Part shown: piece by piece, positions 1 through 64,000 of the stretch
How the letters are laid out: the number at the start of each line of letters is the position of its first letter
Position numbering within the stretch: the first letter of the stretch is position 1
Source of the DNA: Armatimonadota bacterium
GTDB lineage: Bacteria > Armatimonadota > HRBIN16
Direction: 5' to 3'
DNA length: 64,000 nt
Assembly (NCBI GenBank): GCA_026003175.1
Contig: BPGT01000007.1
Coordinates: forward strand, 1-64,000
Notes under the pieces: model-generated
What the model saw: the letters and a program-made list of their open reading frames with translations, nothing else
Told to the model about the DNA's origin: nothing
Databases searched by the model: none
Made by a program: the position numbers and the translations under genes

Positions 1-210
1 CACTGCGACGATGAGCCGTCCACAGCACTATGCTCTGTGGCGCACAAGGAGCATGCGGAGTAGTGAGCAGTATTACAGTGGACGAAAGGCATGTGCTTTC
101 GATGGGCTGCCGGTGTAGTCCGTTCGGAACTGTTCATTTTGCTGAGAGACCTCAGGCAGCCAATCGGGAACAAAATTTTGTGGACAATCTAACGGTACGG
201 AAGGTGCCTG
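1..210. other. Upstream region with two small hairpins, no gene called
   Basis: I see no convincing coding region here. Two perfect short stem-loops are visible: 20-25 with 35-40 (CCACAG/CTGTGG) and 83-88 with 96-101 (CGAAAG/CTTTCG). The stretch precedes the polysaccharide cluster and could be its untranslated leader, but no known riboswitch signature was recognised. The window edge cuts the upstream context. Confidence 0.3.
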
Positions 211-426
211 ATGAGATCTCCGCTGCTAATATTCGGCATCGTTACGTGTATGTTCCTATCGGTATCGGCGTTTGCTCAATCTCTCAATCCTGAGGTGATT
301 TGGGCGATGCCGACGAGTGCGCGCATCAAGTGTGTCAGCACGGTGTCTGTCGAGTATCCGCTTCACGGGATGAGGCGCATCAGAGAGGCGAAGGGAGTGG
401 GATCGGATGGTCTTGCGCTCAGGTAG
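211..426 (+). CDS. Small putative secreted protein (71 aa)
   Basis: The ORF has a plausible ribosome binding site (GGAAGGT, about 6 bases upstream). Its N-terminus looks like a signal peptide: a basic MRS start, a hydrophobic stretch at residues 4-19, and a possible cleavage after the AFAQ at residues 20-23. The rest matches nothing I know. Its last 20 bases overlap the start of the next gene in another frame, which allows translational coupling. It could instead be the decayed start of a larger secreted protein. Confidence 0.35.
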   Translation: MRSPLLIFGIVTCMFLSVSAFAQSLNPEVIWAMPTSARIKCVSTVSVEYPLHGMRRIREAKGVGSDGLALR

Positions 427-3172
427 TCAGAGATTGTTCCTGTTGCTGCTGGTAGCGGTATCGGTATTCTCTCTGATGGTGGAGAGTGTAGCTCAGCAGT
501 CGATCTATCTTGGTCCGCGCCGTTATCCTTCCTTGCGCGTTTCGGTGGTGAACTCGGGGCCCAGGGCGGCTACCGATCCGGAAGCCGCGCAGGAGTTGAT
601 CCGGCTGTACGGTGCTAATACAGATGCTACTGCCGGTCTCTGGGAGATAGACCACGCCGATTTGGCTGATAGTGGTAACTACGGGGTTCCAAATAACGAT
701 CGGATATCTGTGCTGACTTATTTAGAGTTTCAGGTGCTGCGTGCAGATGCGAACCACCACGGCGGTGCCGTGAAGGAGTTTGCCAGACAGAATGGGCTGA
801 ACCATGAAGACCTGTATCTTCATGTTGCAGAGAATACCCAGCTTAATGCGAAACGAAACGAATCCGTTGCCGGTCACTGGCGTGGTGAATTCCTTCGGCC
901 TGCCTGGGGTCGTACGGTTAGCGAGTTCATCTATAACGTTGCCTCGTCTCCCCCGTGGGGCATCACCCCTCTCAACGGTAACAATGCACTGTACATTGGG
1001 CTTGCCGAACCCTTCGAGGAGATGAACGTGACGATATCCACTCCTGCGGAGGGAGAAGATGGTCAGTTCTGGATAGAGTATTGCGACGCAGTGGATGAAA
1101 ACCACTATCCAACTCACTGGAAGACCCTTCCTCTGCTCAGTGATGGTACGAACGGGTTCAGACAGAGCGGGAAGATAAGATGGATTCCACCTGCTGACTG
1201 GAAGTGGTTCTTCAGAAGGACTACAGCGGAGAAACTCACGAGCGCTTATGTGGTGCGCATACGTATGACCGGGTATACACGTTACCCAACCATTGATCAT
1301 ATCAAGTATTACGAGTTCAATCCCCTCACTACCGGTTCGTTTCGGTCGCGGGTGGTTGCGTCAACCAGCACGACGGTAAGGTTAGAGCCTGCGTGGACGA
1401 AATATGAAACCAATTACTATGCGGGTGTAACAGTACGGGTAGTTACCGGCCCGGGTGAAGGGCAGGAGCGTGCAGTTACCGCTTCATCTACGTCTGGGGG
1501 TCTAGTGACGCTTACCGTCTCCCCGGCATGGGATGTTATCCCGACGACCGAATCCGTGGTGGAGGTATCGAACCTGCCTGCTCTTACCATACCCGGCTGG
1601 GATTCGGCGAACGATAGGGACGGTAACGGTTATGTGGATGATCAGGAGTTCACCAATCTGGTCAATCCGCGAGCAACCGCCCGGTTGCGCTGGCATTCGC
1701 GTGTGCCGGTATGGTGGCTCGAGGCAGGTAGTGTGCGCTACCGTTCCAACCTGTGGAACCCGCGCGTCTACGATTTCTGGGTCTGGCAGATAAACCGATG
1801 GGTTGAACAGAATCACATAGTGGGTGTACGCAACGATAACATGCTGGTAGCATTGGACTGGGGAACCTACCCGGTGATTTCTGGAGGGACGCTGTCGGAA
1901 GCGAATGGTGGCAGGATGACCGACGAATCGGTGAGGGAAGATTACGAGGGTCGGATCGTTCAGGCGTTTCGTGTGGTCAGACAGCGCACCCCGTGTGTGG
2001 TGTCTGGTGGCAACATATCGGCAAATAACCTGCTCCAGTCCAGGTTTGGGAGGCTTTTGATGCAGGAGCCCATGTTCAACTTCTTGTGTATGGAAGATTC
2101 TCTGGACTCTCTGATGTCGCTGATTGCTCTATCCAACAGGTACATCCTTCCCATGTATATTGCTTATGGGAAGTACGTGGAAGGGTTCGCTCATATACCA
2201 ACTACCGTCCCTAATAGCTTAGGTAACGCGCGAGAGTGGTGGGAGTTCGCAACGGTGAGCAGCGCGGTAATCCACTATTTGTTCAATTTCCCCGATCAGT
2301 ATCTAGGCGTGTTCTGGAACTGGAAGTTTGTATATGGTGGTCTCACCAGCAGCTCAACCTGGTGGAAGGCCGGGGTTCCAGGCTACATGGCATATATTCC
2401 GACGAAGTTGCTCTCTGTAGATATCGGTCAGCCTGCCGGGTATATTCCTGAGGGCTACGAGCCGCTCATGTATCGTGAGCAGATATATGTGGACGGTGTA
2501 TCCAAGGGCGTCTATTACCCGATTGGCAGGTCCAATGAATCCCGGCTGTTTGTGGGGGACTACTCGCTTGACGGTAGCGGGTACGTATCTGTTGCCCCCA
2601 CACACATCTTCTACCTGTATCGTCAAGGTACTGGCGTCTCACGTCATGGATATACCTGGCCGGCGGATGCGGTACTTGCGAGGATGTATACGAAGGGGCT
2701 GGTGCTTTATCGGTGTGCATGGACTATTCCGAGCAATGTACTGCAGTATGCCACATCGACGGTACGGGTCTCGTTGCCCGGTGGTCCGTATCGTAAGGTG
2801 AATTACGATGGCACGCTGGGTCCTCCCATCACAGAGATTGACGTGCGCGGTTTCGAGGGCGTCGTGCTGGTGAAGGTGGCAGAAACCAGCAACCCGAACA
2901 TCCAGATCTCCTTGTCTGTAGACAAGACCAACCCGAAGCCGCTGGATGTGGTGACGGTGACGCTGGAGGTGCGGAATACGGGGGACGGGGAGGTGTCCAA
3001 TGTGGAGATCAGGGTGCCTCTGTCGAACATGACCTACGAACGGGGTTCTCTGTCACCGCAGGGATACACGGTGGACACATCAGACGCGTCGACCCTGAAG
3101 ATTACCGTTCCCTCCATTGCGGCGAATGGGCAGATCACCCTGCAGTTTAGGCTCATACAGCGGGGTAGTTAG
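407..3172 (+). CDS. Large secreted protein with EF-hand-like loop and C-terminal DUF11-type domain
   Basis: This is a 921-aa exported protein. A hydrophobic signal segment lies at about residues 9-28, ending near VESVAQ. The bulk is rich in Trp and Tyr and looks like an extracellular enzyme or a beta-rich surface protein, but no catalytic family was recognised. Near residue 403 an acidic loop DRDGNGYVDDQEF has the spacing of an EF-hand/dockerin-type calcium site. The last ~95 residues (from about 825) resemble a DUF11 repeat, with KTNPKPLDVVTVTLEVRNTG as the hallmark. The start is supported by GGGAG upstream. It leads the polysaccharide cluster and ends 3 bases before the first glycosyltransferase, so it may be a cell-surface component or a polysaccharide-modifying protein. 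The function is unknown. Confidence 0.75.
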   Translation: MVLRSGSQRLFLLLLVAVSVFSLMVESVAQQSIYLGPRRYPSLRVSVVNSGPRAATDPEAAQELIRLYGANTDATAGLWEIDHADLADSGNYGVPNNDRISVLTYLEFQVLRADANHHGGAVKEFARQNGLNHEDLYLHVAENTQLNAKRNESVAGHWRGEFLRPAWGRTVSEFIYNVASSPPWGITPLNGNNALYIGLAEPFEEMNVTISTPAEGEDGQFWIEYCDAVDENHYPTHWKTLPLLSDGTNGFRQSGKIRWIPPADWKWFFRRTTAEKLTSAYVVRIRMTGYTRYPTIDHIKYYEFNPLTTGSFRSRVVASTSTTVRLEPAWTKYETNYYAGVTVRVVTGPGEGQERAVTASSTSGGLVTLTVSPAWDVIPTTESVVEVSNLPALTIPGWDSANDRDGNGYVDDQEFTNLVNPRATARLRWHSRVPVWWLEAGSVRYRSNLWNPRVYDFWVWQINRWVEQNHIVGVRNDNMLVALDWGTYPVISGGTLSEANGGRMTDESVREDYEGRIVQAFRVVRQRTPCVVSGGNISANNLLQSRFGRLLMQEPMFNFLCMEDSLDSLMSLIALSNRYILPMYIAYGKYVEGFAHIPTTVPNSLGNAREWWEFATVSSAVIHYLFNFPDQYLGVFWNWKFVYGGLTSSSTWWKAGVPGYMAYIPTKLLSVDIGQPAGYIPEGYEPLMYREQIYVDGVSKGVYYPIGRSNESRLFVGDYSLDGSGYVSVAPTHIFYLYRQGTGVSRHGYTWPADAVLARMYTKGLVLYRCAWTIPSNVLQYATSTVRVSLPGGPYRKVNYDGTLGPPITEIDVRGFEGVVLVKVAETSNPNIQISLSVDKTNPKPLDVVTVTLEVRNTGDGEVSNVEIRVPLSNMTYERGSLSPQGYTVDTSDASTLKITVPSIAANGQITLQFRLIQRGS

Positions 3173-3175
3173 GCG

Positions 3176-4282
3176 ATGCGTGTGGCGCAGGTGCTGGCGG
3201 GTCTGGGCGCAGGAGGTGCGGAGAAGCTGGTTCTGCACTTGAGTGTTTGGCTTCAGCGTGAAGGGCACGAGGTGGAGGTGGTAAACATTTACCCCGACAC
3301 GACGCTGTTGCCGCAGTTCGAGGGGGCAGGCATCCGTGTACACAACCTGCGCCTGACGCCGTATCTGTCTCAGTGGTATCCGGGGGCGCTGGCGCGCTAC
3401 CTGAAGCGCTTTCGCCCGGATGTGGTACACTGCCACAACACCGCCTGGCTGAAGAGCGCCGTTGCCTGTCGGTGGACACATACGCCGTGCGTGTTCACAC
3501 TGCATAGTTATCACGAAGCGTGGCTGAGTCAACATTGTCGCCGGCTAAAGTGGGCAGCTGCCGCCACCGACTATGTGGTGGGCGTGGCTCCCGGCATCGA
3601 CAGGCTGATGGTGGAGATACTGGGAGTGCCACCCGAACGGGCGCTGTACATCCGCAATGGGGTTGCCGATATTTACCAGCCGGAACCTCCCCCTCCCGAA
3701 TGGAACGCCACCGTGTCCGCTGCGGCAAGAGTGGTGGGAATGGTGGGGCGTTTCGATGGTAAGTATAAGGATCAGGCTACATTAGTGCGGGCGTTCTCGC
3801 AGGTAAGTGCGAAGGTGGAGGGGGTACATCTTGTTTTCATCGGGGACGGACCGGGGCGCGCGCAGGTGGAATCGCTGGCGCGGAAGTTGGGGCTGGAGTC
3901 ACGGGTGCACTTTCTGGGGATGCGCCAGGATGTGCCGGTGCTCTTGCACGCGCTGGACGTATTTGTGCTGAGTTCGAACGTCGAAGGCGAGTCTCTGGCG
4001 ATTTTGGAAGCCATGTCCGCCCAGCGACCGATAGTGGCCACCGACGTAGGGGGTAACTCCATTTTACTGGATGGGGGACGGTGTGGTATCCTGATACCAC
4101 CGCGTGATCCGCACGCGCTGGCAGAGGCGATTTTAGAGCTATTGACGAATCGGGAGAAGGCACAGCAGCTCGCCCACAACGCCCGCCAGCGGTTTTTGGA
4201 GCATTTTACCATCGACGCGATGGGCAGGCGGTATCTGGAGGTGTATGAGCAAGCGATAGCGCGGCAGAGGGGGGAGACCTAA
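3176..4282 (+). CDS. GT4-type glycosyltransferase
   Basis: This 368-aa protein has the GT-B fold layout of family GT4 and would transfer a sugar from a nucleotide donor to a glycan acceptor on the cytoplasmic face of the membrane. The N-terminal donor-independent half begins with a glycine-rich motif (GLGAGGAEKLV, residues 9-19). The C-terminal half has VGRFDGKYKDQ, the FIGDGPGR strand and the E-x7-E signature as EGESLAILEAM. The donor and acceptor cannot be told. It follows the large secreted protein by 3 bases. Its TAA stop lies in the left end of a dispersed repeat (4276-4359), so the original C-terminus may have been altered by repeat insertion. Confidence 0.9.
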   Translation: MRVAQVLAGLGAGGAEKLVLHLSVWLQREGHEVEVVNIYPDTTLLPQFEGAGIRVHNLRLTPYLSQWYPGALARYLKRFRPDVVHCHNTAWLKSAVACRWTHTPCVFTLHSYHEAWLSQHCRRLKWAAAATDYVVGVAPGIDRLMVEILGVPPERALYIRNGVADIYQPEPPPPEWNATVSAAARVVGMVGRFDGKYKDQATLVRAFSQVSAKVEGVHLVFIGDGPGRAQVESLARKLGLESRVHFLGMRQDVPVLLHALDVFVLSSNVEGESLAILEAMSAQRPIVATDVGGNSILLDGGRCGILIPPRDPHALAEAILELLTNREKAQQLAHNARQRFLEHFTIDAMGRRYLEVYEQAIARQRGET

Positions 4283-4359
4283 CCCCCTATCCCCCTTTCC
4301 CTGCGAGGGAAGGGGGCATACTCCCCTCTCCCTGTGGGAGAGGGGTTGGGGGAGAGGTC
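4276..4359 (+). repeat. Dispersed two-hairpin repeat, forward copy
   Basis: An 84-base unit starts GACCTAACCCC and ends GGGGGAGAGGTC. It contains two inverted repeats: CCCCCTTTCCCT/AGGGAAGGGGG around GCG, and CCCCTCTCCC/GGGAGAGGGG around TGT. Related units lie at 7597-7732 and 32436-32631. It overlaps the last codons of the upstream gene and supplies its stop. Confidence 0.8.
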
Positions 4360-4373
4360 CAACGAGGTGTACG

Positions 4374-5573
4374 ATGAAACGCCTTGGCATCTACTACGCG
4401 ACAGCCTGTTATCGCGACGAAGCAGGGAGATACTATACCAGCAACGGACTGGGGCGCTACCTGCAAGAGATGCACCGCCTTTTCACCTTTGAGGTAGTGC
4501 TGGCGGCTCCCGTCACCACACTGCCTTTGGCACATTTGCAATATCCCTTGCCTCCGAGGCGCGTACGGGTGTACGATCTGCCTTATTTCGAAACCTTTTT
4601 GGGGGCGCTCAGGGTGCGCAATACTCTGCGCCATCGGTTGAGCCGATTTTTGGACGTCCATCCAGTGGATGTAGTGTGGCTCCGCTATCCGGGAGCATAC
4701 GCACCGGTGCTGTGGCGGGAGTGCCGGCGCAGGGATGTGCCCTGTTTCTTTCAGCTCGTGGGCGACCCCGTATCCCTTTTGAAGGCATCTCCGACCGGCT
4801 CTCGGCTGAAAAGATGGATGCAGGTTCAGGTAGCCTCGATGCATGAACGTGAGTTGCGGTACCTCCTGCGGACCACTCCCGCTATCGCCATCTCGCAGTC
4901 CCTGCAAGCAAAGTTTCCTGGCACACGCGTAGCCCACATCGCTGTGAGTACTCTGATCGAATCTGATTTTTACCTGCGCAGGGATACCTGTCTATCCTCA
5001 CCTCTGCGGGTGCTGTTTGTGGGAGCACTGAGGCACGAGAAGTCGGTGGATACGCTGATAGAGGCGGTTGGTCTGCTACAAGCACAGGGGTATGAGATAG
5101 TGCTGGACATTGTGGGCGACGGCGATCAGCGCCCGTTTCTGGAAGATTATGCCAGGCGCTACCTGAACGAAGGCACCTGCCATTTTCACGGTTTTCAGAC
5201 CGATCCGGCGGTTCTGCATCGTTTTTACAGCATGGCTGACCTGTTTGTGCTGCCGTCGGTATCGGAGGGCTTGGGCAGAGTTGCTCTGGAAGCGATGGCG
5301 CGAGGCGCGCCGGTGGTGGCGTCAGCAGTGGGAGGCATCCCCGACCTGGTGCAGCATGAACGCACGGGACTGCTGGTGTCTCCCCGCGAGCCGAAGCATC
5401 TGGCTGATGCGCTGGAACGCCTGGTGAAGGACGGTGATCTGCGTCGCCGTTTGATAGCAGCAGGCTACGCGCTTGCGCAACAACATACCGCAGAAGCCTT
5501 CTTGCGCCAGGTGGTGAATTTCATCCGCGAGCAGGTAGGGGTAGACTTGCTGGAGCAGGAGGCCCCTGTATGA
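4374..5573 (+). CDS. GT4-type glycosyltransferase
   Basis: This 399-aa GT-B enzyme is predicted to act in surface polysaccharide assembly. The C-terminal half carries the family features: RVLFVGALRHEKSVDTLIEA (donor-domain start, residues ~212-231), IVGDGDQR, HFHGF, and the E-x7-E signature EGLGRVALEAM followed by PVVASAVGGIPD. The start has GAGGTG nearby and lies 14 bases after the end of the dispersed repeat. Its stop overlaps the next glycosyltransferase by 4 bases, so the two are translationally coupled. Substrates cannot be inferred. Confidence 0.9.
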   Translation: MKRLGIYYATACYRDEAGRYYTSNGLGRYLQEMHRLFTFEVVLAAPVTTLPLAHLQYPLPPRRVRVYDLPYFETFLGALRVRNTLRHRLSRFLDVHPVDVVWLRYPGAYAPVLWRECRRRDVPCFFQLVGDPVSLLKASPTGSRLKRWMQVQVASMHERELRYLLRTTPAIAISQSLQAKFPGTRVAHIAVSTLIESDFYLRRDTCLSSPLRVLFVGALRHEKSVDTLIEAVGLLQAQGYEIVLDIVGDGDQRPFLEDYARRYLNEGTCHFHGFQTDPAVLHRFYSMADLFVLPSVSEGLGRVALEAMARGAPVVASAVGGIPDLVQHERTGLLVSPREPKHLADALERLVKDGDLRRRLIAAGYALAQQHTAEAFLRQVVNFIREQVGVDLLEQEAPV

Positions 5574-6718
5574 GAGTGCTTTTCTGCCAGCCCAGCTCCG
5601 CGAAGCCCGCTATCAGCGGTCCCGAAAGGCAGACCGTTCAGATTGCCCGAGCGCTTCAGACACGTGGGCATGAGGTAACCATTGGCGTAATCCTGGTGCA
5701 GTCATACGAGGATGTACACTCCACTACTCTGGCGCAACATGCTGGGCAGTACGGTATCCCCGCTGTTCCGCTCTACTTACCCGAAAAGTATAACCTGCGG
5801 CGTTCAGTGTGCCGATTTGCTAAACTGGTGGAGGATTTGAAGCCCGATGTGGTCTGCACAGCGGGGTATAAGGCGGATATTCTCGCCGCGTGGTATGGTC
5901 AAGTGCCTTCTGTGGCAGTGATACGAGGCTGGACGGCGAAAGATGTCAAGGTCCGGTTTTTTGAATGGCTGGACAAACATACTCTGCGATGGCATGCGGG
6001 AGTAGTAGTGGTATCTCCTCTACAACGTGCGGAGGTGGCTTCGCTGAAAGTGCCTTTGGAAAGGATATTCTACATCCCCAATACAATAGACCTCTCTGCT
6101 TTTGCAGAGGCGTATTCCCAGCGTCATCTGAGAACGCTTCTCGGGCTGGCATATTCTCCTTCTGTCATCGGCTACGTCGGGCGTTTGAGCGTGGAAAAGG
6201 GCGGACGGTTTCTACTGGATGCGATGCCATCGGTGCTGCAACAGCTGAAGGATGTGCTTTTGCTCATGGTGGGCGAGGGCGACCAGCGTCTTGTGTTGCA
6301 GGCTCAGGCACAAATGCTGGGGATACAGGAGGCGGTTCTCTTTTGGGGTGAGCGGGCGGACGCGCGGCAGATCATTGGCGCACTGGACCTGCTAGTACTG
6401 CCCTCCCTCACCGAAGGACTGCCCAACGTCATCCTCGAAGCCTTTGCTTATAAGACGCCAGTCGTTGCGACGGCGGTGGGAGGTGTGCCTGAACTGGTGA
6501 AAGACGGCGAGACGGGCTGGCTGGTGCCACCCCGCGACCCACAGGCGCTGGCGCAAGCGATCGTGGATGCACTATCCCACCCTGAGGAAGCACGCCGCCG
6601 TGCCGAAAATGCGTATAGACACCTGTTGCAGCACTTCACGGTGGAAAAACAGGTAGACGCCTGGGAGCAGGCATTGCACGCAGCGGTGGAGAATTGGAAG
6701 AGGAAGGGAAGGCGATAG
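5570..6718 (+). CDS. GT4-type glycosyltransferase
   Basis: This 382-aa protein has the two-domain GT-B layout. The N-terminus has GPERQTVQIARALQTRGHEV, typical of the acceptor domain. The C-terminal half shows GYVGRLSVEKGGRFLLDA, LLMVGEGDQR, the E-x7-E motif EGLPNVILEAF, and VVATAVGGVPELV. It starts with an ATGA overlap with the preceding gene, so both probably belong to one transcript that builds a branched or heteropolymeric glycan. Donor sugar unknown. Confidence 0.9.
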   Translation: MRVLFCQPSSAKPAISGPERQTVQIARALQTRGHEVTIGVILVQSYEDVHSTTLAQHAGQYGIPAVPLYLPEKYNLRRSVCRFAKLVEDLKPDVVCTAGYKADILAAWYGQVPSVAVIRGWTAKDVKVRFFEWLDKHTLRWHAGVVVVSPLQRAEVASLKVPLERIFYIPNTIDLSAFAEAYSQRHLRTLLGLAYSPSVIGYVGRLSVEKGGRFLLDAMPSVLQQLKDVLLLMVGEGDQRLVLQAQAQMLGIQEAVLFWGERADARQIIGALDLLVLPSLTEGLPNVILEAFAYKTPVVATAVGGVPELVKDGETGWLVPPRDPQALAQAIVDALSHPEEARRRAENAYRHLLQHFTVEKQVDAWEQALHAAVENWKRKGRR

Positions 6719-6795
6719 AGCCTCATACACAAGATGCATATACAGTGCTCTAACCTCTTTCCGGTAGAAGTGAGTGGTAAGGAGACCGAGGCAGT

Positions 6796-7569
6796 ATGAA
6801 AGACTTTTTAAGGCGCGTGTGGAACGAAGTGGGTATATACAGAGCACAACATCCGCTCATTCGTGGAATGTGGTTCGTAGGAGGAAGGCTATTCGCGGGA
6901 CGCCCCCCCACCGAAGAAGAGCGATTTTTGCTGTCCCTCGACCTGCTGGGCAAAACGGTCTACGACGTTGGTGCGAATGTGGGCATCATGACGTTGTTTT
7001 TCGCCAGATCAGTAGGTGATAGTGGTAGGGTTGTTGCGTTCGAGCCGCACCCTTACAGTTATCGCCGTCTCAACCGTAATCTCAGGGTGAACCGTCTGAG
7101 TAATGTGACTAGCTTCCAATGTGCGATAGGAGACACTGCGGCAGTCCTCGATCTGTTTCAACCATCGTGGCATCTCAGCGCGGCAACTTTTGATCGCGAA
7201 AAGGCAGTACAGTTAAAGGAAGGCGCTCTCATTATTCACCAAGTTGAGGTTGATTCGCTGGATTCGCTCATTGCGCGGTATCATCTGCCTCTTCCCGACA
7301 TGGTAAAAGTGGACGTGGAAGGATTTGAGGTGCACGTATTGCGTGGCGCACGCGAGACCATTCAGCGGTGCTACCCAGATTGGTTTATCGAGATACATCG
7401 CAACGTTCATGGGGAATCAACTACGTCTCAGGTAGTGGAAATGCTAACAACTTACTCCTATCAGTTCTACCATGTCGAAACTCAGAGTGTGGTAACGCAG
7501 GAAACGGCAAGTAGTATCCGTGGTGGTCACGTCTTTGCACAGTTCGAAGGAAAGAGTGGGGTAGTGTAG
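6796..7569 (+). CDS. FkbM family SAM-dependent methyltransferase
   Basis: This 257-aa protein would transfer a methyl group from S-adenosylmethionine, probably to a hydroxyl of a surface sugar given the glycosyltransferase neighbours. The Rossmann SAM-binding motif is VYDVGANVGIMTLFFA (about residues 55-70), followed by VVAFEPHPYSYRRLNRN and the DMVKVDVEGFEVHVLRGA block that is characteristic of FkbM. An AAGGAG ribosome binding site precedes the ATG by 12 bases. A 77-base gap separates it from the upstream glycosyltransferase. A repeat cluster follows. Confidence 0.88.
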   Translation: MKDFLRRVWNEVGIYRAQHPLIRGMWFVGGRLFAGRPPTEEERFLLSLDLLGKTVYDVGANVGIMTLFFARSVGDSGRVVAFEPHPYSYRRLNRNLRVNRLSNVTSFQCAIGDTAAVLDLFQPSWHLSAATFDREKAVQLKEGALIIHQVEVDSLDSLIARYHLPLPDMVKVDVEGFEVHVLRGARETIQRCYPDWFIEIHRNVHGESTTSQVVEMLTTYSYQFYHVETQSVVTQETASSIRGGHVFAQFEGKSGVV

Positions 7570-7596
7570 GTGTTTGTAGTAGAGTACTGAGTGCTT

Positions 7597-7638
7597 CCAC
7601 CCCCTTCCCTCGTAGGGAAGAGAGCAGGGGGTTAGGTT
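7597..7638 (-). repeat. Half copy of the dispersed two-hairpin repeat
   Basis: The first hairpin of the repeat (CCCCCTTCCCT with AGGGAAG, then GGGGGTTAGG) appears without the second. On the minus strand it starts AACCTAACCCC like the other copies. It directly adjoins a full inverted copy. Confidence 0.6.
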
Positions 7639-7648
7639 CAACAATGTT

Positions 7649-7732
7649 CACCTCTCCCCTACCCCCTCTCCTGTGAGGTGAGGGAAGCACGTCCCCCTTC
7701 CCTCGCAGGGAAGGGGGATAGGAGGTTAGGTG
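7649..7732 (-). repeat. Dispersed two-hairpin repeat, reverse copy
   Basis: This 84-base unit is in reverse orientation to the copy at 4276. On the minus strand it reads CACCTAACC...GGGGAGAGGTG with both internal hairpins. The CCCCCTTCCCT/AGGGAAGGGGG arm is intact and the second is slightly degenerate. Confidence 0.75.
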
Positions 7733-7760
7733 TTTCATGCCATAAGGAGGAGGTATCGTC

Positions 7761-8693
7761 TTGCGTATTCTGGTCACCGGCGGGGCTGGCTTCATCGGCT
7801 CGCATCTTGTGGAAAAACTGGTCGGACTGGGACACGAGGTCATCGTGCTGGATGACCTCTCCACCGGGCGCGAGGAGAACATCGCGCATCTTCGGGACAG
7901 CATTACCTTCGTCAAAGGCTCCATTACCGATCGCGCGCTGTTGAGCCGGGTGATGGAGGGAGTACAGGTGGTGTTCCATCAAGCCGCGCTGGGCTCGGTG
8001 CCGCGCTCGGTGGAGGACCCCGTGACCACACATGAGGTGAACATCACGGGCACTTTCAACGTGCTGCTCACGGCGCGAGACGCTGGAGTCCAAAGGGTGG
8101 TGTATGCGGCGTCCTCTTCGGCTTACGGCGATACGCCCACCCTGCCCAAAGTGGAGACGATGTTGCCCAACCCGCTGTCGCCCTACGCAGTGAGCAAGCT
8201 GGTGGGCGAGTACTACTGTCAGGTGTTCACGCGGGTGTATGGGTTAGAAACGGTCAGCCTGCGCTACTTCAATGTGTTCGGACCGCGCCAGAACCCACAC
8301 TCGCAGTACGCCGCGGTGATACCGAAGTTCATCACCGCCGCGCTGAAGGGCGAGCCGTTGACCGTGTTCGGCGATGGGGAGCAATCACGCGATTTCACCT
8401 ACATCGACAACGTGGTGCAAGCGAACCTGCTGGCGATGGAGTCGCCCCACGCGGTGGGCAAGGTGTATAACGTGGCGTGTGGTGGTCGCTACACGCTGAA
8501 TGAGCTCATCCGGCAGCTAGAGGCGATCTTTGGGCGCCAGCTGGAAGTGCAGCATCTGCCTCCGCGCGCGGGTGATGTCAAGCACTCGGAGGCGTCTATC
8601 GCCGAGGCACAGAGAGATTTGGGATACCGTGTGCTGGTGTCGTTTGAGGAGGGGCTGAAGCGCACGGTGGGGTGGTACAAGGAGCAGATTTGA
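7761..8693 (+). CDS. NAD-dependent UDP-sugar epimerase (GalE/WbpP-like SDR)
   Basis: This 310-aa extended short-chain dehydrogenase probably interconverts UDP-hexoses to supply the glycosyltransferases. The NAD-binding loop GGAGFIGSH is at residues 7-15. SSSAYGDTP and the catalytic YAVSKLVGE (Tyr-x3-Lys) follow, then LRYFNVFGPRQ and the RDFTYIDNVV block. The start is TTG, chosen because AAGGAGGAGG lies 7 bases upstream and the Rossmann strand begins at once (MRILVTGG). It is followed by an overlapping glycosyltransferase-like gene. Confidence 0.9.
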   Translation: MRILVTGGAGFIGSHLVEKLVGLGHEVIVLDDLSTGREENIAHLRDSITFVKGSITDRALLSRVMEGVQVVFHQAALGSVPRSVEDPVTTHEVNITGTFNVLLTARDAGVQRVVYAASSSAYGDTPTLPKVETMLPNPLSPYAVSKLVGEYYCQVFTRVYGLETVSLRYFNVFGPRQNPHSQYAAVIPKFITAALKGEPLTVFGDGEQSRDFTYIDNVVQANLLAMESPHAVGKVYNVACGGRYTLNELIRQLEAIFGRQLEVQHLPPRAGDVKHSEASIAEAQRDLGYRVLVSFEEGLKRTVGWYKEQI

Positions 8694-9982
8694 TGCGAGC
8701 ATACTCCGCTTTGCTCAGGCGCAAGATGTTTGACTGGTCATTTCATCCTGCGGTGCGATGGGGAGTGTCTGCAGCATTGTACATCCGCTACCTGTTGCAC
8801 GGAGACGGTGCAAGCCCCAGGGGTTTCCCTTACCTGCTGAGTGCACACCGCTACGTGGCAGGTAAACTTGGCAGCCGCACTTACGAGAAGCAGATAGTCA
8901 AGTGGTTACCCGGATGGCTACAGCATAACTTGCCTGCAAGACAGTATCCTCTGCCTGAAGGTAAGATGCGCTCCTTTCGTGCGCGTACTTTAGTGCTCAA
9001 ACCGCCTCGTCGCGAGAGCGATACCGTAGTGGAGCGGGGCGTCCTTCTTACCAAAACCTTCTGGGAACTGGTTGTGTTGACCGATGTAGAGAGGTTGCTC
9101 CGCGATTACTGGCTGGTGATTGAGCCGGGCTGGTCAGGGTATGCAGATGCGCATTTACTGTACTACTGCCGTTTCCCATACCCCGTGATTGTCTGTTCAC
9201 CAGAGATCACCGACTACCAGTTCCTGCAACATCTGCGCACGAACCTGATACCTGTCCATATCGGCGCTAGCGATTGGGCGCACCCCGAGATTTTCCATCC
9301 TGTCGAAGGCATCGAGAAGGTGTATGACGCGGTAATGGTTGCTGGATGGGCTGTCTATAAGAGACACCATGCCCTTTTTCGCGCTCTGAAGCACCTGCGC
9401 CGCACCGATATCAAGGTCGCCATAGTGGGGTTCGAGTGGGAAGGTAACCGCGAGGAGATCGAAATGCTGATTGACCTTTACGGGGTGCGCAAACATCTGG
9501 ATATTTATCAAAGCCTGCCCCCACCGGAGGTGAACAGAATATTGAATCAGAGCAAGGTAAACCTGATTCTGACCTTACGCGAAGGTGCGAACAAGAGCAT
9601 TTTTGAGGGTTTCTTTGCAGATGTGCCCGGCATTGTGTTGCGCAACAATATCGGCATCAACAAAAGCCATATCAACGAGTATACCGGCAGGCTGATCGAC
9701 GAGCGCGAACTACCGCAGGTGCTCCTGTGGTTTCGCGATCACCACAGGGATTTCCGACCACGTGAGTGGGCGATGCAGAATATCTCTCCGCCAGCTACTA
9801 CCGCGAAGCTGAACGCTATCTTGCGGGAGATCGCTTGCGAACATGGCGAGCCGTGGACACGTGATATCGTCGCAAAAAGCAACTGTCCGAACCCGACATA
9901 TTATCCAGACGCTTCGGTGGCTGTCGGTTTCCCTAATGTGGATGATCTTCTCGCACAGTATGGTCGCAGCGTGAAGCAATGA
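8693..9982 (+). CDS. Divergent GT4-like glycosyltransferase
   Basis: This 429-aa protein is probably a glycosyltransferase. The C-terminal half has the GT-B layout: MVAGWAVYKRHHALFRAL, KVAIVGFEWEGN, DIYQSLPPPEVNRILNQSKV, then NKSIFEGFFADVPGIVLRNN in the position of the usual E-x7-E loop. The N-terminal half is not recognisable. The ATG at 8693 overlaps the epimerase stop and has AAGGAG 8 bases upstream; a longer GTG start 21 bases earlier is less likely. Its last 4 bases overlap the deacetylase gene. Confidence 0.75.
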   Translation: MRAYSALLRRKMFDWSFHPAVRWGVSAALYIRYLLHGDGASPRGFPYLLSAHRYVAGKLGSRTYEKQIVKWLPGWLQHNLPARQYPLPEGKMRSFRARTLVLKPPRRESDTVVERGVLLTKTFWELVVLTDVERLLRDYWLVIEPGWSGYADAHLLYYCRFPYPVIVCSPEITDYQFLQHLRTNLIPVHIGASDWAHPEIFHPVEGIEKVYDAVMVAGWAVYKRHHALFRALKHLRRTDIKVAIVGFEWEGNREEIEMLIDLYGVRKHLDIYQSLPPPEVNRILNQSKVNLILTLREGANKSIFEGFFADVPGIVLRNNIGINKSHINEYTGRLIDERELPQVLLWFRDHHRDFRPREWAMQNISPPATTAKLNAILREIACEHGEPWTRDIVAKSNCPNPTYYPDASVAVGFPNVDDLLAQYGRSVKQ

Positions 9983-10995
9983 CTACAATGTTGAAACATT
10001 TTGTCAAGAGCCTGGTTGCCCTGAGGGTGTACCGGGCCTGCGGTGAAAGCTTGTGGGAGAAGCAGCGAGGAATCCTTATCCTCATGTACCAAGAGGTGGC
10101 GTCAAAGCGTGACGAGCGCTTTCGCCTGTTTCCGGTATTGTGCACGACGCCCGAAACTTTCCGCCAGCAGATAGAGTGGCTGCAGAAGCGTTGGGAAGTC
10201 ATCAGTATAGATGACGTGGAGGGACGGCTGCGCGAGGGTACCGCTGGTGACAGTCGGGCGGTGGTCATCACCAGCGACGATGGCTGGGCGGGCTTCTACA
10301 CGGAAGCGATGTCTTTAGGGATCCAGGCGACCGTATATGTCACTACCTGCGTGCTGGAGGGGCGGTTGCCCTGGTACGTTCGGTGGCGCTTGCTGCTGAA
10401 GGAGAACCCGTTCCTGTTGAAACCTCTGGCACATGAACTGGGAGATTTTGAACCGTTCCCCAACGCAGACACCGCTGTGGACAGACTGAAGAGGCTGGAC
10501 ATCGCGCGGATAGAGTGGTTGTGGGAGAGTATGGCAAAGGAGTCTGGCTTTCGAGAAGAAAGGTTGCCCACGGACTGGTTCATGAGCCGCGAGCAGGTGC
10601 GGCAAACGACATCGGGCGCAATCACGATAGGATCGCATACGGTGCACCATCCGTTGCTCACCCACGAACGTTCGGAAGTCGCGCTGGACGAGCTGAGGGA
10701 GAGCAAAAGGGTGCTGGAGGGCCTGACCGGACAACCGGTGAGGCACTTTGCCTATCCGAACGGCGACCACGATGACAGGATCGCTGCGCTGGTAGCGGAG
10801 GCAGGATACGCTACCGCGGCCACCACTCAGTCGGGCTGGAACCTTCCGGGTGAGCATCTTTATCGCTTGAAGCGGGTGGACGTGCATGAGGCGGCGTGTG
10901 TAGACCATCGTGGGCGTTTCAGCGAGGCGATGTTCGCGCTGTGGATCACTGGCGAATGGATGCGGGTGAAGAGCAAGTTGAGGTTTCTCTCATGA
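9979..10995 (+). CDS. Polysaccharide deacetylase (NodB/CE4-like)
   Basis: This 338-aa protein would remove N- or O-acetyl groups from a glycan. NodB motifs are present: VITSDDGW (motif 1; the usual T/F-F/D-DDG with Ser), IGSHTVHHPLL (motif 2, metal-binding His pair), and HFAYPNGDHDD (motif 3, Arg replaced by Asn). There is no signal peptide, so it may act on a cytoplasmic lipid-linked intermediate. It starts with a 4-base overlap with the upstream glycosyltransferase and overlaps the downstream one by ATGA, placing it inside one translationally coupled set. Confidence 0.88.
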   Translation: MTTMLKHFVKSLVALRVYRACGESLWEKQRGILILMYQEVASKRDERFRLFPVLCTTPETFRQQIEWLQKRWEVISIDDVEGRLREGTAGDSRAVVITSDDGWAGFYTEAMSLGIQATVYVTTCVLEGRLPWYVRWRLLLKENPFLLKPLAHELGDFEPFPNADTAVDRLKRLDIARIEWLWESMAKESGFREERLPTDWFMSREQVRQTTSGAITIGSHTVHHPLLTHERSEVALDELRESKRVLEGLTGQPVRHFAYPNGDHDDRIAALVAEAGYATAATTQSGWNLPGEHLYRLKRVDVHEAACVDHRGRFSEAMFALWITGEWMRVKSKLRFLS

Positions 10996-12245
10996 CCTCA
11001 CGCATCGGCTTCATCCATTTCGGCACATACCCCGATATCCGCGTGGTGAAGATGACCGACACGCTGGCGAAGGCGGGCTTCGAGGTCATCCTGCTGGCGC
11101 GCAACATCAAGGGGGTGAATGAGCCGGGCGCAGCGCATCCCTACGCGCATCTGCTGGGACAGAAGGGTGAGGAGTGGAGAAGCCGACTGCAGATCCGCCG
11201 CCTTCTGGATGACACACCCGAAAGGTGGCGTGGTGCCCTGACACTGCCGTACCACGTCAACCCGATATGGCGCAGGGCGATACGCGATCTGGTGGTGAAG
11301 GATGGCTGTCAGCTGCTTATCGTGCGCGACATGCCACTGGTGCTGGCAGCGACAACGGTAGGCAGAAGATACGGAGTGCCAGTGATTTTCGATATGGCAG
11401 AGAACTACCCGGCGGTGATGGCGGTGTGGCGCCGCTGGGAGGGGCGCAAGCGGGCGGTGGTGAACTTTTTTGTCCGCAACATCACGCTGGCGCGTATGGT
11501 GGAAAGAGCGGGTATCCGTGCCGCCGAGCAGATATTCGTGGTGGTTCCAGAACATGTGGAGCGCGTGGCGCAACTGCGAGGAACAGCCAGCGGCATCGAG
11601 GTCCTTGAGAACACGCCTGTGCTGGAGGAACTGGATGCACTTTATACCTGCTATGCCAGCCGCCCCGAGTGGCAGCCTGCATCACAGGGGATGGAGGTTG
11701 TGTATGGGGGGAATGTGCATTTCTATCGGGGTATTGATACGCTGATCGAAGCAGCAGCCCTGCTGAGGCACAGGCAGGTGCATGAGATACGCTGGACGGT
11801 TGTGGGTACGGGTAAGGTGATGAACAGGCTGCAGAAGCTGGCGGAGGAAAAGGGGATTGCAGATAGTGTGTGCTTCATGGGCTGGCAGCCAGACCTGATG
11901 GCTTTCGTGTATCGGGCACACGTGGGCTACGATGGTTCACACGCTTCAGAGCATACGCATAACACGATGCCCAACAAGCTATATGACTACATGGCGTTCC
12001 GTAAGCCGGTACTGGTATCCGATTGTCGCCCGATGAAGCGAGTGGTGGAAACTTATCAATGCGGTCTTGTCTTTCGCTCGCAGGATGCCGAAGATTTAGC
12101 GGAGAAGGTAATGATGCTGCGTGACCCTGACCTGCGCGCCCAGATGGGCGCAAACGGACGCAGGGCAGTGGAGGAGCGCTACCACTGGGGCGTGGATGGG
12201 AAAAGGCTGGTGGAAGTGGTGCAACAAATGCTGAGCCGGGTATGA
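10992..12245 (+). CDS. GT4-type glycosyltransferase
   Basis: This 417-aa GT-B enzyme has an N-terminal domain with GTYPDIRVVKMTDTLAKAGF. The C-terminal donor domain has VVYGGNVHFYRGIDTLIEAA, WTVVGTGKVMNRLQKLAEE, VCFMGWQPD, and MPNKLYDYMAFRKPVLVSD, as in glycosyltransferases that replace the canonical E-x7-E by an NK-Y-E/D-Y motif. The start is the ATG of the ATGA overlap with the deacetylase; an in-frame start 96 bases earlier lies deep inside that gene. It is the last intact gene of the cluster. Confidence 0.88.
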   Translation: MTSRIGFIHFGTYPDIRVVKMTDTLAKAGFEVILLARNIKGVNEPGAAHPYAHLLGQKGEEWRSRLQIRRLLDDTPERWRGALTLPYHVNPIWRRAIRDLVVKDGCQLLIVRDMPLVLAATTVGRRYGVPVIFDMAENYPAVMAVWRRWEGRKRAVVNFFVRNITLARMVERAGIRAAEQIFVVVPEHVERVAQLRGTASGIEVLENTPVLEELDALYTCYASRPEWQPASQGMEVVYGGNVHFYRGIDTLIEAAALLRHRQVHEIRWTVVGTGKVMNRLQKLAEEKGIADSVCFMGWQPDLMAFVYRAHVGYDGSHASEHTHNTMPNKLYDYMAFRKPVLVSDCRPMKRVVETYQCGLVFRSQDAEDLAEKVMMLRDPDLRAQMGANGRRAVEERYHWGVDGKRLVEVVQQMLSRV

Positions 12246-12257
12246 GCAGGAAGTTCC

Positions 12258-13060
12258 ATGGGAACAGGTTCTAGATCGGCGGTTTGGGGCTTCGGGATAC
12301 TCTGTTTTCTGGTATCACTGGCGTATACTGGCTATGATTCTATTGCAGACAATCGCGCTGTGTCTCTGGCAGTAGTGGAGTGGCTGCGCGATCCTACCCT
12401 TTACCCCTCCGATCCTATCCGTGAGACGTTTCCCCGTTACGTCTCCGTCTACGTTTGCCCCAGCGGGCAAACGGGCTATGGGTGCGGCAACGATTTCTGA
12501 TGGCTGCGCTGGGGCTGGTGCTTGTGGTGGGGTTTGCTCGGCAGGTTCAGACAGAAGGCATACGTTGGCGGTTAGCTTGCGAATCGCCGCAGTATCCGTT
12601 CGCACAGTGGGCTTTGCGGAACACCTCCAAGGATGCCGTCTTTCTTGTGCCGCCAGGCTTGCAAGAGGACTGGCAGAGCTTTCGCGCCATCTCCCGACGA
12701 GGGGTGTTCGTCACGTGGAAGGACGGCACGCATGTGCTCTTTGACCCTCGTTACACGGAAGAATGGGTAGATCGTATCGCTGAGATCGGCTTCGACATCC
12801 GCCAGCATGTTCTGGGACTCCGGGGGCGCTCCCCAGTGGATGGGGAAAACATCAACAAATTGTATTTCAAACTGCAAGACAGTGACGTGCTGCGCATCGC
12901 TGCTCGATATCGGGTGGACTACTGGATCGTGCCCGTGGATAAACCTTCTCACTTCCACGAGGTGTTTCGGCATGGTCAGTGGAAGGTGCTTCAGGTAAGA
13001 ACTCCTGCGGAGAGAGGAACTACCCCCACATCCCAGCCCAAACGCGACAGCCACAGGTGA
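12258..13060 (+). pseudogene. Internally deleted membrane protein (DUF6798-like remnant)
   Basis: Two pieces of what seems to be one larger gene lie in different frames. The first (12258-12500) has a real ribosome binding site and begins a membrane-protein N-terminus (VWGFGILCFLVSLAYTGYDS) followed by EWLRDPTLYPSDPIRETF. The second (from about 12455 to 13060) starts in a transmembrane helix (FLMAALGLVLVVGFA) and ends in a soluble domain with DAVFLVPPGLQEDWQSFR and SRRGVFVTWKDG, which I associate with DUF6798-type C-termini. The multi-helix middle is absent, with the junction near 12440-12500. Family members usually have several hundred residues between these parts. The 3' end overlaps the convergent gene by 70 bases. 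Confidence 0.55.
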
Positions 13061-13908
13061 TAGTCCGACTCGCGCAGCTCCTCCGGGGACGCGCCGCTGA
13101 GGGCGACAATCACCGCTTCCAGCACGTTGGTGGCGAAGGTTTCACCCCCGAAGACGGGGGTGGTGGTGAGTAGCAGGTCTGCTCCTCGCTCGCGCAGGAA
13201 GTCGATGTCCGACTGTCGCACAGTATTGGTCAGCACGACCTTGCCCCTGAGGTTCTGGGGAGCGTAGCGACGGATGTAGTGCCAGTCGCCGGCAATCACG
13301 TCTGCCCAGCGGAAGTAGCGTTCCCAACGAGGCGTGTTGCGCTCTTGTTTCTCACCGGTGGGATACACCCAGTCAAACGGCAGGCGAACGACGATGGGTA
13401 GCACCACTCGCGCCAGCCTCGCCAGCGTATGAATGTTGCGGATGGGCAGGGGTACTCCCAGCGCGAAGAGGGCGTCACCGAAGACGATGGCTTTGGCTCG
13501 CTCCGCCAGCGCCTCCGCCATGCCGAACCGGTCCAGCGCGCTGACCAGCAGCACGTTCTGCTCGCTCCAGTCCAGGATGTTCTTCTGCTCGATGCGTTCC
13601 ACCGCCCAGCGTTCTAACGTGTTCTTCAGTCCGCTCCCATCGACGACAGGGGTGTGTTGGACATGCGCAATCAGCCTTTGTACGTCGCGGAAGGTGTATC
13701 GCCGTCCCTGCGCCCAGAGGTACAGGTCGCATCCGCCCAGACCGATGGCGTCTACTTTACCGTCCAGCTCCGCAAGCAGCTGGCGGAAACGACCTTTATC
13801 TCCATCGGTGCCACGTCGCTCAATGCGAAAGGGCACGCCGAGTATCTCGGTCTCGGCGACTTTATCCCGTTTGCTCGAACCTAAACTGGCGGAGACGACG
13901 TGTTTCAA
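12991..13908 (-). CDS. Conserved protein of the family annotated quinate 5-dehydrogenase
   Basis: This 305-aa protein has a characteristic N-terminus SASLGSSKRDK, then ILGVPFRIERRGTDGD and KVDAIGLGGCDLYL. I recognise this from Deinococcus/Thermus and Firmicutes proteins that databases label quinate 5-dehydrogenase; the biochemical basis for that name is weak. A late segment PVFGGETFATNVLEAVIVAL is also conserved. The start is TTG, because no ATG precedes the conserved N-terminus; GAGGT lies about 10 bases upstream, inside the end of the PIN-domain remnant, 2 bases from its stop. The two probably share the promoter near 14161-14189. Confidence 0.7.
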   Translation of the reverse strand: MKHVVSASLGSSKRDKVAETEILGVPFRIERRGTDGDKGRFRQLLAELDGKVDAIGLGGCDLYLWAQGRRYTFRDVQRLIAHVQHTPVVDGSGLKNTLERWAVERIEQKNILDWSEQNVLLVSALDRFGMAEALAERAKAIVFGDALFALGVPLPIRNIHTLARLARVVLPIVVRLPFDWVYPTGEKQERNTPRWERYFRWADVIAGDWHYIRRYAPQNLRGKVVLTNTVRQSDIDFLRERGADLLLTTTPVFGGETFATNVLEAVIVALSGASPEELRESDYHLWLSRLGWDVGVVPLSAGVLT

Positions 13909-13910
13909 TG

Positions 13911-14126
13911 TTATGTGACCTCGCTAGGGTGTAGCCTTCTGAGAGGGGTTTGGTCAAAGTCGCGGTCGAAGCTGACCAGCTGCTGCCCGAATCTTTCCGC
14001 AGCTACGTAGTGGTATGCGTCATCGAAGTCTAAAGAATACTGGGTCATCACCACAATAATACGATCACTTTCTAGCCAAACATTAGTATCCAGTAGAAAA
14101 CGAATTTTGTCTGTGATAGTCTGCAC
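13911..14126 (-). pseudogene. PIN-domain (VapC-like) gene with internal deletion
   Basis: The 71-aa reading frame begins IRFLLDTNVWLES, the typical first strand and first metal-binding Asp of a PIN RNase. It then jumps to SLDFDDAYHYVAAERFGQQ and LVSFDRDFDQTPLRRLHP, the C-terminal part with the last acidic residues. PIN toxins normally have about 130-150 residues, so roughly 60 central residues (including the second acidic site) are missing. The start is GTG at 14126 with GGAGGTGG upstream. It is probably non-functional as a nuclease. No antitoxin gene is adjacent, yet its promoter and an operator-like palindrome remain. Confidence 0.6.
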
Positions 14127-14160
14127 AGTAGCACCACCTCCCAGACATAGCGCCTGAACC

Positions 14161-14189
14161 ACTATACACCAATGCCGGGGCATTGTAAA
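14161..14189 (-). promoter_or_regulatory. Sigma-70-type promoter with operator-like palindrome in the spacer
   Basis: On the minus strand, TTTACA (14189-14184), a 17-base spacer and TATAGT (14166-14161) precede the PIN remnant. The perfect inverted repeat AATGCC-GG-GGCATT (14171-14184) fills most of the spacer and reaches into the -35 element. This is the position expected for a repressor site, such as an autoregulating antitoxin. Confidence 0.55.
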
Positions 14190-14198
14190 GGGCTACAT

Positions 14199-15658
14199 CT
14201 ACAGCTGCTCCTCTGTGGGCGATTCGGACGGAAGGGATGGAGCAGAGGGTGTTTGCTGCTCCGGTTGTCCCTGTCCGACCAGCACGATACGCGCCTGCGG
14301 GCGGTAGTAGTCGGTAGCGACCTTCTCGCGCACGGGAGGCTTGCCCGGCTCTTCGATAAGGCGATACACGCTCACGCGCCAGCCGCGTTGCCCTTTGTCG
14401 GTGACCTTCCGCACACCCGTCGGCAGGTTGGGGGTAGGGAAAGTCTTCACGGGCGCGGGAATCACGGCGTGTGTGATGCGCTGGATGGTCACCTTGCGCT
14501 TGTGAGCGGAGGAGCCAAGCACCCGTACGGTCATCCTGCCTGACTTCGCCTGGGTAATGAGGGCAACGGGGGATGGGGTGTTGTTGCGGAAGCGCAGGTC
14601 TATCGCCCCGTAGACGACTGTTGCGTCCAGCCCGGGCGGTGCGTAGTGGATGGGAAAAGCGTGATGACTGCGCTGTACTATCTGCAAGCCCGCTTGCAGT
14701 GCCGCCATATACACAGTGGTGGAGACCTGACATACCCCTCCGCCGTCGCCCGGCACCAGCTCGCCTTTCACAATGACGGGAGCACGACGGAACCCCTCCT
14801 GCAGGGTGCGCGGACCAACCGCTTTGTTGTAGGAGAACTCGTCTCCGGGCAGCAAGACGATGCCGTTGATGCTTTCCGCTGCCTTGCGGATGTTGTGCGC
14901 ACGATTGCGTTCTCGCTCTGAGAAGTGCGTGCTCACCGCTGCCCACTCCGAGTCGATCTGCTGCAGGTGCTCACGGGTGATGCGGGGCGGCACCTCCTCC
15001 AGTGGCAGGGTGCAGGTGCTGCTGGACTGTCGCAGGGCGTCTGCCAGCCTTTCGGCAGCGTCGCCGGTGAGGCGAACGCCGCTCTGCTCAGGCAGGGCTT
15101 CCCATCGCCCGGCGGATATGTAGCGCACCCGGGCATCGCGCGGCGGAGCCTCTACACGCTGTTGGCGTTCTCGCAGCCATCTCTGCATTCGCGCGCGGTC
15201 TACGCGCACAACGGCTTCGATGATCTTTGCCTGTCTGCCGGCGAACCCATGTCAGCACCACGCGCATGAAGGGAGGATATTTTTGAACCTGCTGCCAGGC
15301 GTTTTGCAGGGAGGCGTCCACATCTATAGCGGCTCCCAGCTGTTTGCGGGTGACGTAGTCGTGCCAGCGCGTTACACCGTTTGCATCCTGCCCCTCTATC
15401 TTCAGGGATGCCTGTTCCCATACCTGCGCGAACTGCTGTAGTTGCTGTCGCGCCTCGGCGAGGGTCATGCCGGATACATCTACCCCTGCGATACGCCAGC
15501 CAGGAGGGAAAATGGTCCCCCTCCTGCCGCAGACGAAAAGAAGCAACACCTGCGAGCACCGCCACAACCATCAGCACCAGCAATAATGATGCATGGCGCA
15601 TGCCGATACCAGAGCCTTTTGAACGGCTTTCACGCTGCGTCAGGAGCTTCGTCTCCAC
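14199..15658 (-). CDS. VanW/G5-type membrane-anchored protein, two apparent frameshifts
   Basis: Three consecutive frames together give one 485-aa protein. (a) 15658 to ~15520 encodes a membrane anchor (MRHASLLLVLMVVAVLAG). (b) ~15520 to ~15226 encodes IFPPGWRIAGVDVSGMTLAE and a YoaR-type peptidoglycan-binding-like domain. (c) The remainder to 14199 encodes the VanW domain (RNRAHNIRKAAESINGIVLL, DEFSYNKAVGPRT, GGGVCQVSTTVY) and a G5-like tail. Each frame change is repaired by removing one base: one G of the five-base run 15517-15521, and one A of the run at 15226-15228. The corrected length is an exact multiple of three. Family members are envelope proteins, some linked to glycopeptide resistance clusters; the role here is unknown. 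It begins inside the end of cysS (19-base overlap). Confidence 0.75.
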
Positions 15659-17055
15659 GTTGTACCTGTAACGCTATCTTCCAGAATGATGCCGAGTTCG
15701 CGCAGATCGTCGCGGATGCGGTCGGCGATAGCCCATTCGCGTTTGTCGCGAGCCATCTGGCGCCAGGCGATAGCTTTTTCAATCAGCTGCAGAGCAAAGG
15801 CATCGTCCAGACCACGCTCCTCCTCTTCCAGCTTCTGGATGCCGAGCAGGTTTCCGAAGAGGCGTACGGTCGTCACCAGCGAAGCAAGAGTTTCCCGCGC
15901 CTCCGGGTTATCGTGAATCTGCAGGTCGGTGGTCAGACGGTTGATTTCGCTGACCGCGTCGAACAGCACGGAGATAGCAGCGGCGGTGTTGAAGTCGCTG
16001 TTCATGGCGTTGGCGAATCGCTCATAGTAGTTGTGTGCGATGGGCGCGTTGTCTACACCCTCTTTGAGCACTCGCTGCGCATTGCGCAGGGCTGTTCGGA
16101 TTCGGCGCAGGGCGGACTGCGTCTCTTGCATCCGCTCGCGGCTGAACTCAATCGGGCTGCGGTAGGCGGTGGATAGCAGGAACAACCTCAGCACGTCCGC
16201 TTCGAACTCCGCCAGAATCTCCTCGGCGGTGAAAAAGTTGCCCACCGACTTGCTCATCTTCTCCTGGCGCAGGTTCACCGAACCCCAGTGCATCCAGTAG
16301 CGGGCAAAGGTTCCGCCCAGATATGCTTCGCTCTGGGCTATTTCGTTCTCGTGATGGGGAAACACCAGGTCGTTACCACCCGCATGGATGTCGAAGCCTG
16401 CTCCCAGATACTTCAGGCTCATGGCAGAGCACTCGATATGCCAGCCGGGGCGTCCTTTGCCCCAGGGGCTTTCCCAGTATGGCTCGCCCGGTTTGGCTGC
16501 TTTCCACAGCGCGAAGTCGGCAGGGTCATCTTTGCGTTCGTCCACTTCAATGCGGTAACCGGCACGCACCTCGTCCAGGTTACGCCCGGAGAGCTTGCCA
16601 TATTCGGGGAAGCTGGACACATCGTAGTACACGTCACCGTCCACCACGTAGGCGTGACCTTTGTCAATCAGCCTTTGGATCATGGTGATAATTTCGTCAA
16701 TGTTCTCGGTCACGCGGCAATACTGCACAGGCAGGATGCCCAGTCGCTCCATGATTTCTATGTACTTGCGGGCGTATTTATCTGCCACTTCTGCAGGCGT
16801 GATACCTTCCTTTGCGGCGGCAGCGATGATTTTGTCGTCGATGTCGGTGAAGTTCTGCACCATGTGCACCTCGTAGCCCAGGTGCATGAACCATCGGCGA
16901 ATCGCGTCGAATACTATAGCTCCTCGCACGTGTCCTACGTGGGGTGGTCCCTGTACGGTGAGACCACAGGCGTAGATAGATACTTTACCGGCTTCACGCG
17001 GCACGAACTCTTCTTCCCGTCGGGTGAGGCTGTTGTAGATTCTCAGCGGCAGCAT
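15640..17055 (-). CDS. cysS: Cysteinyl-tRNA synthetase
   Basis: This 471-aa class I synthetase charges tRNA-Cys. The HIGH motif appears as [10 protein letters not shown] near residues 36-45. The CysS zinc-site residues are visible as the Cys of [17 protein letters not shown] and [13 protein letters not shown]. The KMSKS loop is EKMSKSVGN at about residue 263, followed by [17 protein letters not shown]. The length is normal for the family. It overlaps the end of cysE by 13 bases, so cysteine synthesis and cysteine charging are transcribed together from the promoter upstream of cysE. Confidence 0.97.
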
Positions 17056-17798
17056 GTTTCTCCCTCATCGTGGTGTGCATGAGTCAGGGTATGATAGCGG
17101 ACACTTTCCAGCTCCTGCTGGAATCGCTCGTTTTGCTGGTCAATCTGCTTTTGTAACAGTTCCACCTGCTGTTGCAGTAGCTCTATTTGCTGGCGCAGGT
17201 TCTGGATAATCTCGTCTTCGGGGTCGATCTTGTTGATGACGTTATCCATGACGGGAGGTGGTTCTTCCACTTTCTTGCCGTCGCGGATGACGATGCGCCC
17301 CGGCACTCCGACCACCGTGCAGTTGGGTGGGATGTCCTTGTTCACCACCGCGTTCGCGCCGATGCGGCAATTGTCGCCGATGGTGATGGGACCGATAATC
17401 TTCGCGCCCATACCAATCAGCACGTTGTTGCCGATGGTGGGGTGACGTTTGACGCGCTCCAGCGTGGTTCCACCCAGCGTGACCTGGTGATACATCAGCA
17501 CGTCATCGCCGATTTCCGCCGTTTCACCGATAACCACGCCCATCCCGTGGTCGATGAAGAACCGCCGTCCAATTTTGGCTCCCGGGTGGATTTCAATACC
17601 CGTGAGGAATCGGTTGATTTGCGATAGCAGGCGGGCGAGGAACAGTAAACGGTGGTTCCAAAGCCAGTGCGCCACACGATGCATCCAGATGGCGTGCAGA
17701 CCGGGATAGGTAAGCACCTCCCACACACTGCGCGCCGCCGGGTCTTTCCTGAAAACGGTCTGGATGTCTTCCTGAATACGTTGCCAAATACGCCACAT
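17043..17798 (-). CDS. cysE: Serine O-acetyltransferase with long C-terminal coiled coil
   Basis: This 251-aa enzyme makes O-acetylserine from serine and acetyl-CoA, the first step of cysteine synthesis. The N-terminal helical part ([28 protein letters not shown]) leads to the left-handed beta-helix of hexapeptide repeats with the active-site region [16 protein letters not shown] and QVTLGGTT. After the usual end ([12 protein letters not shown]), about 70 extra residues form a Gln/Leu-rich coiled coil ([18 protein letters not shown]). In other CysE proteins the C-terminal tail binds cysteine synthase; here that role is uncertain. Confidence 0.95.
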
Positions 17799-17836
17799 AG
17801 GCTAGCCTTTCGGTTCTTGTCACGCTGGTATAAAGA

Positions 17837-17870
17837 AGTATAGCATACAGGAAGGTAAGGTTTCAACCTT
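17837..17870 (-). promoter_or_regulatory. cysE promoter with overlapping palindrome
   Basis: On the minus strand, TTGAAA (17866-17861), an 18-base spacer and TATACT (17842-17837) lie 38 bases upstream of the cysE start. The inverted repeat AAGGTT-TC-AACCTT (17857-17870) covers the -35 box. It lies in the 140-base gap between divergent cysE and the MFS gene, so one regulator could control both. Confidence 0.5.
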
Positions 17871-17938
17871 GGGCGAAGGTAGGAAACAGACTATCTATCG
17901 CGAATCCTTCTATCCAAAACGCTTGAGTGAGGTGAGGG

Positions 17939-19246
17939 ATGCAACCATCAGAAGAAGTAACCACCCGACGCTGGTATGAGGGGGTGACAGGGTATCAATG
18001 GCTGGTGCTCTTTGTAGCTTCCTGTGGCTGGCTGTTCGACACAATGGACCAGTGGCTGTATGTGCTTTCTCGTCAGCCAGCCATGAGGGAACTTCTCAGC
18101 AAACAAGGTATTGAGCCGACAGACGCCAACGTGGGCTATTACTCAGGCATTGTGCAGGCTATCTTTATCGCAGGGTGGGCGACAGGAGGTTTCTTTTTCG
18201 GCATAGTGGGTGATCGTCTTGGGCGTACACGCACAATGGCGCTGACCGTGTTGATGTACGCGGGGTTTACAGGTCTGAGCGGTTTGTCTCAAACTTGGGA
18301 GCAATTCGCCCTGTTTCGCTTCTTGACCGGGCTAGGCGTTGGCGGAGAGTTCGCCGCAGGAGCTTCACTGGTTGCAGAGGTGTTTCCTGCGCATGCTCGC
18401 GCCACGGCATTAGGCATTATGCAGGCTTCTTCAGCCATCGGCAACATCCTGGCAGGGTTAATCAACCTTACCGTCGCGCCCCAATGGGGATGGCGATGGG
18501 TGTTTGCGGTAGGCATTTTGCCCGCGCTGCTAGTGTTCGTTATTCGCCTGTTTGTGAAAGAACCCGAACGCTGGCAGAGGGCGAAAGAGCAGGCGCTCAT
18601 CGAGCACAAGCAGCTCGGCGCGTTGAGCGAGATGTGGTACACTCCACACCTGCGCAGAAATCTGCTGGTCGGCATCGGTCTGGGTGCCATCGGGATTATC
18701 GGCTTTTGGGGCATCAGCACCTGGTCGCCGGACCTGTTGCGCAACATCCTGAACCCTAACGATGTACCTGAGCTGAGACCGGAGGTCGCCCGAAAGGTGA
18801 GCTGGGCGGCGATGGCACAGAACGGAGGGGCGTTCTTTGGCAGCCTGTTTGCGGCGTGGCTGGCGCAGAAGGCAGGTAGGCGTCGTGCTATCGGCGTTGC
18901 ACTCTTGCTGTGCCTGATAACCGCCTCTCTTACTTTCCATAACACGAGGTCTTTTAGCGATGCGCTGATTTACTTCTCTCTGCTGGGCTTCAGTCTACTG
19001 GCATTGCTGGGGTGCTACGCTATATACTTCCCGGAGATTTTTCCAACGCGCTTACGTGCGACGGGCACGGGTTTCTCGTACAACGTGGCGCGATACATCG
19101 CGGCGGCGGGTCCATGGTTGTTCGGTTCGCTTCGTGCGGCGTACGGTATCCAGTGGGCAGCGACCATCCTTTCGCTGGCATTTTTGCTGGGCTACATAGT
19201 GCTTCGTTGGGCGCCGGAGACTAGGGGCAAGCCGCTACCCGAATAG
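17939..19246 (+). CDS. MFS transporter (sugar/metabolite symporter type)
   Basis: This 435-aa protein has about 12 transmembrane segments and is predicted to move a small organic solute across the inner membrane. The MFS loop 2-3 signature is GIVGDRLGRTRTMALTV (about residues 89-105). FRFLTGLGVGGEFAAGASLV matches the loop 4-5 region of the sugar/SHS/ACS families. A central cytoplasmic loop and a second GRRRA repeat follow. GAGGTGAGG precedes the ATG. It is divergent from cysE and convergent with an enolase-superfamily dehydratase, which may act on the imported substrate. Confidence 0.88.
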   Translation: MQPSEEVTTRRWYEGVTGYQWLVLFVASCGWLFDTMDQWLYVLSRQPAMRELLSKQGIEPTDANVGYYSGIVQAIFIAGWATGGFFFGIVGDRLGRTRTMALTVLMYAGFTGLSGLSQTWEQFALFRFLTGLGVGGEFAAGASLVAEVFPAHARATALGIMQASSAIGNILAGLINLTVAPQWGWRWVFAVGILPALLVFVIRLFVKEPERWQRAKEQALIEHKQLGALSEMWYTPHLRRNLLVGIGLGAIGIIGFWGISTWSPDLLRNILNPNDVPELRPEVARKVSWAAMAQNGGAFFGSLFAAWLAQKAGRRRAIGVALLLCLITASLTFHNTRSFSDALIYFSLLGFSLLALLGCYAIYFPEIFPTRLRATGTGFSYNVARYIAAAGPWLFGSLRAAYGIQWAATILSLAFLLGYIVLRWAPETRGKPLPE

Positions 19247-19251
19247 AGCTT

Positions 19252-20370
19252 TTACCACTCTGCAACTGAGCCGTCATCGCGGTGGAAGAAACCGTTGCCG
19301 GGGTCAGGCATGGGGGATAGAGGATGTGCCAGTAAGTACTCTTCGTTGACCTCGATGCCCAAGCCGGGGGCGGTAGGCACGTCGATATAACCGTCTCGTA
19401 CAGTAAAAGGGGTCTTCAGATAGCCCTCCCCAAGGTGCACGAACTCCTGAATGACGAAATTGGGCGAGCAGGCGTCTATCTGCAGGCACGCCGCGAGGTT
19501 TATTGGTCCATAAGGGTTGTGTGGAGCCAGCGCGACGTAATACGTTTCCGCCATCGCCGCGATGTAACGGGTTTCCAAAATACCTCCGCAGATGCAGGGG
19601 TCTGGTTGTAGCACTCGCGCCGCTGCCTTCTCCAGCACCTGTCGGAAACCGAAGCGGGTAAACAGCCGCTCGCCAGTGGCAATGGGAATGACCGCCTTGC
19701 TTGCCACAGATGCCAGCGCGTCCACGTTTTCAGGCAATACCGGCTCTTCGATGAAGAAGGGGCGGTAGGGGCGCAGCTCGTACTCCAGCTGGGTGGCAAT
19801 GGCGGGTGTGGCGCGTCCGTGAAAATCCAGCAGGATGTCTATCTCGTTGCCCGCAGCCTCGCGTGCTGCTGCAACCAGCTCCACTGCCTTTTCTATAACC
19901 GCCGCGCCCTCTAAAGGGTGCAGGGCAGGTAGTGGACAGAACTTCACCGCTGTGTAGCCTTCTGCCACACGCTGGCGAGTCTGCTCGGCAATCTGTGTCG
20001 GCTCGTAGCTGCCGATGTGTCGATATACCCGAATACGCTCGCGTACCTTTCCACCAAGCAACTGATACACGGGCACACCAAGTCGTTTGCCCTGAATGTC
20101 CCACAGCGCCATCTCGATACCGCTGATGGCTGCGTTGAGCACCGGACCGCCCCGCCAGAAGGCATGACGATACATCCGCTGCACCAGATGGACGATTCGC
20201 GAAGGGTCTTCGCCTATCAGCACGTGCTCGTAGGAGCGCACCGCCTCCGCGATGACGAAGGCTTTATCGCCTAGACATTCACCCCAGCCTACAATACCCT
20301 CATCTGTGCTCACTTTGACGAATAGCCAGCGCGGTTCTACCGCAAAGGTTTTGACCCCTACAATACGCAT
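19252..20370 (-). CDS. Mandelate racemase/enolase superfamily dehydratase (galactonate dehydratase-like)
   Basis: This 372-aa protein probably dehydrates an aldonic acid such as galactonate or a related sugar acid. Enolase-superfamily features are present: GWGECLGDK, WRGGPVLNAAISGIEMALWD, GKRLGVPVYQLLGGKVR, the first metal ligand in DILLDFHGRAT, the second in PFFIEEPVLPEN, the third in PIATGERLFTRFGFR, and the late APHNPYGPIN block that is typical of the DgoD group. The ATG at 20370 was preferred over an upstream in-frame start because GAGGT precedes it and the conserved sequence begins at MRIVGVKTF. It is divergent from the GH1 glucosidase. Confidence 0.88.
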   Translation of the reverse strand: MRIVGVKTFAVEPRWLFVKVSTDEGIVGWGECLGDKAFVIAEAVRSYEHVLIGEDPSRIVHLVQRMYRHAFWRGGPVLNAAISGIEMALWDIQGKRLGVPVYQLLGGKVRERIRVYRHIGSYEPTQIAEQTRQRVAEGYTAVKFCPLPALHPLEGAAVIEKAVELVAAAREAAGNEIDILLDFHGRATPAIATQLEYELRPYRPFFIEEPVLPENVDALASVASKAVIPIATGERLFTRFGFRQVLEKAAARVLQPDPCICGGILETRYIAAMAETYYVALAPHNPYGPINLAACLQIDACSPNFVIQEFVHLGEGYLKTPFTVRDGYIDVPTAPGLGIEVNEEYLLAHPLSPMPDPGNGFFHRDDGSVAEW

Positions 20371-20429
20371 TCTCAGATACCTCGCTTTGGGTGTTGCGAA
20401 TCTCTTCTGTACGCCGGGGTGCTCTCCTC

Positions 20430-20458
20430 TTGCCAGTTGCGTCCGTTTTGGGTAGAAT
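20430..20458 (+). promoter_or_regulatory. Promoter of the GH1 glucosidase
   Basis: TTGCCA (20430-20435), a 17-base spacer and TAGAAT (20453-20458) lie 34 bases upstream of the ATG. It sits in the 122-base gap between divergent genes. Confidence 0.5.
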
Positions 20459-20492
20459 GTCCCTGAAAGGTTTAAGTGCAAGGAGGGTTTGT

Positions 20493-21830
20493 ATGTCTGG
20501 CTTTCGTTTCCCCGAGGGATTTCTGTGGGGAGCTGCGACCGCTTCCTACCAGATAGAAGGCTCGCCTCTGGCTGATGGCGCAGGAGCTTCTATCTGGCAC
20601 CGTTTTTCGCACACACCGGGCACCACGCACAACGGCGACACGGGTGATGTTGCTTGCGACCACTACCGTCGCTGGCGGGAAGACGTGGCGCTGATGCGTG
20701 AGATGGGCTTGAAAGCTTATCGCTTCTCCATCAGCTGGGCACGCGTCCTTCCTGAGGGCAAAGGGATGGTGAACCCTGCGGGATTGGACTTCTATGACCG
20801 TCTTGTGGACGCGCTGGTGGAAGCAGGGATTCAGCCGATGATTACTCTCTATCACTGGGACCTGCCGGGCGCGCTACAGGACCTTGGCGGCTGGGCAAAC
20901 CGCGAAATCGTCAACTGGTTTAGTGATTACGCACAGATTGTGGCGCAACGGTTGGGCGACAGGGTGCGTTTGTGGGCAACGCTCAACGAGCCGTGGGTGT
21001 TTACCTTCCTCGGTTACGTAACAGGTCACCACGCACCGGGAATGCGTGACCTCTGGGCAGGGCTTCGTGCTGTGCACCATTCCCTGCTGGCGCACGGCGA
21101 GGCGGTGGCACGGTTGCGTGGCATTCTGCCTGCCGAAGCGCAGGTAGGCATAGTGCTAAATCTGGCACCACAGCATCCTGCTACCAGTAGCGAAGAGGAC
21201 AGAGCGGCCGCCGAAAGGGTGCATACGATGAATAATGCGCTATTTGTAGAGCCGTTGCTCAAGGGACGCTACCCCGCGCTGGCAGAGCAGATGGTCGGTT
21301 TTGCCTGGCCTCCTGTGCACTCAGGAGATATGGAACGCATCGCCCAACCCATCGATTTCATAGGTGTCAATTACTATTCTCGGGGTATCGTCAAACGGGC
21401 AGAGCAGGGTTACCTGCGAGCGGAAGGCGTGGAGAACAAGCAGGCACAGTATACGGACATGGGGTGGGAAATATACCCTGATGGACTACATGAGATACTG
21501 CAATGGTTGCATTCAGAATCTCCGCGCCTGAGCCTGTATGTGACCGAGAACGGTGCCGCTTTCCGTGACGAGGTTCAGGATGGCAGGGTAGCCGATGTAC
21601 AGAGGGTGGAATACTTGCGACAGCACTTCCTGTCTGCCCACAAGGCGATGCAGAACGGCGTGCCACTGAAAGGCTACTTTGTCTGGTCGCTGATGGATAA
21701 CTTCGAGTGGGCGTACGGCTACTCCAAGCGGTTCGGCATCGTGTATGTGGATTACGCCACGCAGCAGCGCATCTGGAAGGACAGTGCGCGGTGGTACCAG
21801 CAAGTGATTGCTGCCAATGCGGTGGAGTAG
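20493..21830 (+). CDS. GH1 beta-glucosidase
   Basis: This 445-aa glycoside hydrolase family 1 enzyme hydrolyses beta-linked disaccharides and aryl glucosides with retention. The N-terminal GH1 signature is FPEGFLWGAATASYQIEG. The acid/base Glu is in TLNEPW (E166) and the nucleophile Glu in YVTENGAAF (E352). The aglycone/glycone-site block VWSLMDNFEWAYGYSKRFG is intact. No signal peptide is seen, so it is cytoplasmic and acts on imported oligosaccharides. The ATG at 20493 has AAGGAGGG 6 bases upstream; a longer in-frame start is not supported. Confidence 0.96.
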   Translation: MSGFRFPEGFLWGAATASYQIEGSPLADGAGASIWHRFSHTPGTTHNGDTGDVACDHYRRWREDVALMREMGLKAYRFSISWARVLPEGKGMVNPAGLDFYDRLVDALVEAGIQPMITLYHWDLPGALQDLGGWANREIVNWFSDYAQIVAQRLGDRVRLWATLNEPWVFTFLGYVTGHHAPGMRDLWAGLRAVHHSLLAHGEAVARLRGILPAEAQVGIVLNLAPQHPATSSEEDRAAAERVHTMNNALFVEPLLKGRYPALAEQMVGFAWPPVHSGDMERIAQPIDFIGVNYYSRGIVKRAEQGYLRAEGVENKQAQYTDMGWEIYPDGLHEILQWLHSESPRLSLYVTENGAAFRDEVQDGRVADVQRVEYLRQHFLSAHKAMQNGVPLKGYFVWSLMDNFEWAYGYSKRFGIVYVDYATQQRIWKDSARWYQQVIAANAVE

Positions 21831-21852
21831 GGGCAGTTTCGCAAACTGCCCC
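21830..21852. terminator. Hairpin between convergent genes
   Basis: A perfect 10-bp stem, GGGGCAGTTT/AAACTGCCCC with loop CGC, begins at the last base of the GH1 stop codon. No U-tract follows on either strand, so it may be a bidirectional processing or pausing hairpin rather than a strong terminator. Confidence 0.5.
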
Positions 21853-21875
21853 TGTCCTGTCGGACGCAGAAGGGC

Positions 21876-24156
21876 TCAGGAGGTCTTCTCCAGGGCAAAC
21901 GAAGCCTGCTCGTGGTAGTCGTAGGAGTCTATCCTTGCGCTACCCGTGAAGTGCTTCGCCCGCACGTGCAGGTACACCGAGAACGTACATCGCTGGTGCG
22001 TGGTGGGGAAGCCGGGCCACGCTCCCAGTAGCTGTCCTATCGTCATGGTGCTGGACGCCTGAGGGGCAGCGGGCGGTTCGCCTGCGTCTGCTGTACCGGA
22101 TGCGAACGTGCCTCCGGGACCATTCAGCCCGCGCCGCCATGTCAGCGAGTAGGACATCATGAACGTATTGTTCGGGTTGGACACACCACGTGAGTGGTAT
22201 GCGCGGAAGCCTACCGAAACATCGGTCCCCTCCGGTCCGCTAATGAATTGGCACTCCTCGCTACTGGGAATACCGTTGCGCCGGATGTCCACGATGTCGC
22301 CTTGCACGGGGCTGTTGTCTATCCAGAACACGCTGACTACATCGGCGAAGGGCACATTGTCGGTGGAATTGGGGTCGCCCTGTCGCCAACGGCGAAACTG
22401 GAAGTTGCGAGCGGTACCCGGCTCGCTGGCTGGAGCGGAGATGGGCTTGATACGGTTGCCCGACGCGTCGAACAACTCCAGAATCAACAGGTATCGCCCT
22501 GGGTTAAACAGGGTGGTGTTCCACACCTGATGATATTGTCCACTCAGCCAGTAGTTGCCACTACTCCAGTAAGGTATTCGCACCAGACCTACCTGTCCCC
22601 CCACATCCATCGGGTTTGCGGAGAGGGCTTCGGAGGCTACCTTCCACTCGCCACCCACAAGCACAAAACGGTTCCACGCCACCGGCGCGTCGAGAACGGT
22701 TACCCCACCGACTGGCGAACCACTGCTGTCGACGCGCACCACCGACAGGCGGTAATACTTCGCAACGGGTTCCATCTCCGGCGAAATCCACAGCCGAATG
22801 CCTAATGAGCCTCCCCACGGACAGTCAGGCGCATAGGAAGTGGTGAACGTGCCGGAGCTGGCTCCAAGCGCGCCGGTTCGCGATAGTCCATTTTGGGAGG
22901 GGAAGTTGAAATGGCGCGAGCCGGGGCTGCCGATATACTCTACCATCGCGAAGGGCATCCCCTCGGCGGGCGGGGGGGTCTCCTGGACCGGAGCCACAAA
23001 CCAGCGCGCGCCAGTCCCACGTGCGGATGTCCGCCGATTCCCCTTCGGCGAACCAGTTATGCGAGGCCACCCCGTCGTATACGGTTAGCCAGTTGCCCTG
23101 AATACGCTGGCGCACCTTGAAGGCGAAGGTGGTATGACAGGTTACACCTGGTCGGGTTATCCTTCGCGGGCGCAGGTAACAGAAATCGAACCTGCCGCCC
23201 GGCTGCAGAGGAGTTTCGCCCACCTTGTGCATGGAACAGGTGCAAATCAACTCCAGCAGATAGGGGCGGGCGAGCACATATTCCTCCGCCTGCTGCATGT
23301 TCATGCTGGTAAGGGCGATATAGTCGGCGTACAATCGCTCGGCGGGCATCGTGGTAACCTCTGCCAGCACGTTCGCCAGTCGTTTGCGCAAGTCAGCGGT
23401 TTGGGCACGAATGCCTGGCTGTACCTGCGGACGCACTGTCTGGCGAATCGCTGCCAGCTCCAGTCTCTGCGTCAATCTGCCGAGGTGGTCTACTACGAAC
23501 GGAGCAGGGTCGGGTCCGGGACCGGGTGGGTCAGGCAGGGGGATGGGGATAACCTCCAGTATCTCCCGCAAGCGATCGAGCAGGTCTGGCAGACGTATAC
23601 GGAAGCAGCAACATACCCGCTCGTAAATCTCCACAATACCATCGCACAGAGGCAGACAATGCGCCGGGATGAGAGTGTGCAGCTCTGGACGGTGCGTCAG
23701 GCTTTTCATTGCCACATTGCGCGACAGATTCAGCCCGGAAACGAGGTCCAACCTGTCCACAATATCCCACCACCAAGGACGGCATTTACGGGCGGTGCCG
23801 CTGACGCACACAAACTCGAAGTGAAATCGCTCCCAGATGTCGCGCCCAAGTATCAGTCCGCGTTCTCGCCAGACGGGAAAGGTGGCATCTGGACGAAAGG
23901 TCACGAGGCTCTCATCGGTAAGCTGGGTGAGGTCGGTTACGTCGGGTCCCAGTGCGATGGCGGGCAGTTGCGTCCACTCCGCCTGCACATCCAGGCGGTC
24001 TTTTTCGACGCGGGCGAGCTTCCTCACCGGTTTGCCTGCTGTGTCTACCTCGTAGACGGCGATCGCCGGTGCGGTTTCGCCATGCTCCAGCCCAGCGAGC
24101 TGCACTCGCGCGCTGAAGACAGGCTTCGTGCGTTGCGTTTCCTGTCCTTCCTTCAT
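21876..24156 (-). CDS. Unrecognised cysteine-rich protein, one apparent frameshift
   Basis: This is a ~759-aa protein after repair. The N-terminal part (24156 to ~22980) contains cysteine clusters (FVCVSGTARKC, HCLPLCDG, YERVCCCFRIRL, LICTCSMHK, CYLRPRR) and a Pro-rich linker PIPLPDPPGPGPDP near its middle. The C-terminal part (~22980 to 21876) looks beta-rich and extracellular-like, with PWGGSLGIRLWISPE and NFNPGRYLLILELF-like strands. The frame changes between ~23010 and 22972; removing one base of the seven-G run 22972-22978 joins the parts as GDPPPAEGMPF and makes the length a multiple of three. The start at 24156 has AAGGAG. No signal peptide is obvious. It lies 84 bases after a sigma factor gene. 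I do not recognise a family. Confidence 0.65.
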
Positions 24157-24240
24157 GTGAGTCGTCTCCTTCCCGAGCAAAGATTAGGGTGGCTACATGG
24201 CTACCCTGTTAGAAATACTTGCATTTTGTGCGGTTTCTGG

Positions 24241-24840
24241 TCACCAGCTCATATTCTGATCCGCCAGAACTTTTTGTAGTTTGCGCTTGATGCGTGCAAG
24301 GCGTTTATGTACTGCGGTTTTGCTGAGGTTCAGTCGCTGGGCGATTTCCCGTTCGGTCAATCCGTCTCGGCACCACCAGCACATTAGCTCGCGCTCCGAT
24401 TCGGGAAGCGACAACAGCAAGAGTTGCAAATCGCTGTCGTTTTCGCATTGCTCGAAAGGGGTTCGCCATTCGGGGTCTATCAGTTCAACTGGTTCGCCTG
24501 TGATTGCGTCTTGTGGTATGGGCGCCATGCTGATGCTCCATCGCCATGCAAGACGGTGTTCCTGGCGAATCGCCTGCACCGCTTTGAAGAAGGCGTGGAC
24601 AGGGAAAGAAACGTTGGCATCGTGCCTGTAGGAAAGGCAAGCCTCCCATACCGCGACCCACGCGATAGACTCTCGCTCTTCGTCCCAGTAGGCAGTTTCA
24701 TAGCCAGGCGGCGTTTTCCAGTGTCGCGTCCGGTGCATGGCATGTCGCACAATCTGTTCCAGCTGGGGAAGCATCCGGGCATACTCCCGTTCCTCCTCGC
24801 CTCGCGGCTGAGGTAAACGGTCCTGTGGAGATTTTTTCAT
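24241..24840 (-). CDS. Sigma-70-family RNA polymerase sigma factor
   Basis: This 199-aa protein would direct RNA polymerase to a specific promoter set. Residues ~50-100 resemble region 2 (IAWVAVWEACLSYRHDANVSF, then HAFFKAVQAIRQEHR). The C-terminal helix-turn-helix of region 4 is clear: LPESERELMCWWCRDGLTER followed by EIAQRLNLSKTAVHKRLARI. The size fits an ECF-like or alternative sigma factor. The ATG at 24840 is preceded by GGAGGAGG. The next gene on the same strand is the unrecognised cysteine-rich protein, a likely target or partner. No anti-sigma factor is seen nearby. Confidence 0.85.
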   Translation of the reverse strand: MKKSPQDRLPQPRGEEEREYARMLPQLEQIVRHAMHRTRHWKTPPGYETAYWDEERESIAWVAVWEACLSYRHDANVSFPVHAFFKAVQAIRQEHRLAWRWSISMAPIPQDAITGEPVELIDPEWRTPFEQCENDSDLQLLLLSLPESERELMCWWCRDGLTEREIAQRLNLSKTAVHKRLARIKRKLQKVLADQNMSW

Positions 24841-24927
24841 GGCTCTCCTCCTCCATGCTAAGATACGCAAAATGTTGGGGAATCACCTGCCTGTCGTGAG
24901 AAAATACGCGCCAGGGTGCTCGGGAAT

Positions 24928-24948
24928 GGAGGGCTCGCCTCGCCCTCC
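24928..24948. terminator. Hairpin downstream of the cyclophilin gene
   Basis: A perfect 7-bp stem GGAGGGC/GCCCTCC (24928-24934, 24942-24948) lies in the 193-base gap between the cyclophilin stop and the sigma-factor start. There is no T-run. It may end the upstream operon. Confidence 0.35.
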
Positions 24949-25033
24949 ACATGCCGGTGTTAGGAAGGTCGAGACTCTCCAGAGGTGTGCATCAGGAGTG
25001 AAGCAATCCCTGTTTAAACCCAGCTGGGCATTC

Positions 25034-25634
25034 CTACAGCTGTGGTTTGGTATCCGAGATGGTGACTTCTTTCATGATGTCGTATTGCTGGATTTTGCGC
25101 ACCACGTCCATGCCCTGAATCACCTTACCGAACACTGCATAGTCACCGTCCAGCTGGTGTTGCGGGCCCAGGCAGATGTAGAACTGACTGCCCGCACTGT
25201 TCTTGTCATCGCCCTTGCGAGCCATTGCCACCGCGCCGTCCTCGTGTTTGAGACCGGTTTCCTCAAACGGGATGGTGTAGCCCGGTCCGCCGGTTCCGTC
25301 GCCGTTCGGGTCGCCGCCTTGCACCACGAAATCGGGCACCACGCGGTGGAAGGTCAAACCATTGTAAAAGCCCTCTTTCGCCAGCTTGATGAAGTTACCT
25401 GCGGTTTTGGGCGCTTTTTCCAGATTGAGCTCGATGACGAATTTGCCCCTGCCCTGCACGTCTACGACCGCGTAAGCGACCTTGCCTGGCGCGACCGCCG
25501 TTTCGATAGGTTTTTTCCGGTGCCGGAGCACCTTCGGTGGCAGGTTTGGGTTCCTCTTTCTTGCCGCAGCCAACTGTGGAGAACATGATGCCTGCCATCA
25601 GAAGGCAGGAAAGGGTAAGTGTTATGTGCTTCAT
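25034..25634 (-). CDS. Lipoprotein cyclophilin-type peptidyl-prolyl isomerase, one apparent frameshift
   Basis: The corrected product is 199 aa. The first frame (25634 to ~25510) encodes a lipoprotein signal peptide (MKHITLTLSCLLMAGIMF, lipobox STVGC) and a Pro/Glu linker ending APAPEK. The second frame continues PIETAVAPGKVAYAVV and a complete cyclophilin domain (FIKLAKEGFYNGLTFHRVVP, QGGDPNGDGTGGPGY, NSAGSQFYICLG). Removing one base of the six-T run 25511-25516 joins them and gives an exact multiple of three. The protein would assist folding of exported proteins, anchored by a lipid. AAAGGAGG precedes the ATG. It is the last gene of the operon that starts at 29068. Confidence 0.85.
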
Positions 25635-25648
25635 CGTATTAGCCTCCT

Positions 25649-26527
25649 TTACCTCGGCTCCAGTGCTTCGCGTTCACCCATCGTTAGTGACTGTCCGTCG
25701 TGCAACGCATACGGGAACTGCGCGTAGCTGGCGGAGACGCCGAAGTTGCCATCTGCCCGCACCGCCAGCACCGCCGCGTGGGGTGGGGTGCCGCTGGCAT
25801 CGGTACGTTTGCGCATCAGGTAGCGAATCGCCTCATCACACGCCTCCTGTGCACTTAGCCCTCGTTCCATCAGGAAGACCACGCGAGCGCACAGCGCCAC
25901 CCGGCTAATCTCATCGCCGTTGCCGGTAGCTACCGCCGCACCAACCTCTGCATCGGCGTACAACCCTGCTCCCACGAGGGGGCTATCACCGACGCGCCCG
26001 GGATACTTCCATTTCAGCCCCGAAGTGGAACACCCTACCACGATGGTATTCGGCGTCCAGATTATCATGCCGACCGTGTCGTGACTGTCTTGCACATCGG
26101 CGGGGGGAGCCTGCGTTTCGCGCCATTGCAACCACTGTTCGGATGCCTCAGGCGAGAGCGTTTCTTCCTCTTCAAAGCCCTGCTCGCGGGCGAACTCCGC
26201 CGCGCCTTCACCGACCAGCAGCGCATGGGGCAACACCTCCATGACGCGCCTTGCTACCGAGATAGGGCGGCGGAATCCCCGAAGTGCAGCAACCGCTCCG
26301 GAGCGATGCCCATGCGCGTCCATGATGGCGGCATCCAGCTCCACGTAGCCCGCGCGGTTGGGCAAGCCTCCGTAGCCAACAGATTGCACCCTTGCATCCA
26401 GCTCCACAGCGTTGATGCCTATCTCGAGGGCGTCCAGCGCAGATGCGCCCAGATCCAGCATATTCAACGCATGTTCTACCGCTAGCCTGCCGAAGTTCCA
26501 TGTGGCGGTCAACAATATTCTGTTCAT
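25649..26527 (-). CDS. Ntn-hydrolase asparaginase (isoaspartyl peptidase/aspartylglucosaminidase family)
   Basis: This 292-aa precursor should cleave itself before a threonine nucleophile and then hydrolyse asparagine derivatives or isoaspartyl peptides. The autoprocessing site is visible as DSHDTVGMI (the Thr after HD). It is preceded by the alpha-subunit motif VQSVGYGGLPNRAGYVELDA and followed by CSTSGLKWKYPGRVGDSPLV and GAGLYADAEVGAAVATGNGD, typical of the glycosylasparaginase subgroup. It overlaps rfaE2 by 4 bases, and the cyclophilin gene starts 14 bases after it. It could recycle asparagine-linked material or damaged peptides. Confidence 0.92.
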   Translation of the reverse strand: MNRILLTATWNFGRLAVEHALNMLDLGASALDALEIGINAVELDARVQSVGYGGLPNRAGYVELDAAIMDAHGHRSGAVAALRGFRRPISVARRVMEVLPHALLVGEGAAEFAREQGFEEEETLSPEASEQWLQWRETQAPPADVQDSHDTVGMIIWTPNTIVVGCSTSGLKWKYPGRVGDSPLVGAGLYADAEVGAAVATGNGDEISRVALCARVVFLMERGLSAQEACDEAIRYLMRKRTDASGTPPHAAVLAVRADGNFGVSASYAQFPYALHDGQSLTMGEREALEPR

Positions 26528-27036
26528 ACCCGCTCCGTCTCGCGCTCTGTTAACGCCTGCACCACACGCTCCACCAGCCGGGTAGTGGAACGCCCCTGTA
26601 CCAGGGTAACTGTTACCACTTGCCCGCCGTATGCGCGTACCGCAGGCGCTTCTACAATAGTATCGGGCTTGTAGTCGCCTCCCTTCACGTAAATTTCAGG
26701 GCGCAAGAGGCGTATCACCGACTCGGCGGTTAGCTCTTCGTAGATAGTGACATAATCCACGCTTTCCAGCGCCGCCAACATCTCGGCTCGCTCATCTTGC
26801 GTCACGAAGGGGCGGGGGGTGCCTTTCAGCTGGCGTACCGAATCGTCGCTGTTGATTGCTACCACCAGATAGTCGCCCAGATCGCGCGCCTCCTGCAGAT
26901 AGCGGATGTGTCCCACGTGGAGGATGTCGAAACAGCCGTTGGTAAACACACAGCGTTCGCCCGCGCGACGACGTTGCTCTACGATGCGTGCCAGTTCGCT
27001 TTGTTCTTTGATTTTATCAGTGGCTTTACGCGGCAA
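26524..27036 (-). CDS. rfaE2: Heptose-1-phosphate adenylyltransferase (RfaE2/HldE C-terminal type)
   Basis: This 170-aa nucleotidyltransferase makes ADP-D-glycero-D-manno-heptose from the heptose 1-phosphate and ATP. The cytidylyltransferase-type motif is TNGCFDILHVGHIRYLQEA (HxGH). AINSDDSVRQLKG, YVKGGDYK and VVTVTLVQGRSTTRLVE follow. It is a stand-alone version of the C-terminal half of E. coli HldE; the kinase half is a separate gene at 41342-42352. It lies 1 base after the unknown 676-aa gene and overlaps the asparaginase gene by 4 bases. Confidence 0.93.
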   Translation of the reverse strand: MPRKATDKIKEQSELARIVEQRRRAGERCVFTNGCFDILHVGHIRYLQEARDLGDYLVVAINSDDSVRQLKGTPRPFVTQDERAEMLAALESVDYVTIYEELTAESVIRLLRPEIYVKGGDYKPDTIVEAPAVRAYGGQVVTVTLVQGRSTTRLVERVVQALTERETERV

Positions 27037-27037
27037 T

Positions 27038-29068
27038 CTAAATCTCCTCCAGATACATTTCCGTTCCCTGCGTGATACGTTCCAGCCATCCGCCCGAAGG
27101 GTCCACCAGCGGTATCCACCAGAAAGTAGGGCGGTGGTCGGTGTGTGTTAGCCCTTCGGAGACCAGGATCGCCTGGCGCACCAGCTCCATCTTGCGCAGT
27201 TCCGCTTGGCGTTCTATCTCCATCGCGCGCTGGCGAGCACGCTGGTTCTGCTCCCCACGTTCCAACATCTGGCGTTGAGGTTTCAGCCGGGCGACCTCCG
27301 CCCGCGCTTCGGCAATCCACTCTCGTCGCTGCTGTAATTCGCGGTCAAAGCTCTTGCGAGCCTCCTCGTACTGCGAAATCTCGTCGCGAATGCGCTCCAC
27401 CTCGATGCCAGAGGTCACCCCGCGTTGCGCCAGCTCCCACAACCGCTCCTTGAGGGGCTTGATGGTCTGCCGATAGTTTTCGCCTTTTGCCATCTCAATC
27501 CTCTGGTACTCCTGTTTCCACTGCTCTATTTGCGCATAAAGGGCGTGAATGCGCTGGTGGATTTGCTCTGCCTGCCCGCGCAGTTCGCGCAGGGTGGCGA
27601 TATGTGTGTCGTACTCCTCGCGCAGGAGATGCCAGCCCCCGCCTTCGCGTTGCGCTAGAAAATCCAGCACCTCACGCGGGCTGGTGATCTGGCGGATAGC
27701 TTCCAGCAACGCCTTTTGCTCGACAACTACCTCCCGCCAGCGAGCGGAGAATTCGGACGTGCATATCTCGCGCTTTCCGAAGGCAGCTGCCAGGTGGTCT
27801 GGCAGGGTGATAGTTTCGCAGTCGGTGCTGCCGAGTGTATCCCAGGTGGGGTAGACCAGGCGCAGGATGGGGTGCACGCTCCATTCCACGCCATGCTCGC
27901 GAAGATACTGGTTCATCTTGCGGGTACGCCATACGTAGGGTGAACCGCCCTCATTCATCACGAACAGGAACTCCCGCGCCAGCATCGACACCAGCGCCAC
28001 CGCCTTGCCTACCAGTGTGGCTCCCGGCAAATGTGCTTGCACAACCTGCGCCAAATCCGCCACCGAGTGAACCGGTTTTTGCAGCGAGATGGTCACTGGC
28101 TCCTCCGTTTCCACCACCAGCCAGCGTTCGGCGATGCGCAGGGTACCTCGCCCCCTTTTGGGGATGATGAGGTCAAAGGGGATGGCTCCTTCGCCGAATC
28201 GGTCCAGCGTGTAGATTTCGGAGTCTGCCACCGCCTGATTGTAGGCGGCTTCGGCAATGGGGCGGGTTTGAGGGTTCAGGAAGATGTTCACCAGCTGGAA
28301 GCGGGGCAGGGTAGCGGTTTCGGGGGTCAGCTTCAACAGGTTTGCCGAGCAGTTGGTGTTGATATTATCGGTAGGTGCGCCCATCATGGCGAAGAATCGT
28401 GGGAACAACCACTGGTACAGCGCGCTCAAACATTGATTGGGGTGTTGTTTAGCGAAGTCGCTTACCCATCCCAGTATCCTGTCTGCCACTACCGAGCGTG
28501 CTTGCTGACGCTTGTGCGCAGGCAGCAGGTCCAGACTTTGCTCGAAACCCCATTGCAATAGCTCCATCAAAGGCTCCAGCACATGTTGCAGGCAAACCTC
28601 GTGCACAATCACCGAGTGGAGCTCGGTATGCACTAATCCGCGCCAGCCCCACGCCTCGGTCATGCGGTCGATGAACTGTTGCTCGCCGTCGGGGTGCCAC
28701 TTCGCCACCTTGTCAAAAGCGACGCCAGCGTTTACGTAACGCTGGCGGGTAGGGATGGTCTCGCTACCGAACAGACAGGACAGCTCGCCAGCGGCGGACC
28801 ATAGGTCGCGCGTAGTGCCGTCGTTGTGTGGCAGCGCGACGATGGGGCGGTCAGTCTGGACAGGGCGCGAGAGTTTTGCGAAATAGTCGGTGCAGTGCAC
28901 GCACAGTAGGAACTGAAAGTGGATGCCCACCTCGCGTGCCAGACGGTTCAAGACCGCTTTCATCGGCTCGTCCCAGAAAACGGTCTGTCCCAGAGCGAGG
29001 AGGGTGGTATGGGGATAACGTTCCTGCAGTTCAGATAACACTTTCGGAACAGACGGATGCATAGTCAT
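27038..29068 (-). CDS. Unrecognised 676-aa protein with C-terminal coiled coil
   Basis: I do not recognise the family. The first ~430 residues look like a globular cytoplasmic domain. It starts LLALGQTVFWDEPMKAVLNR, which resembles a nucleotide/sugar-binding or deacetylase-like opening, and contains VALPHNDGTTRDLW and GWRGLVHTELHSVIVHEVCL. From about residue 470 to 640 it is a long charged coiled coil (LREEYDTHIATLRELRGQAE, ERIRDEISQYEEARKSFDRE, QMLERGEQNQRARQRAMEIE). No membrane segment or signal peptide is seen. It begins the operon with rfaE2, asparaginase and cyclophilin, from a strong promoter at 29128-29157. The bunshin-like BshC idea (globular plus coiled coil) was considered, but no motif supports it. 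Confidence 0.7.
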   Translation of the reverse strand: MTMHPSVPKVLSELQERYPHTTLLALGQTVFWDEPMKAVLNRLAREVGIHFQFLLCVHCTDYFAKLSRPVQTDRPIVALPHNDGTTRDLWSAAGELSCLFGSETIPTRQRYVNAGVAFDKVAKWHPDGEQQFIDRMTEAWGWRGLVHTELHSVIVHEVCLQHVLEPLMELLQWGFEQSLDLLPAHKRQQARSVVADRILGWVSDFAKQHPNQCLSALYQWLFPRFFAMMGAPTDNINTNCSANLLKLTPETATLPRFQLVNIFLNPQTRPIAEAAYNQAVADSEIYTLDRFGEGAIPFDLIIPKRGRGTLRIAERWLVVETEEPVTISLQKPVHSVADLAQVVQAHLPGATLVGKAVALVSMLAREFLFVMNEGGSPYVWRTRKMNQYLREHGVEWSVHPILRLVYPTWDTLGSTDCETITLPDHLAAAFGKREICTSEFSARWREVVVEQKALLEAIRQITSPREVLDFLAQREGGGWHLLREEYDTHIATLRELRGQAEQIHQRIHALYAQIEQWKQEYQRIEMAKGENYRQTIKPLKERLWELAQRGVTSGIEVERIRDEISQYEEARKSFDRELQQRREWIAEARAEVARLKPQRQMLERGEQNQRARQRAMEIERQAELRKMELVRQAILVSEGLTHTDHRPTFWWIPLVDPSGGWLERITQGTEMYLEEI

Positions 29069-29127
29069 TGCTCAGAATCTCCTGCAAGGTCGTACGTTCT
29101 CCGTCAGCGACAGCAAACGGCGTCTTG

Positions 29128-29157
29128 ATTATAGCCTATTCGCAGGGGCGTAAGCAA
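29128..29157 (-). promoter_or_regulatory. Promoter of the 676-aa gene/rfaE2 operon
   Basis: On the minus strand, TTGCTT (29157-29152), an 18-base spacer and a consensus TATAAT (29133-29128) lie about 60 bases upstream of the ATG at 29068. Confidence 0.6.
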
Positions 29158-29166
29158 GGGGGGCAG

Positions 29167-29448
29167 CTAGATCTCAGTATCCGGCTCTACTCTTACCGCT
29201 CTAGCCAGGTGGTGGTCTATAGCGATTTGCGTGAAGCCGATTTGTAGCACGTATGCGGGGAACCGCTGTACCACTTTCACGCGCGTGCCCGGCACTACCC
29301 CCAGAGCCAGCAGTTTCTGCGCCACTGTGTGGTCGTGCAGGCGAAGCTCGCGCACGATACCTGCTTCCCCCACATACAGTGCGGTCAGCGGTAAAGTGCC
29401 CTCAACCGGCTCTTCGGGATGCCCGCGCTGGCGGTGTCTTTTGCGCAC
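29167..29448 (-). CDS. feoA: FeoA-domain protein
   Basis: This 93-aa small SH3-like protein supports FeoB in ferrous iron uptake. The FeoA fold is visible as GTLPLTALYVGEAGIVREL, then QKLLALGVVPGTRVKVVQRF and a final HLARAVRVEP. It has an unusual ~17-residue basic N-terminal extension (MRKRHRQRGH). The start is GTG with GGGAGTGA upstream. It is the last gene of the dtxR-feoB operon, 3 bases after the zinc-ribbon gene. Confidence 0.88.
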   Translation of the reverse strand: MRKRHRQRGHPEEPVEGTLPLTALYVGEAGIVRELRLHDHTVAQKLLALGVVPGTRVKVVQRFPAYVLQIGFTQIAIDHHLARAVRVEPDTEI

Positions 29449-29451
29449 CGA

Positions 29452-29655
29452 TCACTCCCTCTCGCGTGTCGCTACTTCGACAGCGCGTCGAGCCCGCCAC
29501 CGGCGTAGCCATTGCACCACAGCAGGCTCTTGAGGCTGTTCATAGCCACAGCGCGGGCACTTGGTGAGGTGGCACCCACCGAACAACCCACAGCCCTGAC
29601 ACACAAGGGCGGCTTCCTCTTGCTCGTATGTGTAACCACAGAAGGCGCATTTCAT
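29452..29655 (-). CDS. Small double zinc-ribbon protein of the feo operon
   Basis: This 67-aa protein has two or more Cys pairs: CAFCGYTYEQEE, LVCQGCGLFGGC and CPRCGYEQP. They would bind zinc or possibly iron. A basic tail (VVQWLRRWRARRAVE) follows. It overlaps feoB by 4 bases (ATGA) and sits just before feoA, so it is probably a FeoC-like accessory or regulator of the transporter. The function is inferred from position only. Confidence 0.75.
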   Translation of the reverse strand: MKCAFCGYTYEQEEAALVCQGCGLFGGCHLTKCPRCGYEQPQEPAVVQWLRRWRARRAVEVATRERE

Positions 29656-31630
29656 AGTTGCACTCCCAGTAACCGCAGAATCAGACTCATCACCGTTCCC
29701 ACAGTGATGGCGAAGGGGAAGATAATGGCGGAAATCGCCAGGGCGGTTTTCAGCCCCCGCTCTTTCTTCATCATCAGAAACTGCGCGATGCAGGGCAGGA
29801 ACAGCGTCAGCGTCACAGCGGTGACCAGTAGCTGTCGTCCGTCCAGCACACCGTGCTCCTGCAGGTGATACAGTCCTGCCGCGCCATAGTCACGTCGGAA
29901 GAAACCGAACAGGAAGGCAGAAGCCGCCTCGTCGGGTAAGCCCATCAGGCGAACCACAGGAGTCAACGCGCGCAGAGCGAGGTCAAAGAGCCCTGTCATC
30001 TGCCCCAACCAGATGAGCACGCTGGCGAGGATAAAGAGTGGAAACACCTCGCGGAAGTACCAGTGCATCCGAGCATAGGTCTTGGTTAATACGTTGGATA
30101 GTATCGGCAGGCGCATGGGCGGGATCTCAATGTGGAAGGTAGCAGGTGTTCCAGGCAGCACCTTCGCTGTGAGCCAGCCGATGAACAAGAAGACAACGAC
30201 CAGCGTTATCGCCCATATCAGCAATGCGCCCGGATGCGAAGCCAGCAGCGCCATAATGACCCCCAGCTGCGCCGAACAGGGGATAGCTAGCGCAAGCAGG
30301 AACGTGGCGATAAGTCGCTCGCGCGGTGTTTCCAGAATACGCGTAACCATTGTTGCCATCGTGTCGCAACCGAAGCCCAGCACCATCGGAATCACCGCTC
30401 GCCCGTTGAGCCCAATCTTTTTGAACAGGCGGTCAATGAGCATTGCCAGCCGCGGGAAGTAGCCGCTGTCCTCCAAAATAGAGAACATCAGGAAGAACGT
30501 GCCCACAATTGGCAGGATAAGCGCTACCGCGTAGGTCACACCCAGAGTAAAGATGCCGTACTCGCCGATAAGCAGCTCCTGAATGGGCGTAAAAGGGACA
30601 AGCGCTTTCACCCAATGCGTGACGAACGGATTGATCACCTCGCCGAAGAGTTTGTTTTCGAGCAAATCCACCAGCGTACCCCCCGCCGAACACGCCCACG
30701 AACTGGTACAGCCCGTAGTAAAGCACCAGCAGCAGGATAGGGATACCGGTTAGGGGTTGCATACAGATTCTGCCTACCCACTCGGCAAACCCGTTGCCTG
30801 TAGTGAGGGGATAACGCACCACCTCCTGGGCGATAGCTTGCGCTTGCTTCTGGCGGTGGGCAAGGATCACCATGCTGAGCGGTTCGCTATAGTGTTGCTG
30901 CACGCGACGGATATGCTCGGCGATAGCAGCGAACCGCTCTTCACCTTCGTGGCGACGCACCATACCTTCTATCTCTTCATCGTGCTGCAGCAGCAAGAGA
31001 GCGATGGCACGCCGAGCGAGGGTGTAGTCTTCGCTCAGCAAAGATTCTATCGCCTGCACCGCCTCTTCAATCGGCGGAGGATAAGTTGCGATTCTGTCTG
31101 CCGGAAAGGTATTCACTGACAATGTTTTTCAGCTCCTCAACGCCTCGTCCCGAAATCAGCGAGGTAGGTATGACCGGAATGCCCAGCCGCTTCGCCAGAG
31201 CATGGTGATCGATGTGTAAATGCAATCGCTCTGCCTCATCCATCATGTTCAGTAACAGGATAACCGGCAGACCGGCTTCCAGCAGCTGCAAGGTGAGTGA
31301 CAGCATCCGGTTCAGGTTTTTGGCATCTACTATATGAACGACTACATCGGGTTGTTCCCGCAGCAGCAATGCACGCGCCACACGCTCCTCTTCGGTAATC
31401 GGGGAAAGAGAATACATACCGGGCGTGTCAATGACCTCGCAGGTGATATCACCAATACGTGCCTGTCCCCGTGCTACCTCTACCGTGGTGCCGGGATAGT
31501 TAGACACCACCACATACCTGCCCGTCAAACGGTTGAACAACACGCTTTTACCTACGTTGGGGTTGCCCACCAGCACTACGCGGGGGTGTGCGGTTTGCGC
31601 GTGTGTTTCGTCAGGATGTGTGTGGCTCAT
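29652..31630 (-). CDS. feoB: Ferrous iron transporter FeoB, two apparent frameshifts
   Basis: Three frames combine to a 658-aa transporter. (a) 31630 to ~31110 encodes the G domain: VLVGNPNVGKSVLFNRLTG (G1), SNYPGTTVEVARG (G2), DTPGMYSL (G3) and LNMMDEA (G4). (b) ~31110 to ~30680 encodes the linker and first membrane part (QPLTGIPILLLVLYYGLYQF). (c) The rest to 29652 encodes the gate domains (MVLGFGCDTMATMVTRILET, IPCSAQLGV). Breaks are repaired by dropping one base near 31105-31115 and one G of a six-base run near 30680; the corrected length is a multiple of three. The ATG overlaps the dtxR stop (ATGA) and has AAAGGAG. Seven other apparent or real breaks elsewhere suggest sequence error rather than decay. 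Confidence 0.88.
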
Positions 31631-32340
31631 GCTGACTCCTTTACCCATACATAGCGTGCCACTTCTGGTCCAATGGTGTGTTGCCTGCCGTCCACGTTAA
31701 TCTGAATCAAGCCGTCGAACGGTGTTCGGCAAACAACTTCTACCTGTGCACCCGGCACCAGCTGTAGCTCTTCGATATATTCCAGAAAAGCGCGTCGCTC
31801 GTCAGTGATTTTTATCACCAGCAAATCCATACCCGCTTCGGCGTCGCTGAGCCGCCACGAGCCGTCATCTGTGGTAGGGTCTATCGGGTTGCCGTGCGGG
31901 CAGGTGGTGGGATGGCCGAGCGCGGCGGCAATCTTGTCTGCGATCTCGGGGGCGATATAGTGCTCGAGCTTGCAAGCGAAGTCGTGCACGTCGTTCCACG
32001 GTAGCCCGATGATGTCGGTCAGCAATCGCTCGGTCAAGCGGTGGATGCGCAGCAGCTGGTAAGCCATTTGCTCGCCCTCCGAGGTGAGGATAATACCACG
32101 ATAAGGCGTATGTTCTACCAGCCCCAGTTCAGCAAGCCGTTTGAGCATGATACTGGCGGAAGCGGGGGATACGCCCATATACTGTGCAACTTCATTGGTA
32201 GCAACGCGTCCGACTTCTTCTTGGAGACGATAGATGCCCTCGATGTACTCCTGCACGGTTTCGTTCACCTGTCCCTCGCGCATGGCGCTGGGGCGGCACA
32301 CCTCGGGCACCCGCAGCTGGATTTCGGTGCGACTGCGCAT
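31627..32340 (-). CDS. DtxR/MntR-family metal-dependent repressor
   Basis: This 237-aa regulator probably represses the feo operon when Fe(II) or Mn(II) is plentiful. The N-terminal winged helix is NETVQEYIEGIYRLQEEVGR and VSPASASIMLKRLAELGLVE. Metal/dimerisation residues follow in WNDVHDFACKLEHYIAPEIA and GHPTTCPHGNPID. A C-terminal SH3-like (FeoA-type) domain (LQLVPGAQVEVVCRTPFDG) marks the long DtxR/IdeR form. The ATG at 32340 has AAGGAA; a longer in-frame start would run into the promoter. It overlaps feoB by 4 bases, so the operon is autoregulated. Confidence 0.92.
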   Translation of the reverse strand: MRSRTEIQLRVPEVCRPSAMREGQVNETVQEYIEGIYRLQEEVGRVATNEVAQYMGVSPASASIMLKRLAELGLVEHTPYRGIILTSEGEQMAYQLLRIHRLTERLLTDIIGLPWNDVHDFACKLEHYIAPEIADKIAAALGHPTTCPHGNPIDPTTDDGSWRLSDAEAGMDLLVIKITDERRAFLEYIEELQLVPGAQVEVVCRTPFDGLIQINVDGRQHTIGPEVARYVWVKESA

Positions 32341-32382
32341 CGGCGGTATTCCTTTCGCATCACTCAGGTTTGATTTTTTACC

Positions 32383-32420
32383 TTTATCTAAATTATGCCC
32401 TAAACATGGATAAAAATCAA
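32383..32420 (-). promoter_or_regulatory. Promoter and possible operator of the dtxR-feo operon
   Basis: On the minus strand, TTGATT (32420-32415), a 17-base spacer and CATAAT (32397-32392) precede dtxR. TTTATC and GATAAA arms (32383-32388 and 32409-32414) bracket the -10/spacer, and a TTTAG direct repeat lies between them. An AT-rich metal-regulator site is plausible but does not match the DtxR consensus closely. Confidence 0.5.
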
Positions 32421-32435
32421 GTTGCGGCAGAGGTA

Positions 32436-32529
32436 GCAACCTAACCCCCACCCCCCTTCTCTACAAGGGAAGGGGGTATCGGATGCGCGGCTCCCCTCTC
32501 CTCGCAGGAGAGGGGATGGGGGAGAGGTC
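32436..32529 (+). repeat. Two-hairpin repeat, tandem copy 1
   Basis: A 94-base unit from GCAACCTAACCCCC to GGGGGAGAGGTC, with CCCCCCTTCTCT.../AGGGAAGGGGG and CCCCTCTCCT/AGGAGAGGGG hairpins. It is identical over 94 bases to the next copy. Confidence 0.85.
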
Positions 32530-32537
32530 GAAGTTCG

Positions 32538-32631
32538 GCAACCTAACCCCCACCCCCCTTCTCTACAAGGGAAGGGGGTATCGGATGCGCGGCTCCCCTC
32601 TCCTCGCAGGAGAGGGGATGGGGGAGAGGTC
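32538..32631 (+). repeat. Two-hairpin repeat, tandem copy 2
   Basis: An exact 94-base duplicate of 32436-32529, with a period of 102 bases and an 8-base linker between. It lies just downstream of mnmE (20 bases from its stop). Confidence 0.85.
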
Positions 32632-32651
32632 TACCCAAAGGGCAGGCTGCC

Positions 32652-34022
32652 TCATTTCCCGATGCAAAAATCGCTGAAGATACGCTCCACAATGTCTTCT
32701 GTCACCGTTTCTCCCGTGATCAACCCAAGGGCGTCCAGCGCGCCGCGCAGGTCTACCGAAATCAGCTCGGCGGGCAGGGCGATTTGTGCGCTGTGCAATG
32801 CCTGCTGCAGGCTCTCTATCGCTCCCTGCAGAGCGATTTGATGGCGCTCATTAGTCACGATAGCTCCTTCGGGGGTGAGCCAGTCGCTGCCCAGTAACCG
32901 CTCTCCGACCTTTTCCACCAGCCGGTGCAGGTTCCAGCCCGTCAGTGCGCTGACCGCAAGAGCGGGGGAGGGTACTTGCCGGGTGAGTTCATCGATCGCC
33001 TCCTCGGACAGCAGGTCGCATTTGTTCCACACCAGCAGGGTACGCTCCGGGGGAACGCGGGCGAGTAGTTGTTTGTCCTCTTCGGTAAAGCCTTCGGGCG
33101 CGGAGAGCAGAAACAGGATCAGGTCGGCGTCCTGCAGGGAGCGGTGTGTGCGCTCCACCCCAAAGCGCTCCACGATGTCTTGCGTCTCGCGCAAGCCGGC
33201 AGTGTCCCACAGCTGCACGGGGATGCCGTGTATCTGGATGCTCTCCTTAATCACGTCGCGCGTGGTGCCTGGGATGTCGGTGACGATGGCACGCTCCTCG
33301 CCCAGCAGGGCGTTCATCAGGCTGGATTTGCCCACGTTCGGTCGTCCGGCGATGACCACCATCGCTCCTTCGCGGGTGAGTCGTCCGTAGCGGGCAGTGG
33401 CGAGCAGGCTCTGACAACGTGCGATCAGCTGGCGCAGCTGCTCGCTCAGGTGCTCGTAGTCCATCTCGCCGAGGTCCTCCGAGAAGTCTAGATGCGCCTC
33501 CACCTGCGCAAGCACGCCCACCAGTCCATCGCGGATAGCGTGGATGGCGTGCGAGAGTTCGCCCTCGTGCTGGCGCATCGCAAGGCGTTGTGCGGTCTCG
33601 GTGCGGGCACGAACGAGGTCGGCTACCGCTTCCGCCTGTGCGAGGTCCAGTTGCCCGTTGAGAAAGGCGCGAAGCGTGAACTCGCCGGGTTGGGCAAGGC
33701 GTGCGCCCTGTTGCAGAGTAAGCCTCAGCACACGACGCAGCAGCACCATCCCACCGTGGCAGCTGAACTCTACCACATCTTCGCCCGTGTAGCTGCGCGG
33801 GGCACGGAAGGCAAGCAGTAACGCGCGGTCAATGTGTTCGCCGGTGTCTGGGTCTAGGAGAGTGCCGACGTAGATGCGATGGCTTTGCACCTGCGCGGGT
33901 AGCGGGGTGAAGACCTTTCGCGCTATTTCGAACGCTCGTGCGCCGCTGATTCGCACGATGCCGATACCGCCTTCACCGGGCGGAGTGGCGATAGCGGAGA
34001 TGGTATCCGTTGAAGGCAACAT
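32652..34022 (-). CDS. mnmE: tRNA modification GTPase MnmE
   Basis: This 456-aa GTPase works with MnmG to modify the wobble uridine of certain tRNAs. The N-terminal folate-binding domain starts TDTISAIATPPGEGGIGIVR. The inserted G domain has AGRPNVGKSSLMNALLG (G1), TDIPGTTRD (G2), LWDTAGLRE (G3) and VWNKCDL (G4). The protein ends with the diagnostic FCIGK, whose Cys is needed for activity. The ATG at 34022 precedes the conserved N-terminus; an earlier in-frame start lies inside the tRNA gene. It lies 23 bases downstream of tRNA-Ser on the same strand. Confidence 0.97.
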   Translation of the reverse strand: MLPSTDTISAIATPPGEGGIGIVRISGARAFEIARKVFTPLPAQVQSHRIYVGTLLDPDTGEHIDRALLLAFRAPRSYTGEDVVEFSCHGGMVLLRRVLRLTLQQGARLAQPGEFTLRAFLNGQLDLAQAEAVADLVRARTETAQRLAMRQHEGELSHAIHAIRDGLVGVLAQVEAHLDFSEDLGEMDYEHLSEQLRQLIARCQSLLATARYGRLTREGAMVVIAGRPNVGKSSLMNALLGEERAIVTDIPGTTRDVIKESIQIHGIPVQLWDTAGLRETQDIVERFGVERTHRSLQDADLILFLLSAPEGFTEEDKQLLARVPPERTLLVWNKCDLLSEEAIDELTRQVPSPALAVSALTGWNLHRLVEKVGERLLGSDWLTPEGAIVTNERHQIALQGAIESLQQALHSAQIALPAELISVDLRGALDALGLITGETVTEDIVERIFSDFCIGK

Positions 34023-34045
34023 GGTGGACCCTCGAGGCACAAAAA

Positions 34046-34138
34046 TGGCGGAGCGGGTGGGATTCGAACCCACGAGGCACGTTTTGCGCGCCCACACGCT
34101 CTCCAGGCGTGCGCCTTAGACCACTCGGCCACCGCTCC
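34046..34138 (-). tRNA. tRNA-Ser (anticodon GGA)
   Basis: A 93-base class II tRNA. The acceptor arms GGAGCGG/CCGCTCC pair perfectly and the encoded GCCA end is at 34049-34046. The anticodon stem CACGC/GCGTG closes the loop CTGGAGA, giving anticodon GGA (reads UCC/UCU). The long variable arm and GGTTCGAATCC T-loop fit serine. Confidence 0.95.
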
Positions 34139-34201
34139 TCGCAAGAGCAATTATATCACAACAGGAAGGGGGTATCAAGATTCCGAGAAAGCGCAGATTC
34201 T

Positions 34202-34209
34202 GGTATAAT
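34202..34209 (+). promoter_or_regulatory. Extended -10 promoter of rfbD
   Basis: TGG-TATAAT has a consensus -10 preceded by an extended TG. It ends 17 bases before the ATG of rfbD, so the leader would be only about 10 bases. No good -35 is visible. Confidence 0.45.
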
Positions 34210-34226
34210 CTTGTGCAGAGGGCTTC

Positions 34227-35117
34227 ATGAAGGCGGTGGACGGCAAAGTTTTGGTCATCGGTGCTAACGGGATGCTGGGGCAAGATATCTGCGCACGCTT
34301 TGCCCCCCGTTTCGCATTAATAACCGCCTCGCGACGGTCGGGGGAAATTCATCTGGACATTACTGACACCGAGGCAACGCGCAGGGTGGTTGTGCAAAAC
34401 GCCCCGGAGGTGGTGATACTCTGCGCGGCGTACACCGACGTAGACGGCTGTGAGCGCAACCCTGAGGAGGCTTATCGGGTGAACGCTTTCGGGGCGGCGA
34501 ACGTGGCTTCTGCTTGCGCCGATGTGGGAGCACGACTGCTGTTCATCAGCACCGATTACGTGTTCGACGGCGTGAAGCGCAACGGCTATACCGAGTGGGA
34601 CATACCTCGTCCGCTGAATGTGTACGGCGCGAGCAAGCTGGCTGGTGAGCAGTGGATACATGAGATTTGTCCACGCCACTGGATAGTGCGTACCGCGTGG
34701 CTATACGGCGTGGGGGGTAAGTGCTTCCCGCGAACTATCTTGAACGCAGCGCAAGAGGGCAAGCCCTTGCGTGTGGTGAACGACCAAGTGGGTTCACCTA
34801 CCTTTACAGGCGATTTGGCGGAAGTGCTGCTAGAAATGGTGAGCCGAAAGGTGGCGTACGGCACGTATCACGTGGTCAATCAGGGTTCCGCTACGTGGTA
34901 CGAGGTGGCTTGTGAGGTGGTAAAGCTGGCGACGGAGTGCGGGTTGCTGTCGGTAGAAGTGTCCGTGACGCCTATTCGCAGTAGGCAATGGCACTCGCCG
35001 ACGCAACGTCCCGCGTACTCGGTGTTGAGTATGGAGCGATTGCGCTGGGCAGGAATTGCCCTGCCGCGGCACTGGAAAGAGGCGTTACGCGATTATATCC
35101 AGCGACTGGATGCATGA
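34227..35117 (+). CDS. rfbD: dTDP-4-dehydrorhamnose reductase
   Basis: This 296-aa short-chain dehydrogenase reduces dTDP-4-keto-rhamnose to dTDP-L-rhamnose for surface glycans. The NADP-binding loop is VIGANGMLGQDI (residues ~10-21). CAAYTDVDGCERNPEEAYRV, STDYVFDG and the catalytic NVYGASKLAGEQ (Tyr-x3-Lys) match RfbD. A late VVNDQVGSPTFTGDLAEVLL block confirms the family. No other rml genes are in the window. The SD is weak, consistent with a short leader. IleS begins 8 bases after its stop. Confidence 0.92.
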   Translation: MKAVDGKVLVIGANGMLGQDICARFAPRFALITASRRSGEIHLDITDTEATRRVVVQNAPEVVILCAAYTDVDGCERNPEEAYRVNAFGAANVASACADVGARLLFISTDYVFDGVKRNGYTEWDIPRPLNVYGASKLAGEQWIHEICPRHWIVRTAWLYGVGGKCFPRTILNAAQEGKPLRVVNDQVGSPTFTGDLAEVLLEMVSRKVAYGTYHVVNQGSATWYEVACEVVKLATECGLLSVEVSVTPIRSRQWHSPTQRPAYSVLSMERLRWAGIALPRHWKEALRDYIQRLDA

Positions 35118-35125
35118 GGTGAGAA

Positions 35126-37885
35126 ATGGATTACGACCATACACTGAATCTGCCCAAAACTTCCTTCCCGATGAAGGCGGAACTGGTGAAGCGAGAACCG
35201 CAGTTTCAGCGGTTCTGGCAGGAACACGATATCTACCATAAGGCGTTACAGAAACCCGCACCCCGTGGGTTGTTCATCCTGCACGATGGTCCACCTTACT
35301 CGAACGGCGACATCCACATGGGACATGCGCTGAACAAGACGCTGAAAGATATTATCGTCAAGTTCCGCATGTTGCAGGGCTATCGGTCGCCATTTGTGCC
35401 CGGCTGGGACAACCACGGTATGCCGATCGAGAACGAGGTGACCAAAGAGTTCCGCCGCAAAGGCGAGAAGCCCGACAAAGTAACCCTGCGCAAGCGATGC
35501 CGGGAGTACGCCAGCCATTTTGTCAACCGTCAGCGCGAGCAGTTCAAGAGGTTGGGCTGTATCGGTGACTGGGAGAACCCCTATCTCACCATGTCCTACG
35601 AGTTCGAAGCCACGCTGGTGCGCGTGTTCGGCGAGCTGGTGGAGCGCGGCTATATCTATCGCGGCTTAAAGCCCGTTCTCTGGTGTCCGGTGTGTGAAAC
35701 CGCCCTGGCAGACGCCGAGATCGAGTATCATACCCATACTTCGCCTTCTATCACCGTGCGCTTTGCGCTGAAGCGAGACCCCAACGGGGTGTTTAAGGAC
35801 GGCCAAAGGGCGTACATCCTTATCTGGACGACGACCCCATGGACAATCCCGTCTAACATGGCGGTGGCAGTGCACCCTGCGGAGTCTTATGCTATCGTGG
35901 AGACCGGTGGTACGCTCTACCTGCTGGCAGAATCGCTGGTGGAAAGTACCATGGCGCGTATCGGTGCGAAGGATTACCGCGTGGTACGCACTCTGCAGGG
36001 CAACGCGCTGTCGGGATTGGTATTTCAACATCCGCTATACGAGCGCGAGTCGCCGGTGGTGTTTGCCGATTACGTGACCATGACCGAGGGCACGGGCGTG
36101 GTGCATATCGCCCCAGGTCACGGCGAGGAGGACTTCCATACCGGTCAGGAGTACGATTTGCGCGTAATGTGCCCGGTGGATGTGCAGGGTAAGTTCACCG
36201 ACGAGGTGGGCGAACGCCTCGCGGGCAAGTACGTACGCGACGCCGATGCCGAGATTATCGATTGGCTGCGCGAGCAATCTGCCTTGCTCGCACACGAGCC
36301 ATACGAACACCAGTACCCCTATTGCTGGCGCTGTCATTCGCCGTTGCTGTTTCGTGCAACGGTGCAGTGGTTTATGAGCATCGACCACAACCGTCACCGC
36401 GAGCGGTGCATCGAGGCGATTGAGCGGGTGAAGTGGTTCCCGCCGCAGAGTATCAACCGCATTCGCAGTATGGTGCAGGCACGCCCCGACTGGTGTCTCA
36501 GCCGGCAGCGGGCGTGGGGGGTAGGCATCCCTGCTTTCTATTGCAAAGGGTGTGGTGAGGTGTTGCTGGAGCCTGCACTCATTGCCCGTGTTGCGGACGA
36601 GGTGGAGAAGGCAGGTAGCGACGTGTGGTTCGAGAAGCCTGCGGAGTTCTTCCTACCCGAAGGTACCGCTTGCCCGAAGTGCGGCGGCACCGCTTTCGAT
36701 AAGGAAACAGACATCCTCGACGTGTGGTTCGACAGCGGCTGCACGCACCGCGCGGTGCTGGAGAAGCGACCGGAGCTGCGCTGGCCCTCTGACGTGTATC
36801 TGGAAGGCTCCGATCAGCACCGCGGCTGGTTTAACTCCAGCCTGATGATTGCCGTTGCCACCAAAGACGATGCCCCTTACCGTGCGGTCATTACCAACGG
36901 CTGGATGCTGGACGGCGAGGGGCGCGCCATGCACAAGTCGTGGGGCAACGTCATCAGCCCGCTGGAGGTTATCAACAAATACGGGGCGGACGTGCTGAGA
37001 CTGTGGGTCTCCAGTTGCAACTACTTCGAGGACGTGCGCCTGTCGTTCGAGATTTTAGACCGTACCGCCGAGGCATACCGGCGTATCCGCAACACCATGC
37101 GCTTCTTGCTGGGCAACTTGTACGACTACGACCCCGCCCAGCATCGTGTGGTGGAGAGCCAGATGCTCCCGCTGGATCAGTGGGCAATGGCGCGCACGCG
37201 CAAACTGTTGGCGGACTGCCTTGCAGCGTACGAGGTGTACGAGTTCCATCGTGTGTACCAGAATGTGCACAACTTCTGCGTGGTGGACATGAGCGCGTTT
37301 TATCTGGATGTGCTGAAGGACCGGCTGTACTGCTCGCCGTCCGCGTCGCATGAGCGTCGTTCCGCCCAGACCGTGCTCTATTTCATTGCGCAGACATTGG
37401 CACAGCTGCTCGCGCCCATTATCACGCACACCGCCGAAGAGGTATGGCAGGCTCTGCCGGGCGAGGATAAGGCGGAGAGCATTCTGCTCTCGCAACTGCC
37501 CGAGGACCCGTTCTCGGTGCATGATGCGGCGATGCTGGAGCGGTGGGAGCCGGTGCTGGCGGTGCGTGAGACGGTGAACAAGGCGCTGGAGCAGGCGCGT
37601 CAATCGGATATAATTCGCCGCTCGCAGGAGGCAGCTCTGCATCTCAAACTGGACGATGAAACCTGGAGCGCGCTGAAACCCTTCTTCGCCGACCTGCCGA
37701 CGCTGTTTATGGTTGCCTCTGTGAACGTGGAGCAGTGGGACGAGGAGGAGGTTTCCGTGTCCGTGCAGAAGGCAGAAGGCGAGAAGTGCCCGCGCTGCTG
37801 GCAAATTCGCACCGATATCGGCACAGATGCGCAGTATCCTGACCTGTGCACACGCTGTGCCAGCGCACTGAGAACCATCGCATGA
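35126..37885 (+). CDS. ileS: Isoleucyl-tRNA synthetase
   Basis: This 919-aa class I synthetase charges and edits tRNA-Ile. The HIGH motif is DIHMGHALNKTLKD near residue 64. The editing domain has LIWTTTPWTIPSNMAVAVHP and GTGVVHIAPGHGEEDF. A zinc site is formed by CKGCGEV and CPKCGGTAFD. The KMSKS loop reads GRAMHKSWGNVISPLE (near residue 601), a variant in which Lys-Met is replaced by Ala-Met-His. A C-terminal zinc finger CPRCWQIRTD/LCTRCASAL is intact. It overlaps lspA by ATGA. Confidence 0.96.
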   Translation: MDYDHTLNLPKTSFPMKAELVKREPQFQRFWQEHDIYHKALQKPAPRGLFILHDGPPYSNGDIHMGHALNKTLKDIIVKFRMLQGYRSPFVPGWDNHGMPIENEVTKEFRRKGEKPDKVTLRKRCREYASHFVNRQREQFKRLGCIGDWENPYLTMSYEFEATLVRVFGELVERGYIYRGLKPVLWCPVCETALADAEIEYHTHTSPSITVRFALKRDPNGVFKDGQRAYILIWTTTPWTIPSNMAVAVHPAESYAIVETGGTLYLLAESLVESTMARIGAKDYRVVRTLQGNALSGLVFQHPLYERESPVVFADYVTMTEGTGVVHIAPGHGEEDFHTGQEYDLRVMCPVDVQGKFTDEVGERLAGKYVRDADAEIIDWLREQSALLAHEPYEHQYPYCWRCHSPLLFRATVQWFMSIDHNRHRERCIEAIERVKWFPPQSINRIRSMVQARPDWCLSRQRAWGVGIPAFYCKGCGEVLLEPALIARVADEVEKAGSDVWFEKPAEFFLPEGTACPKCGGTAFDKETDILDVWFDSGCTHRAVLEKRPELRWPSDVYLEGSDQHRGWFNSSLMIAVATKDDAPYRAVITNGWMLDGEGRAMHKSWGNVISPLEVINKYGADVLRLWVSSCNYFEDVRLSFEILDRTAEAYRRIRNTMRFLLGNLYDYDPAQHRVVESQMLPLDQWAMARTRKLLADCLAAYEVYEFHRVYQNVHNFCVVDMSAFYLDVLKDRLYCSPSASHERRSAQTVLYFIAQTLAQLLAPIITHTAEEVWQALPGEDKAESILLSQLPEDPFSVHDAAMLERWEPVLAVRETVNKALEQARQSDIIRRSQEAALHLKLDDETWSALKPFFADLPTLFMVASVNVEQWDEEEVSVSVQKAEGEKCPRCWQIRTDIGTDAQYPDLCTRCASALRTIA

Positions 37886-38367
37886 GAGGGTGGTTCTTTG
37901 CTGCCACTGTGTTGCTCATCCTGCTGGATCAGGCGAGCAAGTGGTGGATACAATGGAGACTGATACCCGGCCAGTCGGTACCGATTGTGCCAGGTGTGCT
38001 GCACTTCACCCTCTCATTCAACTCAGGCATTGCTTTTGGGCTGTTCCCGCAGTTTGGGGGGCTGTTTCTGTGGCTCTCGCTGGCGATAGTGGCGGTCGTG
38101 CTGATATACTACCTGCACCTGCCCGCCCCTTCAGCATATACCACTGCTATCGCCAGTCTGCTCGCGGGCGGCGCGCTGGGTAACGTGCTGGACAGAGTGC
38201 GCCTGGGGCACGTGGTGGATTTTATCGACTTCCGCGTGTTTCCTGTGTTCAATCTGGCAGATACCGCCGTCACCTGCGCGACGATATTGTGGATGATGAA
38301 ACAGTGGCTGGTTCTCTCTGCAGAGCCGGACCCTGTGCAAAAAGGGGAGCAGGAGAGATCTCAGTAA
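37882..38367 (+). CDS. lspA: Prolipoprotein signal peptidase
   Basis: This 161-aa inner-membrane aspartyl protease cleaves lipid-modified prolipoproteins. It has four hydrophobic segments. Conserved motifs are LLDQASKWW, FNSGIAFGLF, GALGNVLDRVR (first catalytic Asp) and VVDFIDF with FPVFNLADT (second catalytic Asp). The start is the ATG of the ATGA overlap with ileS; an earlier in-frame start lies inside ileS. It provides processing for the lipoproteins in this window (25034-25634 and 54906-55097). Its end overlaps the convergent GT9 gene by 7 bases. Confidence 0.96.
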   Translation: MRGWFFAATVLLILLDQASKWWIQWRLIPGQSVPIVPGVLHFTLSFNSGIAFGLFPQFGGLFLWLSLAIVAVVLIYYLHLPAPSAYTTAIASLLAGGALGNVLDRVRLGHVVDFIDFRVFPVFNLADTAVTCATILWMMKQWLVLSAEPDPVQKGEQERSQ

Positions 38368-39446
38368 CAACTTCCTTCTTCTGTACGGTCACGCTCCGTT
38401 GTGACCACAGCACCGCCCTTTTTTCCGAGCACGAGGCTTGCCATGACGACCTCCTCCACGCTGATGCGCTTCATGCATTCCCTGTCGTGCACACATCGCT
38501 CGGCGGTGCATCCAGTACACGGCTCGTTGTGACGAATGATAACGTGTCCCTCGCCGAAGGGACCGGTGTATGCAGGGTCGCTCGGACCATACAATGCCAC
38601 CACCCGAGTTCCCATCGCGGCGGCGACGTGCATGGGGCCGCTGTCGGCGGTGATGAGCAGACGCAGGTAAGGCATCAGCGCGGCGATCTGCAGGATGGTG
38701 AGCCTGCCGGTAAGCACCAGCGGGTGGCTGCGACAGTGCGCCAGTATTTTCTCTGCCAGCCTTTTGTCGCCTGGTCCCCCAAGTATCACAGGCTGAATCC
38801 CCTGTTCAGAGAGTGTGTCGCACACTTGCGCGAAGCGTTCGGGAAACCACTGGCGGTGTTCGCGGCTCGCACCCGGGTTGATGCCTACCAGCGTGGTGCT
38901 GCCGTCCCACCCCGCCGAATGCAGTTCCGCCTCTGCGATGCGAGTGTCTTCCGGGCACGGGTACAAACGCGGGCGGTAGTCGGAGGTGTCACAGCCTATC
39001 AGCTCCACCAAGTGGCGGAAGTGCTCTAGCGTTTCATGGCGCGAGCGGTCGTGTGGCACGAAGGCGGTGTATAATCTCTGGAACTTCTTTTTGCGTTTGA
39101 CCCCGACACGGATAGGGATACCTCCGAGCCATGCATGAAGCACCATGTCCGCGCTATCGTCCAGAATCACCGCAAGGTCAAACTTTGCTCGGCGCAATCG
39201 CTGGATAAAACGCAGCTTACCCCACAACCCCTGATGCACAGGACGTATCCAGAGGTCGTCTATACCGGGGAAGTTCTGCAGCACTTCTGCCGCCCGCTCG
39301 CCAACCTCCACACAGAGATGAGCATTCGGGAACCGTTGGCGCAGGCAATGCAGCGCTGCCGTACTGTTCACCACATCGCCGATGTGCTCGCGCAGGAACA
39401 CGAAAAGACGAGCCGGATTCAGCTTTTGCAGGTCGCTTGCCTGCAT
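38361..39446 (-). CDS. ADP-heptose:LPS heptosyltransferase-type glycosyltransferase (GT9)
   Basis: This 361-aa GT9 enzyme probably transfers heptose to a lipid A core or similar acceptor. The N-terminus FVFLREHIGDVVNSTAALHC is typical of the acceptor domain. NPGASREHRQWFPERFAQV and the C-terminal ITADSGPMHVAAAMGTRVVA with LYGPSDP are the GT9 donor-site signatures. A CTGCTAERCVHDREC cluster near the C-terminus is common in this family. It is the last gene of an operon with the heptose-7-phosphate kinase, matching the substrate. Confidence 0.9.
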   Translation of the reverse strand: MQASDLQKLNPARLFVFLREHIGDVVNSTAALHCLRQRFPNAHLCVEVGERAAEVLQNFPGIDDLWIRPVHQGLWGKLRFIQRLRRAKFDLAVILDDSADMVLHAWLGGIPIRVGVKRKKKFQRLYTAFVPHDRSRHETLEHFRHLVELIGCDTSDYRPRLYPCPEDTRIAEAELHSAGWDGSTTLVGINPGASREHRQWFPERFAQVCDTLSEQGIQPVILGGPGDKRLAEKILAHCRSHPLVLTGRLTILQIAALMPYLRLLITADSGPMHVAAAMGTRVVALYGPSDPAYTGPFGEGHVIIRHNEPCTGCTAERCVHDRECMKRISVEEVVMASLVLGKKGGAVVTTERDRTEEGSCY

Positions 39447-39461
39447 GGTGACCTCACATAC

Positions 39462-41307
39462 TCATGATCGAACCATGAGCGTAGCCGGGTAGTTCGAACC
39501 CGCCAGCGGCATGGTGCGGATGGTGATAGTGCGCTTCTGGTTCGGTTGCAGGCGGATTCGGGTGATAGAAAACTCCCCAGGTGGGAGCGCACGTTGCACG
39601 CCGAACACCTCGCCGCCGATAGCGAACACACCTCCTGCCTCGCCGCCGCTGGGCTCAAAAGCCAGCTCCACGTCGCGCGCCTTGTCGGTGGGGTTCACCA
39701 GCTCCACACGCACCTCGTAGAGAACGCCGTAGTTGCCGTCCAGCTTACGCTGCTGGTTATGGTTGCGCACTGCTTGCTCACCGATGCGGATGAACTGCCA
39801 TCGCTGTCCTACCACATAGGTGGCGGTGAGCACCTTGTGGCTGGTGGGGTAAATATGGTCGTTTGCGGCAATCTGGCGTCTCTCTTCGGCGGTAAGAGCA
39901 CGAGGTGGTAGAAATCCCCAAGCCATCGTGGTGCCTACTAGTGGCAACGGCTGGTTTTGGTAGACCAGCATCGCCACTTTCATCACGCAGGGGGCAGGGG
40001 GCTGTGCACCTTCGGTGGGCAGTAAACGTACCTGTAGCACACCGCTGGCGGTGTCCAGGGGGCGCATCCTCTGCGCCAGTAGCACCACCTTGCTCTGCGG
40101 AGGAATGCTGATAGTATGCCCTATGTTGTTCATCATAGCGCGCAGGAACAGCTCGCCCGCCACGTAACCCACGCGCACGGTATCCCGCATGGGCGTGCTC
40201 GCTGCACCGGTGATGTGCGCGGTGCGTGTGGTATCGGTGGGATTGAGCAGTTCGATCTGTAGCAGTCCGTCCTGCGCCATACCGTTCATATGGTGATACA
40301 GCAGCCGTGCTCCTTGCGCCTCGCTGATCTCGCCGGCGAACAGCGTCTGTGCCTTCTGCACCCGCTCGGGGTCGTTGCTGACCATCAGCAGAACCGGTGC
40401 GTTCGCAGCTATCGGGCGGTTGACCACCGTCAGCTTCACTTCCTGCTCACGGGGAATATAACCTGAGCCGCTGGCGCGCACCAGTGCACTCGCTGTAGTG
40501 GACTGCCCGACATCAGGCACGCTGTCCAGCCGAACAGGAGAGACAATCTGTATCTGGGCGCCCGGTTCCAGCTGGGTCGAGCGCACAATCGCCGCTTCCA
40601 CCGCCTGCCGCACGAAGTTCGCTGGCAAATCTATCCCCGTGACCACCACGGGCTCAGCCGTTTTCACCTCGCCCGCGTACTTGTGCACGGTCACCATCAG
40701 CGACACCGAGAGCTCGCCGACGGAGACCATTATCCGTTCGCGTCCTACCGCTTGCCCGGTGATGCGCACGGTGCGCCCGTCGCCGATGACCGCGGGGTCG
40801 GCTACTCCGTCGTCCGGTGCTCCTGTAGGGGCGACGACCGCCTTGCCCTCCAGCCAGCCGTTCACGCGCACGGTGCGCGACTCTCCCAGAGGCACCAGCA
40901 GTTCGCTGGCGCTGAGGCTGAGGGGCGGAATGGAGAGGCAGTGTCGCAGCGATCTTGCCCACGCCTGCGCCAGACGCAGGGGGGGTGGTACCGGCAGCGC
41001 GGGCATCGGCGCGGGTAGCGTAGAGCAGAACACCACCGCCGATAGTGACCGTCGCCCGGCGCCTTTCCGCTTTTACCCCGACATGACGTGCTCCCAGTCC
41101 CCGGGCGACGGCGGCTTGAAGTCGCTCTGCCGCAATCTGTGCCCGCCGCTCCGGCACGAGACTGCCGTTAGCAGCCCGTATGTGGATTGCTGTAGCGCGG
41201 TTGACAATGAGCGTGCTACCCTCCACCTCCACGCGCGGCAGGAGCTGCGCGTGTGCAGAGAGCACCGATACGAACACGCATAATAGAGTGGTAACCAGTG
41301 TACGCAT
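39462..41307 (-). CDS. Unrecognised secreted protein in the heptose operon, one apparent frameshift
   Basis: The corrected product is 614 aa. The first frame (41307 to ~40985) has a signal peptide (MRTLVTTLLCVFVSVLSAHA) and a BON- or secretin-N-like segment (VNRATAIHIRAANGSLVPER, QIAAERLQAAVARGLG). The second frame (~40985 to 39462) starts LRLAQAWARSLRHCLSIPPL, then has ELLVPLGESRTVRVNGWLEG and several beta-rich domains with LLQIELLNPTDTTRTAHITG repeats. Removing one base of the seven-G run 40979-40985 fuses the frames and gives a multiple of three. It lies 34 bases after the heptose kinase and 15 before the heptosyltransferase. It may be a periplasmic or surface protein; its function is unknown. 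Confidence 0.75.
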
Positions 41308-41341
41308 ATTCCCTCGTGCCATTATTTTCTTCTCGATTGGA

Positions 41342-42352
41342 CTACTGCTCATGGTGATTCTCGGCAAGCAGGCGCAGAATCTCGTCGCGTTGGGGGGGAA
41401 CCACCCCCACATGGCGCACCACGCTGCCTGCAGCGGCATTTGCCAGTTTGGCGGCGGTGCGCCAGTCCGCCCCCACAGCCAGCGCACAGGTCAGCGTGGC
41501 AATCACCGTATCGCCCGCTCCGGCGGTATCGTATACCTCTACCGGCATCGCGGGCACGTGCAATAGCGGAGAGTCATCTGTAGAAAGGAGTATACCCTGT
41601 GCGCCCAGCGTAATCGCCAGAGCGTGCAAGCCCAGCATCTCGCGCCACAACTGCGCCATTGGGGCAATCTGGGGCAGGGTGTGCATCTCGGTATCGTTGC
41701 CCAGGCTGTTGGCGAACGCCTGCGCCTCCTGCAAGTTGATAGACGCCAGCTTCGCCCCGCTCAGGTGGCGCAGGAGAGGCGGCTTCGGGTTCGCTGTTAC
41801 GGGTATACCTGCCGATGCACACCGCTCCACCACTGCATGCACCAGCGAAGGCGTTAACACCCCTTTCTGATAATCCGAAAGCACCACCGCGCTGGCTCGG
41901 GGCAGGGTGGCTTCCAATCGGCTTAGCAACTCCCGCTGCGTGCTTTCGGTAAGCGGGTGTCGCTGTTCGCGGTCTAGGCGTACCACCTGCTGGCTGTGGG
42001 CAATCACGCGCGTTTTGCAAGTGGTGATGCGCGAAGGTTCTACCAGCACACCCAGCACGTCCGCCCCGCTTTCGGCAAGGTGAGTGGTCAGGATGCGTCC
42101 TTTTTCATCGTCACCCACCACCCCGAACACGCTCACCTGCGCCCCCAGCGCAAGCAGGTTGTTCGCCACGTTGGCGGCTCCGCCGGGCACAAAGCTCTCT
42201 TCCGTCCACTCCACAACGGGCACCGGAGCCTCCGGTGAGATACGCCGCACGACACCGAATACATATTCGTCCAGCATCAGGTCGCCTATTACCAGCAACC
42301 GCAAATCGGCAAATCGCTGAAGTATCTGCTCGTATGGCTCGATGGGCACCAT
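41342..42352 (-). CDS. rfaE1: D-glycero-beta-D-manno-heptose-7-phosphate kinase (RfaE1 type)
   Basis: This 336-aa PfkB-family kinase phosphorylates heptose 7-phosphate at C1. It matches the N-terminal half of HldE: LLVIGDLMLDEYVFGVVRRI, SPEAPVPVVEW, PGGAANVANNLLALGAQVSV, LSDYQKGVLTPSL and the catalytic DTAGAGDTVIATLT. The ATG at 42352 has AGGAGA 3 bases upstream; the long in-frame extension lacks conservation and covers a promoter region. It forms an operon with the secreted protein and the GT9 heptosyltransferase. The adenylyltransferase partner is at 26524-27036. Confidence 0.92.
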   Translation of the reverse strand: MVPIEPYEQILQRFADLRLLVIGDLMLDEYVFGVVRRISPEAPVPVVEWTEESFVPGGAANVANNLLALGAQVSVFGVVGDDEKGRILTTHLAESGADVLGVLVEPSRITTCKTRVIAHSQQVVRLDREQRHPLTESTQRELLSRLEATLPRASAVVLSDYQKGVLTPSLVHAVVERCASAGIPVTANPKPPLLRHLSGAKLASINLQEAQAFANSLGNDTEMHTLPQIAPMAQLWREMLGLHALAITLGAQGILLSTDDSPLLHVPAMPVEVYDTAGAGDTVIATLTCALAVGADWRTAAKLANAAAGSVVRHVGVVPPQRDEILRLLAENHHEQ

Positions 42353-42379
42353 CTTCTCCTGTTGCGATAGCCTGTGTTT

Positions 42380-42408
42380 TTGACAGATTCGCTTCAGGGG
42401 GGTGGAAT
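42380..42408 (+). promoter_or_regulatory. Promoter of the HpcH/HpaI aldolase gene
   Basis: A consensus TTGACA (42380-42385), a 17-base spacer and TGGAAT (42403-42408) lie in the gap between divergent genes. Transcription would start near 42415, leaving a leader of about 115 bases. Confidence 0.55.
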
Positions 42409-42413
42409 CCCTG

Positions 42414-42458
42414 CGTCCTGCCAGACCCCCCGCCCGATTCGACGGGGGTAACAGGACG
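42414..42458 (+). promoter_or_regulatory. Stem-loop at the 5' end of the aldolase leader
   Basis: Outer arms CGTCCTG (42414-42420) and CAGGACG (42452-42458) enclose inner arms ACCCCC and GGGGGT. The structure starts at the predicted transcription start, so it may protect or regulate the transcript. Confidence 0.4.
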
Positions 42459-42530
42459 GAAATCACGTCTCGTAGGAACCTCTGCCCACCATCGCGAAAG
42501 AAAACCGGTATACACAGGAGGTAGGAGGCG

Positions 42531-43328
42531 ATGCGACCCAATAAGGTGCTACAAAAACTGCGTGAGGGCAAGCCGGCGTTACTGGGAGCGGTGTGGACGG
42601 TTCCGCACTGGAAAATCGTGGAGATGCTGGGCATCGCAGGCTACGATGGTGTGTGGATTGAGATGGAGCATTCCGACACCACGTTGGAGCAGATGTCGCA
42701 AATGATTCTGGCAGCGCGGGCGACAGGCATGGAAGCGATTGTGCGCATCCCGCGTGGCAGCTACAACAACGTCATCCGTCCACTAGAGGCGGGGGCGACT
42801 GGCTTGCTGTTGCCTCACTGCACAGGTGGTGAGGATGCGCGCGAGTTCGTGCGCATGGCGCGTTTCGCCCCGATGGGCTGGCGCGGTATCGGCGGCAGCG
42901 TGGATATGCGCTATGGGACCCTGCCCTTACGGGAATACTGCGAGTGGGCAAACCGCGAGATTTTGCTGGGCGTGATGATTGAGCGCAAGGAGGCGGTAGA
43001 GGAGATCGAGACAATTGCCTGTACCGAGGGGCTGGACCTGTTGCTTGTCGGTCCCGCCGACCTGTCGCAGAGTCTGGGAGTTCGCGGCGAGTTGAAACAT
43101 CCGCTGATGCAGGAAGCCATCGCACGGGTGGCGGAGGCATGCAACCGGCACGGCAAGTACTGGGCGGTGGCTGGCACGGTTCCTCCATACGCGGAGCAGA
43201 TGGCTATGGGCGCGCGCTTCTTCAACATCGTGAACGAGATGAGCGTGTTGACGGAGGGCTTCCAGCGGGCGAAAGAGCAGTTTGAGCGCGAAATCGCCAT
43301 TGCCCTACACCCACAATGTCCACGCTGA
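42531..43328 (+). CDS. HpcH/HpaI-family class II aldolase
   Basis: This 265-aa metal-dependent aldolase probably splits 2-keto-3-deoxy sugar acids into pyruvate and an aldehyde. The family core is visible: WIEMEHSDTTLEQMSQMI (metal/acid region), VRIPRGSYNNVIRPLEAGAT, LLPHCTGGEDAREFVRMARF, GVMIERKEAVEEIE (metal-binding Glu) and DLLLVGPADLSQSLGVRGEL (metal-binding Asp). AGGAGGTAGGAGG lies just before the ATG. The exact substrate is unknown. It could serve the same sugar-acid route as the dehydratase at 19252-20370. Confidence 0.9.
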   Translation: MRPNKVLQKLREGKPALLGAVWTVPHWKIVEMLGIAGYDGVWIEMEHSDTTLEQMSQMILAARATGMEAIVRIPRGSYNNVIRPLEAGATGLLLPHCTGGEDAREFVRMARFAPMGWRGIGGSVDMRYGTLPLREYCEWANREILLGVMIERKEAVEEIETIACTEGLDLLLVGPADLSQSLGVRGELKHPLMQEAIARVAEACNRHGKYWAVAGTVPPYAEQMAMGARFFNIVNEMSVLTEGFQRAKEQFEREIAIALHPQCPR

Positions 43329-43409
43329 TGCTCATCGTCCCCAAACATGAACCGAGCCAGTGCGGCCACAACAGAGGAAACACCGATACCGTGGGGAGTG
43401 TGCCTTGAC

Positions 43410-45281
43410 TTAATCGCGAGATCGCGCCACCTCGCGTGATTTTTGCCAATCCACTTTGAGCTGGTCCAGAAAGGCTTCCACGCGCTTGTTGGCGTCTTCG
43501 CAGTGGATGGGCACGGGCACTGCCTCCAGCCCGATAGCATCGTGGCTCATCAGCAGCCAGTCGCCCTTTTTGAACTTGAAGGTCTGCCCAAAAAGCTCCT
43601 CCGAGATGCCGAAGGCTTCCGCAATCGCCTGGCGGTCGGACTGGCGAGGCATTTTGCTGACGAAGTAGGTATGCGGTTGTGCCATGATGCTGGTGTCCAG
43701 ATAGCGCACGCGCTGGGTGGCGATGCCAACGCCCAGACCGAACTTGCGCCCGCGTCGAGCCAGAGTCATCACCACAAAGCGGGAACGTCCATAGCTGTCG
43801 TCTACTCCTTCGCGCCGTTGCGGTATGAATTCGTCCGCCTCATCGAAAACGAACACTACCAGTGGGTTGATTTTTCCGCTTTTGCGTCGGTTTTCGAACA
43901 TCACCTCGCCCAGTGTGGCAGCGAACTCACGCAGACGGTCGGGGTCGTGCGACTGGATGACGTATAAGCCAGAGGAGTGTGGGTCGTTGAGCCTGTGGAT
44001 AAGGTCGCCCAGTGTCATCTGGAAAGCATCATGCACGTGGCGGGGGCTGATGTAACGGCGAAAGGCATCCTCCGCCGCCTCGCGCAGGGACTGGAACGAC
44101 TCGCGGGCGTCGTTGGTGGTCAGCAGTCCGTTGGCGAACATGCTGTCTATCCATTCGAGCAGCCTGGGTGCGTTCTCCTCGTCGAAGGGCGTGGTGTCCT
44201 CTGTGGCGACCCAGTTGCGCACAGCCTGGCGTATCTGTGCATCGTTCCTGCCCAGAGTACCTCGCGGGTTCCAGTGCCTTTCTACCAGCCTGCCCAGCGT
44301 GGGTGGTTTTTCGCGGTACAGGTGCACCCTCGCGTTCTTCGGGTTGAGCAGTCGTCGCCACGCGAAGCGGAAATCGCTGCGCCTGCCGATGAGCGCACGG
44401 GGGTAGAGGGTGGTTTGTGCCAGCGCGGTCAACGCCTTGCTGAACGCTTCGTTGGTGGGTTGTTCCATAAACTGCAACACGTCTTCGGGCAGGGTCTCTT
44501 CGGTCAGCACCAGCAGGCAGGCGTCGGGCGCCTTCACCAGCCAGTCCGCCAGCAGCACGCTGTACTCGCCCATCAGGTCGAACAGCACGATTTTAACGGT
44601 TTCGCGCAACGGCTCCTGCAGGGGTTCTTCTGTGCAGAAGACGGTGAGCACCTTGTCCACCAGCGTGCTGACCAGGTTGGACTTGCCTGCGCCCGTGAAG
44701 CCAAAGATGGCGAAGTGCGTGCGCAACAGGTCTTCTGCCGAAACCTTCACCCCGACCAGTGGGTCACGCACCAGATTGCCCACGGTGAAGACGGGCACGC
44801 CCTGCGGTAGTCCGCTGTTCAGCACGTACTCGGTGCTGGCAGTGTCCAGCAGCAGGGCGCGCGCTCCCACCATCGGCAGGTTGCTCTCTTCTTGCAAGAG
44901 GCTCTGTCCGTCGCGCTCCACGATTTCCAGATTGGTGGGGATGGCGATGCAGCGGATTTTGGTCACGTCTTCGGTGGGTTCGCTTTCCTGCTCTTCCCAG
45001 TCGCGCACTGCGCTACGCGCTGCCTCCACCACGAAGCCCGGGTAGCCCTGCGGGTTATCTCCCAGCGCATAGTGGATAGGCAGGATGGACACCACCTCCA
45101 GGATGGAGCGATGGCTCTCCCTGTGGTTGGAGGCGAAGTTGGGCACTGCCAGCAGTGCGCCCTCGCGAATCAGGTTCATCGCCTGGCGTGTGTAATCGAA
45201 CCACACCTCGAACTCGTAGCGCGACTCCGGATCCTCCTGAATACGGATGAGCGTGCCTTCCAGACCGGTCACAAACCTCAT
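43410..45281 (-). CDS. herA: HerA-like hexameric ATPase/helicase
   Basis: This 623-aa ATPase belongs to the HerA/FtsK group and probably pumps or unwinds DNA for its NurA partner. An N-terminal HAS-like beta domain precedes the Walker A motif FGFTGAGKSN at residues 193-202. Walker B is VVFVFDEADEF near residue 490, followed by LARRGRKFGLGVGIATQRV. The final MPRQSDRQAIAEAFGISEEL is typical of HerA. It overlaps nurA by 4 bases (ATGA), a strict coupling for a two-part machine. An insertion of about 150 residues lies between Walker A and B. Confidence 0.9.
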   Translation of the reverse strand: MRFVTGLEGTLIRIQEDPESRYEFEVWFDYTRQAMNLIREGALLAVPNFASNHRESHRSILEVVSILPIHYALGDNPQGYPGFVVEAARSAVRDWEEQESEPTEDVTKIRCIAIPTNLEIVERDGQSLLQEESNLPMVGARALLLDTASTEYVLNSGLPQGVPVFTVGNLVRDPLVGVKVSAEDLLRTHFAIFGFTGAGKSNLVSTLVDKVLTVFCTEEPLQEPLRETVKIVLFDLMGEYSVLLADWLVKAPDACLLVLTEETLPEDVLQFMEQPTNEAFSKALTALAQTTLYPRALIGRRSDFRFAWRRLLNPKNARVHLYREKPPTLGRLVERHWNPRGTLGRNDAQIRQAVRNWVATEDTTPFDEENAPRLLEWIDSMFANGLLTTNDARESFQSLREAAEDAFRRYISPRHVHDAFQMTLGDLIHRLNDPHSSGLYVIQSHDPDRLREFAATLGEVMFENRRKSGKINPLVVFVFDEADEFIPQRREGVDDSYGRSRFVVMTLARRGRKFGLGVGIATQRVRYLDTSIMAQPHTYFVSKMPRQSDRQAIAEAFGISEELFGQTFKFKKGDWLLMSHDAIGLEAVPVPIHCEDANKRVEAFLDQLKVDWQKSREVARSRD

Positions 45282-47164
45282 GGTGTCCTCCTCCTCTGGT
45301 GCTGTCCCGCTTCACGCAGATGGCGCAGGGTGCGGGCAATCGGGTTGGTGTGGAACGGGATTTCGCTGCTGAGAATCATCTCGCGGGCGCGTTTGCCCAC
45401 CGTTTTTGCCCCCCAGTCCGCTTTGTGCAGCGGGTCAGGATAGCCTATCACTTCGGGGAAGTGGTTGCGCGTCAGCACGTCCAGCAGGTACATCATCACC
45501 TGTTGCACGGGGTTTTCGGCGTCAGCGTCCGGGTAGAGCAGGGGCTTTATCGTGCCCACACGCTCGTTGCGGACGATGAAATCGTGCTCCATCGCCCCCC
45601 TGTCCCACTTCGGCATCGCCAGCCTGTCGAGAAAGATGACGTGCCCGCTGGTGGGGGTGCGTTTCTGGCGCGACAGGAAGAATTGCGCCAACGAGCGCAG
45701 GAACAACCGCTCCGATGAGACAATTTCCCCAATCCGGCTGGGCGTGCCGATGATGGTTGGCTCCCCGGTGAACTCGTCCATACCCAGACGCAACGTTTTG
45801 AAGACCGAGTCGAACTCGATGGTGCTCCAGGGCGCTTCCAGCGAGGTATCGCAGTAGAGCGGGACGGTCTCCAGGAAGATGCGGTCGGTCCAGGGCAGGG
45901 GAGCGATGTCCATCTCGCACAGCTCGGGGTAGACGCCGAGATGCTTCATCACGCCCAGATAGTTGCGTGTAAGGTAACGCGACTCGGAGTCTTTGACCAC
46001 CCCGACCAGCAGGATATTGCGCTCCCAGCATTTTTCTATGAGCGCACGCAGTCCAACGGTGGTCAGAAAATGTACATCTTCGGGCGACATCCACCGCTGA
46101 CGGCGCAGGTTTGGGTTATCGGGGTCGGGTGTTTCGTACACGAGGGCGGAAGGGTCTTTGTCTACGAACAGCCTCTCGCAGATGTTCTCGAACAGGCTCA
46201 CGGTGTAGCGCCACGAGTCGCGGCAGGCGTAGCGGGTGCGCAGGTTGCCGTGAGCATCTACCTCGCAGAGAGGGATGGGTTTATTGGTCAAGATGCCGAG
46301 CGCACTTTGTAGTTCGGCGGGCGTCAGTTGCAGGCTCTGGCGCAGTTCCTCTATCGGGATGCTATCCATGTTGCGGAGGTGGAACTCTGCCAACACCGCC
46401 AGATGCCTGCCGAACCGTTTGGTGGAGGGGATGCTCAGCTCGTGCGAGACGGGATGCATGAATGCCACACGGATGTCGAAGGCGTCTAACGTGCGGCGGT
46501 CGTAGGGATAGCCCACCAGCTCCGTGCCCGCACCGTGCGATACCGCCGCCATCAGCCCGCTGAGCGACTGGTCCAGCATGATGAGGCGTGGGTAGTCGTG
46601 CGTGCTTGCGCTGGCGACAGAGTAAGCGAGGTAAATCTCCGCCAGCTGCATGAGGCTGGTGTGGATGTTGGACAGGTTGACGCGCTCCTGATCGGAGACC
46701 ACGAAGGTCTCCTGCACGTCGGCGTTGGTCACGTCTTCGATATTGGCGAAAGGCACGGGCACGTAGGCAACCAGCGACACGTCGCGGTTCATGTCCCAGC
46801 GTTCGTATTGCACCACTGGCGGGTCGCTCTTCAGGCGCACCGAGCCTTTCGCGCCGTATGCCCCGCCGAAGAACACTACGAAGTCCTGAAAGGCGTCCTT
46901 GTAACAGGTTCCGTCAATGGCGACGAAGTCGATGCGGTCGGTGTCCAGGATGCGTTCCGCCACCTCGCGCAGGCGTCGGCGATAGCTTTCGGATCGGAAC
47001 CTCTCGGCAAAGGGCAGGATCAGGCGGTGGAAAAACTGGTGGTAGAACCGACAACCGTTCTCTAGTCGGTCCTGGTACAACTGCTCGAACCGACTGCGCG
47101 AAAAGGTCAGCGAGTTGCGATACCCTTTCAAAATCTCCGACAGAACAGACATGCTCTGCGCCAC
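45278..47164 (-). CDS. nurA: NurA-domain nuclease, enlarged
   Basis: This 628-aa protein is a predicted metal-dependent 5'-3' exonuclease that works with HerA. NurA motifs are DFVAIDGTCYKD (Asp ~84), RLIMLDQSLSG (Asp ~198) and LVGVVKDSESRYLTR (Lys ~391). The C-terminus has the family's YPDPLHKADWGAK. Known NurA proteins have about 300-450 residues, so about 200 residues are extra, partly between the motifs. The start is GTG at 47164; an ATG 12 bases later is possible, with no strong SD for either. A near-consensus promoter lies 21-49 bases upstream. Confidence 0.85.
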   Translation of the reverse strand: MAQSMSVLSEILKGYRNSLTFSRSRFEQLYQDRLENGCRFYHQFFHRLILPFAERFRSESYRRRLREVAERILDTDRIDFVAIDGTCYKDAFQDFVVFFGGAYGAKGSVRLKSDPPVVQYERWDMNRDVSLVAYVPVPFANIEDVTNADVQETFVVSDQERVNLSNIHTSLMQLAEIYLAYSVASASTHDYPRLIMLDQSLSGLMAAVSHGAGTELVGYPYDRRTLDAFDIRVAFMHPVSHELSIPSTKRFGRHLAVLAEFHLRNMDSIPIEELRQSLQLTPAELQSALGILTNKPIPLCEVDAHGNLRTRYACRDSWRYTVSLFENICERLFVDKDPSALVYETPDPDNPNLRRQRWMSPEDVHFLTTVGLRALIEKCWERNILLVGVVKDSESRYLTRNYLGVMKHLGVYPELCEMDIAPLPWTDRIFLETVPLYCDTSLEAPWSTIEFDSVFKTLRLGMDEFTGEPTIIGTPSRIGEIVSSERLFLRSLAQFFLSRQKRTPTSGHVIFLDRLAMPKWDRGAMEHDFIVRNERVGTIKPLLYPDADAENPVQQVMMYLLDVLTRNHFPEVIGYPDPLHKADWGAKTVGKRAREMILSSEIPFHTNPIARTLRHLREAGQHQRRRTP

Positions 47165-47184
47165 CGCCGATGCTTGTTAGGCAT

Positions 47185-47213
47185 ATTATATCACGGGGCG
47201 GCAGAGGTGTCAT
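47185..47213 (-). promoter_or_regulatory. Strong promoter of nurA-herA
   Basis: On the minus strand, ATGACA (47213-47208), a 17-base spacer and consensus TATAAT (47190-47185) lie just upstream of nurA. The -35 overlaps the stop codon of the HEPN gene, so nurA-herA can be transcribed independently of the toxin-antitoxin-like pair. Confidence 0.6.
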
Positions 47214-47608
47214 GTGCCTCCGGTCGGGCGTACCATCTTCGCAATGAACTCTGTGAACTCCCGCGCTTTCTGCAGCCAGTATGCAACATCTTGCTCCTCT
47301 GGCACAAACATATCGGCGTAGTCCCCTTGTTGGCGCAGGTCGAACAGTCGGTTGTAGGTTTCGCCAATCTGTTGTGGGACACTTCCCGTTTTGACGAAGT
47401 GCTTGCCAAATAGCGAGCGTACACCAGAATGTTTTGAGGAGGAAAGTCCGTGTTGTAGCAATAGGGCGTTTACCGCATAGAAGCAAGCATAATACGCTCT
47501 GTTGAGCGCAGCGTTCAGGTGGTGTGCCTTCAGCAGCAACACAGCTTCCTCTAGGGCTTCCGATGCCCGTTGGAGTCTATACTGGATAAGCGCATCACGC
47601 TCACTCAC
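47210..47608 (-). CDS. HEPN-domain protein (UPF0332 type)
   Basis: This 132-aa four-helix protein is of the type that pairs with minimal nucleotidyltransferases. The core motif is LNAALNRAYYACFYAVNALL. Related proteins usually have R-x6-H here as the RNase pair; this one has Tyr in place of His. A second helix SKHSGVRSLFGKHFVKTG and YNRLFDLRQQGDYADMF follow. The start is the GTG of a GTGA overlap with the upstream MNT gene; a longer start inside that gene is unlikely. It could be a toxin, or an inactive partner if the His is essential. Confidence 0.82.
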   Translation of the reverse strand: MSERDALIQYRLQRASEALEEAVLLLKAHHLNAALNRAYYACFYAVNALLLQHGLSSSKHSGVRSLFGKHFVKTGSVPQQIGETYNRLFDLRQQGDYADMFVPEEQDVAYWLQKAREFTEFIAKMVRPTGGT

Positions 47609-47976
47609 AGCGGCACCGCCTCCCGACAAACCCGTTCGATGAACGGCGACCGCAACTGGCACAGCCGTTCCCATTCCGTCTCAGTCATCAGTATGCAGCT
47701 CAACACCTCTCCGCTTTCCCATTCCAGCTCGTAGAGTGTGCGGTAGAGCAGAGACCGTTCCTCCTTGCTAGTGCTGTCTGGCACGATGAGCAGAATGTCC
47801 CAGTCGGAGCTTTGCTGTGCCTCGCCGCGCGCCCGTGAGCCGTACAGGTAGGCGCGCACAGGGATGTGCGTCCCCTGCAGACGTTGCCGAATCGCCCGGT
47901 ATAGCCGTTTCTGTGTTACCACTGACTGGCTCCGTTGTGGATACATGCGGTTCGCGTCCCTTTTATTTTCATCCAT
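47605..47976 (-). CDS. MNT-type minimal nucleotidyltransferase
   Basis: This 123-aa protein has the nucleotidyltransferase signature AYLYGSRARGEAQQSSDWD, that is GS-x10-DxD, then ILLIVPDS. In MNT-HEPN systems the MNT partner modifies (AMPylates) or neutralises the HEPN toxin. An ATG at 47946 is an alternative start: a candidate -10 (TAGAAT, 47982-47977) abuts the first ATG, and AGGGACG precedes the second. It overlaps the HEPN gene by 4 bases and is divergent from mutS. Confidence 0.85.
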   Translation of the reverse strand: MDENKRDANRMYPQRSQSVVTQKRLYRAIRQRLQGTHIPVRAYLYGSRARGEAQQSSDWDILLIVPDSTSKEERSLLYRTLYELEWESGEVLSCILMTETEWERLCQLRSPFIERVCREAVPL

Positions 47977-48026
47977 ATTCTATCCCAATACGTTCGTAGC
48001 GTCCAGTGCCGTCGAGCAACACTTTT

Positions 48027-48034
48027 GGTATAAT
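48027..48034 (+). promoter_or_regulatory. Extended -10 promoter upstream of mutS
   Basis: TGG-TATAAT has the same extended -10 as the one before rfbD. It would start transcription near 48041, giving a leader of about 170 bases before mutS that contains a short ORF. Confidence 0.45.
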
Positions 48035-48052
48035 CGTGTTGAGGTGATTCGA

Positions 48053-48112
48053 ATGTTGGTGCGCAAACTGGTGGGTAGCGAGCGCGCAGGACACCTGGTC
48101 ATCGAGACATGA
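48053..48112 (+). CDS. Possible 19-aa leader peptide upstream of mutS
   Basis: A short ORF (MLVRKLVGSERAGHLVIET) has GAGGTGA 5 bases upstream and directly follows the extended -10 promoter. It may be a leader peptide or a chance ORF. It has no resemblance to known leaders. Confidence 0.25.
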   Translation: MLVRKLVGSERAGHLVIET

Positions 48113-48209
48113 GATGAAAGTTCTACAGTACCAACATCTGCAGGCAAAGGTCTGACAGAATACTGGACGTTAGTGGTAAACTTTCTGAAACGCCGTGAAG
48201 ATTTGAACG

Positions 48210-50849
48210 ATGGCTGCATCTAAAACGCTACAACCGCAAACTCCCATGCTGCAGCAGTACTTCCGTGCGAAGGCGGAGTACCCGGAAGCGCTGCTGATGA
48301 TGCGCGTGGGCGACTTCTACGAGCTGTATGGTGAGGACGCCGAAATCGCCGCGCGCGAGCTGGAGATTGTGCTCACGGGGCGTGACGACGGCAAAAACGG
48401 GCGCGTGCCGATGGCGGGCGTGCCCTACCACGCGGTAGAGCGATACGTCGCCCGCTTGGTACAGAAGGGCTACAAAGTGGCGCTGATGGACCAGATGGAA
48501 GACCCCCGTTTCGCGAGAGGGCTGGTCAAGCGCAAGGTGACCCGTGTGCTCACCCCAGGCACCGTGCTGGAAGACTCGATGCTGGAGGAGCGCAGTAATA
48601 ACTACCTCGTGGCGGCGGTCGCTGGCGAAAAACTATCGGGACTGGGCGTGGTGGACGTATCCACAGGTGAGTTCCTTGCCACCGAGATCAGCGGTGAAAC
48701 CAGCATCGCGCGCGTTGTACAGGAGATTGTGCGCCTGCAACCCGCGGAGTGCCTCGTGCCCAAAGACGCTACCGACCTCGCCGCGGCGATCGAGGAGGCG
48801 TGCGGCGCAACCGTCACCCTGTACGACCCGCAGGAGTACGCCGACCGCCACGACGCCCGCCATCTGCTACTGCAACATTTCCAGACGCAATCGCTGCGCG
48901 GCTTCGGCTGCGAGCATTACTCGGTGGGCTTGGAAGCGGCGGCGATGGTGCTGCGCTACCTCAAGCGCAATCAGGTGTCTGCTCTGCAGCATATCCGCAC
49001 CCTCTCCACCTACTCGGTGGACGGCTTCATGTATCTAGACGCGGCGGCGCGACGCAACCTCGAGCTCACCCGTTCGCTGGTGGACGGTTCGCGCAAGGGC
49101 ACGCTGATTGAAGTGCTGGACATGACGCGCACCGCGATGGGCGCGCGCCTGTTACGTCGCTGGCTGGATGAACCGCTGCAGAGCGTGGAAGCGATTGAAG
49201 AGCGTTTGGGCTGCGTGCAGGAGTTTGTGAACGACTCGCTCACGCGCGAGGAAGTGCGCCACCAGCTGGGCAGGATGGGCGACCTCGAGCGGCTGACCTC
49301 GCGCATTGCGACGGGTGTGGCATCGCCACGTGACCTCGCCGCGCTGAGGCAATCCCTGCAGGTGCTGCCTGAACTGCACGCTGCCCTGCAACCGCTCAAA
49401 ACATCGCGCCTGCAGCATCTGCGCGAAGCCATCCGCGGACTGCCCGACCTCGTGGGCTTCATCGCCCGCGCCATTGTAGACGATCCACCTGCCACCCTGA
49501 AGGACGGCGGCGTGATTCGCGACGGCTTCCACGCCGAGTTAGACGCCATCCGCCGCGCGCAACGCGAGGGCAAGCAGTGGATTGCCGATCTGGAGCTGCG
49601 CGAGCGTGAGCGCACCGGCATCCCCTCGCTGAAGGTGGGTTACAACGCCGTCTTCGGCTACTACATCGAGGTCTCCAAGCCGCACCTCTCCAAAGTGCCT
49701 GCCGACTACATGCGCAAACAGACCACCGTCAACGGCGAGCGCTTCATCACCCCCGAGCTGAAGGAGATGGAGGCGCAGATCACAGGGGCGGAGGAGCGTG
49801 CGCTCATTCTGGAGCAGGAGCTGTTCAGTATGGTGCGCGAGGAGGTCGCCTTGCACGCGCCGCAGATACTGGACATCGCCCGCGCCATTGCCGAGCTGGA
49901 TGTGCTGTCGAACTTCGCCGAAGTCGCCGTGCGCTACGACTATCATCGCCCGGTGGTGCATACGGGCACGCACATCCGCATCCGCGAGGGCAGGCATCCC
50001 GTCGTAGAACGTTTTGGTGGGCAGACCTTCATCCCCAACGACTGCGTGCTGGACGACGAACAGCGCATGATTGTGCTTACCGGTCCCAATATGAGCGGCA
50101 AAAGCACCTATCTGCGGCAGGTCGCGCTGATCTGCCTGATGGCGCATATCGGTAGCTTTGTGCCCGCCGAGGAGGCAGAAATCGCGCTGGTTGACCGTAT
50201 CTTCACCCGGGTGGGCGCACACGACGAGCTGGCAACGGGGCAATCTACTTTCATGGTGGAAATGACCGAGACCGCTACCATCCTCAACCATGCTACCGAG
50301 CGCAGTCTGGTGGTGCTGGATGAGATTGGGCGCGGAACCAGCACCTACGACGGTCTCGCCATTGCGTGGGCGGTAGCGGAGGCGCTGGTGCAGATTGGCT
50401 GTAAGACCCTGTTCGCCACACACTACCACTACCTGAACGAGCTGGCGAACCTGATGCCCGGCGTGCGCAACTATCGTGTGGCGGTGAAAGAGCAGGGCGA
50501 GCAGATTATCTGGCTGCACAAGGTGCTGCCCGGTGGCACGGACAAGAGCTACGGCATTCAGGTGGCGCGGATGGCTGGTGTGCCGCCAGAGGTGGTGGCG
50601 CGGGCGCAGGAGATACTGCGCGAGCTGGAGCGACAATCATCCCAGCGCGGCGGGGTTGCCAGCGCCATTGCCCCCGACACCGAGGCGGTTTCCAGTGTGA
50701 GGGTGAAGAAGCAGAAGCTGCAGCTGACCCTCTTCGAGGCGGAGAAACATCCTGTTATTGAGGAACTGGAGAAGCTGGACGTGACCACACTGTCGCCGCT
50801 GGAGGCTCTGCTGAAGATTAATGAGTGGAAGAAACAAATTAAATCATAA
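48210..50849 (+). CDS. mutS: DNA mismatch repair protein MutS
   Basis: This 879-aa protein recognises mismatches and small loops and starts repair with MutL. The mismatch-binding wedge is MMRVGDFYELYGEDA (Phe-x-Glu; residues ~30-44). LTGRDDGKNGRVPMAGVPYH is the MutS-I signature. The C-terminal ABC-type ATPase has VLTGPNMSGKSTYLRQVALI (Walker A, near residue 626), LVVLDEIGRGTSTYDGLAIA (Walker B/signature) and TLFATHYHYLNEL. The length is normal. It is divergent from the MNT/HEPN/nurA/herA block and followed 12 bases later by a dioxygenase gene. Confidence 0.97.
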   Translation: MAASKTLQPQTPMLQQYFRAKAEYPEALLMMRVGDFYELYGEDAEIAARELEIVLTGRDDGKNGRVPMAGVPYHAVERYVARLVQKGYKVALMDQMEDPRFARGLVKRKVTRVLTPGTVLEDSMLEERSNNYLVAAVAGEKLSGLGVVDVSTGEFLATEISGETSIARVVQEIVRLQPAECLVPKDATDLAAAIEEACGATVTLYDPQEYADRHDARHLLLQHFQTQSLRGFGCEHYSVGLEAAAMVLRYLKRNQVSALQHIRTLSTYSVDGFMYLDAAARRNLELTRSLVDGSRKGTLIEVLDMTRTAMGARLLRRWLDEPLQSVEAIEERLGCVQEFVNDSLTREEVRHQLGRMGDLERLTSRIATGVASPRDLAALRQSLQVLPELHAALQPLKTSRLQHLREAIRGLPDLVGFIARAIVDDPPATLKDGGVIRDGFHAELDAIRRAQREGKQWIADLELRERERTGIPSLKVGYNAVFGYYIEVSKPHLSKVPADYMRKQTTVNGERFITPELKEMEAQITGAEERALILEQELFSMVREEVALHAPQILDIARAIAELDVLSNFAEVAVRYDYHRPVVHTGTHIRIREGRHPVVERFGGQTFIPNDCVLDDEQRMIVLTGPNMSGKSTYLRQVALICLMAHIGSFVPAEEAEIALVDRIFTRVGAHDELATGQSTFMVEMTETATILNHATERSLVVLDEIGRGTSTYDGLAIAWAVAEALVQIGCKTLFATHYHYLNELANLMPGVRNYRVAVKEQGEQIIWLHKVLPGGTDKSYGIQVARMAGVPPEVVARAQEILRELERQSSQRGGVASAIAPDTEAVSSVRVKKQKLQLTLFEAEKHPVIEELEKLDVTTLSPLEALLKINEWKKQIKS

Positions 50850-50861
50850 GGAGGAACATAA

Positions 50862-51593
50862 ATGCAAGCACGTCGCCTGTCCCCGGAGGAGATCAGGTAT
50901 TATGAACAACAGGGTTACCTGGTCTACGGCAAAATCCTCACCGATGAGGAGGTGAGCGAACTGCGTCAGTATGTAGACGACCTCATCGCCAGCCTGCCGC
51001 CGGGCAAACGTCCGGAGAGCCTGGACCATCCGCACTTCGACGACCCATACCTGATGAAATGGTGCCAGCACCCACGTATTCTGGACGTGGTGGAACAGAT
51101 TATCGGTCCGAACATCGTGCTTTTCTCCAGCCACTTCATTGCCAAGCCGGGCGGCGACGGTTTGCCCGTACCCTGGCATCAGGATGCGACTTACTGGCCC
51201 CTCTCGCCCATGAAGGTAGTTACGGTGTGGCTGGCAGTGGACGATTCGGACGTGGAGAACGGCTGTATGAAAGTGATTCCGGGCAGCCATCGCTGGGGCG
51301 CGTTAGAGCACCATCAGGTGGACGACCCTTCGCGCTACGTGCTGAATCTGGAAACGGATGTGGATGAGTCGCAGGCAGTGGACGTTATCCTGAAGGCAGG
51401 AGAGATGTCTCTACATGACGCATGGATACTACACGGATCACACGCCAACCGCTCACCGCGCCGTCGTTGTGGCTATACTATGCGCTACATGCCCACGGAG
51501 GTCAAGCTGGACAGGGAGAAATGGCCCCACTGGAAGCTCTGGCTGGTGCGTGGTGAGGACAGGGAAGGGAACAACCGTTACGAGAACGCGTAG
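50862..51593 (+). CDS. Phytanoyl-CoA dioxygenase family protein (PhyH)
   Basis: This 243-aa Fe(II)/2-oxoglutarate oxygenase hydroxylates an unknown small molecule. The double-stranded beta-helix motifs are PVPWHQDATYWPLSP (His-x-Asp iron ligands), VTVWLAVDDSDVENGCMKVI, PGSHRWG, and LHDAWILHGSHANRSPRRRC (distal His and 2-oxoglutarate-binding Arg). AAGGAGG precedes the ATG. It lies 12 bases after mutS and may be co-transcribed by read-through, without an obvious functional link. Confidence 0.93.
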   Translation: MQARRLSPEEIRYYEQQGYLVYGKILTDEEVSELRQYVDDLIASLPPGKRPESLDHPHFDDPYLMKWCQHPRILDVVEQIIGPNIVLFSSHFIAKPGGDGLPVPWHQDATYWPLSPMKVVTVWLAVDDSDVENGCMKVIPGSHRWGALEHHQVDDPSRYVLNLETDVDESQAVDVILKAGEMSLHDAWILHGSHANRSPRRRCGYTMRYMPTEVKLDREKWPHWKLWLVRGEDREGNNRYENA

Positions 51594-51599
51594 CCTGAT

Positions 51600-51628
51600 T
51601 TGACTTCTGCCCAGTATTGGGATATTAT
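51600..51628 (+). promoter_or_regulatory. Promoter of the GlmL-like gene
   Basis: TTGACT (51600-51605), a 17-base spacer and TATTAT (51623-51628) lie just after the dioxygenase stop and about 49 bases before the ATG at 51677. Confidence 0.55.
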
Positions 51629-51676
51629 TACCGTTGGATTGGCATCACCTTGATTTTTCATGGAGCAGCAGGAGAT

Positions 51677-53452
51677 ATGCCGGAAATCCGTTCTATTTTG
51701 GCGACAGACTGTGGTAGTACGACAACCAAAGCGATATTGATAGAGAAGAAACCGGAGGGCTACCGCCTGATAGCGCGCGGGGAAGCTCCTACCACCGTAG
51801 AAGCTCCATTTGACGACGTGACCGTGGGTGTGCTCAATGCGGTACGTGAACTGGAGGAGCTCACCGGCAAAACCTTCATCCGCGACGGCAAGATTCTCAC
51901 CCCGCAAATCGATGAATGCACCGGTGTGGATGTCTATCTGTCCACATCCAGTGCGGGTGGCGGTTTGCAGATGACGGTTGCAGGCGTGGTGAAGGTAATG
52001 TCGGCAGAAAGCGCACAGCGCGCGGCTCTGGGTGCGGGCGCGATTATCATGGATGTGATCGCCGTTGACGACGGACGCAAGGATTATGAGAAGGTACAGC
52101 GCATCCGCCAGCTGCGCCCCGATATGATTCTGATGTCCGGCGGGACTGATGGTGGAACGGTAACCCATCTGGTGGAGCTGGCGGAGATGCTGGTGGCAGC
52201 CGACCCTCGTCCACGCCTGGGAGGGATGCGTTTGCCAGTGATTTTTGCGGGCAACAAGGACGCTCGCGAGCCTGTGAAGCAGCTGCTAGACGGCAAGGTA
52301 GACCTGCGTATTGTGGACAACCTGCGTCCCACATTGGAGCGAGAAAATCTCGGTCCTGCCCGCGAAGCCATCCACGAACTGTTCCTCGAACACGTGATGC
52401 AGCAGGCGCCCGGTTACAGCAAGCTGCTCAGATGGACCAGCGCGGATATCATGTCCACCCCTAACGCGGTGGGCAAGATTATGCAAACCATCGCCGAGAT
52501 GCGCGGTATCAACATCCTCGGCGTGGACATCGGTGGCGCGACCACCGATGTGTTCTCCGTATTCAACGGCATCTACAACCGTACGGTAAGCGCGAACCTG
52601 GGCATGAGCTATTCGATATGTAACGTGCTCGTGGAGACAGGTGTGGCGAACATCCGACGCTGGCTGCCCTTCGAGATGGATGAGCGCGACCTGCGCAACC
52701 GTCTGCGCAACAAGATGATACGCCCCACCACCATCCCGCAGACGCTAGAAGACCTGTATGTGGAGCAGGCGGTCGCCCGTGAAGCGTTGCGACTGGCGTT
52801 TGAGCACCACAAGTCACTGGCGCGCGGGCTAAAGGGTGTACAACAGCAGCGCACCATCGGCGAGGCGTTGACGCAGGAAGACACGGGCAAGACGCTGGTC
52901 AACATGATGGATCTGGATATGATTGTGGGCAGCGGCGGTGTACTGAGCCACGCGCCGCGTCGGGCGCAAGCCGCACTGATGATGATGGACGCCTACCAGC
53001 CTGAAGGCGTGACGATGCTGACGGTAGACTCCATCTTCATGATGCCACAGCTGGGGGTGCTCTCCACCATCCATCCTGAGGCGGCAACCGAAGTGTTCGA
53101 ACGCGACTGTCTGGTGATCCTTGGTACCTGTATCGCACCTGTCGGCACCACCAAAGAGGGCGACGAGGTGTGCACCCTGCGCATCGCAGGAGAAACACAC
53201 CAGATGCGCTTCGGGGAGTTGCGCGTGTTTCCGTTGAATGAAGGCGAGAAGATAGAGGTAGAGGTTCGTCCCTCCCGCGCGTTCGACGTAGGTGCGGGAC
53301 GAGGTAGACCAATCACTGTAACCGCAGAAGGCGGTGTGGTGGGGCTGGTAGTGGACTGTCGTGGACGCCCGCTAGCGTTGCCCCAGCGCGATGCTGAGCG
53401 TATTGCGAAACTGCAGACGTGGCTGAAAGCAATGGGTCTGCCGACAGTGTAG
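51677..53452 (+). CDS. GlmL/MutL family ATPase (B12-mutase-associated)
   Basis: This 591-aa ASKHA-fold protein is of the family found beside glutamate mutase and related B12-dependent aminomutases, where it is thought to reactivate the mutase. ATP-binding elements are LATDCGSTTTKAILIEK (phosphate 1), ILGVDIGGATTDVFSVFNG (phosphate 2) and DLDMIVGSGGVLSHAPR (adenosine). STSSAGGGLQMTVAGVV and MILMSGGTDGGTV are family signatures. The ATG at 51677 with AGGAGA is preferred to an earlier in-frame start. No mutase subunit gene lies in the window. Confidence 0.88.
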   Translation: MPEIRSILATDCGSTTTKAILIEKKPEGYRLIARGEAPTTVEAPFDDVTVGVLNAVRELEELTGKTFIRDGKILTPQIDECTGVDVYLSTSSAGGGLQMTVAGVVKVMSAESAQRAALGAGAIIMDVIAVDDGRKDYEKVQRIRQLRPDMILMSGGTDGGTVTHLVELAEMLVAADPRPRLGGMRLPVIFAGNKDAREPVKQLLDGKVDLRIVDNLRPTLERENLGPAREAIHELFLEHVMQQAPGYSKLLRWTSADIMSTPNAVGKIMQTIAEMRGINILGVDIGGATTDVFSVFNGIYNRTVSANLGMSYSICNVLVETGVANIRRWLPFEMDERDLRNRLRNKMIRPTTIPQTLEDLYVEQAVAREALRLAFEHHKSLARGLKGVQQQRTIGEALTQEDTGKTLVNMMDLDMIVGSGGVLSHAPRRAQAALMMMDAYQPEGVTMLTVDSIFMMPQLGVLSTIHPEAATEVFERDCLVILGTCIAPVGTTKEGDEVCTLRIAGETHQMRFGELRVFPLNEGEKIEVEVRPSRAFDVGAGRGRPITVTAEGGVVGLVVDCRGRPLALPQRDAERIAKLQTWLKAMGLPTV

Positions 53453-53550
53453 CAAATCTTCTATCGTGGGATACGTGTGTTCACAGCCAGAGGTGTGTTA
53501 CAGTCGAATGGTGAGCCTCCTGCTAGGCGATGAGGAAATCGGCGGTCTCC

Positions 53551-53931
53551 TTATGCCACCGTGCCGATAGGCGTTGCCTCCTCGCATTCGATGGTGCTGG
53601 CAAGCACGCGCGTCTCAAAGTGCCCGTCCTGCAGGCGTATCACCACAACCACTTCGTTGCGAAAGTCCCACAGGATGATGGCTTCGTCGTCCTCACGCTG
53701 TAGCCACTGCACCTCGCTCAGGCGCGTCATGAGGTAATATTGGTGTATCTGTCCGTTCCAGCTGGGTATCAGCACGGCGGAGCCTACCGCCTGACTGTAC
53801 AAGTCGTAGACACCTGCGTAGTCATTCATCTGCGCATACGCGAACAAAGCTTCTTGCTGCCTGGCGAGCCCATGGTGTACGAGCTCATTTGCCCGTAGCT
53901 CCAGTAACGGTTGCACGTCGCGGCTAATCAT
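53551..53931 (-). CDS. Uncharacterised small protein (126 aa)
   Basis: This soluble protein has no recognisable family. It contains ANELVHHGLARQQEALFAYA, then AVLIPSWNGQIHQYYLMTRL, and a beta-rich C-terminal half (EDDEAIILWDFRNEVVVVIR) that looks like a small ligand-binding or sensor-like domain. The ATG at 53931 has GGAGGTG 6 bases upstream. It is flanked by convergent and divergent genes and is transcribed alone. Confidence 0.6.
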   Translation of the reverse strand: MISRDVQPLLELRANELVHHGLARQQEALFAYAQMNDYAGVYDLYSQAVGSAVLIPSWNGQIHQYYLMTRLSEVQWLQREDDEAIILWDFRNEVVVVIRLQDGHFETRVLASTIECEEATPIGTVA

Positions 53932-54062
53932 TGTGCACACCTCCAGAAGATTGTTCCGTATTTTGCACAGCCTTTAACAATCGCTTAATTCCCCTGTAAC
54001 ATCGCCTTAAAGCTCACCTGATACACTCTGGCTGACAACCCTTTTCAGGAGGAGGACATGTG

Positions 54063-54890
54063 ATGAAACGTGTGGCTTTCACACTCATCGAGCTGCTGGT
54101 GGTGATCGCGATTATCGCGATACTGGCAGCGATCCTGTTCCCTGTCTTCTCGCAGGCGCGGGCGAAGGCGCGTGCAGCGAGCTGCCTGAGCAACACCCGC
54201 CAGCTCGGTACTGCAATGCGCGTGTATGCGCAGGACTACGACGGCTACTTCGTATTCAACTGGTGGGAGTGGCACATTCCCTTGCAGCCGTACGTCAAGA
54301 GCTGGGACATCTTCGTGTGCCCGCAGTCGGCAGCCCCACGCCCACAGATGATCGAGTTCACTGCCGACGATGGTTGTCTGACATGGGGAGACGATGCGCC
54401 TTACGTGAAGCTGATAGGCACCTTCCCGGGCAACGTGCCTGCCAACGTGCGCACGGCGCGAGGCTGCTCCAAGCCTGCTCCCATCATCTACGGTAACTAC
54501 GCGAAGAACGAGGAGCTCATCGCCAACTACGGCTATAACCGCACCAGCTACAGCGGCTACGAGCACAATGAGGCTGGTTGGGAGACCACCGCCGACCTGA
54601 TTATCATCGCCGAGTCGCGCAGCGGTTCCGAAGACGTTCCGCCTGATACCAACCCGTTCAGCCCCAATAACGGACCTTACATTGAACCGGGCGGCACCAC
54701 GTGGAATCAGGTCTTTGACCAGCTTTCGGGACGGCACAACGGCGGCATCAACTGCACCTTTGCCGACGGACACGCCAAGTGGTATCGCTACGAGTGGTTC
54801 AAGAGCTACGAAGGTCGCTTCGCCATTAGTCCGCCGATGGCACGCCTGTGGCGCGACGGTCTGCTGGGCGACGATCAGGGCTGGCCCTAA
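54063..54890 (+). CDS. Prepilin-type protein with C-terminal H-x9-DG motif
   Basis: This 275-aa pseudopilin-like protein starts with the type IV prepilin signature [20 protein letters not shown], with the peptidase site before FTLIE (Ala in place of Gly) and the N-methylated Phe. A helix [20 protein letters not shown] follows. Near the C-terminus [17 protein letters not shown] is the H-x9-DG motif that marks the large Planctomycetes/Armatimonadota family. It is probably exported and assembled or anchored by a type II/IV pilus-like system. AGGAGGAGG precedes the start, and a small lipoprotein gene follows. Confidence 0.9.
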
Positions 54891-54905
54891 AAAGGGAATG
54901 TGGTG

Positions 54906-55097
54906 ATGGAACGCACTTTCTCCAGAATACTGGCGATACTGGTGACCCTCCTGACCGTTGCCGGACTGAGCGGCTGCGCGGATAAACCCGGACCACCCCC
55001 CGGAGCACCGCCAGCTACTATCAACCAGCAGCAGAACAACCAGCCGACGCCGCCTACTTACGGACAGACGCGCGAAGAGCAGAAAGAGGGACAGTAG
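54906..55097 (+). CDS. Small lipoprotein (63 aa)
   Basis: The protein has a lipoprotein signal peptide: a basic ERTFSR start, a hydrophobic ILAILVTLLTVAG stretch and lipobox LSGC. A Pro/Gln/Asn-rich mature part (GPPPGAPPATINQQQNNQ) is probably disordered. GTG at 54900 is an alternative start 6 bases upstream. It follows the prepilin-like gene by 15 bases and ends 15 bases before an intrinsic terminator. It may be an accessory of the prepilin-like protein. Confidence 0.7.
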   Translation: MERTFSRILAILVTLLTVAGLSGCADKPGPPPGAPPATINQQQNNQPTPPTYGQTREEQKEGQ

Positions 55098-55111
55098 GCT
55101 CGCGTTTCTGG

Positions 55112-55168
55112 AAAAAGCCCTCCATGCCCCGTCGAGAGTGCCGCGACGCACTCAGATGGGGCTTTTTT
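55112..55168 (+). terminator. Intrinsic terminator (bidirectional)
   Basis: AAAAAGCCC (55112-55120) pairs with GGGCTTTTT (55159-55167) across a partly paired loop, followed by a T-run to 55168. The A-run on the other side lets it act for the convergent DUF4058 gene as well. Confidence 0.8.
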
Positions 55169-55174
55169 GTGGTT

Positions 55175-55978
55175 TTATCGTCGCCCTGTATCCCGGAGCA
55201 GCTGCTCGATCCAGGCAGAGTCTTCTGCACTGAAGGGTGGCGGAGGAGGCTCCCGACGGTAATCGACCACATCTTCGTACGCGCCGTCTTGGTAGCACTG
55301 CAGGAGCACCGCCTGCAGGTCCAGCACGGCATCCCGGTCGCCGATAGCCAGCGGAATGGGGATGCGAGGCAAGCGGTCACGCACCGTGCGCGGGTATAAC
55401 AGGAAGTCGTAGGGCGTATCGGCGCGACTGATACTAATAAGGTAATGCCAGCTCGTGCCTATCTCTTGCACAAGCCGATGGTAAGGCGGAGCAAGCACAT
55501 ACTCGCCGCCGCGCAGGAGGTCTATCTCCACCAGATGCACATCGCTGCGCAGAATCTCCTCCTGCTTGCGCTTGTATAGCTCCCACCCTTTGGATCCCTG
55601 CTCCTTGTTGGTCGGGCTGAGCAGTTCAATCACCGTCACCAGACGCATCTCGCGCGTGCGGTCCAGGATATGGACAACGCCTTCGGTATGGAGCTGTTCC
55701 TCAATGTGCAACACCAGAGGTGGGTCGCAGGTCTCCTCCAGCACAGCAACACCCGATGCCTCCTCCCGACGCGGCGCGCGCTGCAGCACTGAAACATCGG
55801 GCACAATCTCTCGAGATACCTCCTGCACGTACACGCGCTCCTCGATGAGCACGCTATATCGCGGGCGCACCTGCCGCTGTAGCGCGTTGCGGATATATGT
55901 GGTCATGCTATGGTGCACGTCGTTCCAGATCGACTTGTCCTCCAGATACGGGTCCATACCGGGAAAGGGACTTGCCAT
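55175..55978 (-). CDS. DUF4058 family protein
   Basis: This 267-aa protein starts with the DUF4058 hallmark SPFPGMDPYLEDKSIWNDVHH. RPRYSVLIEERVYVQE, VTVIELLSPTNKEQG and a final VDLRRGGEY-like segment with PYDFLLYPRTVRDRLPRIPI also fit. The family is common in cyanobacteria, Planctomycetes and Armatimonadota and has the look of a PD-(D/E)xK-type fold (VIELLSP-TNK), but no function is proven. The ATG at 55978 has GAGGGGGTGAG upstream; an earlier in-frame ATG lacks this. Confidence 0.9.
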   Translation of the reverse strand: MASPFPGMDPYLEDKSIWNDVHHSMTTYIRNALQRQVRPRYSVLIEERVYVQEVSREIVPDVSVLQRAPRREEASGVAVLEETCDPPLVLHIEEQLHTEGVVHILDRTREMRLVTVIELLSPTNKEQGSKGWELYKRKQEEILRSDVHLVEIDLLRGGEYVLAPPYHRLVQEIGTSWHYLISISRADTPYDFLLYPRTVRDRLPRIPIPLAIGDRDAVLDLQAVLLQCYQDGAYEDVVDYRREPPPPPFSAEDSAWIEQLLRDTGRR

Positions 55979-56045
55979 GCTACTCACCCCCTCGCTCTCA
56001 TTATACTCTATACGGCACAGCGGCGTCTTCACGCAGGACAGGTGT

Positions 56046-58001
56046 TCACTCTATCTGTAATGCCACCAGTGAGTGCGGAGGCAGTTGCACGGTGAAGCGG
56101 CTTCCCAACTTGCCCAGAGCACGATGCGTCACGCCAACCGCGTTCGGGTTCTGTTCGTTTGTGGAATCCACTCGCTCGCCGGAAAGTATCCACAGCGCCG
56201 CGCCCTGTGCGGACAGACCTCGCACCTCTACCTCCACCTGTAACGGCAAACTCAGATGCTTGTTGACCATTATCGCGTATGCTCTTTGCCGTCCCTTGCG
56301 ACTGGCAATCGCAGAAAGGTAAGGCACAGCAGGGAAAGCGCGGGGAACCACCTCTTGAATCTGCACATCGCGGTACCATGCCTTGCCAGATACCGTCCCT
56401 CCGCCTTCCAGGCGACGTGCTAGCACTTCCACCTCGCGTGTGTCGGGCAGAGTGCGGTATTCTACCTCCACCCGCGTCCAGCCGGACGTGCCGGTAATTT
56501 CGGGAGTAATCGCAGCAGAGCGAGTTGCCAGCCAGCCACGCGCATCGCCAATCTGGAAACAAGCCCCCCGGCTGGAGCGGAGATTTTCCGTCTTCACCCA
56601 TCCGCTCAGGCGGTAAAGCGTGTTCGGTTTTGCGGGAAGCACCACCCGTGCATGGTAGTAATTGGTGTCCTTCCCCTCGCGAAACTCCACCGCCAGCACG
56701 TCGTTGTCCAGCCTCTGTTCCACACCGGCAAGGGGCTGAATCCTCCACCCCTCCGCAGGTTTAACAGGCACACCGACAGCGCCGCCTCGCTGCCCTTTCC
56801 CCCGTGCTGGAGCCACCCCGTAACCACCTTCCACCTCGAAGCGGGGGGAATCGACCTGTACCTCTATCAGTTCGTCGCCGAAGTGGTGGTGGTAGAGTTC
56901 AAAGGGGTAGTACTGCGCACGCTTGACCAGCCGCTCACCCAGATGGGTATACCCCTTCACCATACCCCAGTACTCATTGCAAAACTGCCAGAAATTCGCC
57001 ATGAGGATACGGTTCTTCGGATTCAAGAACACACGCAGCATCTCAGCGTTGAGCAGGGCGTTGCCCAGAGTATGGCGATACGGCACAGGCTTCTCCTGCA
57101 CAAAGTGCCCGTTAAACTCGGTGACGGCAATAGGCACGTTTTCTCTACCGGTGGTCTCTCGTAACAGGCGTCGCAGGTCATCATAGTAGCTCTGAATCTG
57201 GTCGGGGCAGGCGAATGCCAGCGCGAACAGCTCCTCCGCTGGCGGCACTCCGTCCTCGCGAGAGTACTGAGGGATGTAGCTGTGGTGGATGACGAAATCC
57301 ACCTCCTTGCCCAGGATATTCAGCACAGGACGCGCCCACTCATCCAGATGGGGAAAACCCGTTGCTACCACCGCTCCCAGCTTGATACGAGGGTCCACTG
57401 CTTTCATCGCCCGACGGTACTGCAGGTAGTTCTGGGCATACTCGGTGGGCGACATACGACGTGACACGTGGTCACCATGTTCCGTCTCGTTACCGTATTC
57501 GAACCACCGCACATTCCACGACTGACGTCTCCCATCCTTTGCCCGCAGCTGTGCCCAGGGATGCCGTGCGTCGGCTGGAGAGTTCAGGTACTCCACCATG
57601 TCGGCTGCGTCCTGCGCTGTGCCGTGATAGTCGGCGAGGGTAATGAGGGGCACTGCCCCCATCGCCTCACAGCACTGCAGAAACTCCGGCAAGCCAAACA
57701 GCTGCTCGGGGCGTCCCTCTAACGGTCCCACCGTCTTCTTCCAGTCGAAAAGATGCACGCCACACCCGCCCGGATAACGCGCCACGCTTAATCCGATGTT
57801 TTTTGCCAGAGCTACCATCCCCGGCACAGGGCGTCTGCGCTCCGGGTCCCAAATCCCCGCTCCGCGGTCGTGGTATATCGGCTCCGCATGGGGCCACCCG
57901 CCTTTCTGGTAGCCGAGCATGTTGTTGCCGAATATCCAGTGGTTCACCCTCCCAACGGTTCTGTCCGCGAAAAGGGTGACATGTGCCTGTAGAGATGGCA
58001 T
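56046..58001 (-). CDS. GH51-like alpha-L-arabinofuranosidase with inserted carbohydrate-binding-like domain
   Basis: This 651-aa glycoside hydrolase of clan A probably releases arabinose or a related sugar from plant-type polysaccharides. The acid/base Glu is in VRWFEYGNETEH (E172) and the nucleophile in VPIAVTEFNGHF (E295). Residues ~390-560 form an extra beta-sandwich with ARVVLPAKPNTLYRLSGWVK and GWTRVEVEYRT, typical of CBM4/9-like modules, placed between the barrel and the C-terminal beta domain. No signal peptide is visible. The ATG at 58001 has GGAGG and lies 1 base beyond the stop of the upstream DUF4091 gene. Confidence 0.85.
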   Translation of the reverse strand: MPSLQAHVTLFADRTVGRVNHWIFGNNMLGYQKGGWPHAEPIYHDRGAGIWDPERRRPVPGMVALAKNIGLSVARYPGGCGVHLFDWKKTVGPLEGRPEQLFGLPEFLQCCEAMGAVPLITLADYHGTAQDAADMVEYLNSPADARHPWAQLRAKDGRRQSWNVRWFEYGNETEHGDHVSRRMSPTEYAQNYLQYRRAMKAVDPRIKLGAVVATGFPHLDEWARPVLNILGKEVDFVIHHSYIPQYSREDGVPPAEELFALAFACPDQIQSYYDDLRRLLRETTGRENVPIAVTEFNGHFVQEKPVPYRHTLGNALLNAEMLRVFLNPKNRILMANFWQFCNEYWGMVKGYTHLGERLVKRAQYYPFELYHHHFGDELIEVQVDSPRFEVEGGYGVAPARGKGQRGGAVGVPVKPAEGWRIQPLAGVEQRLDNDVLAVEFREGKDTNYYHARVVLPAKPNTLYRLSGWVKTENLRSSRGACFQIGDARGWLATRSAAITPEITGTSGWTRVEVEYRTLPDTREVEVLARRLEGGGTVSGKAWYRDVQIQEVVPRAFPAVPYLSAIASRKGRQRAYAIMVNKHLSLPLQVEVEVRGLSAQGAALWILSGERVDSTNEQNPNAVGVTHRALGKLGSRFTVQLPPHSLVALQIE

Positions 58002-58002
58002 C

Positions 58003-61000
58003 TCAACGCCTCCATAACAGGATTTGCCTGGCAATCTCCCTTCTCAGACGATACACCGCGTCCGGGTCGGGGAGAATCGTGGTAGAGCGTAAACCGCCGG
58101 CGTTTGGGATAGACACGAGAGACTCCATCTGCTCCTGCAGTGCCCCCGCTGCAGACACCTCTTTGCCCGCCTGTCGCGCTTGCTCCACCGCCTGTTTCCA
58201 CAACAGGTAGTACTCGTAATCTTCCGCTCCTTCGCGTATCGCTTTCAGGCGGATACTGGGCAACGGCTCCCTGCTGCCGACGGGTTCGCCCGGATAGGCG
58301 ATGTAGCCGTCGCCGTTGGGGTAGCGTATCCAGTAGAACTCCTGCCCCTGGTCGCTCTGAGAGATATACTGATGCCAGCCTTTCTGCCAAGGATTGTATG
58401 TCCACCAGGAGAACCCCCAGAACTCATAGCCTTCCACGTCGTACACGAAGCAATAGAGCGGCAGTAGCCGCTCGGTAGCAAGGTAGGGTGTATCGAGGCA
58501 CTGTTGACCATCGGTCGTAAAGAGCAGGCGGTCGCCTGCAGCGCGTCGCTCTCGCATCTTCTGTACCGGAAACACGCCGTACTGCCCGATACCCCACATC
58601 GTCAGGTAACCGTCCATGTCCGGCGAGTGGTACCAGGTGCTGGAAAAGATGGGCACATCGGGCGCAACCGGTTTGATGATACCGATGAAGTAACGCAAAT
58701 CCTCCACCACCTGCCGGTTGTTCAGGTGCGGCTCATCAGAGAGGTAGTACACGAGGCGATCGCGCCAGCCGTTTCGGGTAAAAAGGTCCACTAGCTGACG
58801 GTAGGCACCCTGCAACGCTCTCTCGTATTCCGGCGTGCGCGGCTGCAGACCGAACCTGGACGGGAGCGGATACGCCCAGCCCATCGCGTAGAACAGCCAT
58901 GGGGTGTAGCAGTGGTTGAATCCCAGATCCTCAAAGCAGTAGCGCGCCATCGGCTCGAAGCGCGAAGCATCCATCGTCACTTGCCCGTTCTCGTATCGGA
59001 ACTCTGGCGCCGGAAGCACCACGTCGGGGTTCACTCGATGCTCCGCCATCAGGCGATACCAGCGCTTCAGCGTTTCGGGGTCTTCGCCAGCGGTGACGTC
59101 CCAGCCGGGTCCCGAACGCAAGTCGTACACGATGCGCAGGTGGCTGCGCTTTGGCAGAGTGAAGTTCCAAACGGTCACCTGTAGCGGAACCTGCATCAGC
59201 CTCTTCCCGGATGCCTGCACGGTGACCATGCCCCGGTACTCTCCTGCGGGAGCATCCGCGGGCACATAGCAGTCTATCCACAACGCCTGGGTGCGCCCAG
59301 CAGGCAAGTTGAACGTTTTCAAGGGTACCATCGGGTCGGGCCACTCGCCTGCCCAGCCATCGCAGGAAGGAGTTCCTCTCGGCACATGTCGGCAGTATTG
59401 CGGCAAGCGGCTGACGTAGTAGTTCGTGGGCACATCTACTGGAACCGTTTGCACACGATAGAGCCGGGGCGTGGGCAGTATTGCCCCCGAAGCGTGCCGG
59501 AGCGGTGAAACGCTCACGGTGACACCCTGCAGAGGTTGCCTGCTCCAGAGGGCAACCTGTACGGGTTCCCACTCGTTGCGGGCGCATTCGATGTGCAGCT
59601 GCTGGCTGGCAGGACGCGGCGGGTCATCAGGGAAAACCTTGACCAGCGGGTTCACCTGCCACAGTGCCAGAGAACGCCCGGGCAACAGGGCGGGGTTTGT
59701 GTGTACCTGCGTGACCGTTCCCTCCTCCACCGGCACGAACAGCACACCATCATGCCACACGGTACCGTGTACATTCATGGTCAGGTGCAGTTCCACGTGA
59801 TGTACGTCGGAAGGAGTAACGATTTGGGAGGCGCAAAGCGTCCAATCGTTGTCTCCTGTTAACCGACGCACGCTGGAGAAGAAAGGTGTTTGCTGGGACA
59901 GAGTATTCTCCGCCGTCTTGAAGTGCCCGTGGATGTCCACGCTGCCGCCTGTGATGCCTTCCGTTTTCACCCAAGCCGCGTACAAGTAGCGCGAGGAGGG
60001 CTGTACGGGTACATTCAACAGCCGCCAGCCCAGCCAATCCGCTTTCCGCTCAGGGGGAACATGCAGGCGCAGGGCATTGCTGCCGAACTTGCCGGGAGAG
60101 ACTACCCCCGCGCTAAAGCCTTCCGTGCCTGTCGCCTCACCGCCCGCCGACCAGAGTTGCAGGGAGCGCTCGCGCGATTCAAAATCCCCTTCGCGTGCAA
60201 GGTTCATCGCGCTGTGTAACATCTGTTCGTACGCGCGTAACCACTCACTGCCAGCGGGTTCGCGGGAGAGAAAAACCTCAAAGCGATGCTCCGAACGAGG
60301 CTGTAGACGCGCCGCGAAATAGAGCCAGCCGTCCACCCAGATAGCGGGCAGAGTTTGACCACTTGCCGAGTCCACCACCTGAGCGCGCAGGGGCAGCTGC
60401 ACACTCCCCGTCAGCCGCCGCACCAGGTGCACCGCGCGGGGTAATGACACCACCACCGCCTTCTGCGTGGGAGACTCGCCAAAGTGGCGTACGACCACGG
60501 ATGCCTGAACCAGCCACTCTGAACGCCAGGCTACCTGCCTGACAGGCGTCCTCTTCAGGTTCATCCGCTCTACGGGTAGAACGCGCCACCGCACCGCTGG
60601 CGCGCTGCCCTCCTCCGCTTCCAGAGTCAGGTCATCGTACCACGCTTCGCCCTCGCCATACAGCACCGTGCCGATGGTAGCAGTCTGTCCGCCCGCAGGA
60701 ACCTCAAAGCGTATCTCCACCTGCCGCCAGTCGTAGGTTCCCTCCCCTGCGCCCTGCACGATGTTCACCATCTGCGGTCGAGTACCGTTCACATGCACGT
60801 AATAGCCCACTTGCCCCTTTGCGTTGCGGGCGCGCACCCAACCGCGCAGCACATAACGTCGCCCGGGCGTGACGAGAATATTTCCCTGCGACCACTGCAC
60901 CCACTGCGGAGTAGCTCCCGCCCGTACCTGATGGTAGACACATGCGCTACCGTTTCTGCCTTCGTTCCGACGGTACATCGCCAGATGCGCCAGCGAAGTA

Positions 61001-61482
61001 AGCCCTGTGTTCCAGTGCGCTGGTGCGGTGTCCCCTTCCTCAAAGCTGCCGTTGCGCAGGGTGGTGTGTACCTCCCCCAGGTCCACAGGAAACGCTTTCG
61101 GATTGCCTGTGTAGATATAGACAGTTTCCTTCTTGCCAGCGGGCACGTCTACTGCGAAGCAGATTTCATCCCCCTCACGTAGCACAGGATCGCGACGCGA
61201 GGATACCACCTGGTACAGATACTCTGTGCCTGCCTCACTACACACGCGCAACCTGTCGCGTGCCTGACCCTCCAGGGGTAATTCTCCCTCTCCCTTGCCG
61301 ACGCGCAACCTCAGCACGTAGCCGCTCATCTGGGCGGCAGTGTTGTTCGTCACTACGACAGGCACCCGAAGGCTCCAGACACCGCCGTTGGCTCCCCAGA
61401 GGCTGGTGTGCCATGTCACCTGCGCTTGCGTCGGCACAGCAAAGACGACCATAGCCAGCAGCACAGTGGTGATAGTCCGCAT
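58003..61482 (-). CDS. Large secreted DUF4091 glycoside hydrolase-like protein
   Basis: This 1159-aa exported protein has a signal peptide (MRTITTVLLAMVVFAVPTQA). It has at least two CBM-like beta-sandwich modules (HTTLRNGSFEEGDTAPAHWN near residue 140; DWLGWRLLNVPVQPSSRYLY near 500). A C-terminal catalytic-like TIM barrel follows a linker (MVTVQASGKRLMQVPLQVTV). The barrel carries RLVYYLSDEPHLNN near residue 914, with the Asp-Glu pair expected in GH123-like DUF4091 proteins, then FSSTWYHSPDMDGY and GFSWWTYNPW. It probably cleaves a hexosamine-containing or host/plant glycan outside the cell. It is the first gene of an operon with the GH51 gene. Confidence 0.88.
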   Translation of the reverse strand: MRTITTVLLAMVVFAVPTQAQVTWHTSLWGANGGVWSLRVPVVVTNNTAAQMSGYVLRLRVGKGEGELPLEGQARDRLRVCSEAGTEYLYQVVSSRRDPVLREGDEICFAVDVPAGKKETVYIYTGNPKAFPVDLGEVHTTLRNGSFEEGDTAPAHWNTGLTSLAHLAMYRRNEGRNGSACVYHQVRAGATPQWVQWSQGNILVTPGRRYVLRGWVRARNAKGQVGYYVHVNGTRPQMVNIVQGAGEGTYDWRQVEIRFEVPAGGQTATIGTVLYGEGEAWYDDLTLEAEEGSAPAVRWRVLPVERMNLKRTPVRQVAWRSEWLVQASVVVRHFGESPTQKAVVVSLPRAVHLVRRLTGSVQLPLRAQVVDSASGQTLPAIWVDGWLYFAARLQPRSEHRFEVFLSREPAGSEWLRAYEQMLHSAMNLAREGDFESRERSLQLWSAGGEATGTEGFSAGVVSPGKFGSNALRLHVPPERKADWLGWRLLNVPVQPSSRYLYAAWVKTEGITGGSVDIHGHFKTAENTLSQQTPFFSSVRRLTGDNDWTLCASQIVTPSDVHHVELHLTMNVHGTVWHDGVLFVPVEEGTVTQVHTNPALLPGRSLALWQVNPLVKVFPDDPPRPASQQLHIECARNEWEPVQVALWSRQPLQGVTVSVSPLRHASGAILPTPRLYRVQTVPVDVPTNYYVSRLPQYCRHVPRGTPSCDGWAGEWPDPMVPLKTFNLPAGRTQALWIDCYVPADAPAGEYRGMVTVQASGKRLMQVPLQVTVWNFTLPKRSHLRIVYDLRSGPGWDVTAGEDPETLKRWYRLMAEHRVNPDVVLPAPEFRYENGQVTMDASRFEPMARYCFEDLGFNHCYTPWLFYAMGWAYPLPSRFGLQPRTPEYERALQGAYRQLVDLFTRNGWRDRLVYYLSDEPHLNNRQVVEDLRYFIGIIKPVAPDVPIFSSTWYHSPDMDGYLTMWGIGQYGVFPVQKMRERRAAGDRLLFTTDGQQCLDTPYLATERLLPLYCFVYDVEGYEFWGFSWWTYNPWQKGWHQYISQSDQGQEFYWIRYPNGDGYIAYPGEPVGSREPLPSIRLKAIREGAEDYEYYLLWKQAVEQARQAGKEVSAAGALQEQMESLVSIPNAGGLRSTTILPDPDAVYRLRREIARQILLWRR

Positions 61483-61656
61483 CGCGATTCGTACACCTCC
61501 CTTGTGAAGGACGTGGGAGCGCTGTCACCACTCCAGAAAGGTCTCTGACCGCAGAGAGCACGGAGTACGTAGAGTGATGGATGGGAACCTTCCGCACCCT
61601 CTGCGGGTTCAGCAGTTCGTCAGTTTCTCAAATTTTGCGAATCTTATGTCAGGATA

Positions 61657-62727
61657 CTATCCCTTCGGCTTGGGTTTTATCTCCCCGCGCTCCACCAGGT
61701 CCACCAGTGGGTTGTCGGCAATGGTCAGCGGCAGGTCTACGCGCCCGCGCCGTCGTACCGACTCGTAGCAGGCGAAGATAATCTCGGTGGCGTTGAGCGC
61801 GTTGCGGGCACACAGTTCGGACTCGCGCCCTTCGCGCAAGGCGGCTACGATGTCGGCGATGGCGCGCTCGATATAGCCCGGACCATGCATTCCCTCATTG
61901 CCGCAGTCCACCGTTTCCCATTCGCCGTTGCCAAATCGGCGGTATCGCAGTGCCGGCGCACCCGGCTCCATACTGCCCAATTCAATAATGCCGTCACTGC
62001 CGATAATACGGTGATGCGCTCCTACCAGTGTCGCACCCACACCGGTGGAAGCCACGCCCCATACCCCGTTGCGATACTTCCACAGGGCGTACGCCTGATT
62101 CTCGTTGTGCGTACCGAACACGAGGTTCTCGGTGCGGTAGTCTATCTGCGCAATGACCCATTCCGCCAGAGTCTCGTTATTGAAGTAGTTGCACATATCG
62201 AAGTTGTGCGAGCCGTAGTCGTACAGGTTGCCCGCGCCGAACTCCACGCGCACCAGCGCGCCGACCACGCCATCGTCCAGCAGCTTTTTCGCCATGCGGA
62301 AGGGCTTGCCGAAACGCCGCTGGTGGTTGAAGGTGAGTCGTACCCCGCGCCGTTCGCACTCCTGCGCCATCAGCCGTGCCGCTCCCCAGGTATAGTCCAT
62401 CGGCTTCTCGCAGTGAATAGCTTTGACGCCCGCCACTGCGCAATCAATCACCAGCTCGGCGTGCGTCATAGGCCAGGTGCAGATGCTCACGATGTCTAGT
62501 TGCTCCTTTTCCAGCATCTCCCGGTGGCTGGTGTAGACGTTCGTGATCCCGTATGCTGTGGCGAAGGCGCGCGCGTTCTCCTCTACGATGTCGGCGCACG
62601 CTACCAACTCGCAATCAGGAAGTAATTTGTAGGCGTCTGCGTGAGCATACGCCATCGCGTATCCCATTGGACCGGCGCGCTCCGGTTTGCGCCCCGTACC
62701 GATGAAGCCAACTCGAAACTTGGGCAT
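61657..62727 (-). CDS. Gfo/Idh/MocA family oxidoreductase
   Basis: This 356-aa NAD(P)-dependent enzyme probably oxidises a sugar or cyclitol. The Rossmann start is FRVGFIGTGRKPERAGPMG, with an insertion after the glycine-rich loop. ELVACADIVEENARAFATAY, the hallmark VKAIHCEKPMDYTW (Glu-Lys-Pro) and FNHQRRFGKPF follow. The C-terminal domain has VWGVASTGVGATLVGAHHRI. The ATG at 62727 has AAGGAGG 6 bases upstream. It lies upstream of the carbohydrate operon and may process its products. Confidence 0.92.
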   Translation of the reverse strand: MPKFRVGFIGTGRKPERAGPMGYAMAYAHADAYKLLPDCELVACADIVEENARAFATAYGITNVYTSHREMLEKEQLDIVSICTWPMTHAELVIDCAVAGVKAIHCEKPMDYTWGAARLMAQECERRGVRLTFNHQRRFGKPFRMAKKLLDDGVVGALVRVEFGAGNLYDYGSHNFDMCNYFNNETLAEWVIAQIDYRTENLVFGTHNENQAYALWKYRNGVWGVASTGVGATLVGAHHRIIGSDGIIELGSMEPGAPALRYRRFGNGEWETVDCGNEGMHGPGYIERAIADIVAALREGRESELCARNALNATEIIFACYESVRRRGRVDLPLTIADNPLVDLVERGEIKPKPKG

Positions 62728-62922
62728 GTTATCCTCCTTGTCGCAAGATATGGTTTCCAAGTGTCATGCAGTCGGATGAACAGGGAAATCACTTCGCTGC
62801 TTCGTCGCTCGCCATGAGGATGCATGTCATCTGCGCAGGCTGTTCCTGTCTTGGTGGCAGAGCGACTGCTTAACTCCTGCATGTAAATTTAGATGAAGGC
62901 GACAGAGGTTCCTGTTGAAAGG

Positions 62923-62952
62923 TTCCCCCTCCCGCATGTTGGGGAGGGGGAA
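62923..62952 (-). terminator. Terminator-like hairpin after the LPP20-like gene
   Basis: An 11-bp stem TTCCCCCTCCC (62923-62933) with GGGAGGGGGAA (62942-62952) lies 3 bases past the stop. No strong U-tract follows. The sequence resembles one arm of the dispersed repeats. Confidence 0.5.
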
Positions 62953-62955
62953 TAG

Positions 62956-63846
62956 TCAATCGATGACGAAAATTACGCGATATTCGTTGAGAAAGCCCGA
63001 CGCCTCATTCGCGGTGAGGAGCAAACGTACGTCGTTGTCCGACAGCACCGGGTCACAGCGCCCGGGCGTCTTGGCATAGCCGATCGCCCGCAATATCAGC
63101 GGGTTGCTTCCCGCACGCCGGTTCGCCTTTGCCTCTTCCAGCGTTTTGGCATACACCACAATGCCCTGCTCTATTACGAACTCCTGGCTGGCGTTGACCG
63201 TTCCCCACACCTCACTGCCGTCCTGTCGGCGGATCTTCGGGCTCATCGCGGGGCGAATGCCCAGCCCGCGCGTATCGATGATGACGCTGGTGTAGGTGTT
63301 GCTCACTACCTGCGGGGCAGCGGGAGCGGGTTGCGCGACGGGTTTGGTAACCACCGGCAAGGGCGCGCTCGGCTCGGAAGATTGCGCGGCGACTTCCGGC
63401 ATGATAATCTGGCTCAGCCCCTGTTCGCCGTACATACGCACCGCTACCGTCACCTCTACCGCCGGCGCACCGTTCAGGTTGACTTTCTGCTCGTGTACCA
63501 CCTCCGCCCCTTTAACAAATCCGCGCACTTCGGTACGGATACGCTCGCTTTTCGCCTCGAAGTCCTCGGCGTAGGCGGTTGCATCCACACGTACCTTGTC
63601 GGTGACCATCAGCAGGTTTTCCAGCGCGGTCATTATCGCATAGCGACGCGCCTTCAGGTATGCCTTCGCCTTGTTCGGCTCGTTGTCGGGGATGGCACCG
63701 ATGCCCTTCGCGTAGATAACCCCGTATTGCCAGTCGATCTTGCCTTTATCCCCGATTTTTTCCACCAGCCCCACCATCCGGGTAGTGGTTTGTGCGGCGG
63801 CTACTGTGCAGACCGCCAGCGCCAGTAATGTTGCCCAGTACTTCAT
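62956..63846 (-). CDS. Secreted LPP20-like protein
   Basis: This 296-aa protein has a signal peptide (KYWATLLALAVCTVAAAQ). The following region (GVIYAKGIGAIPDNEPNKAK, AYLKARRYAIMTALENLLMV) matches the LPP20/FlgT-N-like pattern: a repeated AxxxAxxxA helix and a beta strand. SERIRTEVRGFVKGAEVVHE and VEVTVAVRMYGEQGLSQII also fit. A Pro/Ala linker leads to a C-terminal domain with SVIIDTRGLGIRPAMSPKIR. It is probably a periplasmic or outer membrane protein of unknown role. AAAGGAGG precedes the ATG. Confidence 0.8.
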   Translation of the reverse strand: MKYWATLLALAVCTVAAAQTTTRMVGLVEKIGDKGKIDWQYGVIYAKGIGAIPDNEPNKAKAYLKARRYAIMTALENLLMVTDKVRVDATAYAEDFEAKSERIRTEVRGFVKGAEVVHEQKVNLNGAPAVEVTVAVRMYGEQGLSQIIMPEVAAQSSEPSAPLPVVTKPVAQPAPAAPQVVSNTYTSVIIDTRGLGIRPAMSPKIRRQDGSEVWGTVNASQEFVIEQGIVVYAKTLEEAKANRRAGSNPLILRAIGYAKTPGRCDPVLSDNDVRLLLTANEASGFLNEYRVIFVID

Positions 63847-63919
63847 GGCAAAACCTCCTTTGTATGTTGTATCGTTCGAGGTGGCTCGACAGGAACCACG
63901 TCCTCCAGAGCAATCTATC

Positions 63920-64000
63920 TCACCGTAGCGACAGGCGTATCAAACTGGGCGAATAGCGCAGGATGGACACCTGTTTTGTACCCACTCGCAGGTTCATCAG
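63920..64000 (-). CDS. C-terminal end of a gene cut by the window edge
   Basis: The last 26 codons before a TGA read NLRVGTKQVSILRYSPSLI and RLSLR, which looks like the end of a beta-rich protein. The gene lies just upstream of, and in the same direction as, the LPP20-like gene, 73 bases away. No family can be named from this piece. Confidence 0.35.
   Translation of the reverse strand: MMNLRVGTKQVSILRYSPSLIRLSLR

What the first reader, a model, noticed from the sequence alone, without database searches (positions are those of the whole stretch)
21876..24840. Sigma factor followed by a cysteine-rich protein of no known family
A lone sigma-70-family factor is followed, 84 bases later, by a ~759-aa protein with several Cys clusters (for example YERVCCCFRIRL), a Pro-rich linker and a beta-rich C-terminal half. 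There is no anti-sigma gene. The pair looks like a dedicated regulatory and effector unit; the protein could be a redox or metal sensor, or a structural product of the regulon.
Basis: partly seen in the sequence, partly recalled or inferred. Interest (0 to 1): 0.6.

Follow-up and report, generated by a model that had tools for sequence, protein, structure and literature searches.

The report
Lone sigma factor beside orphan protein
A hot-spring bacterium carries a small gene-switch protein (sigma factor) directly next to a large cysteine-rich protein from a rare, unnamed family; relatives gain or lose the two together, which suggests the switch is dedicated to that one protein, whose job is unknown but which looks like a structural chain of beta-sheet domains.

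Summary
On the minus strand a lone sigma-70-type factor (24840-24241) is followed after exactly 84 bp by a 759-aa Cys-rich protein, split here by one frameshift in a 7-base C run. Four same-genus genomes (HRBIN16, Armatimonadota) have the intact gene, and no anti-sigma gene adjoins it.

The protein matches nothing in Pfam, NCBIfam, PHROGs, PADLOC or PDB sequences. It is not unique, though. Full-length homologues at 41-48% identity, with the N-half cysteines conserved, occur sporadically in Pseudomonadota and Planctomycetota, without a sigma neighbour.

Within the genus the pair is all-or-none: both in five genomes, neither in five, and one of the latter keeps a scar of the deleted protein gene. 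The 84-bp spacer is far more conserved than fourfold sites and occurs once per genome, only in pair carriers. The sigma belongs to a small subfamily spread over the phylum, often beside PEP-CTERM or prepilin genes.

Best reading: a dedicated sigma driving one acquired, leaderless protein, structural or binding rather than a sensor. The structure looks like a transthyretin-like plus Ig-like beta-sandwich string, at low confidence. Control by the sigma is inferred. The redox/metal-sensor idea has no direct support.

The parts
24241..24840 (-). lone sigma-70-type (region 2 + region 4) factor, 199 aa; member of an Armatimonadota subfamily with motif W.TPP.W...W.EE and R.EWR
24861..24889 (-). conserved element upstream of sigma (CAGGTnATnCCC N4 ATTTTGCGTATnT), promoter-like; found only here in three of the genomes
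   Evidence: function inferred
24157..24240 (-). 84-bp spacer between sigma stop and the Cys-protein ATG, 87-88% identical to three relatives versus 56-66% at fourfold sites; probable promoter/leader with a short hairpin
24191..24222 (-). core element GCAAGTATTTnTnACAGGGTAGCCnnGTAGCC, one copy per genome and only in pair-carrying genomes
21876..24156 (-). Cys-rich multi-domain protein gene (759 aa when the frameshift is read through)
22998..24156 (-). N-terminal half (386 aa): first beta domain (res. ~10-110), then Cys-rich transthyretin-like beta-sandwich interrupted by a helical/Pro-rich insert; eleven Cys invariant among the nine aligned N-half sequences
23359..23550 (-). Pro-rich, predicted disordered linker (res. 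~203-266)
22972..22978 (-). C7 run where the reading frame shifts; relatives are intact
21876..22979 (-). C-terminal half: beta-sandwich domains, shared with the C-terminus of a CARDB-domain protein in another Armatimonadota genome

Best explanation
A small, anti-sigma-less sigma factor of an Armatimonadota subfamily is wired to one adjacent gene. That gene encodes a leaderless 759-aa chain of beta-sandwich domains with about a dozen conserved cysteines, probably acquired horizontally. The sigma would switch the gene on from the conserved 84-bp spacer. The protein would act as a structural or binding product, its cysteines stabilising the transthyretin-like domain by metal or disulfides, and not as a signal sensor. 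Shown: gene order, joint presence and loss, spacer conservation, purifying selection, the wide homologues, the conserved Cys. Inferred: transcription of the gene by this sigma, the structural role, the role of the Cys, the horizontal origin.
For: The sigma orthologue (58-75% identity) is in exactly the five genomes that have the protein (G000-G003, G007). In the other five, sigma matches of useful length are at most 33% identical. G004 keeps a 118-codon C-terminal remnant of the protein gene and no sigma. The spacer is 87-88% identical to three relatives versus 56-66% at fourfold sites, and its core occurs once per genome, only in carriers. dN/dS of the protein is 0.05-0.12. Eleven N-half Cys are invariant across the nine aligned sequences, and twelve are shared by 11 or more of 13 homologues. 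Distribution is patchy across phyla. Related sigma-subfamily loci lie near PEP-CTERM/prepilin genes at 12 of 26, against 3 of 20 control stretches (p=0.026). Full-length fold hits are beta-sandwich chains such as Cpe0147, RbmA and complement; N-half hits are transthyretin and CnaB, best E about 0.3.
Against: Joint loss could be one deletion of two unrelated neighbours. The sigma's own upstream element does not significantly resemble the spacer element (p 0.12-0.22), so there is no sign of one shared promoter type. Homologues elsewhere do without the sigma. The sigma evolves faster than its neighbours (dN/dS 0.15-0.24). Structure models are weak (pLDDT 61 and 70) and fold hits are marginal.
Confidence: 0.5

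Rival explanations
1. The two genes are neighbours by descent only: the sigma runs a regulon elsewhere and the Cys protein is transcribed by the housekeeping sigma.
For: No sigma is next to the homologues in other phyla. The spacer and sigma-upstream elements are not significantly alike. A single deletion would explain joint loss in G004.
Against: All-or-none pattern in ten genomes. Spacer conservation far above fourfold sites, and single occurrence per genome.
Confidence: 0.3
2. The Cys protein is a redox or metal sensor that regulates the sigma, acting as a soluble anti-sigma.
For: Conserved Cys clusters (C117, C125, C167, C171, C182-184, C305, C307, C326, C340 in window numbering); adjacency; no other anti-sigma.
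Against: No zinc-anti-sigma hit in Pfam or NCBIfam. The same Cys are kept where no sigma is adjacent. At 759 aa with mostly structural-looking beta domains it is unlike known anti-sigmas.
Confidence: 0.08
3. The protein belongs with peptidases, as a substrate, inhibitor or partner in a processing or conflict system.
For: Some homologues sit beside leaderless peptidases: subtilases in L041 and L042, an astacin/matrixin-like peptidase in L026.
Against: No peptidase beside the gene in HRBIN16. Only three of the homologue loci show it. No defence-library hit for the protein.
Confidence: 0.12

Closest known systems
ECF-type sigma factors without a cognate anti-sigma factor (reviewed in PMC8999054)
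   Same: Small sigma with regions 2 and 4, no anti-sigma gene, possibly controlled at its own transcription, one of the mechanisms the review lists
   Different: Region 2 is so diverged that Pfam misses it in the window member; subfamily motif W.TPP.W...W.EE; not assigned to an ECF group here
Transthyretin-like / CarboxypepD_reg / CnaB beta-sandwich domains
   Same: Best PDB fold matches of the Cys-rich half
   Different: No Pfam hit; E about 0.3; ~120-residue helical and Pro-rich insert; eleven or twelve conserved Cys
C-terminal half of a CARDB-domain protein in another Armatimonadota genome (L018:8013-9710)
   Same: C-terminal half, hhalign probability 98.3%, E 2.3e-14
   Different: Its N-terminus looks like a secretion signal plus CARDB, with no Cys-rich half
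Ig/FNIII-chain surface proteins such as Cpe0147 and RbmA
   Same: Foldseek hits to the full-length model
   Different: Very low TM-scores; no signal peptide recognised by eye; no sequence similarity

Membership tests
sigma-70 family, ECF-like | region 4 helix-turn-helix | tested here: met
   Pfam PF08281 6.8e-9; 9 of 9 subfamily members
sigma-70 family, ECF-like | region 2 | tested here: inconclusive
   PF04542 hits 6 of 9 subfamily members (best 2.5e-6) but not the window member; TIGR02937 covers residues 68-202 of the window member
ECF sigma with anti-sigma partner | adjacent anti-sigma gene | tested here: not met
   no such gene among the flanking genes
Zinc anti-sigma (ZAS) | ZAS profile match in the Cys protein | tested here: not met
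   no Pfam or NCBIfam family hit
CarboxypepD_reg / transthyretin-like domain | profile match | tested here: not met
   no such Pfam hit for the window protein or any homologue
CarboxypepD_reg / transthyretin-like domain | fold | tested here: inconclusive
   transthyretin tops the PDB list at E about 0.3
Secreted surface protein | signal peptide or sorting signal | tested here: not met
   no hydrophobic leader or PEP-CTERM in the sequence, read by eye; no predictor was available
Unnamed 12-Cys beta-sandwich family (Ramlibacter, Polymorphobacter, Planctomycetota) | full-length alignment with the conserved Cys | tested here: met
   41-48% identity over the full length; twelve N-half Cys each present in at least 11 of 13 homologues

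The most novel reading that the evidence does not exclude
Armatimonadota use a family of miniature sigma factors, each hard-wired to one or a few neighbouring surface-type genes ('one sigma, one product'), and this locus has coupled such a switch to a horizontally acquired 12-Cys protein of an undescribed family.
Probability: 0.25. Interest if true: 0.6.

Novelty: new variant of a known kind. Interest (0 to 1): 0.42.

Why it matters
The locus gives a clean case in which one sigma may serve one gene, with natural presence/absence controls in a single genus. It also defines a cross-phylum protein family that no library searched here names. If the phylum-wide sigma subfamily really is tied to surface proteins, it would be a simple, testable way of diversifying cell-surface expression in poorly studied bacteria.

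Tried and rejected
Phage and plasmid tblastn and five viral-contig scans found no relative, so there is no evidence for a phage or plasmid element. Pfam, NCBIfam, PHROGs, PADLOC and PDB-sequence searches gave nothing for the protein. A common promoter motif shared by the sigma and Cys upstream regions was tested and is not significant. A conserved neighbour shared by all homologues was sought; only peptidases recur, in three loci. Full-length and N-half structure models were too weak to assign metal or disulfide sites.

Full report
WHERE IT IS. The window lies in a genome of 4.1 Mb in 7 contigs. Its same-genus relatives include 'Bacterium HR16' (HRbin16) and other Armatimonadota MAGs. The class-level clade HRBIN16 is known from neutral hot springs (PMC9671151).

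OBSERVATION. On the minus strand, a sigma-70-type factor (24840-24241) is followed by an 84-bp spacer and then by a Cys-rich protein gene (24156-21876). The protein is in two frames, joined at a C7 run at 22972-22978. Four relatives in the same genus carry one open frame at the same place, with the same flanks (GH1 on one side; cyclophilin, asparaginase and a cytidylyltransferase on the other). dN/dS is 0.05-0.08 for the C half, 0.08-0.12 for the N half and 0.15-0.24 for the sigma. The low value for the C half, which lies beyond the break, means the break is recent or a sequence error.

THE PAIR. A search of ten genomes of the genus finds the orthologous sigma at 58-75% identity in exactly the five genomes that have the protein. 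Elsewhere only distant paralogues are found (33% identity or less over most of their length, higher only in short region-4 matches). G004 lacks both, but keeps a 118-codon, ~90% identical remnant of the protein's C-terminus at the same locus, a deletion scar. G006 and G008 are incomplete (89% and 80%), so their absences are weaker evidence.

THE SPACER. Over 84 bp the window is 87-88% identical to three relatives and 72% to the fourth. At fourfold sites of the N half the corresponding values are 66, 56, 57 and 47%. Its core element, searched with up to three mismatches, occurs once in each of the five carriers and in none of the other five; a reversed control pattern gives none. The segment upstream of the sigma has its own conserved element. 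The two elements are not significantly alike. That the sigma reads the spacer is therefore an inference.

THE PROTEIN FAMILY. No library searched names it. A scan of public genomes found full-length homologues in a Betaproteobacterium, Ramlibacter, Polymorphobacter (two records, one of them with a broken C-terminus) and a planctomycete. Genome searches added more in the families of Polymorphobacter (4 of 150 genomes) and Ramlibacter (3 of 151), and distant ones in Planctomycetota (2 of 392). The far group matches by profile at 99.9% probability over 650 columns. Eleven Cys of the N half are invariant in the nine N-half sequences aligned (C117, C125, C167, C171, C182-184, C305, C307, C326, C340). 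A twelfth, just past the end of the window's N fragment, is shared by 12 of 13 homologues. The C half also occurs at the end of a CARDB protein in another Armatimonadota genome. The tree separates groups by lineage with long branches. With the patchy distribution this suggests horizontal transfer, which was not formally tested.

NEIGHBOURS ELSEWHERE. None of the homologue loci examined has a sigma next to it. L026 has a sigma-like ORF about 4.8 kb away, on the other strand. Peptidases adjoin in three loci.

STRUCTURE. The full-length model has pLDDT 61 and is beta-rich. Its PDB matches are Ig/FNIII-type chains at low TM-score. The N half reaches pLDDT 70. Its top matches are transthyretin and CnaB, not significant at E about 0.3. 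No signal peptide is visible by eye.

THE SIGMA SUBFAMILY. The sigma shares the motif W.TPP.W...W.EE and R.EWR with paralogues. Full-length members occur in several families of the phylum. Of 26 such loci, 12 have a PEP-CTERM or prepilin signature within 3.5 kb, against 3 of 20 control stretches from the same genomes (Fisher p=0.026). Two of the three control hits are loose VEP matches that do not look like true PEP-CTERM. Some sigma loci are orthologues of each other, so the effective number is smaller. The control positions were picked by hand. The pair described here is thus one instance of an apparent habit: a lone small sigma beside a surface-type or structural product.

VERDICT. A dedicated unit is likely but unproven. 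The protein belongs to a real, rare, unnamed family. The sensor idea is not supported.

Noticed in passing
L073, L074, L076, L077, L078, L110-L128: A small sigma subfamily (motif W.TPP.W...W.EE) recurs across Armatimonadota, often beside PEP-CTERM or prepilin genes (12 of 26 versus 3 of 20 controls).
   Followed up: partly
L042:7110-13110: Distant family member sits between a leaderless subtilase and a 460-aa protein of no Pfam or NCBIfam family, an apparent three-gene set.
   Followed up: partly
L018:8013-9710 (G266): CARDB-domain protein whose C-terminal ~350 aa match the C half of the Cys protein: a domain shared between different architectures.
   Followed up: partly
window 27038-29068 (-): 676-aa protein with no Pfam match above its cut-off, conserved at 81-93% in the relatives; weak matches are to coiled-coil families.
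   Followed up: no
L013 (G004:C1) 9255-9602: Scar of the pair: a 118-codon C-terminal remnant, still ~90% identical and in frame, left after deletion of the sigma and most of the protein gene.
   Followed up: yes
L009, upstream of sigma, 10834-13972: About 3 kb separate the sigma from the cyclophilin gene in G003, against ~0.2 kb in the window; content not examined.
   Followed up: no
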